This document shows positions 1-64,000 of a DNA stretch of 64,000 nucleotides, in pieces. The notes below the pieces were generated by a model. The model was not told the origin of the DNA and ran no database searches. It saw nothing but the letters and a program-made list of their open reading frames with translations. Made by a program: the position numbers and the translations under genes. Origin of the DNA: a bacterium (GTDB taxonomy: Bacteria; Acidobacteriota; Thermoanaerobaculia; Multivoradales; JAHEKO01); NCBI GenBank assembly GCA_024224155.1, contig JAAENP010000154.1:62001-126000 (forward strand). The letters run 5' to 3'. Position 1 is the stretch's first letter; each line of letters starts with the position of its first letter.

Positions 1-1490
1 GTCAGGCCGCCGTTGTAGTACGCGAGGTCCGCACCGAGCGTGACCAGGGTGAGCGGCACGAGCAGTGCCGCGGGAGTTCGCCTGAGCCGGTGGAGAAGAA
101 GGACTCCGAGCGAGGCGAAACAGGCCAGCAAGCCCACCCAGGTCTGCCCTTTGAGAAACTCGACCGCGGTATCGAGCCGATCACCGACAGGTGGATGAAT
201 CGTGTTTTCTCGAACGAACCAGGCTCCGACTTCGGGTTTGAAGCTCAGGGTCAAGCAGAAGACCAGGACCACCAAGGTGACCACGGACGCCAGCGCGATC
301 GCGAAGTCTTCGCGAGCAGGTTCGTCGTCTTCGCGCCGATCGAGCAGGTGCTGCCAGCCCAGTCCCGCTCCGAAGGCCAGTGCTGTGGTGGTCAGGAGCA
401 TGAACTTCTCTGGATACCGGATCAGGTTGATCAACGGTAGTGAAGGAGCCAGCTGCGCATAGAGCGGGTTGTGGCGACCGAAGGCGAGCGCCAGCCCCAC
501 GAGCGCCAGTGTTACCCAAAACATTCGACCGGCAATCGGCCAGCGCACGAACGCCGCTAGCGCCAGGATCAGGGTCAGCTGACCGGCGTAGATGGAGATG
601 AGATACGGGAAGTCCTGGTCATGGAGCTTCCAGCCGAAGTACAGGTCTTCGTCGAGGCCCATCGGGTCGCCGTAGAGGCGGGGAAGGGCAAACTCGAGCA
701 GGCGCAACGGCGGCGTCGACCACACGGCCGACTCGGCTTCAGATGGGCCGCTACGACTCGAGCTCTGAACATGAGCCAGGGTCGGCACCAGTTGGACCGC
801 CGAGAGCAGCACGGCGAAGACCGCTACGAGAGTGAGGGAGCGGACGCGCCGCAGGGGATTGCCCTTGGACGTGAGGGCCATGCAGGCGACTGCGATGCTC
901 GATACGAGCGCGATGGCGGGCTCTCCGGCGAGCACCTGTATCGCCAGGCCGAAGCCGGGGAGCGCGCTCCTCAAGCTGATAGCGGGTCGATCCGGCGCCT
1001 CAAAGTAGCGGCGAGCCCAGAAGAGAGTCCAGGGCAGCCAGCTGGCGGAACAGTAGGTAGTTACGCCATTGACCGCCGAGAGCATCCCGCCGCCGGCGAA
1101 GAACGCGACCGCGGTCAAGGTCGCCGCGGCTCGCCCGCAGCCAAAGCTGCGTGCCGCGATCCAGGCTCCGGCGAAGGCGAACATTCCGTGCAGGACCAGG
1201 ATCCAGGAGACGGCAGTGTGGGCGGGCAAGACTAGGGCGAGCCAGGTGGGCGGATAGAAAGCCGCATAGTTCGGATTCGAGAGAACCGGCTGGCCGGCGT
1301 GGATAGTCGGGTTCCAGACCGGGAGTCCGTCCGTCACCAGGCTTGCAAAGGCCGCACGCAGCGGCACGTGGAAAATGGGTACGTCGCGAACGACCAGGAT
1401 TGCGCCACTCGCCAGGAGGTGGCCCAGGAAGACCGCGACGACGAGGATGCCGATGATCGCTACGCCGCCGCGGCTTACGAGTCGGTGCAC
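1..1490 (-). CDS. YfhO-like polytopic membrane protein (3' end cut by window edge)
   Basis: About 496 codons are visible and the frame stays open to base 1, so the C-terminus is missing. After a first hydrophobic helix comes VVRDVPIFHVPLR and then GLPVWNPTIHAGQPVLSNPN, the same loop architecture as the complete protein at 7844-10240 (FFRDVFNTHLEMKWW, then LVDPYRSGGQPHTGNPN). Many further membrane helices follow. YfhO-like and GT-C glycosyltransferases use such an acidic first loop for lipid-linked sugar transfer; the substrate cannot be told. The GTG start at 1490 overlaps the upstream M20 stop by 16 bases and has no clear ribosome-binding site, so the exact start is uncertain. Coexpression with the M20 gene is likely. 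Confidence 0.72.
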   Translation of the reverse strand, partial: MHRLVSRGGVAIIGILVVAVFLGHLLASGAILVVRDVPIFHVPLRAAFASLVTDGLPVWNPTIHAGQPVLSNPNYAAFYPPTWLALVLPAHTAVSWILVLHGMFAFAGAWIAARSFGCGRAAATLTAVAFFAGGGMLSAVNGVTTYCSASWLPWTLFWARRYFEAPDRPAISLRSALPGFGLAIQVLAGEPAIALVSSIAVACMALTSKGNPLRRVRSLTLVAVFAVLLSAVQLVPTLAHVQSSSRSGPSEAESAVWSTPPLRLLEFALPRLYGDPMGLDEDLYFGWKLHDQDFPYLISIYAGQLTLILALAAFVRWPIAGRMFWVTLALVGLALAFGRHNPLYAQLAPSLPLINLIRYPEKFMLLTTTALAFGAGLGWQHLLDRREDDEPAREDFAIALASVVTLVVLVFCLTLSFKPEVGAWFVRENTIHPPVGDRLDTAVEFLKGQTWVGLLACFASLGVLLLHRLRRTPAALLVPLTLVTLGADLAYYNGGL

Positions 1491-2914
1491 GCCGTGACCA
1501 CGTCTGAGTAGACCGCGAGGCCTTTGAGAAAGGCCCCGCGCGTGATGCGCTCGTCAACCGAGTGGATGCCGCCGGTTTCTTCGGCCGCCAGGGCAAAGGG
1601 TGAAAAGCCGTATGCGGGGATCCCGCGCTCTCTGAAGTATCGAGCATCGGTCACGCCGGGGATGAAAGCCGGTACCACCGGCGCGCTCTGGCCCAGGAGA
1701 AGCTCGAGACAGCGGTAGATCTCGTTGTCGAGTGGCGAGGCTTCCGCTCTGGAGGAGCTCAGAAGTACTTCGACTTCCACATAGTCGCCGAGCAGCTCGC
1801 GAATCTCTTCCAGCATCGCCTTCTCGTCGGCATCGGGAAGCAGGCGGATGTCTATCCTCGCCTCGGCCTTCTTCGGGACGACGTTGATCCGCTCCCCGGT
1901 TTCGATCACGTTGACTTGAATCGTATCCAGAAGGTAGTTGGCGACGCCTGGGAACAGCCGTTCGTTGGGCTTTTCGTCCTTGACGATATCGTCGAGCTCG
2001 GCGACCATCCTTCCGAAAAAATCACTCTGGTACGGTTTGACGGCTTCCAGATAACGGCGAGCCTCCGGCGTGACCCGGAAGTCCCTTGGCCGCTGGAGTA
2101 GCCGAGCGAGGCCGAGCGTCAGCTGGTGGGGTGCGCTGCCCGGATTGAGCATCGAGCCATGGCCTCCGCGGCCATACGAGGTCGCTTTTAGCCAGAGCGG
2201 GCGTTTCTGCGCCGTTTCGATGCCCCACCAAAAATGCCGGCCGGCGATCACGCGGTTGGCTCCACCTTCGCCGAGCACGGCAGCGGTGTCCGCGAACATC
2301 TCGGGGTGATGACGGATGAGCCAGCCGGTTCCCTGCGAACCTCCGCGCTCTTCGTCGGCGACCGCCAGGTAGACGACCGGACGTGTCTGGGGACCTCCTC
2401 GCCGGTGCAAATCGATGAAGGCCGCCAGCTGAGCTATGCCGAGGCTCTTGGCGTCTACGGCGCCGCGACCCCAGATCCAGCCGTTCTCCTCGAGTCCCGA
2501 GAAGGGCTCTTGGCTCCATCCCGGCCCCGGGGGGACGACGTCCATGTGGTGGGTCAGGACGAGGGCGCCGGCGCCCGGGGTCGGGGTCGCGGCCTCCAGT
2601 CGTGCGTAGAGGCTGGTGCGGCCCGAAGGCGTGACCAGCAGACGCGTCGGGATGCCCTCGCGGTGCAGGATCTCGCGCAGGTACTGGGCAGCTGCTTCCT
2701 CGCGGCCCGGAGGGTTTGTCGTGTCGAGCTTGAGGTAGCCGACGAACCATGCCAGAGCTTCGGGTGGGGCGGCGTGGCTCTTCTGGGCGCAGCTCGGAAA
2801 GAGTAGCAGCCCCGCGAGGGCGAGCGCGGACGGTAAGCCGAGGCTACCGCTCGGGGTCGTGCGTCGGCCGCCCGTCGGAGGAGCTCGTCTCACGACCTTT
2901 CTGACGTTCACCAT
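1475..2914 (-). CDS. M20-family metallopeptidase, exported
   Basis: 479 aa. The ATG at 2914 was preferred to one at 2959 because the protein then begins with a basic stretch and a hydrophobic export signal (SALALAGLLLFPSC, a weak lipobox at best). M20 signatures are intact: the metal-binding HHMDVVP near residue 123, GRGAVDAKS with the bridging Asp, ADEERGG with the catalytic and metal Glu pair, EGGA, the lid-domain GRGGHGS, and the C-terminal zinc ligand in IHSVDERI. The family hydrolyses peptide or N-acyl amide bonds with two zinc ions; the substrate here is unknown but probably periplasmic. It is followed with overlap by the YfhO-like gene. A paralogue with altered metal-site residues lies at 3766-5190. 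Confidence 0.87.
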   Translation of the reverse strand: MVNVRKVVRRAPPTGGRRTTPSGSLGLPSALALAGLLLFPSCAQKSHAAPPEALAWFVGYLKLDTTNPPGREEAAAQYLREILHREGIPTRLLVTPSGRTSLYARLEAATPTPGAGALVLTHHMDVVPPGPGWSQEPFSGLEENGWIWGRGAVDAKSLGIAQLAAFIDLHRRGGPQTRPVVYLAVADEERGGSQGTGWLIRHHPEMFADTAAVLGEGGANRVIAGRHFWWGIETAQKRPLWLKATSYGRGGHGSMLNPGSAPHQLTLGLARLLQRPRDFRVTPEARRYLEAVKPYQSDFFGRMVAELDDIVKDEKPNERLFPGVANYLLDTIQVNVIETGERINVVPKKAEARIDIRLLPDADEKAMLEEIRELLGDYVEVEVLLSSSRAEASPLDNEIYRCLELLLGQSAPVVPAFIPGVTDARYFRERGIPAYGFSPFALAAEETGGIHSVDERITRGAFLKGLAVYSDVVTACTDS

Positions 2915-2970
2915 GGGCAGCCGGGTCTGGAACTCAATTGTAACAAGGAAAGGGCCCATTGGCCGGAGGC

Positions 2971-3007
2971 AAAAAAAGAGGCGCCGCTCTCGCGAGAGCG
3001 GCGCCTC
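2971..3007 (-). terminator. Rho-independent terminator of the pilin gene
   Basis: A perfect 15+15 inverted repeat spans 2978-3007. Read on the minus strand, the hairpin is followed directly by seven T residues (2971-2977). It sits 27 bases after the pilin stop, so it should end the pilin transcript before the M20 gene at 2914. Confidence 0.88.
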
Positions 3008-3033
3008 CGGGTAGGTCGAGTTTAGGCGCTGGC

Positions 3034-3591
3034 TTAGCTGCCGGCGGCCTTGACCGTCTCGACACCGGCGGGGTACTGGACGAAGAAGCCGTCGGCCCAG
3101 ACGATGTCCTGGTTGTAGTCGGTCGCGATGAACGGACCCATGGTGTAGGAAGCGCTCGTAAAGGCATCGCCGCGGCCTGCGCTGCGAATACCCATGTAGG
3201 TCGGGTCGTCGAGCGCGGTGCCATGCTGGTAATCGTAGTCGTTACCCCAAGCGTCCTTGCCGGGCACCTGCTGGATATAGAACATGGTGTTGCTGACGAA
3301 GAGCGTGCTGAGCAATCCGTCGGCGGAGATGTCCGAGCTGAGGAGGGCCCAGTTGTAGGTGCTGCCCGAGCCCGCTGCGGCTGCGGAGTTCTGGTCCTGG
3401 TACCACGAGAACCACGCCGAGCCCACGTTGCGGATGTCGCCGACCGTGCGCTTCTGCTTGGCCTTCTGGAGAGCGTCCAGGAGGTTGGGAATGAGAATTG
3501 CCGCGATGATACCGATGATCGCGACGACGATAAGGAGCTCGATCAGGGTGAAACCCTTTTGGCCCCGGCGTCTGTTGAGTCTTGAAATCAT
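3034..3591 (-). CDS. Solitary type IV pilin / GspG-type major pilin
   Basis: 185 aa. The start at 3591 is fixed by an AGGAG eight bases upstream; it gives a short basic leader ending in QKG, then FTLIELLIVVAIIGIIAAIL. The prepilin peptidase should cut after Gly13; mature Phe1 and Glu5 are both present. The C-terminal half (GKDAWGNDYDYQ, YTMGPF, NQDIVWADGFFV) resembles the GspG-type globular domain. The gene is monocistronic: a sigma-54-type promoter lies at 3663-3679 and a strong terminator at 2971-3007, which suits an abundant, separately regulated filament subunit. Its assembly machine may be the operon at 18735-28656; this link is inference. Confidence 0.9.
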   Translation of the reverse strand: MISRLNRRRGQKGFTLIELLIVVAIIGIIAAILIPNLLDALQKAKQKRTVGDIRNVGSAWFSWYQDQNSAAAAGSGSTYNWALLSSDISADGLLSTLFVSNTMFYIQQVPGKDAWGNDYDYQHGTALDDPTYMGIRSAGRGDAFTSASYTMGPFIATDYNQDIVWADGFFVQYPAGVETVKAAGS

Positions 3592-3662
3592 GTTCTGGCT
3601 CCTTTTGCCTTCGGTTATGAAACTAAGCGATTTCAACGCTTTTCTGTCTGGACGGCTGAAGG

Positions 3663-3679
3663 AGCAGTATCCGTGCCAG
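3663..3679 (-). promoter_or_regulatory. Sigma-54 (-24/-12) promoter of the pilin gene
   Basis: The minus strand reads CTGGCACG, four bases (GATA), then CTGCT. This matches the RpoN consensus YTGGCACG-N4-TTGCW with one mismatch and keeps the invariant GG-N10-GC spacing. The predicted transcript starts near 3651, giving a leader of about 60 bases before the pilin ATG at 3591. Pilin genes of Pseudomonas, Geobacter and Myxococcus are known RpoN targets. Confidence 0.78.
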
Positions 3680-3726
3680 ACTCAAAAGACACCTGAATCA
3701 AAGGGTTTCCTGGGAAGAAATCGGAC

Positions 3727-3769
3727 CCGGCCGACAATAATTGACGGCCGGCCTGTCGGTCTCTGTCAG
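3727..3769. promoter_or_regulatory. Inverted repeat and TGTC repeats upstream of the sigma-54 promoter
   Basis: CCGGCCG at 3727-3733 and CGGCCGG at 3745-3751 form a 7-bp inverted repeat around an AT-rich loop. Beyond it two CTGTC(A/G)G copies lie ten bases apart (3753-3759 and 3763-3769). The block is about 75-120 bases upstream of the predicted pilin start site, where an enhancer-binding protein would bind; PilR in Pseudomonas recognises TGTC clusters. The hairpin could instead terminate the M20-like gene ending at 3766, although no strong T-run follows. Confidence 0.4.
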
Positions 3770-5190
3770 CCCGCGATTCCCTCGACCGCGCGCCTGTAAA
3801 TCTCGAGCCCGGACACGTAGCCCGGCAGCGACATCCGCTCGTTGGGACCGTCGACGCGAAAGGTGTCGGTCGAAAAGACGACGAAAGGAGAGAAGCCATA
3901 CGATGGAATACCCAGCTGGCGAAAAAAGCGCGAATCGGTAGCGCTCCAGGGCAGGAAATACGGTCCAACCGCGGTGTCCGGGTAGACACTCTCGACCGCT
4001 TCGGCAAGGGCGGCGAGGGCTGGATGATCGGGAGGACTTCCGTGTCGCGCTCCCAAGGGTTCGGCGATCTGGAAGGTGAGGCCGTGCGACAACCACTCGG
4101 GCAGCAGCTCTTTGCGCGCATCGTCGAGGTCTTGACCGGGAAGGAGATGCAGCATGACTTTCATTCGGAAGCCCCCACCGGGATCGGGCTCAGGGGCGAA
4201 GGCGGCGATTTCGTTGCGGAACATCGCGCGTAGGAAGGGCGGAAGCTGCTGGAAGCTGCCGGGCTGAGCGAGCAGGTTGTCGGGCGTCAGCAGCGTTTCG
4301 CGATAGAGATCTCGATCCCGCGACCCGCCATAGTCCTTGAAGAAGCGACTCGTCTCGGGGGTCATCAGCGGCGCTCGAAAGTGCTCGTTGTGTTCGATCA
4401 GCTGCAGTCGGAGATCCTGGAGCTGCCTCTCTGAGCTCGAGCAGAAGTGGCCTGTGGCGAAGCGCTTCTGAGCGAACTCGATGCCCCAGTATTTGATTTC
4501 TTGCCGGTTGATCGGCTCCACGATGCCGCCCTCGGTGAGGACCATCCAGAACCTCTCGGTCAGTTCGGGATGCCGCTCCAGGATCCAGCGAGTGCCAAGC
4601 TCGCTGCCGACCTCCTCGCTGCCAGTCGCCAGGAAGATCACTGATTTCTCCGGCTTTTTCTGACGCTCGATCAGATTCTTGAGGGCAAGAAGTTGAACGA
4701 TCGCCACGCTCTTCATGTCGAAAACGCCGCGACCGTACAACCAGGCCTGGCTGATCTCGGCTGCGAACGGATCGAAGTCCCAGCTCTCGGGCTCCACGAT
4801 CGGGAAGACATCGATGTGGTTGTGGAGGACCAGAGCTTCCGGACTCGCGCCCTCGAGAATCGCCCAGACGTTGGCTTCCTTCTCTCCGAGCCGCTCCACG
4901 GTCGGCACGAGTCCCATTCCTGCCAGCTCGTCGGCCAAGAACTCGGCACCCGCCAGCTCGCTGCCGGTAACCGAACTGGTGTCGATTCGCATGTAGCGTC
5001 GCAGCAAGTCGACCTCGGGCATCGCGGCGTAGTCGATCTGAGTCCAGTCTTGATCTTGGTCCAGCTCCGACGGGCGCTCGAAGAACCAGGTCAGGAAGAG
5101 AACGATGCCGACCGCCAGGGTGGCCGTGCCGTAGAGCAGCAGTCTTTTGCGCGTGTCCGAGAGCGGTCTGCGGCGGGCGGGTTCGCTCAT
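3766..5190 (-). CDS. Membrane-anchored M20-like peptidase with altered metal site
   Basis: 474 aa, ATG at 5190. After a basic N-terminus there is one membrane helix (LLLYGTATLAVGIVLFLTW), so the catalytic domain should be periplasmic. The first metal motifs are kept: LHNHIDVFP, GRGVFDMKS and ATGSEEVG. Two conserved histidines are not: the lid-domain GGHGS of its neighbour at 1475-2914 is replaced by ATGHFCSSSE, and the C-terminal HSVDERI-type zinc ligand is VDGPNERM, with Asp (codon GAC) for His. It may be a weak or changed enzyme, or a binding protein. It shares a 97-base divergent promoter region with the glycosyltransferase at 5288. Confidence 0.82.
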   Translation of the reverse strand: MSEPARRRPLSDTRKRLLLYGTATLAVGIVLFLTWFFERPSELDQDQDWTQIDYAAMPEVDLLRRYMRIDTSSVTGSELAGAEFLADELAGMGLVPTVERLGEKEANVWAILEGASPEALVLHNHIDVFPIVEPESWDFDPFAAEISQAWLYGRGVFDMKSVAIVQLLALKNLIERQKKPEKSVIFLATGSEEVGSELGTRWILERHPELTERFWMVLTEGGIVEPINRQEIKYWGIEFAQKRFATGHFCSSSERQLQDLRLQLIEHNEHFRAPLMTPETSRFFKDYGGSRDRDLYRETLLTPDNLLAQPGSFQQLPPFLRAMFRNEIAAFAPEPDPGGGFRMKVMLHLLPGQDLDDARKELLPEWLSHGLTFQIAEPLGARHGSPPDHPALAALAEAVESVYPDTAVGPYFLPWSATDSRFFRQLGIPSYGFSPFVVFSTDTFRVDGPNERMSLPGYVSGLEIYRRAVEGIAG

Positions 5191-5287
5191 GGAGCGCCAA
5201 AGTCTAGCAGCCGACTTCGCGCCTCGAAGCGGCATCGAGTCGTGCTGCCCACGCCGAGGTTAGAATCTCTCGGAAGGTCTCTCTCCG

Positions 5288-6874
5288 ATGGCACAGAACC
5301 AACGCGAGCGCCGCTATCTTGTCGGGGTCCTGATCCTCGGGTTGACAGCATGCCTGGGCTATCTCGGGGTCGAGCTCTTCTTTCTCGACGGCGGCCTGGG
5401 GTTTCCCCTGGACGACTCCTGGATTCACCTCCAGTTCGCTCGCAATCTCTCGCTGGGCGACGGCTTGACGTACAACCCCGGCGAGCCGGTTGCCGGATCA
5501 ACGGCACCTCTGTGGACCGCCGTGCTGTCGATCCTGTTTCTTCTGCCCGGCCCGGTGACGATCTGGGTCAAGCTCGTCGGGATCGCGATCACGATCGCCG
5601 CCTTGCATGCAGTTTTCGTCCTTGGCCGGGAGCTCGGATTGGGGACGGGATTGGCGGCCTTCGCCACGGCGATGACTGCCTTCACGAGTTGGATCCTGTG
5701 GGCGGCCCTCTCGGGGATGGAGATTCCGCTGTTCGTGCTGCTGTCCCTGTGGGGAATCATCCTGCATCTGCGCGAGAAACAGCGGAACGCGGGCAGCCTG
5801 TGGGCATTTGCGGCTCTGGCGCTGTCGGCGCTGGCGCGCCCGGAGGGATTCTTGCTCGTCCTGCTTGCCGGCGTCGATCGCATGTTGCAGTGGGACCGTT
5901 CGGATACCGGGGAGTTGAAGCTGGGGATCGGAGGATGGCGCGCCGTTATCAAAGGGGTCGTGGCCGGATTGATTCTGATTACCCCGATTGTCGTGCTCAA
6001 CTGGAGCTTCAGCTCCTCGTTGCTGCCGACCACGTTCGGCGCCAAGTCCAGCGGCACGATCCGACTGCTGCCGGACCTTCGCTATCTCTACGAGGTGGTA
6101 AGCGTATTCATCCGGGCACAGCCCTACATGCTCTTCTTGAGTCTGGGCGGCGTCGTGGTTCTGGTCGAGCGGCTCGGGACGAAAAGGGATCGGGGCTTGC
6201 TGCCCGGTCTCTGGCTGGTGGGACTGCCGCTGGCGTATTCGCTGATCAGCCCGCCGGGTAAGTACTTGTTAGGCAACTTCGGACGCTATTTCTATCCGCT
6301 GTTCCCGATCCTGATCCTGCTCGGTACGCTGGCGATCGCTCGGGCGGCCCGGGCGATAGGTCCCAAGATCACGGTCGGCGGGCTTGCACTCCCCTTGCGG
6401 GCGGCGGTCATGCTGCTTCTGTTCTGGCCCACGGTCTCGACTTCGGCCTTGGGCGCGGGCCGCTACATCCAGGCGGTCGCGAATATCGAAGACGGAGACG
6501 TGCAGATGGCGAAGTGGCTCGCCGAGAGAGTCGATCCCAGAGCGCTCCTGGCGGTCAACGACGTCGGTGCCCTCAAGTACTTTCTGCCAAACCGCGTCGT
6601 CGACCTCGCCGGGATCATCCATCCGCGCGTGTCAGGCTACATTCGAGATGCCAAGGCCTCGGGCGGTGATTGGCGAAATGGAGTTCTGCGCATCCTGGAA
6701 GAGACCCGCCCTGATTTTCTGGTGATCTTCCCCGGCTGGTACCCGGGCCTCGGAAGCCTGAATTCGGGCTTTGTGCCGCTGTACGAGCTCGAGATTCCGG
6801 ACAACATCGCTATGGGCGGGGATCGAATCGTGGTCTACAGCACACCCTGGACGCGCTATCCGCTGGCCCCGTAG
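5288..6874 (+). CDS. GT-C-type membrane glycosyltransferase (GT39-like)
   Basis: 528 aa with about ten membrane helices. The first periplasmic loop has LDDSWIHLQFARNL followed by LTYNPGEPVAGSTAPLW, the acidic-pair loop and layout typical of GT-C enzymes that use polyprenyl-phosphate sugars. The C-terminal third (from about residue 400) is a soluble domain with LLAVNDVGALKYFLPN and VVDLAGIIHPR. It probably moves a sugar from a lipid carrier to a cell-envelope acceptor; donor and acceptor are unknown. The ATG has a purine-rich upstream region but no perfect Shine-Dalgarno. The convergent UbiA-family gene begins 29 bases after its stop. Confidence 0.78.
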   Translation: MAQNQRERRYLVGVLILGLTACLGYLGVELFFLDGGLGFPLDDSWIHLQFARNLSLGDGLTYNPGEPVAGSTAPLWTAVLSILFLLPGPVTIWVKLVGIAITIAALHAVFVLGRELGLGTGLAAFATAMTAFTSWILWAALSGMEIPLFVLLSLWGIILHLREKQRNAGSLWAFAALALSALARPEGFLLVLLAGVDRMLQWDRSDTGELKLGIGGWRAVIKGVVAGLILITPIVVLNWSFSSSLLPTTFGAKSSGTIRLLPDLRYLYEVVSVFIRAQPYMLFLSLGGVVVLVERLGTKRDRGLLPGLWLVGLPLAYSLISPPGKYLLGNFGRYFYPLFPILILLGTLAIARAARAIGPKITVGGLALPLRAAVMLLLFWPTVSTSALGAGRYIQAVANIEDGDVQMAKWLAERVDPRALLAVNDVGALKYFLPNRVVDLAGIIHPRVSGYIRDAKASGGDWRNGVLRILEETRPDFLVIFPGWYPGLGSLNSGFVPLYELEIPDNIAMGGDRIVVYSTPWTRYPLAP

Positions 6875-6903
6875 GCGAGCTTGTTCGCCGATCTTCGGCC
6901 GGT

Positions 6904-7776
6904 CTAGAAGAAGTAGACGATGCCGAGAACCGCGCAGCCCCAAAGCAGGATATTCAGAATCGAGGGCAAGTCTCGAACGACAGCCTCCGTCGGGTTGACC
7001 TGCTCGGGGACCTGATACATCAAATACAGGTAGCGGAAGATTCCGAATAGAACGAACGGCATCGTATAGACCAGAAAGTCGGTATTGAATCGCTCCACGG
7101 TTTCCGGTGCCACCGAATAGAGTGCATAGGAGACAACCGAGGAGGCGGTCACGACGTTGATCATCTGATCAAGAAAGCCGGCGCTGTAGTGCGACAGCAC
7201 GAGTCGCTGAGCGGTCGCCTCGTCGGCCAGCAGCATCAACTCATGCCGTCGCTTCGAGAAGGCGAGAAACAGGGCCAGGAAGATCGTGCACAGCAGCAGC
7301 CAGGCGGAGATGTCGACGGAGATCGCCGCACCGCCACCGAGAACGCGAAGCACGAAGCCCAGACTGACGATCATCACGTCTAGAATGACCACTCTCTTGA
7401 GTCCCAAGCTGTAGAGTGCGTTGAGAGCGAGGTAACTGAGAACCACGACCATGAAACCGGTACCGAGCCAGGTGCCCCCGATGACGACCCCGACAACGAG
7501 CAAGGCGGCGAAGCCCAGGGCCAGGGCCGGGGATATGGTCCCAGCCGCCAGCGGTCGGAGCTTCTTGAGCGGGTGCTTGCGGTCCAGATGACGGTCGCGA
7601 TAGTCGTTGAATATGTAGACGACGCTCGAGGCGGCGCAAAAACACGTGAACGCAACCAGAGTGCGTGCCACGGCAGAGGGGACATGCAGCAGCTGAGCGA
7701 ACACCAGGGGCGCCAGCACGAAGACGTTCTTGGGCCAGTGCGCCGGTCGCGAGAGCTTGAGCAGGGCGGCGAGCAT
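6904..7776 (-). CDS. UbiA-family prenyltransferase, decaprenyl-phosphate phosphoribosyltransferase-like
   Basis: 290 aa, polytopic. The prenyl-diphosphate motif is NDYRDRHLDRKHP near residue 65, and the second Asp-containing motif is YSLGLKRVVILDVMIVS. The beginning, LKLSRPAHWPKNVFVLAPL, is characteristic of the Rv3806c-like branch, which transfers phosphoribose from PRPP to a polyprenyl phosphate in arabinose-lipid synthesis. The DprE1/DprE2 partners are not in this window. The ATG at 7776 was preferred to a GTG at 7842 because it fits the family N-terminus and leaves 67 bases to the divergent gene. Assignment to the phosphoribosyl branch is likely but not proven. Confidence 0.82.
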   Translation of the reverse strand: MLAALLKLSRPAHWPKNVFVLAPLVFAQLLHVPSAVARTLVAFTCFCAASSVVYIFNDYRDRHLDRKHPLKKLRPLAAGTISPALALGFAALLVVGVVIGGTWLGTGFMVVVLSYLALNALYSLGLKRVVILDVMIVSLGFVLRVLGGGAAISVDISAWLLLCTIFLALFLAFSKRRHELMLLADEATAQRLVLSHYSAGFLDQMINVVTASSVVSYALYSVAPETVERFNTDFLVYTMPFVLFGIFRYLYLMYQVPEQVNPTEAVVRDLPSILNILLWGCAVLGIVYFF

Positions 7777-7843
7777 CCGCCGTATCTTATGGGACCGGAG
7801 GGCGCCGACCGCCGGCTGCTCTTCGCCGGTGCGGAGATCCACG

Positions 7844-10240
7844 GTGCTTGACGCTTCGGAGCGCCCGGTTTCAGGCGGGGGGATCAGCCCGCGCCGGTTC
7901 GCTCTCCTCTACGTTCTTCCCACGTTCCTCCTGTTGCTCCTCGCGGTCTGGCCGGTAGTCGCCGGGCTCGAGACTTTCTTCTTTCGAGATGTCTTCAACA
8001 CGCATCTCGAGATGAAGTGGTGGCAGGCCGAAGCGATGAAGGACGGTTTCATGCCGCTGGTGGATCCCTATCGCTCCGGGGGGCAGCCTCATACCGGAAA
8101 CCCGAACACGGTGGCGCTCTATCCGAGCAATTTGCTCTATCTGTTCACGCCCCTGCTTTGGGCGTTCAATGCCCACTTCTGGCTGCACTTGCTGCTGGCT
8201 CCGGTCGGGGCATTCTGGCTGGGGAGGCGGCTGGGTCTCGGGCGCGGAGGAGCCTGGGCCGCCGGGGTCTTCTTCGGCGCGAGCGGGTATCTGCTTTCGA
8301 ACTTGAACCTCTACAACCTGGTGGCCGGTGCCGTCCTGATTCCTCCTTTCACGGCCTCGATTCTGAGCTTGTGCTCGAATCCGGGCCGAAACTGGCGGCT
8401 CGCTGTTGTGGCGGTCCTGTGGTGTCTGCTGATTCTGGCGGGCGACCCGATGACCGCCGCTATCGGTTTCGGAATCGGGGTTTCGGCGCTCTGGATGGCT
8501 CGTCCGAACCGGCGCGGTTTGGCCGGACTCGCGCTGGCGCTCGCCGCCGGAACCCTTCTTGCGGCGCCTCTCTGGATCGAGTTCGTGCGTATCGTGGGCC
8601 TGTCCTTTCGCGGCCACTGGGGCTATTCGCCGGCCGGTGCGACCGAGGCGAGCTGGCATCCCGCGGCGATCGCCGAGTGGTTCATACCCTTCGCCTACGG
8701 GCGCCCGGATCTGACATTCTGGGGGCATCGCTTCTATTCCGGAGCTCAGCCGCTCTTTTACTCGTTCTATCCGGGCCTTCTGGCGATCGTGTGCTTCCTT
8801 TTGGGGCTGTTCACGGGTCGTCGGTTTCGGCTCTGGGCGCTTGCCCTGATCGGACTGGGCCTCTTTCTGGCTCTCGGCGGGCACAATCCGGTCGTGGCCT
8901 GGCTGCTGAGCCTGCCCGGGCTGAGTGTCTTGCGCCTGCCGGTCAAGTTCTGGCCGCTGGTCGCGGTGCCGGCCGCGATGGTGGCGGGCCTTGGATTCGA
9001 TCGCTGCCTGGCCGCCGGGGGCGCCGGCCGACTGCGCCGGGCGTCCCTGGCCCTGGCGGCCGCCTATTTGATTGCCTGGCTTCTGGCGACCCAGGTCGGC
9101 GCGAGTGTCGAAAGCGTCTTCTCGAGTTGGATGCCGGCCGGTTTCGCCAGCGCCGGCCTGGCCGCACCCGAGCGGTTGCGCTGGGCCGGCCTTTCGCTCC
9201 AGTTCGCCGGCCTCGCCGTGGCCGTCGCACTCGCTACGCTCGTACGCCCTCGGGTCTTCAGGACTCTGGGTCCGGCGCTGTTGATCGTTCATCTGGCGGT
9301 GCAACTGGCGCTGCTGCGGCCCTTGTATCGAGCCGAGCCGGTGAGCCTGTATCGAACGGCGCCAAGCGCTAGCGTTGCGATCCCGCCCGAGTCGGTCGCC
9401 GCCCACGGTGCGGCCGGGGGCCTTTTCGGCAAGCCGCCGATTCCGATCGCCGAGTATCCGGATCCGGATCCGCGCTGGCTGCAGCGGCAGATTCACAATG
9501 AGTCCTACCCCTATGTAGGCATGATGCAGCGGCGCCGGTTCGAGTTCGCGCTCTCGCCCGAGGGGCTCGATTCCTTTCTCACCCGGGCCACCACGGAGGC
9601 CTTCGCTATGCTTCCGGACGAGCAGCGCATTCGGCTCTTGGAAGCGTCCGGTGTGGAGTGGCTTTACATGAAACGTGAACTGGGTGTGAGCGAAGGCGTC
9701 GAGTTGGCCGGGCGCTTTGCCTCGCAGGGTGCCGACCTGCTGCTCTATCGGCTGACCGGTGCCGCGGCCCCGGCCCAGTTTGTCAGCGAGTTCGTGTATT
9801 CCAGTAACTTGAACGATGCGCTCACGACCTTGACCTCTCCCGGATTTCGACCGCGCGAACAGGTTGTGATCGCGGGTTCCGGGTCTGCCGGCTCGGGGAT
9901 GACGGGCACGGTCGAGGAGGTTACGTCGCGCAATCCCGAAGCCCGGGCCTGGAGAGTCGAGGCCGAGGGATTCGGCGCGCTCGTCATTCAGAGGACCTAT
10001 CTGCCGACCTATCGCGTGGAGGTGGACGGAGAAGAGATCACACCCTGGGTGGCCAACATGCATCGCATCGCTGTGCCCGTCGAGGCCGGCGACCATGTCG
10101 TTCGATTGTGGCCGAGCCGGCTCGCGTTTCGTCTGTCGGTCGCCGTGGCCCTGTTGACGGCGGTCGGTCTTGTCCTCTACGTTTCAGGTGCGCACAGAAA
10201 GCGCCCGGGCTCGGAAGCATTCGGGTTAGCAGACGTCTGA
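7844..10240 (+). CDS. YfhO-like polytopic membrane protein
   Basis: 798 aa. The GTG at 7844 is chosen because GGAG lies seven bases upstream and it places a membrane helix directly after a short basic N-terminus. The first loop has FFRDVFNTHLEMKWW and DPYRSGGQPHTGNPN; about a dozen helices follow. A long extracytoplasmic domain (roughly residues 490-765) contains the YfhO-type end LVIQRTYLPTYRVEVDGEE, and a last helix sits near the C-terminus. YfhO in Firmicutes is implicated in glycosylating lipoteichoic acid; here the target is unknown. It is a paralogue of the truncated gene at 1-1490. accC follows after three bases, but a functional link is not obvious. Confidence 0.8.
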   Translation: MLDASERPVSGGGISPRRFALLYVLPTFLLLLLAVWPVVAGLETFFFRDVFNTHLEMKWWQAEAMKDGFMPLVDPYRSGGQPHTGNPNTVALYPSNLLYLFTPLLWAFNAHFWLHLLLAPVGAFWLGRRLGLGRGGAWAAGVFFGASGYLLSNLNLYNLVAGAVLIPPFTASILSLCSNPGRNWRLAVVAVLWCLLILAGDPMTAAIGFGIGVSALWMARPNRRGLAGLALALAAGTLLAAPLWIEFVRIVGLSFRGHWGYSPAGATEASWHPAAIAEWFIPFAYGRPDLTFWGHRFYSGAQPLFYSFYPGLLAIVCFLLGLFTGRRFRLWALALIGLGLFLALGGHNPVVAWLLSLPGLSVLRLPVKFWPLVAVPAAMVAGLGFDRCLAAGGAGRLRRASLALAAAYLIAWLLATQVGASVESVFSSWMPAGFASAGLAAPERLRWAGLSLQFAGLAVAVALATLVRPRVFRTLGPALLIVHLAVQLALLRPLYRAEPVSLYRTAPSASVAIPPESVAAHGAAGGLFGKPPIPIAEYPDPDPRWLQRQIHNESYPYVGMMQRRRFEFALSPEGLDSFLTRATTEAFAMLPDEQRIRLLEASGVEWLYMKRELGVSEGVELAGRFASQGADLLLYRLTGAAAPAQFVSEFVYSSNLNDALTTLTSPGFRPREQVVIAGSGSAGSGMTGTVEEVTSRNPEARAWRVEAEGFGALVIQRTYLPTYRVEVDGEEITPWVANMHRIAVPVEAGDHVVRLWPSRLAFRLSVAVALLTAVGLVLYVSGAHRKRPGSEAFGLADV

Positions 10241-10243
10241 TTC

Positions 10244-11767
10244 ATGACGCAGTCCAAGTTCTCCAAGATCCTGATCGCGAATCGCGGTGAAATCGCGGTA
10301 CGCGTGATTCGAGCGGCGCGAGACCTCGGGATTACCAGCGCGGTGGTCTTTTCCGACCCCGATCGCGAAGCTCTACCGGTTCTCCTGGCCGACGAGGCCC
10401 ACAACGTGGGAGGAGCGGCGTCTACCGAGAGTTACCTCAAGGCGGAAAGGATCGCCGACCTGGCAGTGACGATCGGCGCGGATGCCGTCCATCCCGGCTA
10501 CGGCTTTCTGGCCGAAAACGCGGACTTCGCTCGGCTGTGTGCCGAGCGCGGAGTTGCGTTTATCGGCCCGCCGCCGGAGGCGATGGCCCGGATGGGCTCC
10601 AAGCTCGAGAGCCGGCGCCTGATGCGCGAAGCCGGTGTCGCGATCGTCCCGGGAGGTGAGCTCCCGCTGGAAACGACTCGGGACGCCGCGGCCGCTGCGG
10701 CCGAGATCGGCTATCCGGTGATGCTCAAGGCCTCGGCCGGTGGCGGCGGCAAGGGCATGCGACTGGTCCATAGCGCTGGTGAGCTCGAAAGCGCCTACCG
10801 CGCCGCCCGGTCCGAGGCGGCCGCTAGTTTCGGAGAGGATGCCGTTTACCTGGAGAAGTACATCGAACAACCTCGCCACGTCGAGATCCAGGTCATGGCC
10901 GATCACCACGGTAAAGTGGTCTCGCTCGGAGAGCGAGAGTGCTCACTCCAGCGACGCCACCAGAAGGTGCTGGAAGAGGCACCCTCGCCGGTAGTCAATG
11001 AAGACCTGCGGGTACGGATGGGTGCCGCGGCGGTGACCGCGGCCGAGGCCGTCGGCTACACCAACGCCGGCACCGTCGAGTTCCTGCTGTCGAGAGATCG
11101 GAGTTTCTACTTTCTGGAAATGAACACACGGCTGCAGGTGGAGCATCCGGTGACCGAGATGGTGACCGGTCTCGATCTGGTGATCACCCAGATCCGCGTC
11201 GCCCAGGGCGAGCCGCTCGGGCCGGAGTTCGACAACATCGAACGCTACGGCCACGCGATCGAAGTTCGCCTCTATGCCGAAGATGCGTTTCACAACTTCA
11301 TCCCTTCGCCCGGCCGTCTCACCCGACTGCGTCTTCCCGAGGGACCGGGGATCCGCAACGACTGCGGGGTCAGTGAAGGCTCAGAGGTCACCATCCACTA
11401 TGATCCGATGCTGGGCAAGCTGATAGCGTTCGGTGCCGATCGCGAGGCCGCGATCCGGCGTCTCGGTCGCGCGCTGGCCGAGCTACGGATCGAAGGGGTC
11501 AAGACCAATGTGCCCCTGTTCGTCTCGCTGCTCGAGGACCCGGATTTTCTCTCCGGAGAGCTCGATATCGGTATGCTGGACCGGAAGCTCGCGTCCGGCG
11601 AACTCACGCCGGGGAACTCGACCGGAGCCGAGGATCTCGCCGTCATGGTGGCGGCGCTCGAGTATGCGGAGCGGCACGCCCGCCGGGCGGCCAGGCCGAT
11701 GCAGGACGGTCGACGCCATTCATGGCGCGAGACAGGACGCCGGGAAGCGGTCGGGAGAAAAACGTGA
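10244..11767 (+). CDS. accC: Biotin carboxylase subunit of an acyl-CoA carboxylase
   Basis: 507 aa. ATP-dependent carboxylation of biotin by an ATP-grasp enzyme. The N-terminal domain starts with ILIANRGEIAVRVIRAAR and HPGYGFLAEN; the ATP-grasp domain has the glycine-rich GGGGKGMR loop and the metal/catalytic EMNTRLQVEHPVTE; the C-terminal domain has FIPSPGRL. E. coli AccC is about 450 aa, so this copy has some 50 extra residues, mostly a charged tail. Its stop overlaps the GTG of the biotin carrier by four bases (GTGA), implying coupled synthesis. No carboxyltransferase gene is nearby, so acetyl- versus propionyl-type acyl-CoA specificity is open. Confidence 0.93.
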   Translation: MTQSKFSKILIANRGEIAVRVIRAARDLGITSAVVFSDPDREALPVLLADEAHNVGGAASTESYLKAERIADLAVTIGADAVHPGYGFLAENADFARLCAERGVAFIGPPPEAMARMGSKLESRRLMREAGVAIVPGGELPLETTRDAAAAAAEIGYPVMLKASAGGGGKGMRLVHSAGELESAYRAARSEAAASFGEDAVYLEKYIEQPRHVEIQVMADHHGKVVSLGERECSLQRRHQKVLEEAPSPVVNEDLRVRMGAAAVTAAEAVGYTNAGTVEFLLSRDRSFYFLEMNTRLQVEHPVTEMVTGLDLVITQIRVAQGEPLGPEFDNIERYGHAIEVRLYAEDAFHNFIPSPGRLTRLRLPEGPGIRNDCGVSEGSEVTIHYDPMLGKLIAFGADREAAIRRLGRALAELRIEGVKTNVPLFVSLLEDPDFLSGELDIGMLDRKLASGELTPGNSTGAEDLAVMVAALEYAERHARRAARPMQDGRRHSWRETGRREAVGRKT

Positions 11768-12267
11768 AGCTCGTAATCAGACATCGAGATCGGGATCGTG
11801 TGGTGCGCGTAGACCGCGATGGATCTCGAGCGCGAGTGGAGCTCGAGGGGCGATCGATCGAGTTGGATATCCGCTCGCCCGGGGGGAACGTTCGCTCGAT
11901 TCTGTGGGACGGCGATCATCACGATGTCGCCGTGTGGCACCTGGGGGAGGATCGCTTCGAGGTTGCGGGCGAGTTCGGAAGCGAGATCGTGCAGGTCCTC
12001 GATCCTTTGGCTCATCTGGCCGCCACCTCACACGACGCCCAGGCGGGGCCCGCGAGTCAGCAGGTCGTTGCCTACATGCCGGGACGGGTCGTAGAGGTTT
12101 TGGTGAAAGAAGGTGATTCGGTGGCGACCGGACAGGGCGTTCTCGTGCTCGAGGCGATGAAGATGGAGAACGAGATCCAATCCGAGCGCGCCGGCACGGT
12201 GCGAAAGATCCTGGTGGCCGCGGGCGAGGCCGTCGAGGGTGGCGATCCGCTCTACGAGATCGAGTAG
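11764..12267 (+). CDS. Biotin carboxyl carrier protein (separate subunit)
   Basis: 167 aa from the GTG at 11764, which overlaps the accC stop. The C-terminal 75 residues are a biotinyl domain with the attachment site EAMKMEN (Lys is biotinylated), preceded by VVAYMPGRVVEVLVKEGD. The N-terminal half is a small beta-rich region (KLVIRHRDRDRVVRVDRDG) with no Pro/Ala-rich linker of the AccB kind. It looks more like the C-terminal piece of a propionyl- or methylcrotonyl-CoA carboxylase alpha chain made as a separate protein. It acts as the swinging arm between biotin carboxylase and an unlinked carboxyltransferase. Confidence 0.88.
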   Translation: MKLVIRHRDRDRVVRVDRDGSRARVELEGRSIELDIRSPGGNVRSILWDGDHHDVAVWHLGEDRFEVAGEFGSEIVQVLDPLAHLAATSHDAQAGPASQQVVAYMPGRVVEVLVKEGDSVATGQGVLVLEAMKMENEIQSERAGTVRKILVAAGEAVEGGDPLYEIE

Positions 12268-12301
12268 GACCGGTTTCTCTGCGAATGCAGGTGAGGTGCG
12301 G

Positions 12302-13312
12302 CTAGCCGAGGATCTCGACCAGGGTGTCGATAACCCGGGTAACCGAAAGATCCCGCATGCATCGCTGGTGGAGCAGTGGGCAGCGCTTCTTGAAGCACGG
12401 GGAACACCATCGGTGGTTGTAGAGCACGCGGTGCCGGTCGCCGGCGGGAGCGGTTCGAGTGGGGTTGGTGGGCCCGAAGAGCGCCACGCATGCCGTACCG
12501 GTGGCGGCCGCGACGTGCATCGGGCCGGAGTCGTTGGTGATCAGAACGTCGAGTCGCGCCAGCACGGCGGCTAGTTCGGCGAGGTTCAGCCTGGGACCGA
12601 CCACCGGAACCACGGTGGTCGAGTTGCGCTGAATCTCAGCGGCCAGGGGCTCTTCTCCGGGCCCCGCGATCAGCACCGTCTGGAGCGGCGCTCGCTCACC
12701 GAGCTCGCGGAGGAGCTCGGCGAAGCAGCTGGAGGGCCAGCGTTTGCTGGGACCGAACTCGGCTCCGGGAAAGACGCCCACCGTCTTGAGGTCCTCTTCG
12801 CTTCGAACGCCGGCATCCCGCAAGGCGGCGCGGCCGGAATCGAGTAGTGAGGCGCTGAGATCCAGCCGCGGCGGACCGGTGGGGATCGGCGCTCCGAGTC
12901 GCTCGAGCAACGCGTCGTAGTCGTTCAGCTGGTGGCGTAGTCCCGCCGGGCGTTTCACCGGCGGTTCCAGCAAGCCACTGCGTAGGTCGCCGCGGTAGCC
13001 CCAGCGTACGGGAATACCGGCTCGAAATGCCAGCCAGGCACTGCGAAAGGAGTTCGGCAAGATGACGGCCTCTTCGAATCCGAGCTCTCTCAGGACATGA
13101 ATGGTTTGGCGATCGGATCGCGCCCGCACCACGATCCGGTCGACGGCCGAAACGGTTTCGAGCAGCGGCTTCAGATGCGGCCTCGCCAACACGGTCAACG
13201 ATCGGCCCGTGGCACTCAGGGCGTCGAGCATGGGGATCGCCATGACGCTGTCGCCGACCCAGTTGGGCGCGACTACCAGCGTCTTTGAGGACAGTGTCTG
13301 GGTGGGCTTCAA
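12302..13312 (-). CDS. waaF: Heptosyltransferase-like glycosyltransferase family 9 protein
   Basis: 336 aa. The TTG at 13312 overlaps the stop of the upstream acyltransferase (ATTGA) and has GGAG six bases before it. GT9 features: TLVVAPNWVGDSVMAIPML at the N-terminus, PGAEFGPSKRWP in the middle, and the ADP-heptose-binding region with NDSGPMHVAAATGT and ALFGPTNP. WaaF adds heptose II to the inner core of lipopolysaccharide; the family identity is firm, the exact sugar less so. The cysteine-rich tail (WCSPCFKKRCPLLHQRC) is common in this family. It is the last gene of the kdtA-lpxK-lpxL-waaF operon, 34 bases from the convergent biotin carrier gene. Confidence 0.88.
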   Translation of the reverse strand: MKPTQTLSSKTLVVAPNWVGDSVMAIPMLDALSATGRSLTVLARPHLKPLLETVSAVDRIVVRARSDRQTIHVLRELGFEEAVILPNSFRSAWLAFRAGIPVRWGYRGDLRSGLLEPPVKRPAGLRHQLNDYDALLERLGAPIPTGPPRLDLSASLLDSGRAALRDAGVRSEEDLKTVGVFPGAEFGPSKRWPSSCFAELLRELGERAPLQTVLIAGPGEEPLAAEIQRNSTTVVPVVGPRLNLAELAAVLARLDVLITNDSGPMHVAAATGTACVALFGPTNPTRTAPAGDRHRVLYNHRWCSPCFKKRCPLLHQRCMRDLSVTRVIDTLVEILG

Positions 13313-14151
13313 TGGCGTCTCCAGCGATCGTGCATCCAGAGCCACTGGCCGAGCTCCCGCCGGATCGCGAGCTCGGTGGCCTGTGTGTAGCGCGCCGTGA
13401 GGGTTACGACTTCCGAGGCGTCGGGCTTGGAGCGACTCGCCGACGTCGGGCGGATCGGAGCGTGGGCGACGATTCGGTAGCGGCCACCCGGAAGCCGGTA
13501 GGCGAAGAGTGGCAGCACGGGGGCGCCGCTCCGCAAAGAGATCTGTGCGGGTAGCGGGCTGGTCCACGACTCGCGCCCGAAGAATGGGACCTGCACACCT
13601 TGAAACGGGTGCACGCGCTGATCGATCAGAATCGCCACGCGCTCGCCTCCTTCCAGAGCCCTCAGCATGCCCCGTGCGGCATGACGTTTTGGCAGCGATC
13701 GATTCCCGAAGCGCTCGCGCGTCCTGCGCACTCTCCTGTCGACCGCAGAATGCGTAAACGGGCGGGCAACGACGTGCATGGGCCCGCGGTAGAGAGCCAC
13801 CACCGGACCGATCACTTCGTGGACGCCGAGATGGGCGGTCAGCACGATGACGCCTCGTTTCTCGGATTCGGCCTCCTCGAAGTAGTGCCAGTTCTCGAAG
13901 CTCAACAACCGGCAGATTCTTTCGGCACTCAGGCGCGCAAGCGACACCGACTCGAAGATCGAGGCTCCGAAGTGGCGAAACGAGCGCCGCGCGGTTGGCT
14001 CGAGCTCGCTCGCGGTGCACTCGGGGAACGCCAACGACAGATTTCGGCGGGTGACCCGGCGCCTCGAAGCGGCGGCTGCGAACAACAGGGCGCCAGCCAG
14101 GTCGCCGAAGCGCCCGAGCCACAGATGCGACGCCCGCGCTGCTCGGCTCAT
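13309..14151 (-). CDS. Lipid A late acyltransferase (LpxL/HtrB family)
   Basis: 280 aa. The signature of membrane-bound acyl-ACP-dependent acyltransferases is present: HLGVHE (the HX4E catalytic motif) after VIVLTA, then GERVAILIDQRV, VQVPFFGRESWTS and the C-terminal QWLWMHDRW. The enzyme should transfer a secondary acyl chain to Kdo-lipid A at the inner membrane. It lies between lpxK and a heptosyltransferase gene. Its ATG overlaps the lpxK stop (ATGA), so translation is coupled. LpxL versus LpxM function cannot be separated from sequence alone. Confidence 0.88.
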   Translation of the reverse strand: MSRAARASHLWLGRFGDLAGALLFAAAASRRRVTRRNLSLAFPECTASELEPTARRSFRHFGASIFESVSLARLSAERICRLLSFENWHYFEEAESEKRGVIVLTAHLGVHEVIGPVVALYRGPMHVVARPFTHSAVDRRVRRTRERFGNRSLPKRHAARGMLRALEGGERVAILIDQRVHPFQGVQVPFFGRESWTSPLPAQISLRSGAPVLPLFAYRLPGGRYRIVAHAPIRPTSASRSKPDASEVVTLTARYTQATELAIRRELGQWLWMHDRWRRH

Positions 14152-15191
14152 GTCAGCCGCTCCAGCTCGCGATCGAGCCAGACCCAGAAGGCGCCTTCCG
14201 GCTCGGCCCGGATCGGCAAGTGCGCCAAGGGGCTTTCGAGACGTCCGAGAAGCTTGACGTAGTCTTTGGTCGTGGTGAGGATCCAGTCGGCGGCGGACTC
14301 ACGCGCGGCGCGCTCGATCCTGGCGAGGTCGACCTCCCGGTAGGCGTGGTGATCGCCGAATTCGAGCACTCCCTTGACCTCATTTGGGAGTCGGGCGACG
14401 CTTTCCGCGAAACGCACCGGGTGGGCGATTCCGGTGACCAGGAAAACCGAAGCGTCCGGAGGCAGGGGCTCGCGCCGCTCAGTGGTGGCGCCGAGCTCGC
14501 TGGTGCGGCTCGAGAAGCCGGGACCGCGGAAGCCGTAGGCGGCCAGCGCCCGAGCGAGTTGCTCGCCGCTGCCGGCGCCCGAATCCAGCTCCTCGATGCC
14601 TGAGAGAATGACGGCGGAGGCGCGCTCAGCCGATGCCAGGGGCTCCCGGAGCCGGCCGGAAGGGGGCAGCCGTCCGCCAGCGAAAGGGTCCCGTGCGGGG
14701 AAGACCAGGATGTCGAGCTCGCGCTGCAGGCGCAGGTGCGAAAAGCCGTCGTCCAGCACGAAACAGTCAGGTGGCGCCGGCAGCCGCTCGATCGCGTGCC
14801 GGCCGGCCAAGTAGCGGTCTCGACCGACGATGACCGCCACTCCCGGCAGCTCGGCGGCCAAGGCGACCGGCTCGTCGCCGGCCACCCGCGGCCCCAGCAG
14901 GGGACCGCCTCCGGTGCTCACCAGATGCACCCCGGTTCCCCGTCTACCGTAGCCACGCGATAGCACCGCAACCTGCCTTCCGCTCTCGGCGATGTGTCGC
15001 GCGACGGCGGCGGTCAGAGGAGTTTTGCCGGTTCCACCCCAATGAAGGTTGCCGACGCTGATTACCGGCACCGGGAGTCTCGATGACCTCGATCGATACC
15101 AGCGGCGGCGCAAACTATGGGCCGCGTTGTAGAGGAGCTGCCAGGGGGACCGAGGAGGGGCCGGCGCGACCAGCGGAGCGTCGTTGCTCAT
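14148..15191 (-). CDS. lpxK: Tetraacyldisaccharide 4'-kinase (lipid A biosynthesis)
   Basis: 347 aa. LpxK phosphorylates the 4' position of the lipid A disaccharide at the inner membrane. The P-loop is GGTGKTP, preceded by VPVISVGNLHW; RGYGRRGTGVHLV and VLDDGFSHLRLQRELDIL (the DDGF region) follow. The start at 15191 overlaps the kdtA stop by four bases (ATGA). Alternative upstream starts would add residues with no family support. An ordered chain kdtA, lpxK, lpxL-like, waaF makes Kdo-lipid A and extends the inner core, firm evidence for a lipopolysaccharide outer membrane. Confidence 0.93.
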   Translation of the reverse strand: MSNDAPLVAPAPPRSPWQLLYNAAHSLRRRWYRSRSSRLPVPVISVGNLHWGGTGKTPLTAAVARHIAESGRQVAVLSRGYGRRGTGVHLVSTGGGPLLGPRVAGDEPVALAAELPGVAVIVGRDRYLAGRHAIERLPAPPDCFVLDDGFSHLRLQRELDILVFPARDPFAGGRLPPSGRLREPLASAERASAVILSGIEELDSGAGSGEQLARALAAYGFRGPGFSSRTSELGATTERREPLPPDASVFLVTGIAHPVRFAESVARLPNEVKGVLEFGDHHAYREVDLARIERAARESAADWILTTTKDYVKLLGRLESPLAHLPIRAEPEGAFWVWLDRELERLT

Positions 15192-16462
15192 GTCGACGCG
15201 ACCTGGCCCAGGTGCCGTTCGAGAAAGCTCCGGGTCTTGGTGAGAGCTCCCTGGTTGCTCTCGAATACAATCGCGGCACGCCGGCCCAGGGCGGCGGCGG
15301 CCTCCGGATCTCGAAGCCAACCATCCCAGACCGCCGCCAGATCGCCGGCGTTGCGGACCCGGTTCCAGGCACGGTCGTCATCGAAGCGGGCCTCGATCTC
15401 CTTGAAGTTGTGCATCGAGGGCCCGGCCGCGATGGGTACGCCGTGACAGGCGGCCTCGATCGGGTTGTGGCCCCCCGTCGGCACCAGCGTGCCGCCGATG
15501 AAAGCGCCCGCGCTCAGGCCGTAGACAGCCGCCAGTTCGCCCAGGCTGTCGAGTACCAGAACGTCGACCCTGGGACTCGTTTCCTTCTCGGTGTCGAGGG
15601 TTGCGAGGTCCAGTTGCGACCGCTGCCGGAGACGGAGCCCGGTCTTGGCGAGTCTCGCGACGACGCGGGGCCAGCGCTCGGGATGGCGAGGGGCGAGCAC
15701 CAGGAGGGCGCGGTCACCGTCCCCCAACCGCTCGAAGGCCTCGACGACCTGCTCCTCCTCGCCGCGCATCGTGGAGCCCGCCACCAGGATCGGGCGGCCT
15801 CGCGCCAGCCGAACGATCGCCTTTTCGAGCTCGGGTATCTCGGCCGGGCGCCCGGTTTCGAATTTCAGGTTGCCGGTCACGGTGATTCGGTCCGCTTCGA
15901 CCCCCAGCTCCAAGAGCCTGCGACCGTCGAGTTCGGTTTGAACGGCGAAGGCGGTGATCGGTTCGAGAACCGGTGCCAGGAACCGGTTTAGGAATCGCAT
16001 TCTCCTGAAGCTTCTATCGCTGATCCGGGCGTTCACGACCACGGCAGGGATTCCCCGTCGTCGGACTTCTCGCAGGACGAGTGGCCAGAGATCGCCCTCG
16101 CAGAGAATGAGTCCGGCGGGCTGGAGCCGGTCGAAGAATCGACGGACCGCTAAACCGATTTCGAAGGGCAGATAGGTCACGAAAGCACCTGGAAATCGGC
16201 TCCGGGCCCGCTCCTGGCCGCTGGGAGTCACCGTAGTCAGGACCAGTGGCCGGCTCTCGGGGAGAATCGGCGCCAGACTCGCGGCGACGCTGACCTCTCC
16301 CACCGAAACCGCATGCACCCAGAGAGTCGTTTCGGGCGCGATCGGGACATGGCCCAGTCTCGGAGACAGAGTCGCCAGATAGTGACGGCCGCGCCTCAAC
16401 AGCAGCCACGGGCCGGCGACAATGGCGAGCAGGACGTACAGAAGCTGATAGAGAAGCCACAT
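15188..16462 (-). CDS. kdtA: 3-deoxy-D-manno-octulosonic acid transferase
   Basis: 424 aa, GT30 family (WaaA/KdtA). One N-terminal membrane helix, then HAVSVGEVSVA, the catalytic-region EGDLWP near residue 125, and the CMP-Kdo-binding part with GGHNPIEAACHGVPI. It adds Kdo to the lipid A precursor on the cytoplasmic face. It is the first gene of the minus-strand LPS operon. The ATG at 16462 lies only four bases from the end of the palindromic element at 16467-16646 and has no recognisable Shine-Dalgarno, so the leader and promoter must lie in or beyond that element. Confidence 0.93.
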   Translation of the reverse strand: MWLLYQLLYVLLAIVAGPWLLLRRGRHYLATLSPRLGHVPIAPETTLWVHAVSVGEVSVAASLAPILPESRPLVLTTVTPSGQERARSRFPGAFVTYLPFEIGLAVRRFFDRLQPAGLILCEGDLWPLVLREVRRRGIPAVVVNARISDRSFRRMRFLNRFLAPVLEPITAFAVQTELDGRRLLELGVEADRITVTGNLKFETGRPAEIPELEKAIVRLARGRPILVAGSTMRGEEEQVVEAFERLGDGDRALLVLAPRHPERWPRVVARLAKTGLRLRQRSQLDLATLDTEKETSPRVDVLVLDSLGELAAVYGLSAGAFIGGTLVPTGGHNPIEAACHGVPIAAGPSMHNFKEIEARFDDDRAWNRVRNAGDLAAVWDGWLRDPEAAAALGRRAAIVFESNQGALTKTRSFLERHLGQVAST

Positions 16463-16466
16463 GCTT

Positions 16467-16646
16467 AGCCTGGACTATTCACCAGAATTCTACTGTGGAG
16501 GCGCAAGTCATTGAATCTCCGTCGTTGCGCTCCGTCGGCCTCCTCAACGTAGCTATGGCTACGCCTGCGGAGGCCTCGGTCGCGACGCCTTGTGTCTTCA
16601 ACAATCTGCGCCCCCTCGCTACGAATCCTCGTGAATAGTCCAGGCT
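16467..16646. repeat. 180-bp palindromic MITE-like repeat element
   Basis: The ends are a perfect 16-bp inverted repeat: AGCCTGGACTATTCAC at 16467-16482 and its complement at 16631-16646. Similarity continues inwards (GAATTC...GGAGGCGCA against the complement of TGCGCC...GAATCC). The centre forms a strong hairpin: GGCCTCC...GGAGGCC enclosing CGTAGC-TATG-GCTACG. The whole piece folds as one imperfect palindrome and contains no convincing gene. It fills much of the 355-base gap between kdtA and the sigma-factor gene. No second copy was seen in this window. Confidence 0.75.
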
Positions 16647-16729
16647 GGGTTTGCGCGCTCTTTTGGAGTGGGTCAACCGTCGAGCCGCGACCACGACCAG
16701 TTGCGCGCCGAGCCAGTCTGATTCGGCAG

Positions 16730-16735
16730 TATAAT
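16730..16735 (+). promoter_or_regulatory. Candidate -10 box of the sigma-factor operon
   Basis: A perfect TATAAT lies 82 bases upstream of the sigma-factor ATG, in an otherwise GC-rich gap. No good -35 hexamer is found at 16-18 bases; TTGCGC at 16701 is too far. The remaining 16647-16817 interval shows nothing else beyond a short CTTGG...CCAAG hairpin at 16751-16771. An ECF-type self-promoter was not recognised. Confidence 0.3.
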
Positions 16736-16817
16736 TGCTTGTTGGACCGAACTTGGCGAGAGACGCTCCAAGCCTAGACAAGTCAAGTTCGTCTTTCGTA
16801 CTAAGTAACGGATTGGA

Positions 16818-17447
16818 ATGCCTTACCTGGTCCCCAGACACTCGACCGAGGCCGAAAGCGCCGCGCTCACGGACAGTGAGCTGCTGGCGGCGACCGGCCG
16901 GGGTGATCAGCAGGCCTTTGCCGAGCTCGTTGATCGCAAGACCGAGCCGTTGCTCCACCTGGCGTTTCGCATCGTCGGCGACCGCGAGGAGGCGAAGGAT
17001 CTAGTGCAACTCGCTTTCTTGCGTGCCTGGGAGCACCGCGAGCGCTATGACCCGCGTTGGAGCGCGAATACCTGGCTGTACCGCATAACAACCAACCTGG
17101 GCATCGACTACATTCGGGCGCGAAGCACCCGTCGCCGGAAGACCGAGCCGGTGCGCCACCATCTGCGCGCGGTGCACAGCAAGCCCGAGGCCGGCTTCGA
17201 GTCGATGATGGCCAGCGAAACCCTGGCAATCCTGAGGGATCTGGCCAGCGACCTCAGCGCTCGACAGAGCAAGGCCTTTCTACTGCGGGAGGTGGAGGGA
17301 TTGAGCTCGAAGGAGGTCGCCGAGGTCCTGGAGTGCAGCGAATCGACGGTCAGAAACCACCTGTTCGCGGCGCGCGTGAAGCTCCGGCGTGAACTGAGCC
17401 GGCGCTTTCCCGAGTATGCCGCGTTGGCGCGGGATGGCCGCCGGTGA
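16818..17447 (+). CDS. ECF-type RNA polymerase sigma factor
   Basis: 209 aa. Sigma-70 region 2 runs through LLHLAFRIVGDREEAKDLVQ, AFLRAWEHRERYDP and the DNA-melting/-10 part NTWLYRITTNLGIDYIRAR. Region 4 is SARQSKAFLLREVEGLSSKEVAE followed by the recognition-helix part ESTVRNHLFAARVKLR; regions 1.1 and 3 are absent, as in ECF factors. The next gene, overlapping by four bases (GTGA), encodes a membrane zinc-finger protein that should be its anti-sigma factor. The pair heads the secretion/pilus operon, so it probably controls that operon; its target promoter is not identified. Confidence 0.9.
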   Translation: MPYLVPRHSTEAESAALTDSELLAATGRGDQQAFAELVDRKTEPLLHLAFRIVGDREEAKDLVQLAFLRAWEHRERYDPRWSANTWLYRITTNLGIDYIRARSTRRRKTEPVRHHLRAVHSKPEAGFESMMASETLAILRDLASDLSARQSKAFLLREVEGLSSKEVAEVLECSESTVRNHLFAARVKLRRELSRRFPEYAALARDGRR

Positions 17448-18025
17448 GCTGCGAACTCTGGGACGAGCTGGCCTCCCACGGCGAGCGCCTCTTGCAGGAG
17501 GGCTCGCCCGAGCGTTCGCGAGCCGAGCGCCACTTTGCCCGCTGTTCCACCTGTGCCGAGCGGGCGTTTCTGCTCGACCCGAGTTGGGCCGTCAGGCGCC
17601 TGGATCGGTCAGGCGAGTTGCACCAGCTGGAGAGGCCGAGCTTTGGAGAAGACGAGATCGCGGAGCTCAAACGAGACGTGCTCGAGGCGGGGCGGATCCG
17701 AGACGTTGAGAGTATGGTTCGTTCCCATCGGCGATTCGCTCGAGTCGCGGTGGCCGCGGCCCTGTTCGCGGTAGTCGTCGCCGGAGGCGCGCTGATGCGA
17801 ACCGCGGGCGATCTTCGGGCGCCGTCCAGCTCTCGATCCACGAGCTTCACCGCCGAGACGATCGCGCCTCCCCGCTCGTCGCAGCCCCTTCCGGCCTCCG
17901 GCGCATCGATCTATCTGTCGCTCCCGTCGGTCGGTTCACTGGCGCCATCCGCCGCTCGCGTCTACGATCTCGGCCAGGAAGACTTCGCCCTGGTAATGGT
18001 TGTCCATGAGACGCTGGACCTTTAG
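17444..18025 (+). CDS. Putative membrane-anchored zinc-finger anti-sigma factor
   Basis: 193 aa, GTG start overlapping the sigma-factor stop. The N-terminal cytoplasmic part has HFARCSTC, the H-x3-C-x2-C core of zinc anti-sigma domains. One membrane helix follows at about residues 100-120 (VAVAAALFAVVVAGGALM) and a Ser/Pro-rich extracytoplasmic tail with no recognised domain. By position and topology it should hold the ECF sigma factor inactive until an envelope signal. The length fits such regulators. The tail ends inside the start of the next gene (about 20 bases overlap). Confidence 0.78.
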   Translation: MSCELWDELASHGERLLQEGSPERSRAERHFARCSTCAERAFLLDPSWAVRRLDRSGELHQLERPSFGEDEIAELKRDVLEAGRIRDVESMVRSHRRFARVAVAAALFAVVVAGGALMRTAGDLRAPSSSRSTSFTAETIAPPRSSQPLPASGASIYLSLPSVGSLAPSAARVYDLGQEDFALVMVVHETLDL

Positions 18026-18731
18026 TAGGAGCTGCTGGCTTGCCGGCCTGGTTCTCGCTTGCCTGGGCCCGCTGGCGGCCGGAGGGCAGGTAGAGGAAGC
18101 CGCCTCGGGAGAGCTGGTCGCATATGCCTACAACCTGCAACATCGGGGTGCCTCCGAGGCGTTGGAGCTGGTTCTGCCCCTCTTGTCGAGCCGTGGCGCC
18201 GTGGAGCTGCAGCCTGGAGGCAACGCGTTGGTCGTTCGTGACACCGCGCAGGTCCTGCAGAGGATCCGGCCGCGGCTGCGCGCCTTCGATCATCCCTTCG
18301 AGCCACTGCGCCTCAGGGTCCAGATCATTCGAGCCGAGCGAAGCGGTGTGGCCTCCGGTCCTGAACCCGAGCTCCCCGCCGGCGTCATGGCCCGGCTCCG
18401 CGAGCTCCTCAAGTATGAGAGTTACTCGCTGCTCGCGGGATCGGAGCTCTCGATCGAAGACGGGATGGCTGTGGTCCAGGATGTCGGCGACGAATATCGG
18501 GTTGATTTCCGGCTTCGCCACCTGCTGTCCGACGCGCGCGCGTCACTCGAGGGTTTTCGGCTCTCTCGGGGCGCAAATGAAGAGTTCGAGGCGCTGATTC
18601 ACGCCAATCTCAACCTCGATCTCGACAAACCCATGGTTCTGGGACTGGCGCCGAGCGAGGGCAGCGACTCGGCGCTTATGTTGGTGATCGAAAGCCTGCC
18701 GGTGCGAACGGCCAAGGTCGCGGAAGAATAG
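18006..18731 (+). CDS. Exported protein with a secretin N-domain-like fold
   Basis: 241 aa. Signal peptide (LAGLVLACLGPLAAGGQ), then YNLQHRGASEALELVLPLLS and NALVVRDTAQVLQRIRP with a following FDHP: the pattern of secretin N1 (NolW-type) domains, but no pore-forming secretin domain follows. The remainder (LRELLKYESYSLLAGSEL, LNLDLDKPMVLGLAPSEG) is beta-rich and unassigned. Located between the anti-sigma factor and gspF, it may be a periplasmic accessory of the secretin at 24379-26883. The ATG at 18006 was preferred to a TTG two codons earlier. Function is inferred from position and the domain pattern only. Confidence 0.68.
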   Translation: MRRWTFSRSCWLAGLVLACLGPLAAGGQVEEAASGELVAYAYNLQHRGASEALELVLPLLSSRGAVELQPGGNALVVRDTAQVLQRIRPRLRAFDHPFEPLRLRVQIIRAERSGVASGPEPELPAGVMARLRELLKYESYSLLAGSELSIEDGMAVVQDVGDEYRVDFRLRHLLSDARASLEGFRLSRGANEEFEALIHANLNLDLDKPMVLGLAPSEGSDSALMLVIESLPVRTAKVAEE

Positions 18732-18734
18732 CGG

Positions 18735-19961
18735 ATGCAGTTCGTTTGCACAGTGGGGAAAACCGACGGGCGTATCGTCGAGGAATCCCATGATGGCCGC
18801 TCGGAGGCCGCGGTACGGGCGGAGCTCGAGCGTCGTGGTCATCACGTTCTCAAGATCCGACGTCGGGGGTTGCCGGTCATCTCGCCGCTGGCGTGGTCGT
18901 CCAATGGCCGGCGCGCCAAGAAGGTACCGGATCAGGCGCTGCTCTTGTTCAATCAGGAGTTCGCAGCACTGCTTCGATCGGGGTTACCGGTCTTGCAGGG
19001 GCTCGGCCTCATGGCCGACCGCCAGCGTGATCCGGTCTTCAAGGAGATCTTGGAAGACGTTGTGCGCAAGGTCCAGAACGGATCCGAGCTCTCCGCGGCG
19101 TTCGCTCACCACGGCGAGTCGCTGCCGCAGCTCTTTCCGGCGACCCTGAAGGCCGGTGAGCGGAGCGGGGAGCTCGAATCGGTGATAAGGCGGTTCGTGC
19201 GCTACATGAAGCTGATCACCGAGGCCCGCCGCAAAGTGGTGTCGGCACTCGTCTATCCGGCCGTCCTCGTGGGTCTTTCGCTTCTCTTGATCGCGGTGAT
19301 GGCGGTTTACGTGGTACCCAAGTTCACCGAGTTCTTCTCCGCGCTCGATACCGAGCTGCCGCTGCTGACGCGAATGACCCTCAGTTTTTCACGCTTCATG
19401 AGCAACAACTGGTTGGTTCTGCTGGCCGGAACCACCATCGTCGTGGTGGTGGTGGGCAGAGTGTCACGCTCGCCGGCCGGAGGGCGTGTCTTCGATCGCT
19501 TGAAGCTCAAGGTGCCGATTTTGGGCTCGATCTTCCGGCGACTCGCGATGTCCGAGTTCTCCCGATCCCTGTCAACGCTCCTGGCCGGGGGGATTCCAGT
19601 GGTTCCGGCCCTGGAGGACTCGGTATCGGCGGTCGGCAACGCTTACATTCGGCGGGTGCTCGAGCCCATGATCCCGAAAGTGCGCGAGGGCGTGGCGCTC
19701 TATTCGGCGCTGGAAGCGAGCGGTGAAAGTCCTGAGATTGTGGTCGAAATGACCAAGGTCGGCGAGGAGACCGGCAGTCTGGACTTGATGCTGGGCAACG
19801 CCTCGGACTTCTTGGACGAAGAGGTGGATACCCTGCTACAGCGGATCCTGGTACTGGTTGAACCGATCATGCTCGTGTTGATGGGCACCATCGTGGCCAC
19901 CCTTCTGGTGTCTGTCTATTTGCCACTCTTCAGTATGCTGAGCCAGGTCGGACCGAGATAG
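18735..19961 (+). CDS. gspF: GspF/PilC-family inner-membrane platform protein
   Basis: 408 aa, the usual length. The N-terminus (EAAVRAELERRGHHVLKIR) is the small cytoplasmic domain common to GspF. Two duplicated GspF domains follow: first ALLLFNQEFAALLRSGLPVLQG with AGERSGELESV, second EFSRSLSTLLAGGIPVVPALE with KVGEETGSLDLML. Three membrane helices fit the family, the last being VEPIMLVLMGTIVATLLVSV. It forms the inner-membrane base on which the ATPase acts to assemble pseudopilins. The ATG is three bases after the previous stop. Confidence 0.93.
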   Translation: MQFVCTVGKTDGRIVEESHDGRSEAAVRAELERRGHHVLKIRRRGLPVISPLAWSSNGRRAKKVPDQALLLFNQEFAALLRSGLPVLQGLGLMADRQRDPVFKEILEDVVRKVQNGSELSAAFAHHGESLPQLFPATLKAGERSGELESVIRRFVRYMKLITEARRKVVSALVYPAVLVGLSLLLIAVMAVYVVPKFTEFFSALDTELPLLTRMTLSFSRFMSNNWLVLLAGTTIVVVVVGRVSRSPAGGRVFDRLKLKVPILGSIFRRLAMSEFSRSLSTLLAGGIPVVPALEDSVSAVGNAYIRRVLEPMIPKVREGVALYSALEASGESPEIVVEMTKVGEETGSLDLMLGNASDFLDEEVDTLLQRILVLVEPIMLVLMGTIVATLLVSVYLPLFSMLSQVGPR

Positions 19962-19975
19962 GACCCGGGGGAAAG

Positions 19976-21604
19976 ATGGAAGAGACAGTTTTTGCCGAAA
20001 CGATGGCGACGGCGCCGGCGGAGCGAGAGCAGTATGAGAAGCGGGCAGCCGAGCTCGCCAGACGCCACGATCTCGAGTTCGTGGCCCATGATCGCTTTAC
20101 CGTCGACAACGACCTCTTCCGGTCGATCCCCTTCGAGGTGATGCTTCGCTACGGCTTCATCCCGGAGAGCCAGGTCGACGGCCGGATCACGATCGTGGTC
20201 GCCGATCCAACGGACGTGACTCGTCTCGACGAGATCGAGCTGCTGCTCGGTTCGCCGATCGACGTCAAGGTCGGAGCCGGTGCCGCGATTGAGGACGTGC
20301 TCCAGAAATCGGAGAGCGCCCAGAGAGTCCTGGACGAGGCCACCGAGGACTTTCGCTTGCAGCTGGTGCAGGACGACGGCGACAGCGGCGAGGTGCTGTC
20401 GATCGACCGAATCTCGGCCGATACCAGTCCGATCATCAAGCTCGTCGATTCGACGGTTCTCAACGCCATTCAGCGGCGCGCCAGCGACATCCACATCGAG
20501 ACGCGCGAGAGCGAAGTGGTCATCAAGTACCGGATTGACGGAGTCCTCTACCAGGCGATGGAGCCGATCGACAAGCGGCACCACCAGACCGTCATCAGCC
20601 GCATCAAAGTCATGTCCGAGCTCGACATCGCTGAAAAGAGGGTTCCCCAGGACGGCCGGTTCAAGCTTCGTTTCAAGGGACGAACGATCGACTTCCGTGT
20701 CTCGATCATGCCCTCGGTGCATGGCGAGGACTGCGTCATCAGGATTCTGGACAAGGAGTCGATCAACAAGGAGTTTCGCAACCTGCGACTCCCGGTTCTC
20801 GGGTTCGACGAAGCCACGATTCGCAAGGTCCGCAAGTTCATCCGGGAGCCCTACGGCATGGTGTTGGTGACCGGTCCGACCGGCTCCGGTAAGACCACCA
20901 CGTTGTACGCGTGTCTGTCCGAGATTCAATCGACCGAGGACAAGATCGTCACGATCGAAGACCCAGTGGAGTATCAGCTCAAGGGCATCACGCAGATTCC
21001 GGTCAATGAGAAGAAGGGACTCACCTTTGCCCGTGGCCTGCGCTCGATTCTGAGACACGATCCCGACAAGATCATGGTTGGTGAGATCCGAGATGAGGAA
21101 ACCGCCCAGATCGCCGTACAATCCGCTCTCACCGGTCATCTGGTGTTCACAACCGTGCACGCCAACAACGTCGTCGACGTCCTGGGTCGGTTCCTCAACA
21201 TGCAAGTCGATCTCTACAACTTCGTATCGGCGCTGAACTGTGTACTGGCGCAGCGGCTTGTGCGCAAGATCTGCAATCACTGCAAGGTGCCGGTGGAAGT
21301 TTCCCCTGAGCTGCTCGAGGAAAGCGGCATCGAGGCGGCTTCGGTTGCCGATCGGAAGTTCTACGAAGGCGCAGGCTGTGTCGAGTGCGGTGGCACCGGC
21401 TTCCACGGCCGCACGGCCATTTCCGAGCTTCTCGATCTGTCCGATCGGATCCGGGAGCTGATCTTGGAAAGGCGGCCGGCCTCCGAGATCAAGCGTGCCG
21501 CGAAAGAAGAAGGTATGTTTTTCCTGCGTGAATCGGCGCTGTCCGAGGTTTTCAGAGGAGTCACGACGCTTCGTGAAGTCAACAAAGTTACCTTTGTGGA
21601 GTAG
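19976..21604 (+). CDS. gspE: GspE/PilB-family assembly ATPase
   Basis: 542 aa. The N-terminal GspE_N domain (RHDLEFVAHDRF, RYGFIPESQ) should contact the platform proteins. The ATPase core has Walker A GPTGSGKTTT, the Asp box region TIEDPVEYQL, Walker B KIMVGEIRDEETA and the His box GHLVFTTVHAN. A tetracysteine zinc module closes it (CNHC near residue 433 and CVEC near 468). It powers pseudopilus or pilus extension in the cytoplasm. It begins 14 bases after gspF, and the pilM-like gene starts within its end. Confidence 0.95.
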   Translation: MEETVFAETMATAPAEREQYEKRAAELARRHDLEFVAHDRFTVDNDLFRSIPFEVMLRYGFIPESQVDGRITIVVADPTDVTRLDEIELLLGSPIDVKVGAGAAIEDVLQKSESAQRVLDEATEDFRLQLVQDDGDSGEVLSIDRISADTSPIIKLVDSTVLNAIQRRASDIHIETRESEVVIKYRIDGVLYQAMEPIDKRHHQTVISRIKVMSELDIAEKRVPQDGRFKLRFKGRTIDFRVSIMPSVHGEDCVIRILDKESINKEFRNLRLPVLGFDEATIRKVRKFIREPYGMVLVTGPTGSGKTTTLYACLSEIQSTEDKIVTIEDPVEYQLKGITQIPVNEKKGLTFARGLRSILRHDPDKIMVGEIRDEETAQIAVQSALTGHLVFTTVHANNVVDVLGRFLNMQVDLYNFVSALNCVLAQRLVRKICNHCKVPVEVSPELLEESGIEAASVADRKFYEGAGCVECGGTGFHGRTAISELLDLSDRIRELILERRPASEIKRAAKEEGMFFLRESALSEVFRGVTTLREVNKVTFVE

Positions 21605-22535
21605 GCAGCTTCTGGGACTGAACGCGGTCCGCGTTCCCCCCCACGTCTTTTCGATCGCCGAGGGCAGCCTTAGCTACCTCAGCCTGGCCGAAGAGGGCGA
21701 GCTCTACTGCCGAGAGTCTCTGCGCGCGGAGCTCGGGGAGGATTGCTTTCAGGCCGGACCGCTCGGCGGCCGGCTGCGCGACGTCGAAGGCTTCACGCGA
21801 GTGCTTGACGAGTTGCTCGGCAGAATGGTCAGCCGGCCGAGCGAGGCTTCACTGGTGGTTCCCGACAATTGGTTGCGCCTGACCTTCGTCGACGTGGACG
21901 AGTGGCCGCGGCGTCGAGGCGATCAACACGAGATCTTGAGTTTCAAGCTCGGCCGGATCGTCCCGTTTCGGGTCCAGGAGCTGAGGTTCAGAGCCCAGCG
22001 AGTACCCGCAATTACGGCCGGCAGCGACCATCGCTTCCTGGTGGGCTTTGGCGTCGAGTCGGCGTTCGAGCAGTTGGAGGATGTCTTCGAGGATCGTGGC
22101 ATTCGAATCGGCGATCTCTCGAATGCCAGCCTGTCGCTGCTTCAGGCCTTCAAGGGAGGCCTGGAGTCGGCGCCTCTGGGCGGACTGGTGTCCGTGGACG
22201 AAGATCGCTATGCGTTGATGGTGACGCAGCAGGGTTCGCCGATTCTGTACCGAGGCAAGGCCCACGCACGGGGCGAGTCTCTGGAGCTGGTCGCCCGCGA
22301 GCTGCGTCTCACCAAGAGCTTCATGCAACAACGCTTGGAGCCCGGCATTCTGAGCGAACTTGTGCTGGTCGCTTCCGAGGCTCGAGAAGATCCCTGGCGC
22401 TCTTTGCTGGAAGATGTATTCGAAGTTCCGGTCGCCTCGCTGTCGCGAGAATGGCCTACCATTCCGGGCCTTCAGAACCTCACCAGCCAGGCTGCCGCTC
22501 CACTGCTCGGAGCGGCTCTTCGGGAGGTTGCCTGA
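21573..22535 (+). CDS. PilM/GspL-like actin-fold assembly protein
   Basis: About 320 aa. It starts inside the gspE end; a GTG at 21573 with GAGGAG upstream is the best candidate, a TTG at 21594 is possible. The sequence (SIAEGSLSYLSLAEEGEL, ASLVVPDNWLRLTFVD, EILSFKLGRIVPFRVQEL) follows the PilM/GspL pattern in which an actin-like cytoplasmic protein recruits PilN and the ATPase. ATP-binding motifs are poorly kept, as in GspL. With pilN-, pilO- and pilP-like genes following, the order matches the PilMNOP alignment complex. The start is the weakest part of the call. Confidence 0.75.
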   Translation: MKSTKLPLWSRQLLGLNAVRVPPHVFSIAEGSLSYLSLAEEGELYCRESLRAELGEDCFQAGPLGGRLRDVEGFTRVLDELLGRMVSRPSEASLVVPDNWLRLTFVDVDEWPRRRGDQHEILSFKLGRIVPFRVQELRFRAQRVPAITAGSDHRFLVGFGVESAFEQLEDVFEDRGIRIGDLSNASLSLLQAFKGGLESAPLGGLVSVDEDRYALMVTQQGSPILYRGKAHARGESLELVARELRLTKSFMQQRLEPGILSELVLVASEAREDPWRSLLEDVFEVPVASLSREWPTIPGLQNLTSQAAAPLLGAALREVA

Positions 22536-22538
22536 TCG

Positions 22539-23183
22539 ATGAGCCTGAACCTGTCGCGAAAACCGTTCGTGAACCGGCGTCCGGTTCGCAGAGCCGGTTA
22601 TCTTCTGTGGACTCTGGGGCTCGTCCTCGCGGTGGTCAACGGCTTTCTCTACTGGAACCACCTGTCCGGTCAAGGCGTCACCGAGACCGGCCTGCAGGAT
22701 GTGATCGGCCAGCTGGAAGAGGAATCGGAGCTGCTCGCTCGGGCTCAGGAGCAACTCGCGGGGTTTGAAACGGCCGAGCTGAACCGCAAGATCGAGTTCG
22801 TCAACCTACGAATCCAGCAGCGCACGTTCTCCTGGAGTCAGCTCTTCGACGTGCTCGCGGCGACGCTGCCCGACGACGTCCGGTTGTCGAGTCTGTCCCC
22901 GAAGTTCGAGGACGCCGCTAGGCGAGGTCGGCGCGGCGCCGTCGGCTCGCGCTCCGATGAGGTACGCCTCGGGATCCACGGCGAAGCCAAGTCCTCGGAG
23001 ACACTGCTCGAGTTCCTGGATCGGCTGTTCGCCCACGTCGCTTTCGACGATCCCGATCTGCATCGGGAACAGGTCCGACCGGACGACCAAGTGATCGACT
23101 TCTCGATCTCGACCAACTACTTGCCGACCGCCGTCGACTCGACCGCGGCGAACGGCGACGAGGCCGAGGAGGTGAGCGAGTGA
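22539..23183 (+). CDS. PilN-like fimbrial assembly protein
   Basis: 214 aa. The start SLNLSRKPFVNRRPVRR is the typical PilN N-terminus that binds PilM; one membrane helix (GYLLWTLGLVLAVVNGFLYW) and a periplasmic coiled-coil plus ferredoxin-like domain (RTFSWSQLFDVLAATLPDDVRL) follow. It forms an inner-membrane heterodimer with the PilO-like product. The ATG is preceded by GGGAGG and lies three bases after the pilM-like stop. Its stop overlaps the GTG of the next gene by four bases. Confidence 0.83.
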   Translation: MSLNLSRKPFVNRRPVRRAGYLLWTLGLVLAVVNGFLYWNHLSGQGVTETGLQDVIGQLEEESELLARAQEQLAGFETAELNRKIEFVNLRIQQRTFSWSQLFDVLAATLPDDVRLSSLSPKFEDAARRGRRGAVGSRSDEVRLGIHGEAKSSETLLEFLDRLFAHVAFDDPDLHREQVRPDDQVIDFSISTNYLPTAVDSTAANGDEAEEVSE

Positions 23184-23773
23184 CCTCCCTGGCTTGGAAA
23201 CAGCACCTCCGGCTTTGGCTGCCGCCGGCTGTCTTTTTCGTCTTGATGGTGGCTTTCTTGAGTGTTTTCGCCCTCAAGTTCGCCGACGAGGCGCAGGTGG
23301 CTCGGAGCCGTCTCGCGAAGCGTACCGAGGAGCTCAACGCGATTCGCGCACAGCGGGTGCGCGCGGAGAGCGTCGTCGAGCAGATTCGGGCGAGTGAAGA
23401 AGGACTAGCGGATTTCTACGGCCGACGTCTGTCATCTGAGAGTCAGGCTCTGACCAGAATCCTCGCCGAGGTCAAAGATCTCTGCGGTCGCGCCGGCATC
23501 CCGCCCGCTTCCTTGAGCTACGAAAGGCAAACGCTGAAGGGCCAGGACGTGTCTCGTCGCACGATTACCTTTGCGGTCGACGGCAGCTACGCACAGCTGC
23601 GCCAGTTGATCAACTTCATCGAGCTTTCGGATTCCTTTCTGATCCTGGATCAGGTCGGACTGCGAGGCAACGACATCGAGGGAACCCCACTCCGTATCAA
23701 CTTGAGGCTCTCGACCTTGTTCACCGCGGACGCGAATCTGGTAACGGCGGATCTACAGGACCTGGAGAGCTGA
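23180..23773 (+). CDS. PilO-like assembly protein
   Basis: 197 aa, GTG start overlapping the pilN-like stop (GTGA). One membrane helix (LPPAVFFVLMVAFLSVFALK), a coiled-coil (ARSRLAKRTEELNAIRAQRV) and a small periplasmic domain (RITFAVDGSYAQLRQLINFI, the family's hallmark strand-helix). PilO pairs with PilN and links the inner-membrane complex to the PilP/secretin side. Size and gene order support the call, although sequence conservation in this family is low. Confidence 0.8.
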   Translation: MTSLAWKQHLRLWLPPAVFFVLMVAFLSVFALKFADEAQVARSRLAKRTEELNAIRAQRVRAESVVEQIRASEEGLADFYGRRLSSESQALTRILAEVKDLCGRAGIPPASLSYERQTLKGQDVSRRTITFAVDGSYAQLRQLINFIELSDSFLILDQVGLRGNDIEGTPLRINLRLSTLFTADANLVTADLQDLES

Positions 23774-23775
23774 GG

Positions 23776-24336
23776 GTGGATCGCCAAAAGACACTCTTGA
23801 TCGTGCTGGCGGTGGTCGCTCTCATGGTCACCCTGAGGGCGGTGTGGCCGTGGTTGTCGAGACTGGATGATTCCGTGGGTGTGGCCTCCTTCGGCCGGTC
23901 CGGCGACGATCCCGGAGCCGTGGTGGCTGGACTGACGCCGCTGCGACTGGCGGATCTAGAGCTCAAACCCGGTGAGTACCACCCGGGAAGAGATCCGTTC
24001 CGGTTTGCGGCCAAGCCGCCGCCGCCGCCACCACCGCCGCCACCGGCGGTGAAACCGCCGCCACGCAAGCAGCCCCGGCCGCAGCCCGCAGGGGCCAATC
24101 GGGGCAAACCTCCGGCCCCCAAACCGCCGCCGGTCGACGTCAAATACCTGGGCAGCTTCGGTCCGGCGAGAGGGAAAATTGCTGTTTTTGGGGACGGAAC
24201 GGACATCTATAACGTACGCAAGGGAGGTATCCTCAAGGAGCACTTCCTGGTGGAGAGCATCAACTACGAATCGGCCGATCTGAAGTACGTCAATTTCCCC
24301 AAGCTGCCGCCGCAACGGCTGGCGGCGGGGGAATAG
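23776..24336 (+). CDS. PilP/GspC-like periplasmic linker protein
   Basis: 186 aa, GTG start three bases after the pilO-like stop. An N-terminal membrane helix (LLIVLAVVALMVTLRAVW), then a Pro-rich linker with an unbroken run of ten prolines at about residues 82-91, then a short beta domain (VDVKYLGSFGPARGKIAVFG, GGILKEHFLVESI) like the HR domain of GspC or PilP. Such domains dock on the secretin N0 domain, consistent with the secretin gene 42 bases downstream. The rigid proline spacer would span the periplasm. Assignment rests on architecture and position. Confidence 0.7.
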   Translation: MDRQKTLLIVLAVVALMVTLRAVWPWLSRLDDSVGVASFGRSGDDPGAVVAGLTPLRLADLELKPGEYHPGRDPFRFAAKPPPPPPPPPPAVKPPPRKQPRPQPAGANRGKPPAPKPPPVDVKYLGSFGPARGKIAVFGDGTDIYNVRKGGILKEHFLVESINYESADLKYVNFPKLPPQRLAAGE

Positions 24337-24378
24337 TCTGGGTGCCGCTCGAGTGAGAGAAAAACGAGGTCTAAATTC

Positions 24379-26883
24379 ATGAAACGGCGATCACTTCTCA
24401 TCAGCGGCCTGCTGCTCCTGGTGCTGATGGCCTGTACGGCCAACCGGGCCTACCGCCTGGCCCAAGCGGCCGAACAGCAGGGGGATTGGGACCAGGCCGT
24501 TCTCCACTATCTCGAGCTGCTGGATCAAGCTCCGGATCGTGTCTCCTACAGAACAGGTTTGTTGAGGGCCAAGATCCGGGCTTCTCAGCAGCATTTCGAG
24601 CGCGGCAAGAAGTTCCAGGAAGCCAACGCGATCGAGCGGGCTCTGGCCGAGTTTCAGCAAGCGGTTCAGCTCGACCCATCGAATCAATACGCAATGGTGG
24701 AGCTCGAGAAGCTGCGTGATCAGCTACTCAGAGCGGACGAAAGCTCTTACGTCGACTCGCTTCAGGATCTGAAAGAGAAGAACCGCGGCTCGCGACCGCA
24801 ACCCCCCATCCTGAGCCCCCGGTCGACGGAGCCGATTTCGCTCGAGTTTCCCAAGGCGGTGTCGGTTTTCGACATCTACAAGGCCATGGGCACGGCCTTC
24901 GGTATCAACATCCTCTTCGACCCGAAGCTGCGGGATCAGCAGATTGCGATCGAGCTCAGGGATGTCGTGGCGCAGGATGCGCTCGAGATCCTGATGCGCA
25001 CCGCGAATCACTTCTACAAGGTGCTCGACGAGCAGTCGATCATCGTCGCCGAAGACTCGCCTCAAAACCGGCGCAACTACGAAGACCTCGTCATTCAAAC
25101 GTTCTTCCTGTCGAATGCCGAGGTCAAAGACGTCATGACCATGCTTCGGAGCCTGGTCGGAGCCAAGAACGTCGCCGCCAACGATCAGCTCAACGCGATC
25201 ATCCTCCGCGACACGGCCGATAAGGTCAAAGTGGCCGAGCGCATCATTCACACCAACGACAAAGCCCGTGGAGAGGTCGTCATCGACGTCGAGCTGCTGC
25301 AGGTCAACGGCACCAAGATCCGTGATTTGGGTGTCGAGCTGTCGCAGAACTTCGTGGTCCAGTCGTTCGATTCGGGCGGCGCCAGTCCGGGCAGCGTGCG
25401 CGTCTCGGACGTCGAGTTCATCAACCAGGGCAACTGGTTCGTGACGATCCCGAACATCACCTACAACTTCCTCAAGAACAGCACCGACGCCGAGTTGCTG
25501 GCGAGCCCCCAGATCCGGATCAGCGACGGCGAGCAGGCGACCCTTCATATCGGCGATCGAATCCCGATTCCGGTGACTTCCTTCAACACCTCGCAGACCG
25601 TGGGCGGCAACATCGTTCCCCTGACGTCGTTTCAGTACCAGGACATCGGCATTCGACTCGACCTCGAGCCCCGGATCCATCACAACAAGGAGATCTCGCT
25701 GCAGCTGCAGGTCGAGGTCAGCGACCTGAGTGGGTTCGTCGAGGGTTCCGGCGGTCAGAATCAGCCGATCATCGGGACTCGGACCATCGAGTCGACCATC
25801 CGGCTGAAGAACGGCGAGACCAACTTCCTCGCCGGCTTGATCCGGACCGGTGAAACCACCACCGAGTCCGGGGTGCCCGGGCTATCGGATATTCCGGTTC
25901 TGGGCCGGCTCTTCTCCAACAAAAGAACCGAGCGCAATCGCACGGATCTGGTGTTGACTCTGACGCCTCACATCATTCGTACCCCCGACATCACCGAAGA
26001 GGATCTGCTGCCGATCTGGGTCGGCACCGAGGCCAACATCACCTTCCGGGGCGGCAGCCCCCGGGTCGAGTCCGAGGTCGAGGGTCCCTTCGACGAGGGT
26101 TCCGGCAGCGACGCCGAGCGAATTCGCGAAATGATCCGGCGCCGAATCCAGAACTTGCCGCGCGGCCTGCAGCGTAACGGTCAAGAGGAGGCGCAAGAGG
26201 AGGAGACTCCCACGGGAATCGATTTGGCGCCTTCGGCGGCGCCGGGCGACGTCTTCGGGCGCGAACCTGACGAAGGTGACGATAACGATGGCGACGGCGA
26301 TGGCGGCAACCTGGCCGATCGATCGTTGATCATCGTACCGGGTGGATTCACCGAGGTATCCGACGACGGAGCCGATTCGGTCTTGCGAAGTGTGGCGGTG
26401 GAGCGGGAGCCCGAGGTCGAGCCTCTGGGCGGTGGCCTGCGGATGATCCTCGAACCGGCGCTCATCAATGTCGAGGTGGGCGAGGTCTTCGAGGTCGATG
26501 TTCTGGTCGATGCGGCCGAAGCGGTGGCTCACCTTCCGTTGACGCTGGCCTTCGATCCGTCGGTGATCGAGTTCGAGCGTCTCAGGCCGGGTGATTTCCT
26601 CGGAGGCCCGGAAGCCGCCGAGGTGGTCGTCGACTCCGCCTCACCGGGTAGGGTCGTGATCGGAGCCAGCCGCCTGGGCCGATCGGACGGCGTAAGCGGC
26701 AGTGGCTCCGTAGCTACCGCCTTGTTTCGCGCCAAGAGACCCGGCGAGACCGAGCTCAGCTTTGCTCGAGCCCGCGCGCTCGCGGCCGATCTCGAGACGG
26801 TAGCGCCATTCGAAACCTGGCAAGCTCTAGCGGTCGTCCATTCCGCCGGGGAGGGTCCCGACACAACCTCCGAAAGGCGGTGA
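24379..26883 (+). CDS. gspD: Lipoprotein secretin (GspD/PilQ) with N-terminal TPR and C-terminal cohesin domain
   Basis: 834 aa. A lipobox LMAC puts the lipidated Cys at 19. Residues about 20-120 are TPR-like helices (AEQQGDWDQAVLHYLELL, ANAIERALAEFQQAVQLDP). Secretin N-domains follow (ISLEFPKAVSVFDIYKAMG; VIQTFFLSNAEVKDVMTML), then the pore domain with GVPGLSDIPVLGRLF near residue 500 and LVLTLTPHIIRTPDI. An acidic, repetitive linker leads to a cohesin-like beta-sandwich from about residue 686 (VEVGEVFEVDVLVDAAEA, LAFDPSVIEFERLRPGDFL). It forms the outer-membrane gate; the cohesin domain is an unusual addition that may sit at the periplasmic or outer face. Confidence 0.92.
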   Translation: MKRRSLLISGLLLLVLMACTANRAYRLAQAAEQQGDWDQAVLHYLELLDQAPDRVSYRTGLLRAKIRASQQHFERGKKFQEANAIERALAEFQQAVQLDPSNQYAMVELEKLRDQLLRADESSYVDSLQDLKEKNRGSRPQPPILSPRSTEPISLEFPKAVSVFDIYKAMGTAFGINILFDPKLRDQQIAIELRDVVAQDALEILMRTANHFYKVLDEQSIIVAEDSPQNRRNYEDLVIQTFFLSNAEVKDVMTMLRSLVGAKNVAANDQLNAIILRDTADKVKVAERIIHTNDKARGEVVIDVELLQVNGTKIRDLGVELSQNFVVQSFDSGGASPGSVRVSDVEFINQGNWFVTIPNITYNFLKNSTDAELLASPQIRISDGEQATLHIGDRIPIPVTSFNTSQTVGGNIVPLTSFQYQDIGIRLDLEPRIHHNKEISLQLQVEVSDLSGFVEGSGGQNQPIIGTRTIESTIRLKNGETNFLAGLIRTGETTTESGVPGLSDIPVLGRLFSNKRTERNRTDLVLTLTPHIIRTPDITEEDLLPIWVGTEANITFRGGSPRVESEVEGPFDEGSGSDAERIREMIRRRIQNLPRGLQRNGQEEAQEEETPTGIDLAPSAAPGDVFGREPDEGDDNDGDGDGGNLADRSLIIVPGGFTEVSDDGADSVLRSVAVEREPEVEPLGGGLRMILEPALINVEVGEVFEVDVLVDAAEAVAHLPLTLAFDPSVIEFERLRPGDFLGGPEAAEVVVDSASPGRVVIGASRLGRSDGVSGSGSVATALFRAKRPGETELSFARARALAADLETVAPFETWQALAVVHSAGEGPDTTSERR

Positions 26884-27353
26884 TGATTCGGGTGCGACGC
26901 GCGGCCGCCGGCGGGTTTACTCTCGCGGAGATGGTGATGGTGGCGGCGATTATGGCCATTCTGGCCAGCATCGCCCTGCCATTGGGCAAGCATGCGATGA
27001 AACGCCAGAAGGAAATGGAGCTACGGACCAACCTGCGGATCCTCCGCAACGCGATCGACGAGTTCAAGCGCTTCAGTGACGGCGGACTGATCCCGGTGGA
27101 GCTCGGTACCGACGGCTACCCGGAAGACATCGAGGTCCTGATCGAGGGAGTCGACCTGGTCGGGCAGATCGACAGGCGATTCCGGTTTCTTCGCAGGATA
27201 CCGAGAGATCCTATGACCGGAGAGGCCGAATGGGGCAAGCGCAGCTTTCAGGATGATTGGGATTCGAACTCATGGGGTGGTGAGAATCTCTTCGATGTCT
27301 ACTCTCTCAGTGAAGGAACGGGGCTCAACGGGATCCCGTACGCGGAATGGTAG
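26883..27353 (+). CDS. GspG-type pseudopilin 1
   Basis: 156 aa. The ATG at 26883 shares one base with the secretin stop and has AAGG five bases upstream; a GTG at 26880 is the alternative. Leader peptide ends in AGG, then FTLAEMVMVAAIMAILASIA; Glu5 is present. The C-terminus has IPRDPMTGEAEWG and NLFDVYSLSEGTGLNGI..YAEW, the GspG layout with the calcium-loop region and terminal Trp. It should be processed by a prepilin peptidase, which is not encoded here. Confidence 0.9.
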   Translation: MIRVRRAAAGGFTLAEMVMVAAIMAILASIALPLGKHAMKRQKEMELRTNLRILRNAIDEFKRFSDGGLIPVELGTDGYPEDIEVLIEGVDLVGQIDRRFRFLRRIPRDPMTGEAEWGKRSFQDDWDSNSWGGENLFDVYSLSEGTGLNGIPYAEW

Positions 27354-27796
27354 GAATCCGCTGTGCGCCTGGGAGGCGTCGCCGCTCGAGCACGAACGGC
27401 TTTACGCTGCTCGAGCTCATCGTGGTAATTGCGATCATCGGGATCCTGGCGACAATGGCCATGCCGGCGATGAAGAACACTCCCGTGCGCGCTCGCGAGG
27501 CGGTACTCAAGAACAACCTCCACGCGATTCGAGACGTCATCGATCAGTACCACGCCGACAAGGGTTTCTATCCGCCGACCCTCGAAGCACTGGTCGAAGA
27601 GGGGTACTTCCGCAAAGTGCCGCGTGACCCGATGACGCGCAGCACCGAAACCTGGGTTCTCGAGTACGACACTCCGGATCCCGATCTCGAGCCCGCCGAG
27701 ACCGATTTTTCAGAGGACGGAGCCCCGGGCGTGATCGACGTTCGATCGGGCTCTCCGAAAAGCGGCCTCGACGGCGAGCCCTACAGCGAATGGTAG
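27347..27796 (+). CDS. GspG-type pseudopilin 2
   Basis: 149 aa, ATG overlapping the previous stop by seven bases. Leader ends in TNG; the mature start FTLLELIVVIAIIGILATMA keeps Glu5. The globular part carries YPPTLEALVEEGYFRKVPRDP and ends in SGLDGEPYSEW, the same terminal signature as pseudopilin 1. It is the closest of the three to a standard major pseudopilin (GspG). The tandem arrangement suggests duplication followed by specialisation. Confidence 0.92.
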   Translation: MVGIRCAPGRRRRSSTNGFTLLELIVVIAIIGILATMAMPAMKNTPVRAREAVLKNNLHAIRDVIDQYHADKGFYPPTLEALVEEGYFRKVPRDPMTRSTETWVLEYDTPDPDLEPAETDFSEDGAPGVIDVRSGSPKSGLDGEPYSEW

Positions 27797-28656
27797 CCAC
27801 CGGCGCGCGGCCGCTCCGGAGGCGATCGGACCTCCGACGCCGGCAGGCGGGCTACAACCTAGTGGCCCTCATGGTAATCGTCGCGGTGGTCAACATCGCG
27901 ATTGCGGCTTCTCTTCCGATGTGGAGCAAGGTGATTCAGCGCGACAAGGAGAGTGTGCTTGTCTTTCGCGGGCTCCAGTACGCCGAAGCGATTCGGGTCT
28001 TTCAGAAGCGGACCGGTCGATTCCCGACGCGTCTCGAAGAACTGATCGAGATCGAGCCACGCTGCATTCGCCAACTCTGGCTCGATCCCATGAATGAAGA
28101 GCCGGAATGGGGCCTGGTTCTCGCCGGGGCCGAGGGACTCGACCCCGGGCTTCAGTCCCAAACTGACGCCGGTCTTGGTACCAACAGAGAGCGAAGCAGC
28201 CTGCGGGAGGAACGACGACGGCGACGGGACCAACGAGATCGTGAAAGAGACCGCCGACGGCAGGGGCGGCAAGCCCCGGAAGAGACCATTTCCCCGCGCC
28301 AGCGGATCGAAGATCGCGGTGGCGGTCGGCGAGGAGTCCCTCGTGCCGGCGAGCAGGTCACGCGAGGACCAATCATAGGCGTGCACAGTCTCAGCGAGGG
28401 CACCGCGATCCGGTCGTTCGAGGGCGGGACGTCCTATAAGGACTGGAAGTTCACCACCGAGCTGCTGCCGCAGTTCGGAGTCGAGAACGCCGGCGAGAAC
28501 GTGCCTCGGCTGCACAGTAATTGGATCGGCCGCGCCTACCCAGCGGGGGCGGAACCTGTCACCGAAGGTGGAATGCCGGATAGTCCGCTCGATCGGAAAG
28601 ACGACAGCCGATCGAGGAATCGACGCAACCGGAGAAACGACCGTGAGCGTCGCTGA
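27790..28656 (+). CDS. GspG-like pseudopilin 3 lacking Glu5, with Arg-rich insertion
   Basis: 288 aa, ATG overlapping the previous stop by seven bases. The prepilin-like segment is QAG then YNLVALMVIVAVVNIAIAA: the conserved Glu at mature position 5 is Ala. The globular part starts like its neighbours (RTGRFPTRLEELIEIEPRCI, WLDPMNEEPEWGLVL), is interrupted by a highly charged, Arg-rich stretch at about residues 133-170, and resumes with IIGVHSLSEGTAIRS and TSYKDW. Loss of Glu5 and larger size recall GspK, the tip pseudopilin of type II secretion. A tip or initiation role is inference. The end is again Arg-rich. Confidence 0.82.
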   Translation: MVATGARPLRRRSDLRRRQAGYNLVALMVIVAVVNIAIAASLPMWSKVIQRDKESVLVFRGLQYAEAIRVFQKRTGRFPTRLEELIEIEPRCIRQLWLDPMNEEPEWGLVLAGAEGLDPGLQSQTDAGLGTNRERSSLREERRRRRDQRDRERDRRRQGRQAPEETISPRQRIEDRGGGRRGVPRAGEQVTRGPIIGVHSLSEGTAIRSFEGGTSYKDWKFTTELLPQFGVENAGENVPRLHSNWIGRAYPAGAEPVTEGGMPDSPLDRKDDSRSRNRRNRRNDRERR

Positions 28657-28665
28657 GGCGGGTCG

Positions 28666-29121
28666 ATGGGCTTGACCGTGCGCGTTCAGAGACTGGCGCA
28701 TGGCCGGGGCCTCGAGCTGCCGCGCGCCGCATCCGTGGGGAGTGCCGGCGTGGACCTGCGCGCCGCGATCGAAGAGGGCGATCGGCTCGTGCTCGCGCCT
28801 GGCGAGCGAGTGGCGATACCTACCGGCCTGGCGCTCGAGATTCCCGTCGGCTGGGAAGGGCAGGTGAGACCGCGCAGTGGACTGGCCGCGCGTCACGGGT
28901 TGGCGCTGGTCAACGCACCCGGCACGATCGACAGCGACTATCGTGGCGAGGTCAGCGTGCTGGTAATCAACCTGGGCCAGGAAGCCGTGAGTCTTCATCG
29001 GGGCCAGCGCATCGCCCAGCTGGTGATCGCTCCCTGCTCGAGGGTCAACCTGGTCGAGGTGGATTCGCTCGAGCCGAGCGATCGAGGCAGCGGTGGCTTC
29101 GGCTCGACGGGCGAACGGTAG
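28666..29121 (+). CDS. dut: Deoxyuridine 5'-triphosphate nucleotidohydrolase
   Basis: 151 aa, trimeric dUTPase. All five motifs are visible: AGVDLRA, RPRSGLA, GTIDSDYRGE with the catalytic Asp, GQRIAQLVI and the mobile C-terminal RGSGGFGSTG. It hydrolyses dUTP to dUMP and PPi, keeping uracil out of DNA and supplying thymidylate synthesis. The ATG is nine bases after the last pseudopilin stop with GAGG upstream, so it may be co-transcribed, though the functional link is not obvious. Confidence 0.95.
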   Translation: MGLTVRVQRLAHGRGLELPRAASVGSAGVDLRAAIEEGDRLVLAPGERVAIPTGLALEIPVGWEGQVRPRSGLAARHGLALVNAPGTIDSDYRGEVSVLVINLGQEAVSLHRGQRIAQLVIAPCSRVNLVEVDSLEPSDRGSGGFGSTGER

Positions 29122-29136
29122 CGGTCGACCTCCGCC

Positions 29137-29167
29137 TGCCCTCGAGCGAAGCGAAGGGTCTCGACCG
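29137..29167 (+). repeat. Dispersed 31-bp repeat, copy 1
   Basis: A 31-base unit centred on GAGCGAAGCGAAGG and ending TCGACCG. A second copy with three mismatches lies at 29288-29318 in the same orientation. Both sit in the 204-base gap between the convergent dut and SDR genes. A short hairpin GCCTCTC...GAGAGGC at 29225-29248 lies between them. Confidence 0.6.
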
Positions 29168-29287
29168 TCTTGTGCGTCGCCGAGGGCACCTCGATCTACG
29201 GACCCGATAGAGGCCGCCGGTGTCGCCTCTCCGCGAGCGAAGAGAGGCTCGCTCCGAGGCGCACGCGGCTGGCCTTCAGCCGCGAAT

Positions 29288-29318
29288 TGCCCTTGAGCGA
29301 AGCGAAGGTCCTCGACCG
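29288..29318 (+). repeat. Dispersed 31-bp repeat, copy 2
   Basis: Second copy of the unit at 29137-29167 (28 of 31 bases equal by eye). It ends just before the SDR stop codon at 29326. It is an intergenic repeat of unknown role, possibly affecting transcript ends of the convergent genes. Confidence 0.6.
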
Positions 29319-29325
29319 GGGGCCT

Positions 29326-30072
29326 TCAGTCTTTCCTGCGGTGGACCGCGGTGGAGGTCGCCTGATCCACGGGGCGTACGACGATCTCGTCGATGTTGAC
29401 GTGAGCCGGCCGCGTTACGGCGAACAGAACGCACTGCGCGACGTCTTCGGCCACTAGTGGGGTCAGACCCCGGTAGACCGCGTCCGCTCGATCTCGATCG
29501 CCATAGAAGCGATTGATCGAGAACTCGGTCTCGACCATGCCGGGAGCGATCTCGGTCAGACGGATCGGCTCGCCCAGCAGCTCGAGGCGTAAGGTCCTCG
29601 TGACCGCGCGCAGCGCGTGTTTGCTCGAGGTGTAACCGGCGCCGCCGGGATAGGTCTCGAATCCCGCGGTCGAGCCGAGCATCAAGATATGCGCACTCGG
29701 CGAGCGCCGGAGCGCCGGCAGCAGCGCGCGAGTCAGGCGCGCGACTCCCAGAACGTTGGTTTGCCACATCCGGATCCAGTCCTCGTCGGATCCGGATTCC
29801 ACCGGATCGAGACCCAGGGCGCCGCCGGCGTTGTTGACCAGGACGTCGATCGCAGCCGGGCACTGCGCGGCGAAAGCTTCGATGCTCTTCGGATCGACGA
29901 CATCGAGCCGGATCGCCCGGCCGCCGATCTCGGCGGCAATCTTCTCCAGCCGGCTTTCACGGCGGGCCGCCAGGATCACGTCGAAACCGGCTTTTGCCAG
30001 CGTGACCGCGCTGGCTCGGCCGATGCCGGAGCTGGCCCCGGTGACCACCGCTGTGGGTCTGGAATCGTTCAT
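29326..30072 (-). CDS. Short-chain dehydrogenase/reductase
   Basis: 248 aa, ATG at 30072 with AGGAG eight bases upstream. Classical SDR: cofactor loop TGASSGIG, NNAGG, catalytic Ser in LMLGSTAG and YTSSK with the catalytic Tyr and Lys. LAARRESRLEK after the second strand suggests NADP(H) preference. Its EIAPGMVETEFS and DEIVVRPVDQA segments resemble YdfG-type oxidoreductases acting on 3-hydroxy acids, but substrate is not assignable. It is the last gene of the algH-holin-nth-SDR run, 59 bases after nth, and the gap carries a CCTGGACTCC micro-repeat. Confidence 0.88.
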   Translation of the reverse strand: MNDSRPTAVVTGASSGIGRASAVTLAKAGFDVILAARRESRLEKIAAEIGGRAIRLDVVDPKSIEAFAAQCPAAIDVLVNNAGGALGLDPVESGSDEDWIRMWQTNVLGVARLTRALLPALRRSPSAHILMLGSTAGFETYPGGAGYTSSKHALRAVTRTLRLELLGEPIRLTEIAPGMVETEFSINRFYGDRDRADAVYRGLTPLVAEDVAQCVLFAVTRPAHVNIDEIVVRPVDQATSTAVHRRKD

Positions 30073-30131
30073 GCCCGGCTCCTTTGGCTCTTCTGGGCTT
30101 CCCTGGACTCCCCTGGACTCCCCTGGCTCCA

Positions 30132-30818
30132 CTAAACCTCGGCCGAAGGGCAGAGGTCGACCAGAACGCACTCGGCGCAGTCCGGCCTGCGCGAGTGGCA
30201 GACCTGACGGCCGTGGAAGATGAGGAGATGGGCCCATAGGGTCCAGGCGGCCTGGGGCACGACCTCCATCAGGTCGCTTTCGACCTTGACCGCGTCGTTG
30301 TTGTCGGTCAACCCAAGACGTCGGGACAGCCGGCCGACGTGGGTGTCGACGACCACGCCCTCGTCGATGCCGAAGGCGTTGCCCAGAACGACGTTGGCCG
30401 TTTTGCGCCCGACTCCCGGTAGTCTGATTAGTTCCTTGAGCGTGCGGGGTACGCGCCCGCGGTGTTCCTCGACCAGGGCCTGTCCGAGCCCCTTGAGCGA
30501 CTTGGCCTTGTTGCGAAAGAAGCCGGTCGAGCGGATCATCTCTTCGAGCTCGGCTAGCGGGGTATCGGCGTAGTCCACGGCCTTCGGGTACTTCTTGAAC
30601 AGCGCCGGGGTGACCTGGTTGACTCGCTTGTCGGTGCACTGAGCCGAGAGGATGGTCGCCACCAGTAGCTGGAGCGCGCTTCGGTGCCGCAGAGCGCAGC
30701 GGGCATCGGGGTACTCCTCCCGGAGCCGCTCCAGGATCTCCTCGGTCCGCCGTTTTCTGGCCGGCCGACTCTCGCGCTTGGCGCGCCCGGGCGTCGGTCG
30801 AGCTCGCCGCGCGCTCAT
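30132..30818 (-). CDS. nth: Endonuclease III (DNA glycosylase/AP lyase)
   Basis: 228 aa, slightly longer than E. coli Nth because of a basic N-terminal extension. It removes oxidised pyrimidines and cuts abasic sites. The helix-hairpin-helix is LPGVGRKTANVV with the catalytic Lys, the catalytic Asp is in VVDTHVGRL, and the 4Fe-4S cluster ligands are C-x6-C-x2-C-x5-C in CHSRRPDCAECVLVDLC. The ATG overlaps the preceding holin-like stop by four bases (ATGA). Confidence 0.96.
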   Translation of the reverse strand: MSARRARPTPGRAKRESRPARKRRTEEILERLREEYPDARCALRHRSALQLLVATILSAQCTDKRVNQVTPALFKKYPKAVDYADTPLAELEEMIRSTGFFRNKAKSLKGLGQALVEEHRGRVPRTLKELIRLPGVGRKTANVVLGNAFGIDEGVVVDTHVGRLSRRLGLTDNNDAVKVESDLMEVVPQAAWTLWAHLLIFHGRQVCHSRRPDCAECVLVDLCPSAEV

Positions 30819-31159
30819 TCGGGGGTGAAGGCTCGCACCAGCCAGTTGAAGATCCCGAGCACGAGCCCGCCGAGAATGGCCGGCAGGCAGCCGTCGATCT
30901 CGAGCCCCGAGAGCAGGCCCGAGGCGACGAGGAGCATGAGTCCGTTGATCACCAGAAAGAAGAGACCCAAGGTCAGGACGATGAGCGGCAGCGAAAGGAG
31001 CGTGACCAGCGGCTTGACCAGGAGATTCAGAGCTCCGATGACCAGTCCGGTCAGGAGCAGGTACAAGATGTCGCCGGAGTAGTGAATCCCGGGCACCAGG
31101 TAGGCCGCGACCACGACCCCGAGTCCGTTGAGGGCGATCTGTGCGAGGGCCCGGATCAT
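30815..31159 (-). CDS. Phage-holin-4-like small membrane protein
   Basis: 114 aa with four membrane helices. The sequence (LVPGIHYSGD, LLLTGLVIGALNLLVKPLVTL, FFLVINGLMLLVASGLL) matches the widespread YvlD/phage holin family 4 proteins, chromosomal membrane proteins of unknown role that are not phage lysis genes here. The ATG is two bases after the algH stop, and its own stop overlaps the nth start, so the three are translationally linked. Confidence 0.82.
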   Translation of the reverse strand: MIRALAQIALNGLGVVVAAYLVPGIHYSGDILYLLLTGLVIGALNLLVKPLVTLLSLPLIVLTLGLFFLVINGLMLLVASGLLSGLEIDGCLPAILGGLVLGIFNWLVRAFTPE

Positions 31160-31161
31160 GG

Positions 31162-31767
31162 CTAGTTGACCCCCGCCGCGGTGTCGTCCGGGGTCCATGA
31201 GGGCAGCGTGCTCGGATCGACTCCCGCCGCCTTCAGAGCCAGCGGCCAGGCCGATCCGGGGTCGCTGGAGAAGAGAAGCTCGTCCAGAACGGGTCCGACG
31301 ATCCAGTCGTTGCGCAGAATCTCTTCCATGAGCTGGCCGGCGCCCCACCCGGCATAGCCCAGATAGAGCCGCAGACCGTCCGGAGGATTCCTTGCAAGGC
31401 GTGCCAGGTCGCCGACATGCTGAGTCATGCACAGGCCCGGAAGCACACAGGTCGTGGTCTCGTCGCCGCTGGCGTCATCCGGCTGGGCGCCTTCGTCGCC
31501 GAACAGGACCGTGCCCAGTTGAGGTTGCACCGGGCCACCCAGAAAGGCGCAAAGCGTAGGGTCACCGGTCCACTCGATTGCGAGGCCCTCCAGGATCTCG
31601 GCAACCGAGACCGTGGTCGGGCGGTTGAGGTTGAAACCGAAGCTGCCCTCGTCGTCATGGTGAAGCAACAGCACCACGCTCTTGTTGAAAAACGGGTCCA
31701 GCACCTGGGGGGTTGCCATCAGCAGGAGCGGTGCGTCGAGCTCCTGTTTCTGTCGCTCGGTCACCAT
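31162..31767 (-). CDS. YqgE/AlgH family protein (UPF0301)
   Basis: 201 aa. Start at 31767 matches the family N-terminus (LLMATPQVLDPFFNKSVVLL); upstream in-frame codons lie in the tRNA gene. Family motifs include GFNLNRPT, FLGGPVQP and GYAGWGAGQLMEE. AlgH was linked to alginate regulation in Pseudomonas, but its biochemical activity is unknown and it is widely conserved. It is the first gene of a four-gene minus-strand run and starts just beyond the tRNA terminator. Confidence 0.92.
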   Translation of the reverse strand: MVTERQKQELDAPLLLMATPQVLDPFFNKSVVLLLHHDDEGSFGFNLNRPTTVSVAEILEGLAIEWTGDPTLCAFLGGPVQPQLGTVLFGDEGAQPDDASGDETTTCVLPGLCMTQHVGDLARLARNPPDGLRLYLGYAGWGAGQLMEEILRNDWIVGPVLDELLFSSDPGSAWPLALKAAGVDPSTLPSWTPDDTAAGVN

Positions 31768-31787
31768 CGAGGAGATCTTATCTCGCG

Positions 31788-31822
31788 AAAAACAAAACAG
31801 GTCGCTTCGAGAAGCGACCTGT
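31788..31822 (-). terminator. Rho-independent terminator after tRNA-fMet
   Basis: An 11-bp stem (ACAGGTCGCTT and complement, 31797-31807 and 31812-31822) with a CGAG loop. Read on the minus strand it is followed by TTTTGTTTTT (31788-31797). It lies 11 bases after the tRNA 3' end. Confidence 0.9.
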
Positions 31823-31831
31823 TGAATCGAC

Positions 31832-31909
<78 letters not shown>

Positions 31910-31987
31910 TCACCGTCCCCGTTGCCGGGGCCGAGAATCGTGCCACAGCACCTCGCCGCTGTCAATCGCCGCTGCTAGTCGCCAGTG

Positions 31988-33325
31988 CTATTCGGAGAAC
32001 GGATCCGATCCCGAGCGAAACGACTTGACGGCCAGAGCGCCGAGAACCAGGACCGCCAGGGCCAGAGCTGCCCATATCAGCACCGGATGGCGCTCGGAGA
32101 AGGGCTCGGAGCTGACGAAGTCCGGGTTTGGCTCTTCGGCGCCGAGCGCACCGAGGGGCGCGGCAGCCAATTGGCCGCTATCGAGCAGTTGCGCCAGCTC
32201 GTAACGGGGGCTCTCGGCTCGGGAATGGCCGTACAGCAGCCTAAAGGCTCGCCGGGCCTCGGGTCTAAAAACCACGCTCTGGACCGGGCGCAGAAGCGTG
32301 ATCCGAAGATCGTCGATCGGGGCGTCATTGCCGTCGAGGATCGCGACGCGCCAGAATCTCGCCGAGCTGCCGCTGAACTCCACCTGAAGAGACTCTCGCT
32401 CGGCGCCGGTTTCCTGATTCAAGAACCGATAGACGAGTCCGCGGCCGACATCTCTCCAGGTGTCGCCGTCGTCGCTGGCGCCGACCTTGACCGGGCGATG
32501 GAACTCGTTCCGAAGAGTCTCGACGCGCACCGCCGAGATCGGAGCCGTTCTTCGCTCGGAGGCGAGCTCCCACCAGCTTTCGTCCACCGGCGAGTCCTCG
32601 CGGAGTGCGAGCTCGAGACCGGCGTCTTCGAGCTCGGCCTCGGATTCCAGGTGTTTATTGGCGACTCGGATACTCGCGATCGGAACGGCACCGTCGTCAC
32701 GCAGAAGGCGGAGCCTCAGCCAGCGGTCGCGGGTCGGGGGATAGCCGACGCGCATGGCTTGCCCCTCGCCGGTCTCCCGGAAGTGGTAGACGGGAGCCTT
32801 GGCACGGAGTGTCCTCCAGGCTTCATAGTCCGAGCTCGCGGAAATCTCGGCCCAGCCGAAAAAGTCCTCTTTCCGATCCGACAGCTCGACCTTGACCACG
32901 CTATGCACCGCATCGTTGCCGCCGGTATCGACGACTGCTTGGGTGTAGCTTCCGGGCACGTAGCCGGTGTCGATCAAGTCGGTGTCGCGCCAAGCGAGAC
33001 TGCCGGTGGGGAAGCCCGAATAGAGCACGTAGCCGGTCTCTTTGCCGGAGTCGTCGATGACCCGGAGATCGGAAAGGTCGATGCTGGCGTGGGCGAAGAC
33101 CTCATCGGAGACAGGCACTCGGACCAGTCGCTGCTCGAGCGCTTCGGCTCCGATCGCGATCGGTCGCGAGTAGGCCCAGTTGCGCCAAGCCCAACCGAGG
33201 TCCACGGCGCGGTCTTCAGATGCCGCGGATGCCGCCGCCGGCGACGCTGTCGCGATGCCTCCGCTGGCTCCGATAGCGGCTACCAAGAAGAACCGGAGTA
33301 GTAGAGGCAGGCGCCTGACGGTCAC
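31988..33325 (-). CDS. DUF3999 family membrane-anchored protein
   Basis: 445 aa. GTG start overlaps the stop of the DUF2339 gene (GTGA). Signal peptide (LPLLLRFFLVAAIGASGG), a long extracytoplasmic beta-rich part (YSRPIAIGAEALEQRLVRVPV; DLRVIDDSGKETGYVLY), one C-terminal membrane helix (VLIWAALALAVLVLGALAV) and a short cytoplasmic tail. DUF3999 proteins are commonly paired with DUF2339 proteins; the function of the pair is unknown. It probably forms an envelope complex with its neighbour. Confidence 0.85.
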   Translation of the reverse strand: MTVRRLPLLLRFFLVAAIGASGGIATASPAAASAASEDRAVDLGWAWRNWAYSRPIAIGAEALEQRLVRVPVSDEVFAHASIDLSDLRVIDDSGKETGYVLYSGFPTGSLAWRDTDLIDTGYVPGSYTQAVVDTGGNDAVHSVVKVELSDRKEDFFGWAEISASSDYEAWRTLRAKAPVYHFRETGEGQAMRVGYPPTRDRWLRLRLLRDDGAVPIASIRVANKHLESEAELEDAGLELALREDSPVDESWWELASERRTAPISAVRVETLRNEFHRPVKVGASDDGDTWRDVGRGLVYRFLNQETGAERESLQVEFSGSSARFWRVAILDGNDAPIDDLRITLLRPVQSVVFRPEARRAFRLLYGHSRAESPRYELAQLLDSGQLAAAPLGALGAEEPNPDFVSSEPFSERHPVLIWAALALAVLVLGALAVKSFRSGSDPFSE

Positions 33326-35148
33326 GGTTCGTTCGATTTCCGATCGGCCGAGAGTCCGCGCTGGTAGAAGAACGACAGAGCGAGCAGCACGACGCCCAGC
33401 ACCACGAACGAGACGATGCGATAGCCCTTGTCGAGGAACGAGAGGTCAAACAGAAACACCTTGGCGACGGCGAGACCGATCAGAAGCAGCCCCTGCCAGC
33501 GCAGGGCCGGCTCGCGTCGTCCGACCCCGAGGCCGATCAGGACACCGCCGCAGATCGTCCACAGCAGCGACAGGCCGAGCTGCCGGGCGAGCTTCGGGTC
33601 GAGGCTGCCGCTCGCTGTGCCCAGGACGCGCCAGACCTCCTCGGACAGGCCCCACACGGCGACCGCGTTGGCCGCGATCCCCGCGATCTCGAAGATCCGG
33701 CGCTCGTCGGGCCCGATTCGGGCGCGATCGGAAGTGCCCCAATAGGCGCTCGCGGCGAGAGCCGCCACCGCCGCGACGAAAGCCAGGAAGCGCTCGTTGA
33801 GGAGGAACCTCTCGGTGTCACCCGACGCATCGAAGAGCAGGACGACCACGACGGCGATCAGGGCCAGTCCGGTCCAGCGCAGTGCCCGGATGCCGCTACG
33901 AAACCCCGCCCAGACCAGCGCCGCGCCTTCCACGGCCAGCGCGGTCCGGATCCACTCGCCCTGGAGGCGGATCGGAATCGCTGCGGTCGCGAACGCTAGA
34001 GCCACCCCGGCGAAGACATAGCGGGTCGCGCTCGCGCTCGACGCGCGCGTCAGCAAGAGGTAGACGACGGCCAGCACCAGCACCGCGATCGTCAGCCACC
34101 AGCGATGGTCGTCGTAGAGCATGAGGTGCAGGCCGAGACCGAACCAGTACGCGTTGGCGAGGACCAGGCAGGTCTCGTCCAGGTGGAGCGGTGCATCCTG
34201 TCGTGCTCGGAGGGCTCCGAGCGCGCCGAAAGAGAGAAAGAAGAGCGTCCCGAAGAGAAGGGTGGGCAGGAGTTTCGCGGGCTCGTAGAACTCGTCGTAC
34301 CAGGAAAAGAAATAGACGACGAAGCCGGCGAGCGCAATCGGAGCGAGCCAGCGCCACCTCATGGTCCAGGCAAGGGCGAGAAAGCCCGCGGTCAGGGCGA
34401 GCAGATAGACAAAAAGGGTCGTCTGGTTATCGACGCCCGTGCTGAGCAGCCCTGGTGTGAGCAGACCGCCAAGCAGCGCCAGAACCGCCAATCTCTGCGA
34501 ACCTCGACCTCGAGCCAGGCCGGCCAGAGAGGCGGTCACCAGAATCATCCCGCCGAACGCGGCGGCCTGGGGGATCAACTCGTAAAAGTCCCAGGCCGCA
34601 TAGAGGGAGAGAAAGAGAACGCCGCCGCCCAGGGCGGCGATGCCGTCCGAGAACACGCGATGGCCGCGGCTCGAGAACCACTGGCTGCCGGCCAGCAGGC
34701 CGGTGCCGGCGACCAGGCCGATGACGACTCGCCCGGTCGGGCCGATCCAGTCGTTGTCGAAGGCGTACTTGAGAAAGAACGAGGTCGCGAGCAGGATCGC
34801 CAGAATCCCGATCCGATGCAGCCACTCCCCAGCGATAAGGGCTTCGAGGTCGAAGGACCGGCCTTCGGGCAGGGGTTCGAACAGCGGTTCTCCTTTGACA
34901 ACCGCCGGCGTCGGAGGAGGGGTGGTCTCCGCTTTCTCCGCTTGGGGCCGCTCTCGATCCGGTCGGTCCAGCGTGCGCCCTCGATCCGAGCCGGCGGCTC
35001 GTTCGAGGAAGGCCACCTCGTCTTCGAGTTCCCCGTACTTTCGCTCCAGGGTTTTCAGTCGGAAGAAATTGAAGACCGCGAGCGCGGACGCGCCGACTAT
35101 GAAGACGAACAGGCCGAAGGCGAAGCCGGTCAAGAGGTTTTCTGCCAT
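33322..35148 (-). CDS. DUF2339 family polytopic membrane protein
   Basis: 608 aa, ATG at 35148. A first helix (GFAFGLFVFIVGASALAVFNF) is followed by a coiled-coil (LERKYGELEDEVAFLERAA), a Pro/Glu-rich linker, then the DUF2339 core beginning ALIAGEWLHRIGILAILLAT and about 18 more helices. The function of the family is unknown; an envelope or transport role is a guess. It is translationally coupled to DUF3999. Its start faces the enolase start across 132 bases. Confidence 0.88.
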   Translation of the reverse strand: MAENLLTGFAFGLFVFIVGASALAVFNFFRLKTLERKYGELEDEVAFLERAAGSDRGRTLDRPDRERPQAEKAETTPPPTPAVVKGEPLFEPLPEGRSFDLEALIAGEWLHRIGILAILLATSFFLKYAFDNDWIGPTGRVVIGLVAGTGLLAGSQWFSSRGHRVFSDGIAALGGGVLFLSLYAAWDFYELIPQAAAFGGMILVTASLAGLARGRGSQRLAVLALLGGLLTPGLLSTGVDNQTTLFVYLLALTAGFLALAWTMRWRWLAPIALAGFVVYFFSWYDEFYEPAKLLPTLLFGTLFFLSFGALGALRARQDAPLHLDETCLVLANAYWFGLGLHLMLYDDHRWWLTIAVLVLAVVYLLLTRASSASATRYVFAGVALAFATAAIPIRLQGEWIRTALAVEGAALVWAGFRSGIRALRWTGLALIAVVVVLLFDASGDTERFLLNERFLAFVAAVAALAASAYWGTSDRARIGPDERRIFEIAGIAANAVAVWGLSEEVWRVLGTASGSLDPKLARQLGLSLLWTICGGVLIGLGVGRREPALRWQGLLLIGLAVAKVFLFDLSFLDKGYRIVSFVVLGVVLLALSFFYQRGLSADRKSNEP

Positions 35149-35160
35149 CGCGTCGGTTGA

Positions 35161-36909
<1,749 letters not shown>

Positions 36910-36932
<23 letters not shown>

Positions 36933-38376
36933 TCCGGTCTCCACGCGCCAGGGTTATCTTGAGCAGCGGCGGCGTGATCAACGTGGTCACGATGACCATG
37001 ATGACGACGGCCGAAAAGATCGTGCCCGAGATGACCGGTTGACCGCGCAGAATCAGGGCCGCGCCGATGCCGGCGAAGATCAGCCCGACCTCGCCTCGCG
37101 GGACCATGCCCACGGCGACCGAGATCCGGTCCAGACCCTTCTCGACGACTCCCACGGCGCAGATCATCTTGCCGACGATGGCGGCTATGGAGAGGAGCGC
37201 GGCGAAGCCCAGCACCTCGACCTGGCCGAATGTCGACAGGTCGACCTTGATCCCCATCAGCACGAAGAACACGGGCACCAGAAACGTGTTGATCGGATGC
37301 AGGAGCTCTTCGAGGGCGTGGTCTCCCCGACCCAGAAAGTCCCGGTAGTGAACCTCGTCGAGGATCAAGCCCGCGGCGAAAGCGCCGACGATGGGCGCCA
37401 GCTCGATCACATTGGCGAGATACGCCAGCAAGAAGCAGAATGCGAGCGACAGGCTCAGGAGAAGACCGCGGATCCGAAGCCGGCTGGCCACGCGAAAGAG
37501 TCTGGGCGAAAGCCAGCTGCCGATCACGATCGCGCCTACCAGGAACGCGGTGGCCTTCAGGATAATGGCGAGGACATCGGTGGCTGCCAGCGTGCCGCCG
37601 GTGTTGGCGGCCGCGATGATGCCCGAGACCACGGCGAGAATCACCAAGCCGAGGACATCGTCGATCACCGCGGCGCCGAGGACGATCTTGGCTTCCCGTG
37701 TCGAGACCTTGCCCAAATCGGTCAACACGCGGGCGGTGATCCCGACGCTGGTGGCACAGAGCGTGGCGCCGATGAACACGTGAACCAGAATGTCCTCGCT
37801 GGGCAGCAGCCACAACGAGACGCCCCAGCCTAGAAAGAACGGCGCGATGACTCCAAGACAGGCCACCAGCAGGCTCGACGAACCCACCGAGAGCATCTCG
37901 CGCACGTTCGATTCCATTCCTACCTCGAAGAGCAAGAGTACGACTCCGAGCTCCGCCAGAATCGCTATTCCCTCGTTGCTGGCGAGGAAGTCGAAGCCGT
38001 GGAATCCGACCAGCGCGAGGTTGCCCAAGACGACGCCCGCGACCAGCTCGCCCAGGACGGCCGGCTGGTGAACTCGTTCCGCTATTTCTCCTCCGAGTTT
38101 CGCGGCGATGAGAATGATGACGAGTCCGAGGAGCACGGGCGTGACAGGGCTTTGGTGCCCACCGCCTTCCGAGTGTCCGCCGTTGTCGGCGGGATCGGAG
38201 GCATGGGCGGTATCGGTGCCGCTCGGCGAGACGGCCGGCGGCTCGACGGCCGGGCTGGTCGCGCCGGTTGCCGCCAAGGCGCCGCTGCTGTCGGTGCCGG
38301 CTTCCAGACCCGGTACCAAGCCGGTTGCCGCCAGCGCCAAGCCGCCAAGCAGCAGCGCTAGAATCGCTCGTCTCAT
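36910..38376 (-). CDS. Cation:proton antiporter (CPA2, NapA/KefB-like)
   Basis: 488 aa, ATG at 38376 with GAGGAGG nine bases upstream. A signal-like first helix and a long low-complexity extracytoplasmic segment (about 60 residues, Ala/Gly/Ser/Pro and His-rich) precede the Na+/H+ exchanger fold of about 12 helices. The ion-site Asp pair is AAVIDDVLGLV; GMVPRGEVGLIFAGIG is the family's conserved late helix. No C-terminal TrkA-N domain, so NapA-like rather than Kef-like. Exports Na+ or K+ against protons. The N-terminal extension is unusual. Confidence 0.88.
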
Positions 38377-38468
38377 ATACCCGACCTCCTCGGAGTTCTC
38401 ATCGATGCGAGCGCGATGCTAACACTCGGAGTGTGCCCGTCGGCTGGGACCGAAATACACTTGATTGC

Positions 38469-41400
38469 ATGATGGACGACTGGGGCATTCACAACGAGCG
38501 GCTTCGGGCGTCGGATCCGTATCGTCGGTTGAGCCGAGAACTCGGCGGCGCGAGCGGGCTGCCGGTGGAAGCCGCGGCCTGGATTCACGGTCTGCTGACC
38601 GAAGAGAGAGGGCGAGCGGGCCTCGTGATCGCGCCGCGCGAGTCGACGGCCCTGGCCTGGCGAGCCGCGGCGGAGTTCTTTGGAACCACCGCAGCCTTTT
38701 TCTCGCCGCCATCTCTGACGCCCTATCAGTCGGCGGCCGTGCCGATGTCGATCGCTGTGCGCGAGGTCGTGACTCTCGACCGCCTGGCGCGAAGCGATGT
38801 CAGAATCCTGATCACGACGCCGGCGGGCCTGTTTCGCAAGCTGCCGTCGCGAAATGCTCTGGCGGGCCGGACCCTCACGGTCAAGCGTGGTCAGCGGATG
38901 GAGCTCGAAGCTTTGGTAGATGGTCTTATCGACCTGGGATTCGAGCGGCTCGACCTGGTCGAAGAGGTCGGCGCCTTTGCCGTTCGCGGAGGCATCGTCG
39001 ACTGCTTTCCTCCGGGACTCGATCTCCCCGTTCGCTTTGACTTCTTCGGCGACCAGATCGAGTCGCTACGCTCCTTCGATCCGGGAGATCAGAGGTCGCG
39101 CGAAGTGATCGCGAGCACCAGGCTCTTGCCTCTGACTCTCTTTGAAGCCGGCGCGGACCGAATGGCCGAGCTCGGCGCCGTTCTTCTCGAGGAGGCGACT
39201 CACCTGAGTGCCGAGGAAGAGGCCCGCGTCGAGGGCCTGCTCGGGGGCGTGCCATTTCCCGGTTGGCAAGAGCTTCTACCGGCACTGGAGGGCGAAGCCA
39301 CAACGGTGCTCGATTGGCTGGAAGACGAGCCGTTGATATGTGCCTTCGAGCCCGGCGATGTCGAAGCGGAGGTGAGCTCCTACGCCGATCGGCTGGCGTT
39401 GGATCGCAGGCAGAGGCACCTCGCAAACGAGCTGGCATTGGCCGAAGATCTTCTTCTGCACCCGAAGGCGACGGTCGAGGCCCTGGTGGAAGCTGCGACG
39501 CTTACGATCTCGAACAGTGTTTCCGAAGCCGGGGCGGTGGACTTCGGCGGCGGCTCGACCGATCTCTTTCACAACCAGCTCCAGCGCTTTCCAAACGAGG
39601 TGGTTGGAGCGCTCGCGCGCGGGGAGAGCGTCGTGATCGCCGCTCCGAGCGAGCATCGAGGGCGTCTGGAGGCTTTCTGCGAGAGCTATGGGCTCGCTCT
39701 CGGATGGGATGGTGTTCGTCTCGCCGCCGGCGAGCTAAGCCGCGGATTTCGGCTGCCGGCTGCGAGTGTCGCACTCTTCTCCGAGGACCAGCTGTTTCGC
39801 CCGGTCGCGCCACGCCGGCGCCGACGAGGGGGCTCGGTCTTCTTCTCGGGACTCCGGGATTTGAAGCTCGGTGACTTCATCGTTCACGAGGATCACGGCA
39901 TCGGTCAGTTCGTCGGCTTGCGGAGCCTGGGCCTGCGCGACGACGATGATTCGCACATACCCGAGACGCTGCGGTCACCTTCGCGGGGAGCAGCTCCGGG
40001 CGGCGTCGAGGCACTCGAGATTCAATACTCGGGCGGCCGCACACTGCTGCTGCCGCCGTCCGGGCTCGACCGCATCCAGCGCTATCTCGGGTTTGACGGT
40101 GTGGCCCCAAGACTCGATCGGCTGGGTGGAACGTCCTGGGTTCGCAAAAAGGAGCGCGTCAAGGCGGGCATGCGCCAAATGGCGGGAGATCTACTCAAGC
40201 TCTACGCCGAGCGCCAGCTCGCCGAGGCGCCGGCGATGCCCCCGGACTCGGATCTCCAGAGACAGTTCGATGCGGCCTTCGACTACGAACCCACGGACGA
40301 CCAGCTCCAGGCGATCACCGCGGTCAAGAGAGACCTCGAGGACCCGCGTCCGATGGATCGACTTCTGTGCGGCGACGTGGGCTTCGGCAAGACCGAGGTC
40401 GCGATGCGAGCGGCCTTCAAGGCGGTCGACGGAGGCTTCCAGGTCGCGGTTCTGGCGCCCACCACGATCCTTGCGGACCAGCATCTGGAGACGTTTCGCA
40501 AACGCTTTGCGGGTTTTCCGGTCGAAGTCGACATGGTGTCGCGGTTTCGCACGCCGATGGAAGTCACTCAGGTCCGCGAGCGTCTGGGGCAGGGCAAGAT
40601 AGACATACTGATCGGGACCCATCGCCTGCTCAGCAGGGATCTCGAGTTCTCGAAGCTGGGGCTCCTGATCATCGACGAGGAGCAGCGCTTTGGGGTCGCA
40701 CAGAAGGAGCGCCTGCGCAAACTCAAGAAGAACGTGCATGTCTTGGCGATGACCGCGACCCCGGTGCCGCGCACCCTGCAGCTCTCCCTGGCCGGAGTGC
40801 GTGATCTCTCGACCATCGAAACGCCGCCCAGAGACCGAATGTCGGTGGAGACGGCCATTGTGCCTTTCGGACAGGAGCTGGTGCGCGAGGCGGTCGAGTA
40901 CGAGCTCGATCGGAACGGCCAGATCTACTATGTCTACAACCGGGTCGAGAGCATCGAAGAGATGGCGGAACAGTTGCGAGAGATCTGTCCGCGGGCCCGG
41001 ATCATCATCGGACATGGCCAGCTTGCCGAGAAGGCGTTGGCCGAGCGAATGCATGCGTTCAAGGCCGGCGAACACGATCTTCTGCTCGCCAGCACCATCA
41101 TCGAGAACGGCATCGATATCCCCAACGTCAACACGATTCTGGTGCACAGGGCCGACCGCTTCGGCCTGGCGCAGCTCTACCAGCTGCGCGGCCGGGTGGG
41201 CCGAAGCCGCAGGCTGGCTTTCTGCTATTTACTGACGCCACCGCGACAAGCCCTGACGGAGCTCTCTCGCAAGCGCCTGGAGGCGATCCGTGAGTTCACC
41301 GAGCTGGGTGCCGGGTTCCGGGTCGCGGCTCGCGACCTGGAGATTCGAGGCGCGGGAGATCTTCTGGGGGCCGAGCAGAGCGGACACATCTCGGCTGTGG

Positions 41401-41897
41401 GGCTCGAAACCTATCTCAAGATGCTCGATGAAACCGTACGTGAGCTCCAGGGAGAGGAGATCGCCGAGTCGATCTCGACGGCCATCGAGTTGCCGTTCGA
41501 GTTGGTTGTGCCCGAGGACTATGTCGCCGAGCAGAATCTCAGGCTGGAGCTCTATCGCCAGATAGCCGCCGGGGAGGGGGCGTCCGAGGATCTGATCGCC
41601 GAACTACGCGATCGCTACGGTGAGCCTCCGAAAGCTGTCTACCGCCTGCTCGAGGTGTCGGCCCTCAGGCGATCGGCCGAGGAGCTGCGCGTGCAATCGA
41701 TCACCGGCGGATCCGGCGCGCTCAAGATCCGTTTCCGGCACGATACCCGGATCGCGGCCGACGATCTCATCCGTTTCGTCGGTGAGCGCGACCAGCTCTC
41801 ATTCAGTCCGAGCGGAGTGTTAACTTGGGCCGGCGTACCCGACGAACGGTTGGTCGCAAGGGCCCACGAGGTCCTGGAGGAGCTTTCCGCCAGTTGA
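38469..41897 (+). CDS. mfd: Transcription-repair coupling factor
   Basis: 1142 aa from the ATG at 38469 (a second ATG follows directly). Mfd frees stalled RNA polymerase and recruits UvrA. The N-terminal UvrB-like module includes VEEVGAFAVRGGIVDCFPPG; the RNA polymerase-interacting domain is LGDFIVHEDHGIGQFVGL near residue 470; the RecG-like translocase has Walker A GDVGFGKTE, DEEQRFGV, TATPVPRTLQL and motif VI RGRVGRS; the C-terminal regulatory domain starts around ELPFELVVPEDYV. Length is normal. Confidence 0.97.
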   Translation: MMDDWGIHNERLRASDPYRRLSRELGGASGLPVEAAAWIHGLLTEERGRAGLVIAPRESTALAWRAAAEFFGTTAAFFSPPSLTPYQSAAVPMSIAVREVVTLDRLARSDVRILITTPAGLFRKLPSRNALAGRTLTVKRGQRMELEALVDGLIDLGFERLDLVEEVGAFAVRGGIVDCFPPGLDLPVRFDFFGDQIESLRSFDPGDQRSREVIASTRLLPLTLFEAGADRMAELGAVLLEEATHLSAEEEARVEGLLGGVPFPGWQELLPALEGEATTVLDWLEDEPLICAFEPGDVEAEVSSYADRLALDRRQRHLANELALAEDLLLHPKATVEALVEAATLTISNSVSEAGAVDFGGGSTDLFHNQLQRFPNEVVGALARGESVVIAAPSEHRGRLEAFCESYGLALGWDGVRLAAGELSRGFRLPAASVALFSEDQLFRPVAPRRRRRGGSVFFSGLRDLKLGDFIVHEDHGIGQFVGLRSLGLRDDDDSHIPETLRSPSRGAAPGGVEALEIQYSGGRTLLLPPSGLDRIQRYLGFDGVAPRLDRLGGTSWVRKKERVKAGMRQMAGDLLKLYAERQLAEAPAMPPDSDLQRQFDAAFDYEPTDDQLQAITAVKRDLEDPRPMDRLLCGDVGFGKTEVAMRAAFKAVDGGFQVAVLAPTTILADQHLETFRKRFAGFPVEVDMVSRFRTPMEVTQVRERLGQGKIDILIGTHRLLSRDLEFSKLGLLIIDEEQRFGVAQKERLRKLKKNVHVLAMTATPVPRTLQLSLAGVRDLSTIETPPRDRMSVETAIVPFGQELVREAVEYELDRNGQIYYVYNRVESIEEMAEQLREICPRARIIIGHGQLAEKALAERMHAFKAGEHDLLLASTIIENGIDIPNVNTILVHRADRFGLAQLYQLRGRVGRSRRLAFCYLLTPPRQALTELSRKRLEAIREFTELGAGFRVAARDLEIRGAGDLLGAEQSGHISAVGLETYLKMLDETVRELQGEEIAESISTAIELPFELVVPEDYVAEQNLRLELYRQIAAGEGASEDLIAELRDRYGEPPKAVYRLLEVSALRRSAEELRVQSITGGSGALKIRFRHDTRIAADDLIRFVGERDQLSFSPSGVLTWAGVPDERLVARAHEVLEELSAS

Positions 41898-42709
41898 GGC
41901 AGACAATCGCCACCACCCTGTCTGTGTTTGCCGCGCTCATGACTCTGGCCTGCGGCCGGGGCGCGCCGGCGGCCAACGTTGCCGCGGAGCTCGGTGGGCA
42001 GGCCGTGCCCTATGTCGAGTTCGAGGCGTACTTGGCGGCAAACGCGATTGTAGATGCGCCTTCGCTCGGCAGCGAGGTTCTGTCGAGCCTGTTCGATCAG
42101 TTCCTCGAGGAGCTGCTTCTGACCCGGCTGGCGGCCGACGAGGGGATCGAAGCGAGGCGACCCAGCGCGGCAGTCGCTCGGCTGGTTTCCGGCTCTAGCG
42201 GTGCCATTGACCGCGGCGAAGTGGAGGCCTTCTACCGAGCGAACCCGGATCGGTTCCGCCGGCCCGAGAGTGTGCGACTGCGTCAAATCCTGGTCGAGGA
42301 TCGAGCCACGGCGGAGCGGGCGGCGCGAGAGCTGGCCGAAGGGGTGCCTTTCGAAGACGTAGCGCGTAGACTCTCCCAGGGACCGCGAGCCGAGGTGGGG
42401 GGTGATCAAGGCGTTTTGAGTCGTGAGGACCTGCCACCCGAGATCGCCAATCAGATCTTCGGCCTGTCTCCGGACGAGATCAGCGAGATCATCGCGGCGG
42501 ATTACGGCTTTCATGTTTTTCAGATTTCGGAGCGCTACCCGGAGACTCAGACGCCGCTCGATCAAGCGGTTCCGTACATCATCGAGGAGTTGAAGGAGCA
42601 AAAGCGGGGTCAAGCCGTGCGCGATCTCCTCGAACGAGCGGTCAGGCGCTACAATGTGCGTCTCTACGCGCGGAACCTTCCGTTCCAGTACCAGGGGAAA
42701 TATGGCTAG
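41894..42709 (+). CDS. Parvulin-type peptidyl-prolyl isomerase lipoprotein
   Basis: 271 aa from a TTG overlapping the mfd stop (TTGA). It then starts with RQTIATTLSVFAALMTLAC; TLAC is a lipobox. A SurA/PrsA-like N-terminal helical part (PYVEFEAYLAANAIVD) leads to a parvulin domain (VRLRQILVEDRATAERAARE, GGDQGVLSREDLPPEIANQI, YGFHVFQISERYP). It should help outer-membrane or secreted proteins fold in the periplasm. It overlaps the next SurA-like gene by eight bases, so the two are made together. Confidence 0.8.
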   Translation: MRQTIATTLSVFAALMTLACGRGAPAANVAAELGGQAVPYVEFEAYLAANAIVDAPSLGSEVLSSLFDQFLEELLLTRLAADEGIEARRPSAAVARLVSGSSGAIDRGEVEAFYRANPDRFRRPESVRLRQILVEDRATAERAARELAEGVPFEDVARRLSQGPRAEVGGDQGVLSREDLPPEIANQIFGLSPDEISEIIAADYGFHVFQISERYPETQTPLDQAVPYIIEELKEQKRGQAVRDLLERAVRRYNVRLYARNLPFQYQGKYG

Positions 42710-43784
42710 AAAAAGACTCTCGAAGAGTGCTTCGGTGATCCTGTCAGCCGCGATTCTCTTGGCGGCCGTTCCCGCGGTCGCGGAGGTCAACCGGATTGTC
42801 CTTCGGGTCAACGATCGGATCGCGACTCTCCTGGATTACGAAAAACTCAAGCAGGAGAGGGTCCGGTCCCTGGCGCGCTCGGAACTGTCGGAAGAAGAGC
42901 GTCAGCGCCAACTGGCCAGCGTCGGAACCGACACGATGAACAATCTGTTCCAGGAAATGCTCCTCCTGTCGCGCGCGGATCAGCTCGAAGTACGGATCGG
43001 CCCGTCCGAGCTACAGGAGGCGTTGGAGAACACCAAGCAGAGCTTCGGGATCGAGACCGACGAGGACTTCGAAGAAGCCCTGCGTCAGTCCGGGCTCACG
43101 CGGGAGGACCTGCGCAAGCAGATCGAGAACAGTCTGAGAATCCGGGAGGTCTTTGGCCTGGAAGTCTATTCCGAGGTAGGCTTCGAGGAAGAGGATCTTC
43201 GACGCTACTACGGCGCTCATCCCGACGAATTCCGCACCACCGCTGCCGTTCTGCTGCGCGAGGTGATCGTTCTCGAGTCGTCGGGACTCGATGCCGCGGC
43301 ATTGTCCGACGTGGCGAAGGAACTGAGAGAAGCGATCGCTAGCGGCGAGGTCGACGAGCTTCTGGCAGAGAGGGAAGCCGCGGGCTCGACCACCGGGTGG
43401 ATCGACCTGGGCTGGGTCGAGGCCGGTGATCTCGACGAGCAGCTCGAAGCTGCGATCGTAGGCGTGGAGGCGGGTGGCGTCACCGAGCCGACGGCGGCGC
43501 GCGGCGGCTTGCATCTGCTGCAGGTGCTCGAGCGCCGGGAAGCGCGGGTGCGGGAGTTCGCCGAAGTCCGCGAGCAGCTCGAAGTTGCCGAACGGGCCCG
43601 CCGGATCGAGAAGCAGCAGGCCGAATACCTGCGCGAGCTCGAAGACCAGGCCTTCATCGTCGCGCATCCTCCGCCCGAAGCGGCCGGTTTTCGCGCCGAG
43701 GTCAGCGGCAGCGAGCCGAGCGCGGTCGAGAGCCTGGATGCGAGCGACGGACTGAGCCCCGGCAGCGAATCACAGGACGGCTAG
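42702..43784 (+). CDS. SurA-like periplasmic chaperone/peptidyl-prolyl isomerase
   Basis: 360 aa, ATG at 42702. Signal peptide cleaved after AVA (then EVNRIVLRVNDRIATLLDY). Helical SurA N-domain (GPSELQEALENTKQSFGI, LTREDLRKQIENSLRIREVF) followed by a divergent parvulin domain (AAVLLREVIVLESS, TTGWIDLGWVEAGDLDEQL, GGLHLLQVLERREA) and an acidic C-terminal tail. It likely chaperones outer-membrane proteins; active-site residues are less conserved, so it may be mainly a chaperone. Confidence 0.83.
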   Translation: MARKRLSKSASVILSAAILLAAVPAVAEVNRIVLRVNDRIATLLDYEKLKQERVRSLARSELSEEERQRQLASVGTDTMNNLFQEMLLLSRADQLEVRIGPSELQEALENTKQSFGIETDEDFEEALRQSGLTREDLRKQIENSLRIREVFGLEVYSEVGFEEEDLRRYYGAHPDEFRTTAAVLLREVIVLESSGLDAAALSDVAKELREAIASGEVDELLAEREAAGSTTGWIDLGWVEAGDLDEQLEAAIVGVEAGGVTEPTAARGGLHLLQVLERREARVREFAEVREQLEVAERARRIEKQQAEYLRELEDQAFIVAHPPPEAAGFRAEVSGSEPSAVESLDASDGLSPGSESQDG

Positions 43785-43808
43785 GCCGGACGATTCGCGA
43801 ACGTGATT

Positions 43809-43838
43809 CGGAGCGCTCTGCCGGTGATTTACGCTCCG
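43809..43838 (+). terminator. Possible weak terminator after the SurA-like gene
   Basis: CGGAGCG at 43809-43815 pairs with CGCTCCG at 43832-43838 (7 bp, 16-base loop), followed by TTTACGG. The T-run is short, so read-through into mraZ is plausible. Confidence 0.3.
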
Positions 43839-43858
43839 TTTACGGTCTGCAAAAAAGG

Positions 43859-43893
43859 TGGAGCAAAATGGACAGGAGTGGAGTCTGATGGTA
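43859..43893 (+). promoter_or_regulatory. Candidate MraZ operator: phased TGGAN repeats
   Basis: TGGAG (43859), TGGAC (43869) and TGGAG (43879) occur at exact 10-base steps, each separated by five bases; a fourth, TGGTA (43889), stays in phase. E. coli MraZ binds three TGGG-type repeats with the same five-base spacers upstream of its own gene. The block ends 37 bases before the mraZ ATG. The core promoter could not be located confidently in 43785-43858. Confidence 0.72.
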
Positions 43894-43930
43894 AAGTCGC
43901 CCAGGTTTCCATGGAAGGTGTGTCCTGTTC

Positions 43931-44371
43931 ATGTTTCGGGGAAGTGCGCCAGCAAAAATCGACGATAAGGGACGGCTAAAGGTCCCGACGAACTTCCGTC
44001 GAGTCCTGGAAGAACGCTACGGCCGCGAACTGTTTCTGACATCGGTCGTCGGTGATTCGGTGCACCTCTACCCGCTGGGCGTTTGGGAAGAGTTCGAGCA
44101 ACGCCTGGCCGGTCTGCCTTCGACCGATCGGACCAAGAGACGCTATCTGGAGCGAGTTGCCTACTTCGGCCAACAGTCGCAGCTCGACTCCCAGGGCCGA
44201 GTCGTCGTGCCTCAGCTTCTCCGCGAGAGCGCGGACATGACCGGTGAGGTGGTCGTGGCCGGTCGGTTGGACCACCTCGAGGTCTGGAACCACGAGCGAC
44301 TGCTTGCGCGATTCCGCGAGCAGCCGTTTACTGACGAGGATTTCGGATACCTGAGCGAGCGCGGCATCTAG
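43931..44371 (+). CDS. mraZ: Transcriptional regulator MraZ
   Basis: 146 aa, the usual length. Two AbrB-like half domains: KIDDKGRLKVPTNFR and LDSQGRVVVPQLLRE, each with the family DxxxR core, as in the ring-forming MraZ. It represses the mra/dcw operon that it leads, and the phased repeats at 43859-43893 are the likely binding site. rsmH follows after 35 bases. Confidence 0.95.
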   Translation: MFRGSAPAKIDDKGRLKVPTNFRRVLEERYGRELFLTSVVGDSVHLYPLGVWEEFEQRLAGLPSTDRTKRRYLERVAYFGQQSQLDSQGRVVVPQLLRESADMTGEVVVAGRLDHLEVWNHERLLARFREQPFTDEDFGYLSERGI

Positions 44372-44406
44372 CCGCACTCGAGCAGAGGTTCATTGAAACG
44401 AATTGC

Positions 44407-45342
44407 GTGCAACACAAACCGGTCCTTCTTCGCGAAGTCGTCACTTTTCTGCAACCGGAGCGAGGGGGCTTGTTTGTCGATTGCACCGTGGGTCTCGGAG
44501 GACACACGGAAGCGATCCTCGAGGCAAGCGCCCAGGCTCGTGTTCTGGGTGTCGATCGCGATCCACAAGCACTGGGGGTGGCGCGGCGGCGTCTCGAGCG
44601 ATTCGGACCGCGGCTACGACTGGTCCAGGCGGATTTCGCCGATCTTCCAGACGTTCTGGAGCAGCTCGAGGAAGGACTCGCGGCAGGAGTGTTGGCGGAT
44701 CTCGGGGTCTCGTCGTTACAGCTGGATTCCGCCGAGCGCGGATTCAGCTTCAGGTGGAACGGGCCCCTTGACATGCGAATGGGAAACGAAGGTCCGACGG
44801 CAGCTGACGTCGTCAACACATACTCGGAGGAAGAGTTGCGGAACATTCTTTGGCAGCATGGTGAAGAGAGACAGGCGCGTCGGATCGCGAGGGCACTGGC
44901 GGAGGAACGTGACAGAAAGCCGCTCGAGACGACGGATGACCTGAAGCGCGTGGTTTACCGGGCCAAGGCCGGAGGCAGGTCCGGCCGTCGCGGCCGCAGG
45001 GAGGGTCGGGTGGACCCCGCGACCCGCGTATTTCAGGCGCTCAGAATCGAGGTCAACAAAGAGCTCTCGAGACTCGAAACCCTACTGGACGAGGTCATCA
45101 AGCTGGTCGAGGCCGAGGGCCGACTGGTGGTGATCTCATATCACAGCCTGGAGGATCGCCTGGTAAAGAACTCGTTGCGGCGGCTTGCTCGAGGCAAGAT
45201 CGACGAGATCACCGGCCGGCCCCACTCGGAGACCAGGGTCATCGAGGTTCTCACCAAGAAGCCGGTGCGTCCGTCCGTAGAGGAGATCGAGATCAATCCG
45301 CGGGCTAGGTCTGCCCGGCTGCGGGCGGCGAGGAGGTTGTAG
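44407..45342 (+). CDS. rsmH: 16S rRNA m4C1402 methyltransferase
   Basis: 311 aa (MraW), GTG start. SAM-binding motif VDCTVGLGGHTEAIL, then LGVDRDPQAL, DLGVSSLQLDSAERGFSF and the C-terminal ISYHSLEDRLVK. It N4-methylates C1402 of 16S rRNA. The insertion domain contains a basic stretch (YRAKAGGRSGRRGRREG) typical of the family. ftsL follows after seven bases. Confidence 0.96.
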   Translation: MQHKPVLLREVVTFLQPERGGLFVDCTVGLGGHTEAILEASAQARVLGVDRDPQALGVARRRLERFGPRLRLVQADFADLPDVLEQLEEGLAAGVLADLGVSSLQLDSAERGFSFRWNGPLDMRMGNEGPTAADVVNTYSEEELRNILWQHGEERQARRIARALAEERDRKPLETTDDLKRVVYRAKAGGRSGRRGRREGRVDPATRVFQALRIEVNKELSRLETLLDEVIKLVEAEGRLVVISYHSLEDRLVKNSLRRLARGKIDEITGRPHSETRVIEVLTKKPVRPSVEEIEINPRARSARLRAARRL

Positions 45343-45349
45343 GCGACTC

Positions 45350-45694
45350 GTGAGGCGTTCGTATGCGGTCGTTCGGCCGGTCAGCAACACCTACCTCATT
45401 CGGGAGCGTGATCGCCGACGCCGTCGAGAGCTTCTCTGGGTGGCGAGCGTCTTGCTGCCGCTCGGAGCCTGTGCTCTGGTCTACGTGTGGCTTCACGTCG
45501 AGGTGCTCCGGGTCGGCTATCGCATCCATGACCTCGAAAAGCGGGTCGAACAGCAGGTGGAGCTTGAACGACGCCTTGGGCTCGAAGCGTCGTTTCTCGA
45601 GAGCCCCAAGCGAATCGAAGAGCGTGCCATTGCCGAGCTCGGGATGTCGCCACCGGCGGCGGAACAGCTGATCTTCGCCGAGGTGGCACGGTGA
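45350..45694 (+). CDS. ftsL: Cell division protein FtsL-like
   Basis: 114 aa, GTG start. Basic cytoplasmic tail, one membrane helix (LLWVASVLLPLGACALVYVW), then a leucine-zipper-like coiled-coil (VLRVGYRIHDLEKRVEQQ) and RIEERAIAELGM. Low sequence identity is normal for FtsL; gene position between rsmH and ftsI and the topology support it. It partners FtsB and FtsQ. Its stop overlaps the ftsI start by four bases. Confidence 0.83.
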   Translation: MRRSYAVVRPVSNTYLIRERDRRRRRELLWVASVLLPLGACALVYVWLHVEVLRVGYRIHDLEKRVEQQVELERRLGLEASFLESPKRIEERAIAELGMSPPAAEQLIFAEVAR

Positions 45695-47637
45695 AGGGCC
45701 GCCTCGTGGTCTTTTTGGTCGTGATGGCCCTGTGGGCCGCGGGCATCTCGGCTCGGCTCTACCAGTTGCAGGTTGTCGAGCACGAGAGCTACGCACGGCG
45801 GGCGTTTGATCAGCAACTCCAGATGGTCGACCTGGCGCCGCCGAGGGGCACGATCTTCGACGCCCGCGGCCGCAAGCTGGCGGTTTCAATGGCGGTCGAC
45901 TCGGCCTACGTTTTGCCGCACAAGCTGGCCGATGTCGAAGACGCTGCCGAACGGATCGCCCCCATACTCGGTTCGACACCGGCCGGCGTGCTCGAGCGGC
46001 TGATCGATGAACGACCATGGCTGTGGTTGACTCGACAGCTCGATCCGCCCGTCGCCGAAGCGCTTCGAAAGCTCGACATCGAGGGCATTGGTTTCGTAGA
46101 GGAGAGCAAACGCTTCTATCCCCTGGATGAGCTCGCGGGACCGGTACTCGGGTTCGTGGGGACGGACCATTCGGGGCTGGCGGGCCTCGAATTGGCCTAC
46201 GATTCGGTCGTCTCGGGCGAGCCGATGCGTCGCCGTTTCCTGAAGGATGCTCTAAACGACCGGGTCGTGGCGCCGGGCTTCTCTTTCATCGACGCCGCGC
46301 CCGGGGCCGATCTTCATTTGACCATCGACGCCACGGTTCAGTACATCGTCGAGGACGAGCTCGCTCGAGCCCTCGAAAAGAGTCATGCGCGGGCCGGCGT
46401 TGCGGTCCTGATGCAGCCACACACGGGGGCGATTCTCGCGATGGCCTCGCTGCCGGCTTTCAATCCCAATCGGTTCGGCGACTACGAACGAGCTCAATGG
46501 CGCAACGCGGCCGTGGAGGATGCATTCGAACCGGGGTCGACCTTCAAGGCGATCACCGCGGCCGCGGCTCTCGAACGCAACCTGATCGACCCCATGGATG
46601 TCATCGACTGCGAGCAGGGTGAGATCACGATCGGCTCGACCCGGATTCGGGATCATAAACCCTTCGGGGAGTTGACGTTTCGTGAGGTGATTGCGCGTTC
46701 CAGCAACGTCGGGGCGATCAAGGCCGGCCTGCGGCTAGAGCGTTCGGAATTCTTCGATGACACCCGCCGCTTTGGTTTCGGTTCGGCGACCGATATCGAT
46801 CTTCCGGGTGAGAATTCGGGGATCGTACGCGGCGTCGAGAAGTGGTCGAAGTACGAAGCCGCTTATCTCTCCATCGGTCAGGGAATCTCGGCGACACCGG
46901 TCCAGCTGATTCGAGCCTTTGGCGCGATGGCCAACGGTGGCTACCTGGTCGAGCCCCACGTTGTCGCGACCGTCGATCGCGGCGGTCGCCGGGAGGCGCC
47001 CGCGCGCGCCGAGTCCGACGGCCCCGTGGTGAGCGCCGCGACCCTGCGGTCCTTGACCCGTCTGCTCGAGGCAGTGGTCGAGGAGGGGGGCGGAGCGCAG
47101 GCAGCGGTTCCCGGGTATCGGGTCGCCGGCAAGACCGGTACCGCCCAAAAAGCGCTCCCGGGAGTCGGTTATCTCCCGGATCGCTACGTCGCGAGCTTCT
47201 TGGGCTTCGTGCCTTCGCGTCGTCCGGAGGTCGTGGCGATGGTGATGCTCGACGAGCCTAGGGGTCTCTTCTACGGCGGCGAGGTCGCGGCTCCGGTGTT
47301 CGCTGCCATCATGACCCGCGTTCTTCCCTACTTGGGAGTTGCTCCCGGTGCTCCCGAGGACTTTGAACCGACACTCGAGACCGGTGCGCCGGTGCCTGCA
47401 ACCGGCACGTTGCTGGCTCGCACCGTACGGCCCCCAACCGGCGCGACGACAGCAAGCGACGAGATACCCGATGTCCGCGGGCTGACCGCTCGGGAAGCGA
47501 TTCAGACGCTGGCTCAAAGCGGTCTCAGGCCCAGGCTGCATGGCAGTGGCTTTGTCGAGCTGCAGTCCCCGCAGGCCGGGCGGCCGTTGACCGAGGCTGG
47601 AGGAGAGATCGAGATCTGGCTCGGAGCGAGCTCTTGA
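45691..47637 (+). CDS. ftsI: Septal peptidoglycan transpeptidase FtsI (PBP3) with PASTA domain
   Basis: 648 aa, GTG start. One N-terminal membrane helix, pedestal domain (APPRGTIFDARGRKLAVS), transpeptidase with the acylated Ser in GSTFKA near residue 282, SSN near 336 and KTGTA near 480. A single PASTA domain ends the protein (IPDVRGLTAREAIQTLAQSG). It cross-links septal peptidoglycan with FtsW. PASTA is usual in Gram-positive PBP2x/SpoVD and present in some diderms, absent from E. coli FtsI. Confidence 0.95.
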   Translation: MKGRLVVFLVVMALWAAGISARLYQLQVVEHESYARRAFDQQLQMVDLAPPRGTIFDARGRKLAVSMAVDSAYVLPHKLADVEDAAERIAPILGSTPAGVLERLIDERPWLWLTRQLDPPVAEALRKLDIEGIGFVEESKRFYPLDELAGPVLGFVGTDHSGLAGLELAYDSVVSGEPMRRRFLKDALNDRVVAPGFSFIDAAPGADLHLTIDATVQYIVEDELARALEKSHARAGVAVLMQPHTGAILAMASLPAFNPNRFGDYERAQWRNAAVEDAFEPGSTFKAITAAAALERNLIDPMDVIDCEQGEITIGSTRIRDHKPFGELTFREVIARSSNVGAIKAGLRLERSEFFDDTRRFGFGSATDIDLPGENSGIVRGVEKWSKYEAAYLSIGQGISATPVQLIRAFGAMANGGYLVEPHVVATVDRGGRREAPARAESDGPVVSAATLRSLTRLLEAVVEEGGGAQAAVPGYRVAGKTGTAQKALPGVGYLPDRYVASFLGFVPSRRPEVVAMVMLDEPRGLFYGGEVAAPVFAAIMTRVLPYLGVAPGAPEDFEPTLETGAPVPATGTLLARTVRPPTGATTASDEIPDVRGLTAREAIQTLAQSGLRPRLHGSGFVELQSPQAGRPLTEAGGEIEIWLGASS

Positions 47638-47639
47638 TC

Positions 47640-49118
47640 ATGCACGAGGTGATGCGCGCGTCAGAACTGATTCGAGGTTTGCCGATCGAAGCCCTGGAGC
47701 AGGACTTCGAAGTCACAGGCGTGACTCACGACTCCCGCAGGGTGCGTAGCGGAGATCTCTTCGTCGCCCTAGTGGGGGACCGTTTCGACGGTCGAGCCTT
47801 TGTGGCTCAGGCGCGGGCCAGAGGCGCCGCCGGAGTGCTTTCGGTGGGCGATCCCCCCGCAGACTATGACGGACCCTGGCTACGCGCCGGCGATCCGCGG
47901 GCGGCGATGGGGCTTCTGGCCGCTCGGCTGCACGATCATCCGGATCGGGATCTGGTGATGGTTGGGGTAACCGGCACCAACGGCAAGTCCACGGTGATTG
48001 CCCTGGTCGCCTCGATGCTGGAAGCCGCGGGCCGCCCCACGGGTACGGTGGGAACACTGGGCCATCGATTCGAAGATCTCGCGATCGAAGCGGGCCGCAC
48101 GACTCCCGAGGCCACCGACCTGTTCCCCTTGCTGCACGACATCGTCGAGCGCGGCGGCCAAGCGGTTGTGATGGAGGTGTCGTCGCACGCGTTGGTCCTG
48201 GATCGCGCCGCCGGCGTGGGTTTCGATGTTGCCGCCTTTACCAATCTCTCACGCGATCACTTTGATTTTCACGGTGGCTTCGAAGAGTACTTCGCCGCCA
48301 AGCGCCGACTCTTCGAGCAGCTCAAGCCTGAAGGTCGGGCGGTGTTGAATGTGGACGACCCCTACGGACGCAGGCTCGCCGATGACCTCGGAGCGCGCGG
48401 TGTACGCCTTACGACCTTCGGCGAACGTGATGGCGACGTCTCCGTGGTCGAGGCGGCGCTGTCGATTGAAGGAATCGGTGCGACGTTGCGCACGCCCCGA
48501 GGCGAGCTCTCGGTCTCGTCGCGGCTTCGCGGGCGCCTCAACCTTCTCAATCTCTCCGCGGCGGTGGCTTGTGGAGAAGCCCTCGAGCTGGACGCCGAGG
48601 CGGTCATCGCGGGTCTGGAGCGGCTCGGCCCGGTGGCCGGCCGTCTCGAGCCGGTCGATCGCGGTCAGCCCTTTCCGGTATTCATCGACTTTGCCCACAC
48701 CGATGCGGCGTTGGCCGCCAGTTTGCGCTCGCTGCGCGAGATCGCGGCTGGTCGCAAGATCGCCTGCGTCTTCGGTTGTGGGGGCGATCGCGATCCGGGA
48801 AAACGAGTGCTCATGGGTCGCGCCGCCGGCGAGCTTGCGGACCTGCCGATCGTGACATCGGACAATCCCCGTCGCGAGGATCCTCTGGCGATCATTGCCG
48901 CGGTTGAAGAGGGGCTCGAGCAGAGCGGTAACGACTCGTACCGAGTGATTCCGGATCGTCGCGAAGCGATCGCTCGGGCGATCTCGATTGCCGACGAAGA
49001 CTGGCTGGTTCTGGTTGCCGGTAAGGGGCACGAGGAAGGTCAGATCATCGGCGACGAGATCCGGCCGTTCTCCGATCGCGAGGAGCTGATCATGGCGCTG
49101 GAGGCCCGACTTGGCTAG
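47640..49118 (+). CDS. murE: UDP-MurNAc-tripeptide ligase MurE (meso-diaminopimelate type)
   Basis: 492 aa from the ATG at 47640; a TTG at 47634 overlapping the ftsI stop is an alternative. Mur ligase motifs: GTNGKSTV P-loop, EVSSHAL, FTNLSRDHFDFH, and HTDAALAASL. The acceptor-recognition motif is DNPRREDP; DNPR marks enzymes adding meso-diaminopimelate rather than lysine, so the peptidoglycan is probably A1gamma-type. It acts in the cytoplasm on UDP-MurNAc-L-Ala-D-Glu. Confidence 0.95.
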   Translation: MHEVMRASELIRGLPIEALEQDFEVTGVTHDSRRVRSGDLFVALVGDRFDGRAFVAQARARGAAGVLSVGDPPADYDGPWLRAGDPRAAMGLLAARLHDHPDRDLVMVGVTGTNGKSTVIALVASMLEAAGRPTGTVGTLGHRFEDLAIEAGRTTPEATDLFPLLHDIVERGGQAVVMEVSSHALVLDRAAGVGFDVAAFTNLSRDHFDFHGGFEEYFAAKRRLFEQLKPEGRAVLNVDDPYGRRLADDLGARGVRLTTFGERDGDVSVVEAALSIEGIGATLRTPRGELSVSSRLRGRLNLLNLSAAVACGEALELDAEAVIAGLERLGPVAGRLEPVDRGQPFPVFIDFAHTDAALAASLRSLREIAAGRKIACVFGCGGDRDPGKRVLMGRAAGELADLPIVTSDNPRREDPLAIIAAVEEGLEQSGNDSYRVIPDRREAIARAISIADEDWLVLVAGKGHEEGQIIGDEIRPFSDREELIMALEARLG

Positions 49119-50487
49119 CGGAACGATGCGGGAAGCCGCCGAAGCCATGCGTGGACAGTTGATCTACGGCGATCCGGACGCGCGCTGGACGGGTGCGGCG
49201 CTCGACTCGCGCCGGATTACAGGCGGTGAGCTGTTCTTTGCGTTCTCCGGCGAGCAGACGGACGGTCATCGGTTCGTGGATGACTCGCTCAGTCGTGGCG
49301 CCGCGGGCGCCGTGGTCGAGGAGTTGGTGGCGCCGACGGTCGCCGGCGGGCTGATCAAGGTCGACGATTCCCTGGCGGCTCTTCATTCCCTCACCCGCCA
49401 CGTCCGCGAGCGTCTGCCGGAGCGCCTGATCGCGATCACCGGGTCCACGGGCAAGACCACGACCAAGGACCTCCTGGCACAGATGCTGGAGAAACGATTC
49501 ACGGTGGCACGCAACCCGGGCAACCTCAACAATCTGCTCGGATTCCCGATCTCGCTTCTCGGCGTCCCGGATCAGACGGAGTGGATGGTGGCCGAAATGG
49601 GCATGTCGACTCCAGGCGAGCTGCGTCAGCTTGCCGAGCTGGGCCGTCCCGATTTCGTCATCTACACCAACGTGCGGCCGGTACACCTCGAATTCTTCGA
49701 GAGTCTTCAGGGTATTGCCGAAGCCAAGGCGGAGATTCTTGAGGGCCTTTCCGCCGAAGGCACGGTCATCGCGAACGCCGACGATCCGGAGCTGGTTCGA
49801 ATCGCCTCCCGCTACCCGGGGCGGAAAGTCTGGTACGGGCTCGAACAGGACGCCGAGTTTCGTGCTGAGGATGTGGTCGAGCTCGCAGGCGGCGGCAGCC
49901 GGTTCGTCTTCCGTGTCGGGAACGATCGCCATTCGGCGGATCTGCCGCTCTACGGGCGTTACAACGTCGAGAACTTCCTGGCCGCGGCGGCCTGTGCGTA
50001 CACCGTCGGGCTGCGGGTCGAGGAGATCCTTGAGGCCGCCTCGAAGGCCGAGCCCGGGTCGATGCGTGGCGTGATTCATCGCCTGCCCGAGGGCGCCTAC
50101 CTGGTAGACGACAGCTATAACTCGAATCCCGACGCGCTGTCCCAGTCGCTGGCTAGCGCTCGAGCCCTCGAGGGCAGACGCTATTGGGCCGTACTCGGGT
50201 CGATGCTCGAGCTCGGTGGGGGATCGCCCGACTTCCACCGCCAGCTCGGCCGCGAGGCGGCAGGCCTTGGCTTTGCTCCGGTTCTGGCGGTGGGCGCAGA
50301 GGCGCGCGCGCTGGCCGAGGGCGTAAGCGAGGCCGGTGGCTCGGCGATCTGGATGGAGAACGCCGAGGAAGCAGCGGTCGCGGCCCTCAAGGAGCTCGAG
50401 CCCGGCGATGTTGTTCTGGTCAAGGGCTCGCGGGGCATCGGTCTCGATGTCGTGGTGAATCGACTGCTCTCGGGAGGGAAAGAGTAG
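49111..50487 (+). CDS. murF: UDP-MurNAc-tripeptide--D-Ala-D-Ala ligase MurF
   Basis: 458 aa. The TTG at 49111 has GGAGG six bases upstream and overlaps murE by eight bases; an ATG at 49126 is less well supported. Motifs: ITGSTGKTTTKDLL, ARNPGNLNNLLGFP, AEMGMSTPGELRQL, IANADDPEL and DDSYNSNPDAL. It completes the UDP-MurNAc-pentapeptide. The D-Ala-D-Ala ligase that supplies its substrate is not in this cluster. Confidence 0.95.
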   Translation: MASGTMREAAEAMRGQLIYGDPDARWTGAALDSRRITGGELFFAFSGEQTDGHRFVDDSLSRGAAGAVVEELVAPTVAGGLIKVDDSLAALHSLTRHVRERLPERLIAITGSTGKTTTKDLLAQMLEKRFTVARNPGNLNNLLGFPISLLGVPDQTEWMVAEMGMSTPGELRQLAELGRPDFVIYTNVRPVHLEFFESLQGIAEAKAEILEGLSAEGTVIANADDPELVRIASRYPGRKVWYGLEQDAEFRAEDVVELAGGGSRFVFRVGNDRHSADLPLYGRYNVENFLAAAACAYTVGLRVEEILEAASKAEPGSMRGVIHRLPEGAYLVDDSYNSNPDALSQSLASARALEGRRYWAVLGSMLELGGGSPDFHRQLGREAAGLGFAPVLAVGAEARALAEGVSEAGGSAIWMENAEEAAVAALKELEPGDVVLVKGSRGIGLDVVVNRLLSGGKE

Positions 50488-51572
50488 TGCTTTACCACCT
50501 GCTGTTTCCGTTGGCCGAGCGCATCGCGGCTTTCAACGTTTTTCGCTACATCACGTTTCGATCGGCCGGTGCGATCGTGACGGCTGTGATTCTCTCGCTC
50601 GTCCTCGGCCCCTGGTTCATACGCCGGCTCCAGAGTTGGTCGATCGGTCAGAGCATCCGTGAAGAGGGGCCCGAAAGCCATCACACGAAGGCCGGTACCC
50701 CCACCATGGGCGGACTGCTGATTCTGTTCGCGGTTCTCGTGTCGACTCTGCTCTGGGCGAACCTCGGAGACCCCTTGATCTGGCTGGTGGTGGCCGTCAC
50801 GGTCGCGTTCGGGCTGATCGGCTTTGCCGATGATTGGCTCAAGATCCGCCGTCGGCACAGCCGCGGCCTGAGCGCGGCAACCAAATTTCTCCTACAAGCA
50901 CTGGTCGGGGCGGTCGCGGCGATCGTCATGCTGTCGCTGCCCGGGGAGTTCGAAGTGGCCTCGACGATCGCGCTCCCGTTCTTCAAGAACGCGGTCTTCA
51001 ACATCGGCTGGCTCTTCGTGCCCTTCGTTGCGCTGCTCCTGGTCGGATCGTCGAACGCGGTCAATCTGACCGACGGACTCGACGGCCTGGCGATCGGCGC
51101 GGTGCTGATTGCCGCGGCGACCTACGGCATCTTCGCCTACGTTGCCGGGAACGCGGTGGTCGCCGACTATCTTCAGGTTCCATTCGTTCGCGGTGTGGGC
51201 GAGGTGGCGGTGTTTTGCAGCGCTCTGGTCGGGGCAAGCATCGGGTTCCTGTGGTTCAACGCCCATCCGGCCGAGGTCTTCATGGGCGACGTGGGCTCGC
51301 TGGCGTTGGGCGGCGCGATTGGAACCGTGGCCGTGCTCTCCAAGCAGGAGATTGTCCTGGTTCTGGTCGGCGGACTGTTCGTGATGGAGGCCCTGTCGGT
51401 CATCCTGCAGGTGACATCTTTCAAGCTCACCGGCAAGAGGGTGCTGCGCATGGCGCCGATCCACCACCACTTCGAGCTGAGTGGCTGGTCGGAGCCCAAG
51501 ATCATCGTGCGCTTCTGGATTCTCGCGTTTCTCTTTTCGTTGATTGGACTGTCGACGTTGAAGTTGAGATGA
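50487..51572 (+). CDS. mraY: Phospho-MurNAc-pentapeptide translocase MraY
   Basis: 361 aa, exactly family length. The GTG shares its first base with the murF TAG stop; GGGAGG lies upstream. Ten-helix membrane enzyme making lipid I from UDP-MurNAc-pentapeptide and undecaprenyl phosphate. Signatures: AGTPTMGGLLIL, FADDWLKI, NLTDGLDGLAIG, FMGDVGSLALG and PIHHHFELSGW, which hold the catalytic and magnesium-binding Asp residues. Confidence 0.97.
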   Translation: MLYHLLFPLAERIAAFNVFRYITFRSAGAIVTAVILSLVLGPWFIRRLQSWSIGQSIREEGPESHHTKAGTPTMGGLLILFAVLVSTLLWANLGDPLIWLVVAVTVAFGLIGFADDWLKIRRRHSRGLSAATKFLLQALVGAVAAIVMLSLPGEFEVASTIALPFFKNAVFNIGWLFVPFVALLLVGSSNAVNLTDGLDGLAIGAVLIAAATYGIFAYVAGNAVVADYLQVPFVRGVGEVAVFCSALVGASIGFLWFNAHPAEVFMGDVGSLALGGAIGTVAVLSKQEIVLVLVGGLFVMEALSVILQVTSFKLTGKRVLRMAPIHHHFELSGWSEPKIIVRFWILAFLFSLIGLSTLKLR

Positions 51573-52999
51573 AGCAGGACCAAGAACAGCGAACCTGGCA
51601 GCGGGTTCTGGTGTATGGCCTCGGCGCCTCCGGGGCGGCAGCCGCGGAATTTCTCCGCGATCGCGGCATCGGAGTGGTGGGTGTCGACCGGCGTTACGCC
51701 GAGGATCTGGAGCTTGGCGCCCTCGCCGCGGGCGCCGCTGGCGCGGATGTCGAGCTGGTCTTGGGTGAGGAGCCGAGCCGGCTGCCGCCGGCAATCGACG
51801 CGGTGGTGGTCAGCCCGGGGATACCACTCGACAGGCCGATCCTGAAACAGGCCCGGAAGCGGGCCATCCCGGTGCTGGCCGAGGTCGAGCTCGCCTTTCC
51901 GCATCTGGACGGCCGGGTGGTGGGCATCACGGGCAGCAACGGCAAGAGTACGACCACAGCCATGACCGGAGCGCTGCTCGAGGCTTCCGGAATTGCTGCG
52001 GAGGTCTGCGGCAATATCGGAGTTCCCCTGGTGTCGGTAGTCGATGGGGCACCGGACCGAGTTTTCGTCGTCGAGCTGTCTAGCTTTCAGCTCGAGACGG
52101 TCTCCAGGTTTCGGCCCAAGGCGGCGGCTCTGCTCAACGTGTCACCGGATCATCTGGATCGACACGGTACCTTGGAAAGCTATCTCGCGGTCAAGGCGAA
52201 CCTGTTCGCGCGCCAGCAAGAGAACGACTTCGCGGTTCTCAACGCGGACGATCCCTTGGTGCGTCGGGTTGGTACCCACGCACGCAAGCGCTATTTCTCG
52301 CGCCACGAGAAGGTCGAAGACGGCTGCTATCTCGACGGAGATCTCGTGGTGGAAGTCGATCCCGAAACCGGTGCGCGCGAGCTGTTTCGTAGCTCGGACG
52401 TGGGACAGCTGGGAGCGCACAACCTCGAGAATGCGATGGCGGCCGCGCTTCTGGCTCGCTCGATGGGGGCCGCTCCGGGCGGTTTCAGCGCCGCGCTGGC
52501 TCGATTCGAAGGACTCCCTCATCGAATGGAGACCGTTGCGCTCATCGACGGCGTTCACTGGATCGACGATTCGAAGGGCACCAATGTGGCCGCGGTGCTC
52601 AAGTCGCTCGAAGCCATGCCGGAGGGCACCGTACATCTGATTCTCGGCGGTCGAGGCAAGGGCGAGAGTTTCGGGCCGTTGCGTCAGCCGGTGAGCGAGA
52701 AGGCGGCTCGTGCCTACTTGATCGGAGAGACCGCGGCCGAGCTTCGAACGGAGCTCGAGGGCTCGACGCCGCTGGAAGACGCCGGCGATCTCGAATCGGC
52801 GGTGCGGCGCGCGGCCGAAGAGGCCGTGCGAGGCGAAACCGTTCTTCTGTCGCCGGCCTGTACGAGCTTCGATCAGTACTCGAACTTCGCGGCGCGCGGC
52901 GACCACTTCCACCAGCTCGTCTGTGCTTTGGTCTCGGCGCGGTCGGCCGAAGGAGATCCGGCCGATGAAGATCCGATCGGAGGAGGCTCGAATGGCTAA
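51569..52999 (+). CDS. murD: UDP-MurNAc-L-alanine:D-glutamate ligase MurD
   Basis: 476 aa, ATG overlapping the mraY stop (ATGA). N-terminal Rossmann-type UDP-binding domain (VLVYGLGASGAAAAEFL), SPGIPLDRP, the P-loop GITGSNGKSTTT, ELSSFQLE, NVSPDHLDRHG, LNADDPLV and DDSKGTN; the C-terminal part has LILGGRGKGESF and LLSPACTSFDQYSNFAARG. It adds D-Glu to UDP-MurNAc-L-Ala. Length is normal. Confidence 0.96.
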   Translation: MKQDQEQRTWQRVLVYGLGASGAAAAEFLRDRGIGVVGVDRRYAEDLELGALAAGAAGADVELVLGEEPSRLPPAIDAVVVSPGIPLDRPILKQARKRAIPVLAEVELAFPHLDGRVVGITGSNGKSTTTAMTGALLEASGIAAEVCGNIGVPLVSVVDGAPDRVFVVELSSFQLETVSRFRPKAAALLNVSPDHLDRHGTLESYLAVKANLFARQQENDFAVLNADDPLVRRVGTHARKRYFSRHEKVEDGCYLDGDLVVEVDPETGARELFRSSDVGQLGAHNLENAMAAALLARSMGAAPGGFSAALARFEGLPHRMETVALIDGVHWIDDSKGTNVAAVLKSLEAMPEGTVHLILGGRGKGESFGPLRQPVSEKAARAYLIGETAAELRTELEGSTPLEDAGDLESAVRRAAEEAVRGETVLLSPACTSFDQYSNFAARGDHFHQLVCALVSARSAEGDPADEDPIGGGSNG

Positions 53000-54077
53000 G
53001 AAGCTGGCCTTTGATGCCGTTCTCTTTACCACCGTGCTGGTGCTGGTGGGTTTTGGCTTGACCGCCGTCTATTCGGCGAGCGCTGCCACGGCCAAGAATT
53101 TTCAGGGCTCCGAGAGCGCGCTGATGATGAAACAGGTGTTCGCGGCGGCTATCGGCATTGTCGCCATGTGGCTTCTGATGCATTTCGACTATCAGCTGTT
53201 CGGGCGCAAGACCGTCGTCTGGAGCCTGTTCGGCGCCACGGTGGGGTTGCTGGTACTGGCCTTGGTGTCGCCGGCACTCAACAACACCAATCGCTGGCTG
53301 ATGGTCGCCGGGATGTCGTTTCAACCGTCGGAACTGGCCAAGTTCGTGCTGGTGCTCCTGCTGGCGTATCAGCTGGCGAAGACCGACACGCTGCGCGAGA
53401 ACCGGAGATTCGTCGTGCCGGCGATTCTGACGGCGGGGGCCTTGGTGGTGCTCGTGCTCCTGGGCCGTGATCTGGGAACCGCGGCCATGTTGATCGCGAC
53501 GACCGCGCTGATGTTCTTTCTGGCCGGGCTGCCGCTATGGCGGATCCTCGCGGCCGGTGCGCTCGTCGGTCCCCTGGTGGCGGCGGCAATCTACTTCGAG
53601 CCCTACCGGCGGGCGCGTTGGCTTGCCTTCCTGGATCCGGCAGCCGATCCCCTGGGCTCGGGTTTTCAGGCCCTGCAGTCCTTGATCGCCGTTGGCTCGG
53701 GCGGAGTATTCGGACTCGGTCTCGGACAGGGGATTCAAAAGCTCCATTTCCTGCCTTATCCGCATTCGGATTTCGTCTTCTCGATCGTCGCCGAAGAGCT
53801 CGGACTACTCGGCGGTCTCGTTCTGCTGACGCTGTTTGGGGCGCTTCTCTGGCGCGGCGCGCGGGCGGGTCGGCGAGCGCCGGACGCGCTGGGCCGGTAT
53901 CTGGCCTGGGGTCTCACGGGTGCGCTTTCGATCCAGGCCGCGGTTCACATCAGCGTCGCGCTCGCACTGCTTCCGGCGACCGGCATCAACCTGCCCTTTG
54001 TTTCCTACGGTGGCTCTTCGCTGGTCGTGAGCCTGGCCGCCTGCGGAGTGATTCTGAACGTTTCCCAGCATGCATGA
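52992..54077 (+). CDS. ftsW: Septal peptidoglycan glycosyltransferase FtsW
   Basis: 361 aa. The ATG at 52992 has GGAGG six bases upstream and overlaps the murD stop. SEDS-family membrane protein with ten helices; conserved pieces NTNRWLMVAGMSFQPSELAK, LLGRDLGTA, PYPHSDFVFSIVAEELGLLG and FVSYGGSS. It polymerises septal glycan from lipid II together with FtsI. RodA is the alternative family member, but the cluster position argues for FtsW. Confidence 0.95.
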   Translation: MAKKLAFDAVLFTTVLVLVGFGLTAVYSASAATAKNFQGSESALMMKQVFAAAIGIVAMWLLMHFDYQLFGRKTVVWSLFGATVGLLVLALVSPALNNTNRWLMVAGMSFQPSELAKFVLVLLLAYQLAKTDTLRENRRFVVPAILTAGALVVLVLLGRDLGTAAMLIATTALMFFLAGLPLWRILAAGALVGPLVAAAIYFEPYRRARWLAFLDPAADPLGSGFQALQSLIAVGSGGVFGLGLGQGIQKLHFLPYPHSDFVFSIVAEELGLLGGLVLLTLFGALLWRGARAGRRAPDALGRYLAWGLTGALSIQAAVHISVALALLPATGINLPFVSYGGSSLVVSLAACGVILNVSQHA

Positions 54078-55182
54078 TGAAGGTCGCGAGAGTCACCGGC
54101 AATCGATCCATGTCCTCATGGCGGGTGGTGGAACCGGCGGCCATGTGTTTCCGGCGCTGGCGATCGCAGCCGAGCCCGCGGAGCGAGGTGACACGGTGAG
54201 TTGGGTCGGTCGCCAGCAGGGCATGGAAGAGAACCTGGTGCGTGAGGCCGGCCTGTCGTTCCATGCCCTCGAGGCCAAACCGTGGGTCGGGAAGGGGCTT
54301 GCGGCGAAGATCGGCGCGGTCGGTACCTTGGTGAGCTCGAGCCTGCGCGGGCGAGCGCTGGTACGAAGAGTGGGTGCCGACGTGGTTCTGGGGACCGGGG
54401 GCTATGTCTCGACGCCGGCGGTCCTCGGTGCCCGTTTGGCCGGTCGGCGCGCGTTTCTGCTGGAGCCCAACGCCAGGGCCGGGGCCGCCAATCGGCTTGC
54501 GTCCAGATGGTGCGTGGCGGCTTTCGTGGCGCATGAGGAGACCGCCGGGCAGCTGAGGTGCAAGGCCCATGTCAGCGGGATTCCGGTGCGTAGGAGTTTT
54601 CACGAGATCGGCGCCTTGCCGGCCGGAGACCCGCGCTTGCTGATCCTGGGCGGCAGTCAGGGCGCGCTGCAGATCAATCGCCTGATTCCGTCCGTCGTCC
54701 GGCGCCTTTCGTCGGACGATGGCTTCTCGAGGCTCGGCATCACTCACCAGACGGGGCGCGCTCACAGCGCTTCGGTCGAGGCCGCCTACGCGGAGCTCGG
54801 ATTGGCGCCCGGTCCGAACCTCGAGATCGTTCCGTTCATTGACGACATGGCCGCGGCCATGGCGACAGCTCATCTGGTGATTTCGAGGGCCGGCGCGCTG
54901 GCTTCCGCCGAGCTCGCCGCGGCCGGCCGGCCGGCGATTCTGATTCCACTGACCGCTGCCGGCGCCGGGCACCAGAGGTTCAATGCCGAGCAGATGGAAA
55001 GCGCCGGGGCGGCCGTGACTCTGGCAGATGCCGAGGTCACATCGACCAAGCTGGGCGACGCGATCGCGCGACTGCTGAGTGATCGATCGCATTTGGAGGC
55101 GATGGCAACGGCGGCCAGGTCGCTGGCACACGCCGACTCGGCGGCACGGATCGCCGATGTCCTGGAAGAGGAAGTCGCCTGA
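54070..55182 (+). CDS. murG: Lipid II synthase MurG (UDP-GlcNAc transferase)
   Basis: 370 aa, ATG overlapping the ftsW stop by eight bases. GT28 fold: MAGGGTGGHVFPALAIA at the N-terminus, GTGGYVSTPAVLGA, ILGGSQGALQIN, and the donor-binding ISRAGALASAELAAAGRPA. The second conserved loop is EPNARAGAANR where E. coli has HEQN; this His-to-Glu region difference is family variation seen by eye, not evidence of inactivity. It makes lipid II from lipid I at the inner face of the membrane. Confidence 0.94.
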   Translation: MHDEGRESHRQSIHVLMAGGGTGGHVFPALAIAAEPAERGDTVSWVGRQQGMEENLVREAGLSFHALEAKPWVGKGLAAKIGAVGTLVSSSLRGRALVRRVGADVVLGTGGYVSTPAVLGARLAGRRAFLLEPNARAGAANRLASRWCVAAFVAHEETAGQLRCKAHVSGIPVRRSFHEIGALPAGDPRLLILGGSQGALQINRLIPSVVRRLSSDDGFSRLGITHQTGRAHSASVEAAYAELGLAPGPNLEIVPFIDDMAAAMATAHLVISRAGALASAELAAAGRPAILIPLTAAGAGHQRFNAEQMESAGAAVTLADAEVTSTKLGDAIARLLSDRSHLEAMATAARSLAHADSAARIADVLEEEVA

Positions 55183-56591
55183 TGTTTCGCCGGTTCGCCG
55201 ATCTCTCGAACGTCCACTTCGTCGGCATCGGCGGCGCCGGCATGAGCGGTATCGCGGAAGTCCTTTCCGACTACGACCTCACGGTTACCGGTTGTGATCT
55301 CCACGAGAGCGAGGCGACGGCCAGGCTGCGAAGCCTCGGAGTCAAGGTGGAGATTGGTCACTCACCCGCCCATCTCGAGTCGGTCGACCTGGTGGTCGTC
55401 TCCTCGGCGGTGGACGAGACGAATGTCGAGGTACGTGGGGCAAGGGAACGAGGGCTCACGATCGTGCGTCGCGCGGAGATGCTGGCCGAGCTCATGCGTC
55501 TCAAGTACGGCATCGCGGTGGCGGGTACCCATGGCAAGACGACCACGACCTCTCTGATCGGCACCCTCTTGACCGAGGCCGGTCTGGACCCGACCGTGAT
55601 CGTCGGCGGCCGGCTGCGAGTTACCGGTACCGGCGCACGATTGGGTCGCAGTGAATACCTGGTCGCCGAGGCCGATGAGTTCGACCGCAGCTTCCTGAGG
55701 CTGCAGCCGATTCTGGCGGTCGTAACCTCGATCGACACCGATCATCTCGACACCTATCGGGATCTCGACGACATCTGTGACGCGTTCGTCCGCTTCGCTT
55801 CCAAGGTCCCATTCTTCGGCGAGTTGATTGTCTGCCTGGACGACCCCAACGTGCGCGGGGTTCTGCCCAGATTGAGCGACCGCCGAACGCTGACCTACGG
55901 CTTTTCTCCACATGCCGAATTGTCGGCCCGCGACCTGGAAGTCATCGACGGAGGCAGCCGGTTCAGCGTGCACTCGGCCGCCGAAGGGCCGCTCGGCTCG
56001 ATCGAGATTCCGTTACCAGGAAGACACAACGCCCAGAACGCGCTCGCCGCGGTGGCGGTTGGCCGGGCGGTGGGCCTGAACTTCGACCAGATCGCCTCGG
56101 CGTTGGAGAAGTTCTCCGGCGTCCACCGGCGTTTCGAGCGACTCGGAAGCTGGCACGGAGCGGAAGTGGTCGACGACTACGCTCATCATCCGACCGAGGT
56201 GGCGGCGACGCTCGAGGCCGCTCGCGTCACCTTTCCCGGTAGGCGATTGCACGTCGTCTTCCAGCCACACCTCTTCAGCCGCACTCGCGAGCAGGCCGAA
56301 GCCTTCGGCCAGGCTCTGTTGGCCGCCGAACACGCGATCGTGACCGAGATCTATCCATCTCGAGAGGCTCCCATCGAGGGGGTTACGAGCCTCCTGGTCA
56401 GCGATGCCGCCAGGAGGTCCGGCCATCAGCGGGTCGATGACTCGATGGGTTTCGTGGAAGCAAGAGCGCAGCTCGACACGGCCGTCGAGCCGGGCGACGT
56501 GATCATCACCATGGGTGCCGGCGATATTTATCGACTCGGCGCCGAACTGGCTGCCGAAGGCGCACAGGAGCAGGCGGAGGAGTCGGCGTGA
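55182..56591 (+). CDS. murC: UDP-MurNAc--L-alanine ligase MurC
   Basis: 469 aa, ATG sharing one base with the murG stop. Starts with NVHFVGIGGAGMSGIAEVL, then P-loop GTHGKTTTTSLIG, EADEFDRSFL, DTDHLDTY, GRHNAQNALAAV and VDDYAHHPTEV. It adds the first amino acid to UDP-MurNAc. In many genomes murB and ddl follow; here ftsQ follows directly with a four-base overlap. Confidence 0.96.
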   Translation: MFRRFADLSNVHFVGIGGAGMSGIAEVLSDYDLTVTGCDLHESEATARLRSLGVKVEIGHSPAHLESVDLVVVSSAVDETNVEVRGARERGLTIVRRAEMLAELMRLKYGIAVAGTHGKTTTTSLIGTLLTEAGLDPTVIVGGRLRVTGTGARLGRSEYLVAEADEFDRSFLRLQPILAVVTSIDTDHLDTYRDLDDICDAFVRFASKVPFFGELIVCLDDPNVRGVLPRLSDRRTLTYGFSPHAELSARDLEVIDGGSRFSVHSAAEGPLGSIEIPLPGRHNAQNALAAVAVGRAVGLNFDQIASALEKFSGVHRRFERLGSWHGAEVVDDYAHHPTEVAATLEAARVTFPGRRLHVVFQPHLFSRTREQAEAFGQALLAAEHAIVTEIYPSREAPIEGVTSLLVSDAARRSGHQRVDDSMGFVEARAQLDTAVEPGDVIITMGAGDIYRLGAELAAEGAQEQAEESA

Positions 56592-57433
56592 GCGATCACT
56601 CGAGGCAACCGCCGCTGCCTGCGCCCGAGCGGGAGCGTTTCCGGAGGCGCCAGTTCGTTGCGCCGCACCGCCGGCGCAAGCTCCTCTTCCGGCTGGTCAG
56701 ACCGTTTTCGGCCGCGGTCGCCATAGTTGGACTGCCGAGTGTCCTCGTCGGTTGGATCCTTCTCTCCGATCAGTTCACGGTGAAGGAAGTGGAGGTCGCG
56801 AGCACCGGCCGGGTGTCGGTGTCCTGGGCGGAGCAGCGGCTCGAGACCCTCGAGGGCCGGCGTCTGTTCGGGGTCGGTCTCCGCGATGTGGAGACGGTTC
56901 TCGCCGGACACAACTGGGTCCGTGGGGTCATGCTGCGGCGACGCCCGCCGAACCGTCTGGAGGTCGAGATTCTGGAGAAGCAACCAGCCGCTCTGATGGC
57001 GCTCGGCGCGAATCTCGTGTACCTGGATTCCGCCGGCCGGGTCATAGGCCCCTATGATTCGAACATCGATCCGGGCGACTTCGTCTTGATGTCGGCTCCG
57101 GAGGATCATCCGGAGTTGATCGCCAACGGCCTGGAGCTTCTCGACTCGTGGCGTCGCAAGAAGCTGCCCTTTGGTGACGGCCTGTCCGAGATCAGTGCGC
57201 TGACATCGACCGACTTTCGGGTGATCACGGCTGGATTGCCGTTTCCGATCTTCGTGTCATCGCTCAACCTGGCCGACGGACTGGCATCGCTGGTTCGATA
57301 CGCCCCGCAGCTCGAGAAGAAACTGATGCGGCTGTCTCCGATCGGAGCGGTCGATTTGAGATTCCATGGACGAATTGTGTGTCAACCGGCGGCGCCGAAG
57401 CCGCACAACCTAGAGGGCGAACGAAATGCCTAA
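56588..57433 (+). CDS. ftsQ: Cell division protein FtsQ/DivIB
   Basis: 281 aa, GTG start overlapping the murC stop. Basic cytoplasmic region, one membrane helix (AAVAIVGLPSVLVGWILL), POTRA domain (FTVKEVEVASTGRVS, GVGLRDVETVLAGHNWVRGVM) and the FtsQ beta domain (RRRPPNRLEVEILEKQPAAL, YLDSAGRVI). It scaffolds FtsB and FtsL at the septum. ftsA overlaps its end by eight bases. Confidence 0.9.
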   Translation: MSDHSRQPPLPAPERERFRRRQFVAPHRRRKLLFRLVRPFSAAVAIVGLPSVLVGWILLSDQFTVKEVEVASTGRVSVSWAEQRLETLEGRRLFGVGLRDVETVLAGHNWVRGVMLRRRPPNRLEVEILEKQPAALMALGANLVYLDSAGRVIGPYDSNIDPGDFVLMSAPEDHPELIANGLELLDSWRRKKLPFGDGLSEISALTSTDFRVITAGLPFPIFVSSLNLADGLASLVRYAPQLEKKLMRLSPIGAVDLRFHGRIVCQPAAPKPHNLEGERNA

Positions 57434-58664
57434 GCCAAGTTCCCACACCGTTGTCATCGACATCGGCTCATCGAAAGTCGGTGTGTTGATCGGCCAGGCC
57501 AACGAGCATGGCTTCATGGAGGTCGTGGGCAAGGGGTACGCGCCCAATCGCGGTACTCGCAAGGGTCACGTCGTCAACGTCGAGGCCACAGTCGAGGCTC
57601 TGAAGAAGGCATCGGAGGAGGCCGAGGTGATGGCCGGCGTCGAAGTCGCTCGCGCCTATGTCGGAATGGCCGGTACCGACACCCGTTGCGTGAACTCGCG
57701 CGGCATGGTCTCGGTGGCCAGGAAGAACCAGGAGATCAATCGCCTGGACATCGAGCGCTCGCTCGAGGCGGCTCAGGCAGCGGCGCTGCCCTCGGATCGT
57801 GAGATCCTGCATGCCATTCCGCAGGAGTTCATCGTCGATGAGCAGGGCGGCATCGCCGATCCCTTGGGCATGATGGGCTCGCGACTGGAAGTGGCGGTCC
57901 ATCTGGTCACCTGTAACACGACGCGCTCGAAGACGCTGCTTACCTGCGTCAACCGTGCCGGAATCGAGGCTATCGAGATGGTGTTCGAGCCCTTGGCCAC
58001 AGCCGAGGCCGCACTGACCCACGACGAGCGGGAGCTGGGCGTCCTGCTTCTTGATCTCGGCTCGGGCACGACCGAGTACGCCTACTTCTCGGAGGGCGAA
58101 GTACAGCACAGCGGCGTGCTGCCGGTGGGCTCGGGGCACTTCACCAACGACCTGGCGATGGTGTTGCGCACGCCGTTCGCCGAGGCCGAGCAGATTAAGG
58201 TTCGCTACGGCTGCTGTCTGGCCGGCATGCTGGGCGAGGAGCAGGGCATCTCGGTGCCCGCCGTCGCCGGCGGTCCGCCACGGGTGGTGCCCAAGGCCGA
58301 GCTCTGTCAGATCCTTCAGCCTCGCGCCGAGGAGATTCTGACGCTGGTGCGTGACGATCTCATGCGCGCCGGAATGGAGGGCGAGCTTCGCGGCGGAGTG
58401 GTCCTGACCGGTGGTGGCGCGCAGCTGGACGGCCTGCTGGAAATGACGGAGCAGATTTTCGATACCGGCGTTCGCTATGGACTGCCACAGGGTCTCGGTG
58501 GCCTGGTGGACGTGATCAGCTCGCCGATCTGGACGACGGCTTCGGGGCTGCTGCTTTACGGACAGGCAACCGAAATGAACAAGCTTCGAGCATCGAGGCG
58601 CAGGGGATCCTCCGTGCGCTCCATGGTCGGTAGCTTGAGAGAGATGTTTTCCGATTTGCTATGA
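57426..58664 (+). CDS. ftsA: Cell division protein FtsA
   Basis: 412 aa. Actin-like ATPase that tethers FtsZ to the membrane. IDIGSSKVGVLIGQ (phosphate 1), SHS2 domain around GRGTR..., LLDLGSGTTEYAYF (phosphate 2), GVVLTGGGAQLDGL (adenosine loop), and a C-terminal amphipathic helix SLREMFSDLL for membrane binding. ftsZ begins 27 bases later behind AAAGGAG, a strong ribosome-binding site that probably gives ftsZ higher output. Confidence 0.95.
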   Translation: MPKPSSHTVVIDIGSSKVGVLIGQANEHGFMEVVGKGYAPNRGTRKGHVVNVEATVEALKKASEEAEVMAGVEVARAYVGMAGTDTRCVNSRGMVSVARKNQEINRLDIERSLEAAQAAALPSDREILHAIPQEFIVDEQGGIADPLGMMGSRLEVAVHLVTCNTTRSKTLLTCVNRAGIEAIEMVFEPLATAEAALTHDERELGVLLLDLGSGTTEYAYFSEGEVQHSGVLPVGSGHFTNDLAMVLRTPFAEAEQIKVRYGCCLAGMLGEEQGISVPAVAGGPPRVVPKAELCQILQPRAEEILTLVRDDLMRAGMEGELRGGVVLTGGGAQLDGLLEMTEQIFDTGVRYGLPQGLGGLVDVISSPIWTTASGLLLYGQATEMNKLRASRRRGSSVRSMVGSLREMFSDLL

Positions 58665-58691
58665 GGGGTTTTATTCTCAAAGGAGCTCGAC

Positions 58692-59990
58692 ATGATTCTA
58701 TTTACTGATCAGGAGTTGGACGGCGAACTGCCGATTACTCTGGAAGACGACATGGTGCCGGCGCGAATCAAGGTCGTCGGTATCGGCGGTGGCGGCGGCA
58801 ACGCCGTCAACCGGATGATCGACTCGCGCATGGGCGGGATTCAGTTCATCGCGGCCAACACGGATCTCCAGGCTCTGAGGAAATGTCGAGCTCCGGAGAA
58901 AATCCAGCTCGGAACGTCCCTGACGCGCGGTCTGGGTGCCGGTGGCGATCCCGAGATCGGACGCAAGTCCGCGCTCGAGGACACCGATCGGATCTTGGAG
59001 CTGCTTCAGGGTTCCGATATGGTGTTTCTGACCGCCGGTCTCGGTGGTGGAACCGGCACCGGAGCGATTCCGATTGTGGCCTCGCTGGCGGCGGAGATCG
59101 GAGCGCTCACCGTCGCGGTGGTGACCAAGCCGTTCGCGTTCGAGGGACGCCGCCGAATGGAACAGGCCGAGCGCGGGCTGGAGGAGCTGAGCGACGCGGT
59201 TGATACGTTGATCACCATTCCGAACGAGCGGCTGCTCAACTTCGTCGAGCGCGGCACGCCGCTGGCGGAGGCCTTTCGGATCGCCGACGATGTCCTGCGT
59301 CAGGCGGTGCAGGGTATCAGCGACCTGATCACGGTACCCGGAGAGGTCAACGTGGACTTCGCCGACGTCAAGACGGTGATGACCGGCATGGGCATGGCGC
59401 TCATGGGCACCGGGGTCGCCAAGGGCGAGAACCGCTCCATCGAGGCGGCACAGAGCGCGATCTCCTCGCCGCTCCTCGAGGAGACCTCGATCGAAGGCGC
59501 TCGCGGTGTGCTGCTCAACATCTCGGGCGGCCGCGATCTGGCGCTGGACGAAGTGGCGGAAGCGGCGCGCGTGATCTCGGACGCCGTCGACCCGGACGCC
59601 CACATCATTTCGGGCATGGTGATCGACGATTCACTCGAAGACGAGATGAAGGTCACGGTGATCGCTACCGGTTTTTCGAGTCACGATCACGTGTCGGTCG
59701 TGAAGCCGCTCGTGGCTCACGACGACTTCTTCAGTCCCCAGCACTCGGGTGCCGCCGGCGAGCCTCAGCTCCGCGTGCCTTTGGAGTCTCAACCCCTCCG
59801 AGAGCCCGAGCCACAGCCCCGGCCGCAGCCGCAGGCCGCGCAGCCGCAGCCCGAGCAGCCGGAGGAGGTGCCCTTCTACCGCAAAGTCATAGCTCAGGCT
59901 CGGGGCGAAGATCCCGGAGGCTTCGGACCGAACTGGTCGAACGTGGATGATTTCGACATTCCGACCGTGCTCCGCAAGCAGATGGACTGA
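58692..59990 (+). CDS. ftsZ: Cell division GTPase FtsZ
   Basis: 432 aa. Tubulin-like ring protein. [16 protein letters not shown], the tubulin signature [21 protein letters not shown] and the T7 region are intact. A Pro/Gln/Glu-rich linker of about 40 residues ([19 protein letters not shown]) leads to the conserved C-terminal peptide DIPTVLRKQ, which binds FtsA and other partners. It is the last gene of the dcw cluster. Confidence 0.98.
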
Positions 59991-60020
59991 CCCGCGCCGC
60001 GCGATGTTCTGAAGCGGCGG

Positions 60021-60572
60021 ATGAACTGGTCGGATCAAGAGCGACGATGGTGGATCGGCGCTCTCGCCCTGATCGTCTCGATCTACGCCACTCTTTACTT
60101 CGCCCGCGCGCCGGTCGAGTTTCTGAGAGAGCGCAATCTGCTGCGATTGACGGTCGGCGCCGTCTTCGTGGTTGCGGCTTTGGGCGCCGTCCGGGTGGTC
60201 CGGTTTCGTGGTGTCGGGCTGCGCGAGGGCCTGGTCTTCCTGACCTTCGGCGCCGCCTTCGGCGGGGCGGTTCTGCTCGTCGATCGGCCCGAGGAGAAGC
60301 TGCACTTTCTCGAGTACGGGCTGCTCGGAGGCCTCTTGTGCGGAGCCTGCAGGGAACGAGCTGTCAGACTCGGACGCAGCCCTCTGAGTGCCGCCGCGAC
60401 CGCCCTGGTGCTGGCGGCTCTGGCCGGGTGGGGTGACGAGGGCATCCAGGCGATCCTTCCCAACCGCGTCTACGATGTCAGGGATATTCTCTGGAACGTC
60501 TCGGGAAGTACGATCGTGATTCTCGCGCAATTTGCGGCCGGCACCGTTCGTAGAAGCGCTCCTGGGCTCTAG
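60021..60572 (+). CDS. VanZ-like membrane protein
   Basis: 183 aa with about four helices. VanZ-family features: KLHFLEYGLLGGLLCG after a membrane helix, then GWGDEGIQAILPNRVYDVRDILWNVSG, the conserved Asp-Glu...Asp...Trp-Asn pattern. VanZ gives low-level teicoplanin resistance in enterococci; most homologues have unknown roles. It is 30 bases after ftsZ and may be co-transcribed. Confidence 0.82.
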   Translation: MNWSDQERRWWIGALALIVSIYATLYFARAPVEFLRERNLLRLTVGAVFVVAALGAVRVVRFRGVGLREGLVFLTFGAAFGGAVLLVDRPEEKLHFLEYGLLGGLLCGACRERAVRLGRSPLSAAATALVLAALAGWGDEGIQAILPNRVYDVRDILWNVSGSTIVILAQFAAGTVRRSAPGL

Positions 60573-60576
60573 CAGT

Positions 60577-60598
60577 CCCGACAAGCGCCCCTGTCGGG
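60577..60598. other. Hairpin after the VanZ-like gene
   Basis: CCCGACA at 60577-60583 pairs with TGTCGGG at 60592-60598 right after the stop codon; a further TGTCGGGG just downstream could pair instead. No T-run follows, so a true terminator is uncertain. The rest of the 60573-60787 gap shows nothing else I can name except the AGGAGG before the next gene. Confidence 0.35.
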
Positions 60599-60787
60599 CG
60601 AACGTTGTCGGGGATCAGCCGGAACCGCCGGAGTGGACGTGTGCCCGAACGAGGACGAAAACAGTAGCCATCGGGCCTGGAAGCGATCGATCTCTACCTG
60701 ACGGACTCGGCCAGGAGCCTGGGCCCGCCGCTCACGCACACATCGCCCACGGCTCGAGAATAATGGAGGAACTAGGAGGTACGAGCC

Positions 60788-61318
60788 ATGCGAAAACTGT
60801 CCGTCGGTGTCGTCACGACCTGTCTGTTCGGGGTGCTCGGCCTGGCCGTTGCGGCACACGCCGCCGAGTACTACAACAAGCTCGACAAGAGCGACCAGCG
60901 CCGAGGTGAACCTCGGGAAGGACATGCCCCGGTCTACGTTTTCCGGCCGGCCACCGTCGGAGCGGCGATCAAGACCTGGGCCTTTTCCGATGACTCCTTG
61001 CTCATGGTCTCCAAACCCAGGGCCTACTCGTTCGCCAACGTGCCCGCTGGAAAGCGGTTGTTCTGGACCAAGTCCGAGAACACCTCGGCCGTGGAAGTCG
61101 AGGTCGAAGCGGGCCAGACCTACTACTTGAAGGTTGCGATCAAGCCGGGCTTCAACAAAGCTCGCGCCAAGATCTTGCAGATCGACGAGGGCGCGGCGGA
61201 GAAGTACTTCCAGAAGTGCAGCTACGTCGAGCCGACCGAGGAAGGGCTTGCCCGCGCGGTCGAGATCGTCGCCAATCGCAAGGACCGTGCCGTGAACAAG
61301 GCCGCGAAGCAAGAGTAG
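60788..61318 (+). CDS. DUF2846-like exported protein
   Basis: 176 aa, AGGAGG eight bases before the ATG. Signal peptide (TTCLFGVLGLAVAAHAAEYY), then a beta domain APVYVFRPATVGAAIKTW, SFANVPAGKRLFW and EVEAGQTYYLKVAIKPG, the DUF2846 pattern of a small envelope beta-sandwich. The C-terminus is helical and basic. Function of the family is unknown. It could be a periplasmic or outer-membrane-associated accessory protein. Confidence 0.75.
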   Translation: MRKLSVGVVTTCLFGVLGLAVAAHAAEYYNKLDKSDQRRGEPREGHAPVYVFRPATVGAAIKTWAFSDDSLLMVSKPRAYSFANVPAGKRLFWTKSENTSAVEVEVEAGQTYYLKVAIKPGFNKARAKILQIDEGAAEKYFQKCSYVEPTEEGLARAVEIVANRKDRAVNKAAKQE

Positions 61319-61452
61319 AGGCTCTCGGCTCTTCACAGGGTTCTACCTGTTTCGGGCGGTGACTCGCAGCGGGATCCGCTGAGGAATGCCGGCTGCTACC
61401 TCTGGTACCATTTGAAGCCCTGACCCTGGAGGGTCGGTTCGGAGGCGGTTTG

Positions 61453-61980
61453 ATGGGCAATGGCTACGAAGCGGCACAAGAACAGCGAAACTGGCTCGAG
61501 CGCCTGGGTGCCCGGATCCCCGGTTTCAAGGGCTATCAGGATCGCGAGCTGCGGCGCGACGTCGACCGGATGCCGCGCGAGCATATCTCCCGTGAGTTCG
61601 GTGGGCTCAAAGGATCGGTGCGAACGCGGGCTCGGGATTACACGGACGCCGGTCAGATCGGCCTGTTGCATCTTTTTGACCGGCTCGACCGCAAGCTCGA
61701 CGGTCTGTCGCAGTCGATTCGATTCGCCGACTACGGCGCCAGCGGGCTCTTCGACGTCGTCAAGATTCTGGACGCCGAGCTCGAGAAACTGTACGAGTTC
61801 GACTTGACGTTTCTCGACGATGTCGCGGCCCTCAAGGGAGACATCGATTCGATTCCGGCGCCGGGCGACGGCGACGTCCAGGGTACCGTCGGGGACGTCC
61901 AAAGCCGCCTCGAAGCGATGGAAGGTCGTTGGAACGAGCGCAAGGTGCTGATCGGGAATGTCGTCGAGTCGTCCAGTTAG
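61453..61980 (+). CDS. Conserved hypothetical helical protein upstream of SPFH gene
   Basis: 175 aa, ATG at 61453 with GGAGG eight bases upstream (a TTG one codon earlier is possible). Cytoplasmic, no signal or membrane helix. N-terminus has ARIPGFKGYQDRELRRDVDR, a motif I have seen in proteins encoded next to SPFH/band-7 genes; the rest is helical (LLHLFDRLDRKLDGLSQSI, ILDAELEKLYEFDLTFLDD). A small hairpin (GACCC/GGGTC, 61422-61435) lies in the leader. Probably works with the SPFH protein 25 bases downstream; the role is unknown. Confidence 0.7.
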   Translation: MGNGYEAAQEQRNWLERLGARIPGFKGYQDRELRRDVDRMPREHISREFGGLKGSVRTRARDYTDAGQIGLLHLFDRLDRKLDGLSQSIRFADYGASGLFDVVKILDAELEKLYEFDLTFLDDVAALKGDIDSIPAPGDGDVQGTVGDVQSRLEAMEGRWNERKVLIGNVVESSS

Positions 61981-62005
61981 GAAGTAAGCGGAGGTTCTTC
62001 AAGCT

Positions 62006-63061
62006 ATGAGAGTCATACAACACGTCGATCCAACCGGGAGCGCGATGGTCGCCCGAGTGCCGTCGAGCGGTACCGCGGCCATCGAGCTCGGCAGTCAGCT
62101 AGTCGTCGAAGAGAGCCAGCAGGCGGTGTTTTTCCGTGATGGCAAGGCCCTCGACACCTTCGGCCCGGGCCGGCACACGCTGGCCACCATGAACCTGCCG
62201 CTTCTGGGCAAGATCCTGGGCATTCCGTTCGAGGGCAAGTCGCCGTTTCAGGTGGCGGTCGTCTTTGTCTCGACCAAGACGTTTCTGGATCTGAAATGGG
62301 GCACCAAGGAGCCGGTGGCCTATCGGGACAAAGAGCTGTCCATGGTTCGCTTGCGGGCGTTCGGCAAGTTCGCGGTTCGGATCAACAACGCCCAGCAGTT
62401 CGTCAACGAGATCGTCGGCACCCAGGGCGTCTACACGACGGATGGCGTAGAGGCCTATTTCAAGGACGTTATCGTCGCTCGGCTCACGGATCTGCTGGGT
62501 GAGAACCTGGACTCGATCTTCGACCTCCCCAAGCTCTACGACGAGCTCGCCATGGGTCTCAAGGCTCGAGTCAGTGAAGACTTCGGCAAGTTCGGGATCG
62601 ATCTCGTCGACCTCTTTCTGGGAGCGATCACGCCTCCCGAGGACGTTCAGAAGCAGATCGACGAGCGCGGCGGCATGGAGGCCGTCGGCGACATGAACGC
62701 CTACCTCAAGTTCAAGGCTGCCCAGGCGATGGGTGACGCCGCCAAGCAGAGCGGTGGCGAGGCGGGTGGAGGAGTCGGGGCCGGCCTGGGTGTGGGAATG
62801 GGCGCCGGCATGGGCATGATGCTGCCCCAGATGATGAAAGAGGCGATGGCGACAGGCGGCGGCGCCGGAGCTCCGGGGGGCGGGCAGACTTCCCCTCCGG
62901 CTTCCCCGGCTGCCTCGGCTCCCGAATCCGCCGGAGCTGCGGCGGCAGCCGGAGCGGCGGTGGTGACCGGAGGCGCAGCTAAGTTCTGTCATCAGTGTGG
63001 CGGCACTCTTCCGGACGGCGCGAATTTCTGTCCGGGTTGCGGCACCAAGGTCGCGGGCTAG
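62006..63061 (+). CDS. SPFH-domain protein with C-terminal zinc ribbon (YdjI-like)
   Basis: 351 aa. The SPFH/band-7 domain occupies about residues 25-225 (LVVEESQQAVFFRDGKALDTFGPGRHTL; TTDGVEAYFKDVIVARLTD; FGIDLVDLFLGAITPPEDV). A Gly/Met-rich segment (GAGLGVGMGAGMGMM), an Ala/Pro linker and a zinc ribbon (CHQCGG...CPGCG) finish it. This matches the so-called virion core protein/YdjI group, of which B. subtilis YdjI works with PspA and YdjG/H in membrane stress. No PspA gene is nearby, so this role is only suggested. Confidence 0.88.
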   Translation: MRVIQHVDPTGSAMVARVPSSGTAAIELGSQLVVEESQQAVFFRDGKALDTFGPGRHTLATMNLPLLGKILGIPFEGKSPFQVAVVFVSTKTFLDLKWGTKEPVAYRDKELSMVRLRAFGKFAVRINNAQQFVNEIVGTQGVYTTDGVEAYFKDVIVARLTDLLGENLDSIFDLPKLYDELAMGLKARVSEDFGKFGIDLVDLFLGAITPPEDVQKQIDERGGMEAVGDMNAYLKFKAAQAMGDAAKQSGGEAGGGVGAGLGVGMGAGMGMMLPQMMKEAMATGGGAGAPGGGQTSPPASPAASAPESAGAAAAAGAAVVTGGAAKFCHQCGGTLPDGANFCPGCGTKVAG

Positions 63062-63123
63062 CCGACATAGTGTTCCGACCGCTCTCGATGTGACAACGAA
63101 ATTGCCGCACGGGACGCTGGAGC

Positions 63124-63900
63124 GTGGTAGCTCAGGTCGATAGCGAGCCACCGCAGGTAACCTGCCCCCAGTGCGGCGGGGAGAACTCGCTGCGCTCGGG
63201 GGAAAGCTTCTTTGCCTGTGCTTTCTGCGGAACGACCCTCTTTCTCGACCGTTCGGCGATCGTCGCTCACTATCGACTGCCCCGGCTCGTCGATCGGAAG
63301 CAGGCGCAAGCTGCTCTGCGCCGGTGGATGGCGGGCAACGACACGGTCAAGGACCTGGATCGCAAGAGCAAGATATCGGCAATCGATGCGGTGACATTCC
63401 CGATGTGGTTGTTTCGCTGGCGCAAGGGGAAACGCGAATCGGTGACCGTCGAGCCGGCGGCTCCGACCCCGATGCCGGTGCTGGCGGATCTTTCCATTCC
63501 AGCGGGAAAGCTCGATCCGTACGATGGTGCGGAGGAGGGCGCAGAGGCGGTGCCGGTCGCAATCCCGCTCGAGACCGCCAGAGGCTGGGTCGAGCAGCGT
63601 GGGGTGACCGCCGATGAGGTGACCGAAGTGGCGCTGGTCGAGATTCCGCTCTGGCGTGCGAGCTACGAATACTCGGGCGAGACTTTTTTCTCGATCGTCG
63701 AGGGATCCACGGGACGCGTTCTGGCCTCGGTCTTTCCGGAGAAGGCGGAGAGTCCGTACATCTTGGTGGCGGTTCTGGGCCTGATTCTGTTCGGTATCGA
63801 GGGTTTGATCATCACCAACCCCTTCCTGAAGCTGGTGGCCTACGCCTTGACCGGCGTGCCGCTGCTGTTCCTGGCTTGGTTGGTTACCCGGAAGGTATGA
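63124..63900 (+). CDS. Zinc-ribbon protein with C-terminal membrane helices
   Basis: 258 aa, GTG start (start uncertain: GGAG is too close for a clean ribosome-binding site). N-terminal zinc ribbon CPQCG...CAFCG, then a soluble region (RLVDRKQAQAALRRWMAGND, AVTFPMWLFRWRKGKRE) and two C-terminal helices (YILVAVLGLILFGIEGLII; AYALTGVPLLFLAWLV). The repeated AxxxFPMWLF and VEIPLWRASYEY segments recall YdjG-type partner proteins of YdjI. Its stop overlaps the next start by four bases (ATGA). Confidence 0.72.
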   Translation: MVAQVDSEPPQVTCPQCGGENSLRSGESFFACAFCGTTLFLDRSAIVAHYRLPRLVDRKQAQAALRRWMAGNDTVKDLDRKSKISAIDAVTFPMWLFRWRKGKRESVTVEPAAPTPMPVLADLSIPAGKLDPYDGAEEGAEAVPVAIPLETARGWVEQRGVTADEVTEVALVEIPLWRASYEYSGETFFSIVEGSTGRVLASVFPEKAESPYILVAVLGLILFGIEGLIITNPFLKLVAYALTGVPLLFLAWLVTRKV

Positions 63901-64000
63901 GCGAGCCCGCTGAATCTCCCGCGAGGGACTCCGACCAGATCGAGGAAGTCCCCCATCGGCTTTCGGATCGCGTCGAAGGCCTGACGTGTCCCAACTGCGG
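63897..64000 (+). CDS. Zinc-ribbon protein, 5' part only (cut by window edge)
   Basis: ATG overlaps the previous stop. Only 34 full codons are visible: an acidic N-terminus (MSEPAESPARDSDQIEE) and then LTCPNCG, the first half of a zinc ribbon. The likely product is another member of the SPFH/zinc-ribbon cluster. The rest lies outside the window. Confidence 0.65.
   Translation, partial: MSEPAESPARDSDQIEEVPHRLSDRVEGLTCPNC

Follow-up and report, generated by a model that had tools for sequence, protein, structure and literature searches.

A palindromic MITE-like repeat with IS1380-type ends lies in front of kdtA in an acidobacterial genome

The kdtA leader and its palindrome

The window we analysed is a 64,000-nucleotide stretch of an acidobacterial genome in which the lipopolysaccharide gene kdtA (or waaA), whose product is a Kdo transferase of 424 amino acids (best match to the NCBIfam kdtA/waaA models 2.8e-95, under those models' curated cut-offs), lies divergent to an ECF-type sigma factor gene with a long palindrome between the two (Table 1). 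This palindrome had been described in the original prediction as a 180-bp element (16467–16646) with perfect 16-bp inverted ends, palindromy through almost its whole length and a strong central hairpin, and all of these are present: the 16 bases at one end are the exact reverse complement of the 16 at the other, a repeat finder returned 24-nt arms matching at 92%, and the + strand is predicted to fold into one long hairpin of -91.8 kcal/mol (z -11.3; the mean of 200 shuffles was -52.7 with a standard deviation of 3.45, and none reached the native value), as is the - strand (-105, z -11.3). We set the boundaries of the element against other copies, as three of these in the window's own genome (L002, L003 and L004) read CCTG...CAGG bounded by CTAG on each side and so reveal the ends of the repeat. 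The element proper is 176 bp long with perfect 14-bp tips (16 bp counting flank), and the AG/CT on the outside of those 16-bp ends is part of the 4-bp flanks. The central part is matched by our core model R1 (at G000:C154:78515-78599). Rfam covariance models gave a single match, below the gathering score and outside the element, and membership of an Rfam family was rejected; a consensus scan found no sigma-70 promoter or terminator within the element.

Table 1. Features of the kdtA and sigma factor gene region (positions are those of the window).
Feature	Position	Strand	Basis
kdtA/waaA (Kdo transferase)	15188..16462	-	NCBIfam kdtA/waaA models; start conserved in relatives
Left flank TTAG, fits YTAR target	16465..16468	.	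Flank comparison
Palindromic MITE-like element, 176 bp	16469..16644	.	Other copies' boundaries; 57-sequence alignment; fold z -11.3
Left terminal inverted repeat CCTGGACTATTCAC	16469..16482	+	Perfect reverse complement of right end; IS1380-type end
Conserved core hairpin (model R1), apex CTCAACGTAGC-TATG-GCTACGCCTGCGG	16515..16599	+	R1 match E 3.4e-18
Right terminal inverted repeat, minus strand reads CCTGGACTATTCAC	16631..16644	-	Inverted-repeat finding; IS1380-type end
Right flank CTGG	16645..16648	.	Matches left flank at 2 of 4 bases
Conserved ATTATACT motif, likely kdtA -10 region; + strand reads AGTATAAT	16728..16735	-	TATACT in 22/24 leaders; far side of element
Divergent ECF-type sigma factor gene	16818..17447	+	Divergent neighbour of kdtA in 23/24 genomes

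Insertion of the repeat at kdtA

We found kdtA in 24 of 25 genomes, the window's own included (leaders L066–L089). The repeat is present in two of these leaders and at different places, as the copy in the window's genome (G000) lies between ATTATACT and kdtA, 6 bp from the ATG, and the copy in a genome from another genus (G003) lies upstream of ATTATACT; the other 22 leaders contain none of it. Because the two positions differ and the copies belong to different subfamilies, the insertions are independent, and because the repeat is absent from this place in 22 of the 23 relatives and elsewhere in the 23rd, the kdtA copy reads as a late insertion. The kdtA/sigma factor intergenic region is about 355 bp long in G000 and about 175 bp without the element, which falls within the range of 109–413 bp seen in the other 22 genomes measured; a base-exact empty site was not obtained, the nearest leaders being too diverged.

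The distance of four bases between the palindrome and the kdtA start codon noted earlier is correct for an end at 16467, and becomes six for the 176-bp element. No Shine-Dalgarno match precedes kdtA in the window, so it was right that no ribosome-binding site remains there, and the same is true of 23 of the 24 leaders overall (the exception has a Shine-Dalgarno-like match within the last 20 nt, at a spacing of 1 nt with which it is unlikely to work). The repeat thus replaced nothing, since what is missing in the window is missing from 23 leaders, nearly all of them element-free.

The ATTATACT motif is conserved ahead of kdtA in this order: a TATACT is found in 22 of the 24 leaders (0.38 expected from shuffles), at 14–119 nt from the start codon except in G000, where the intervening repeat sets it 271 nt away. 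Five genomes have it only 14–18 nt from the start, with no Shine-Dalgarno sequence there, which suggests leaderless or near-leaderless kdtA transcripts in those genomes. Read on the other strand, ATTATACT is a perfect TATAAT facing the sigma factor gene, and so it may work in either direction; the consensus scan called no sigma-70 promoter at ATTATACT or beside the element. The motif is closer to kdtA than to the sigma factor gene in 19 of 21 genomes where both distances were available (G000 and G001 are the exceptions), and these distances favour, without proving, a role for it at kdtA. We also noticed by eye a CGTCTAG motif (in the kdtA sense; window 16770–16805) which recurs in the kdtA/sigma factor intergenic region of many relatives, and the CTAGAC...CGTA read towards the ECF sigma factor gene could be that gene's own promoter.

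In the predicted fold of the presumed leader plus first codons (301 nt) the whole hairpin is kept, with the start codon just outside it. The original prediction had proposed that the element replaced the expression signals of kdtA or now supplies them. Supply of a promoter and/or of ribosome entry would suit an element which ends six bases from an ATG that has no Shine-Dalgarno match and whose tip leaves AGG 6 nt ahead of that ATG, and outward promoters are reported for some IS1380-family elements in passages of PMC9330008; we nonetheless consider it very improbable given that no sigma-70-like site lies inside or adjoining the element, that leaders without it likewise have no Shine-Dalgarno sequence, and that ATTATACT is retained on its far side.

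A dispersed multi-copy family

A DNA search of the window's genome located the repeat at nine places, which we count as eight because a flank common to the matches on contigs C143 and C252 suggests a single copy that the assembly broke in two. The search of relatives found matches in 23 of 59 genomes (own genome counted), and counts of the end pattern, forward plus reverse, were 17 in G000, 3 in G001, 78 in the congener G002 and 183 in G003 (4, 0, 2 and 1, respectively, for a reversed-pattern control). Rather than being single-copy and present to the same extent at the kdtA of distant relatives, which had been named beforehand as the mark of a local regulatory leader, the repeat is multi-copy, dispersed through its own genome and those of relatives, and absent from its kdtA position in them, and we reject a local single-copy leader. 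Carriage by plasmids or phages was also rejected, with no match of the window copy to plasmids or of another copy (L187) to plasmids and phages.

A 19-base stretch of the core was found without mismatch on 65 contigs in the species collection, from Acidobacteriota/Thermoanaerobaculia as well as from MAGs titled Deltaproteobacteria, Nitrospirae, Actinomycetota, UBA2219 and DeMMO2_54. Most of these matches sit in palindromes of about 175–180 bp, some in longer ones, while some are cut off by contig ends and a few have no long palindrome; one on a Hymenobacter contig is probably due to chance, and the core model gave 0 matches in that genome. Full-length copies occur in MAGs labelled Nitrospirae, Deltaproteobacteria and Actinomycetota, and although MAG labels can be wrong, the non-acidobacterial MAGs are nonetheless multi-copy, with 12, 11, 7, 9, 2 and 3 copies apiece. 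Matches to model R1 occur in 30 of 247 genomes from the window's phylum and in 45 of 297 from the phylum of the Deltaproteobacteria MAG.

We note that some core-bearing palindromes of the Acidobacteriota do not have CCTG/CCCG ends, some having other symmetric ends instead (L005, L007, L008 and L009 in G000, and L127 in G006). Many contigs of G003 (e.g. C24, C44, C107 and C194) start or stop inside the repeat, which seems to be a main cause of assembly breaks in this genome.

Constant form and target flanks

The family was represented by 88 non-redundant full-length copies, of which 70 are 174–177 bp long. Identical 4-mer flanks are found in 35 of the 88 (CTAG/CTAG in 30, CTAA/CTAA in three and TTAG/TTAG in two), with direct duplication proven by only the five CTAA and TTAG cases, since CTAG is its own reverse complement and the remaining 30 cannot prove direct repeats. 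Two further copies (L202 and L235) have inverted flanks, CTAA/TTAG, and part of the CTAG may therefore belong to the element. At the level of the family, five true direct repeats against two inverted cases indicate a target-site duplication. The window copy itself has none, as TTAG and CTGG agree at two of four bases, and so this copy would be older or its duplication decayed, if one was ever made.

The original reading of the palindrome as a possible MITE is borne out by these data, as the family combines a constant length within 70–300 bp, too short for a transposase gene, conserved terminal inverted repeats of IS1380 type, 4-bp YTAR flanks and many dispersed copies. In a fixed orientation, the window copy is 85–87% identical to two copies from G002 and 62–74% identical to the remaining copies, compared to 66–70% and mostly 52–63%, respectively, in the opposite orientation.

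IS1380-family elements with the same ends

We sought IS1380-family transposases (PF13701) in 59 genomes and compared the tips of the elements carrying them with the repeat. L150 (from G042) has CTAG|CCCGGATTTCTCAC at both tips, and L058 (from the congener G002) has CTAG|CCTGCATTATTCATG at one tip and CTAA|CCTGGAAAATTCATAAGG read from the other; both are NCBIfam IS1380 equivalogs above the cut-off. Two more IS1380 loci, L274 (from the repeat-rich G221) and L151, have one such tip each, and partner-like elements were seen in G002, G042, G221 and G030. Because two IS1380-family elements share the ends and flanks of the repeat at both tips, IS1380 is likely to be its mobiliser. Such insertion sequences would be the parents of the repeat, having the same type of terminal repeat, CC(C/T)GnAnTTCTCAC, and YTAR flanks, but the repeat has no transposase and is 176 bp long compared to about 1.65–1.75 kb for L058 and L150, and we noticed nothing alike in the interiors past the tips.

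The window's genome has four PF13701 matches, none bearing repeat-type ends, and no repeat copy was detected in G042, the carrier of L150, in our search of relatives. L060, L065, L155, L158, L269, L273 and a number of fragments were rejected as partners, since ends of this type do not lie at a plausible position in them. A second IS1380 lineage is present in the window's genome (L061 and L063 on G000:C395), and its transposase is preceded by a sequence resembling CCGGATTTCCCAGAT. Thirteen distinct repeat-bearing genomes were checked, under 16 entries of which three pairs (G221/G596, G160/G597 and G052/G598) appear from size and common contigs to be one genome each. PF13701 was matched in only three of the 13, in one case below the cut-off, and the lack of detection in the other ten is weak evidence of absence as draft assemblies break at these repeats. 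It might be read as a sign that another transposase moves the repeat and that the IS1380 ends are a convergence on a common CCYG...TCA motif, which we regard as unlikely when L150 has CTAG next to the identical 14-base end at each tip, the congener's L058 matches at both tips, and L274 and L151 match at one.

Conserved pairing of the hairpin

The alignment of 57 sequences has 21 invariant columns and a consensus fold of 41 pairs, 34 of which have changes on both sides. Pairing is maintained in 92.3% of cells compared to 74.0% in shuffles (and falls to 35–41% in a control where one side was slid by 1 to 3 columns), and mean conservation is higher in the unpaired columns (0.82) than in the paired ones (0.75). 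Across phyla, 56 of 57 copies have the same T-G (U-G) mismatch at columns 58 and 125 of alignment A1. Leaving out this constant T-G, there are 42 G-T and 87 A-C cells compared to 448 cells changed on both sides; with so few wobble intermediates, correction or selection at the level of DNA would fit better than selection on RNA, bearing in mind that the copies are related.

Using a simple and crude ORF caller we could classify the neighbours of 37 of the 88 copies (45 had no called gene on one side and six were far from one). These 37 comprise ten with (-,-) and nine with (+,+) neighbours, ten between divergent and six between convergent genes, and two within a called ORF, so that 35 are intergenic and there is no sign among them of an orientation bias towards neighbouring genes. 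The alternative suggestion of a structured RNA repeat is therefore upheld in as far as pairing is conserved, and not in the placement of the copies, which is unbiased and includes sites between convergent genes. The covarying pairs and the conservation of unpaired columns would suit a cis-regulatory leader acting on the downstream gene, but the unbiased orientation argues against such an RNA, as do the scarcity of G-T wobbles and the absence of this copy from orthologous leaders, and with neither a fixed orientation nor conservation at orthologous genes we find this explanation scarcely plausible. An IS1380-type MITE remains our preferred reading of the repeat.

The core within different ends

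The core has the consensus CTGCGTTG...CTCGACGTA[CG]-loop-[CG]TACGCCTGCGG...GCCTTG, with its mismatches conserved. Within IS1380-type ends it is found in the Acidobacteriota and in the MAGs labelled Nitrospirae, Actinomycetota and Deltaproteobacteria, and in several genomes of the G291 phylum (that of the Deltaproteobacteria MAG) the core model also matches palindromes with other arms and ends. Their ends read GGGG(C)GATAA... (GGGGCGATAAG...) in G524 and G566, CCGGC..CGCCAGCC... in G581, G471 and G352, GTATTTGCTCACAGGGC... in G328, and TACCAATT...AATTGGTA in G586. Almost every one of the 16 cores compared contains the blocks CGTTG (in some as a close variant), CTCGACGTA, TACGCCTGCG and GCCTTG (two of 18, L117 and L202, did not fit the search expression). 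Conversely, two G002 copies (L094:276 and L095:282) keep the arms and have the core apex swapped for a hairpin, GGGACACC...GGTGTCCC.

It is possible, though we advance it tentatively and on the less probable side, that the central hairpin is an independent module recognised by a common factor, with different transposon ends having been repeatedly fitted around it. This would define a class of modular mobile palindromes by core rather than by ends. Within the library searched, we found no paper on the core, its spread or its change of ends; the titles retrieved with core strings include none on such repeats, and the repeat is not described in the titles, openings of abstracts and passages retrieved for IS1380 with MITE or palindrome.

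Comparison with known repeats

The Correia/NEMIS, ERIC and RUP elements have other hosts and other ends than the window repeat, and differ from it also in that its pairing and core are conserved across phyla. They are likewise small, hairpin-forming MITEs that can be transcribed, and Correia transcripts are cut by RNase III, according to passages of PMC10969869 and PMC3733652. Passages of the former also describe Chunjie, a MITE of Geobacter uraniireducens of 178–235 bp with 38 copies, which like our repeat has conserved terminal and direct repeats and is intergenic, with one copy in an operon, the likeness being one of description (PMC10969869). Geobacter metallireducens has 24 predicted short RNA elements, intergenic and multi-copy, whose central palindrome GRCGTAGCGCTGCTACGCC resembles the core apex CGACGTAG...CTACGCC of many repeat copies, but these are described as RNA, and the passages concerned mention no terminal repeats, flanks, transposase or other phyla (PMC2700814). 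Many family members fit GRCGTAG...CTACGCC as given in those passages, and the window apex has AACGTAG, differing at the first base.

Conclusions

We think it highly likely, judging from these comparisons, that the window repeat is a non-autonomous, wholly palindromic MITE which IS1380 transposases move in trans and which inserted before kdtA. An IS1380-family transposase would have moved the window copy into a YTAR-type target in the kdtA/sigma factor intergenic region, close to the start codon. If ATTATACT is the kdtA -10 box, kdtA transcripts would carry the element in their 5' untranslated region as a 176-nt hairpin, which RNase III may cut, with kdtA presumably starting without Shine-Dalgarno help like its relatives. 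Most likely the element either modulates the expression of kdtA or is simply a burden on it, and would supply none of its signals.

The kdtA copy is an ordinary insertion and serves as a caution, as a dramatic leader palindrome beside an essential gene proved to be an insertion, and the ribosome-binding site that seemed to have been lost there is equally missing in element-free relatives. The interiors of MITEs usually drift fast, unlike the hairpin of this repeat in which pairs covary and unpaired bases are fixed across phyla. Most surprising, and the part worth following, is that the core persists while the transposon ends around it change, and with these three properties the recognition of such a hairpin becomes a testable question.
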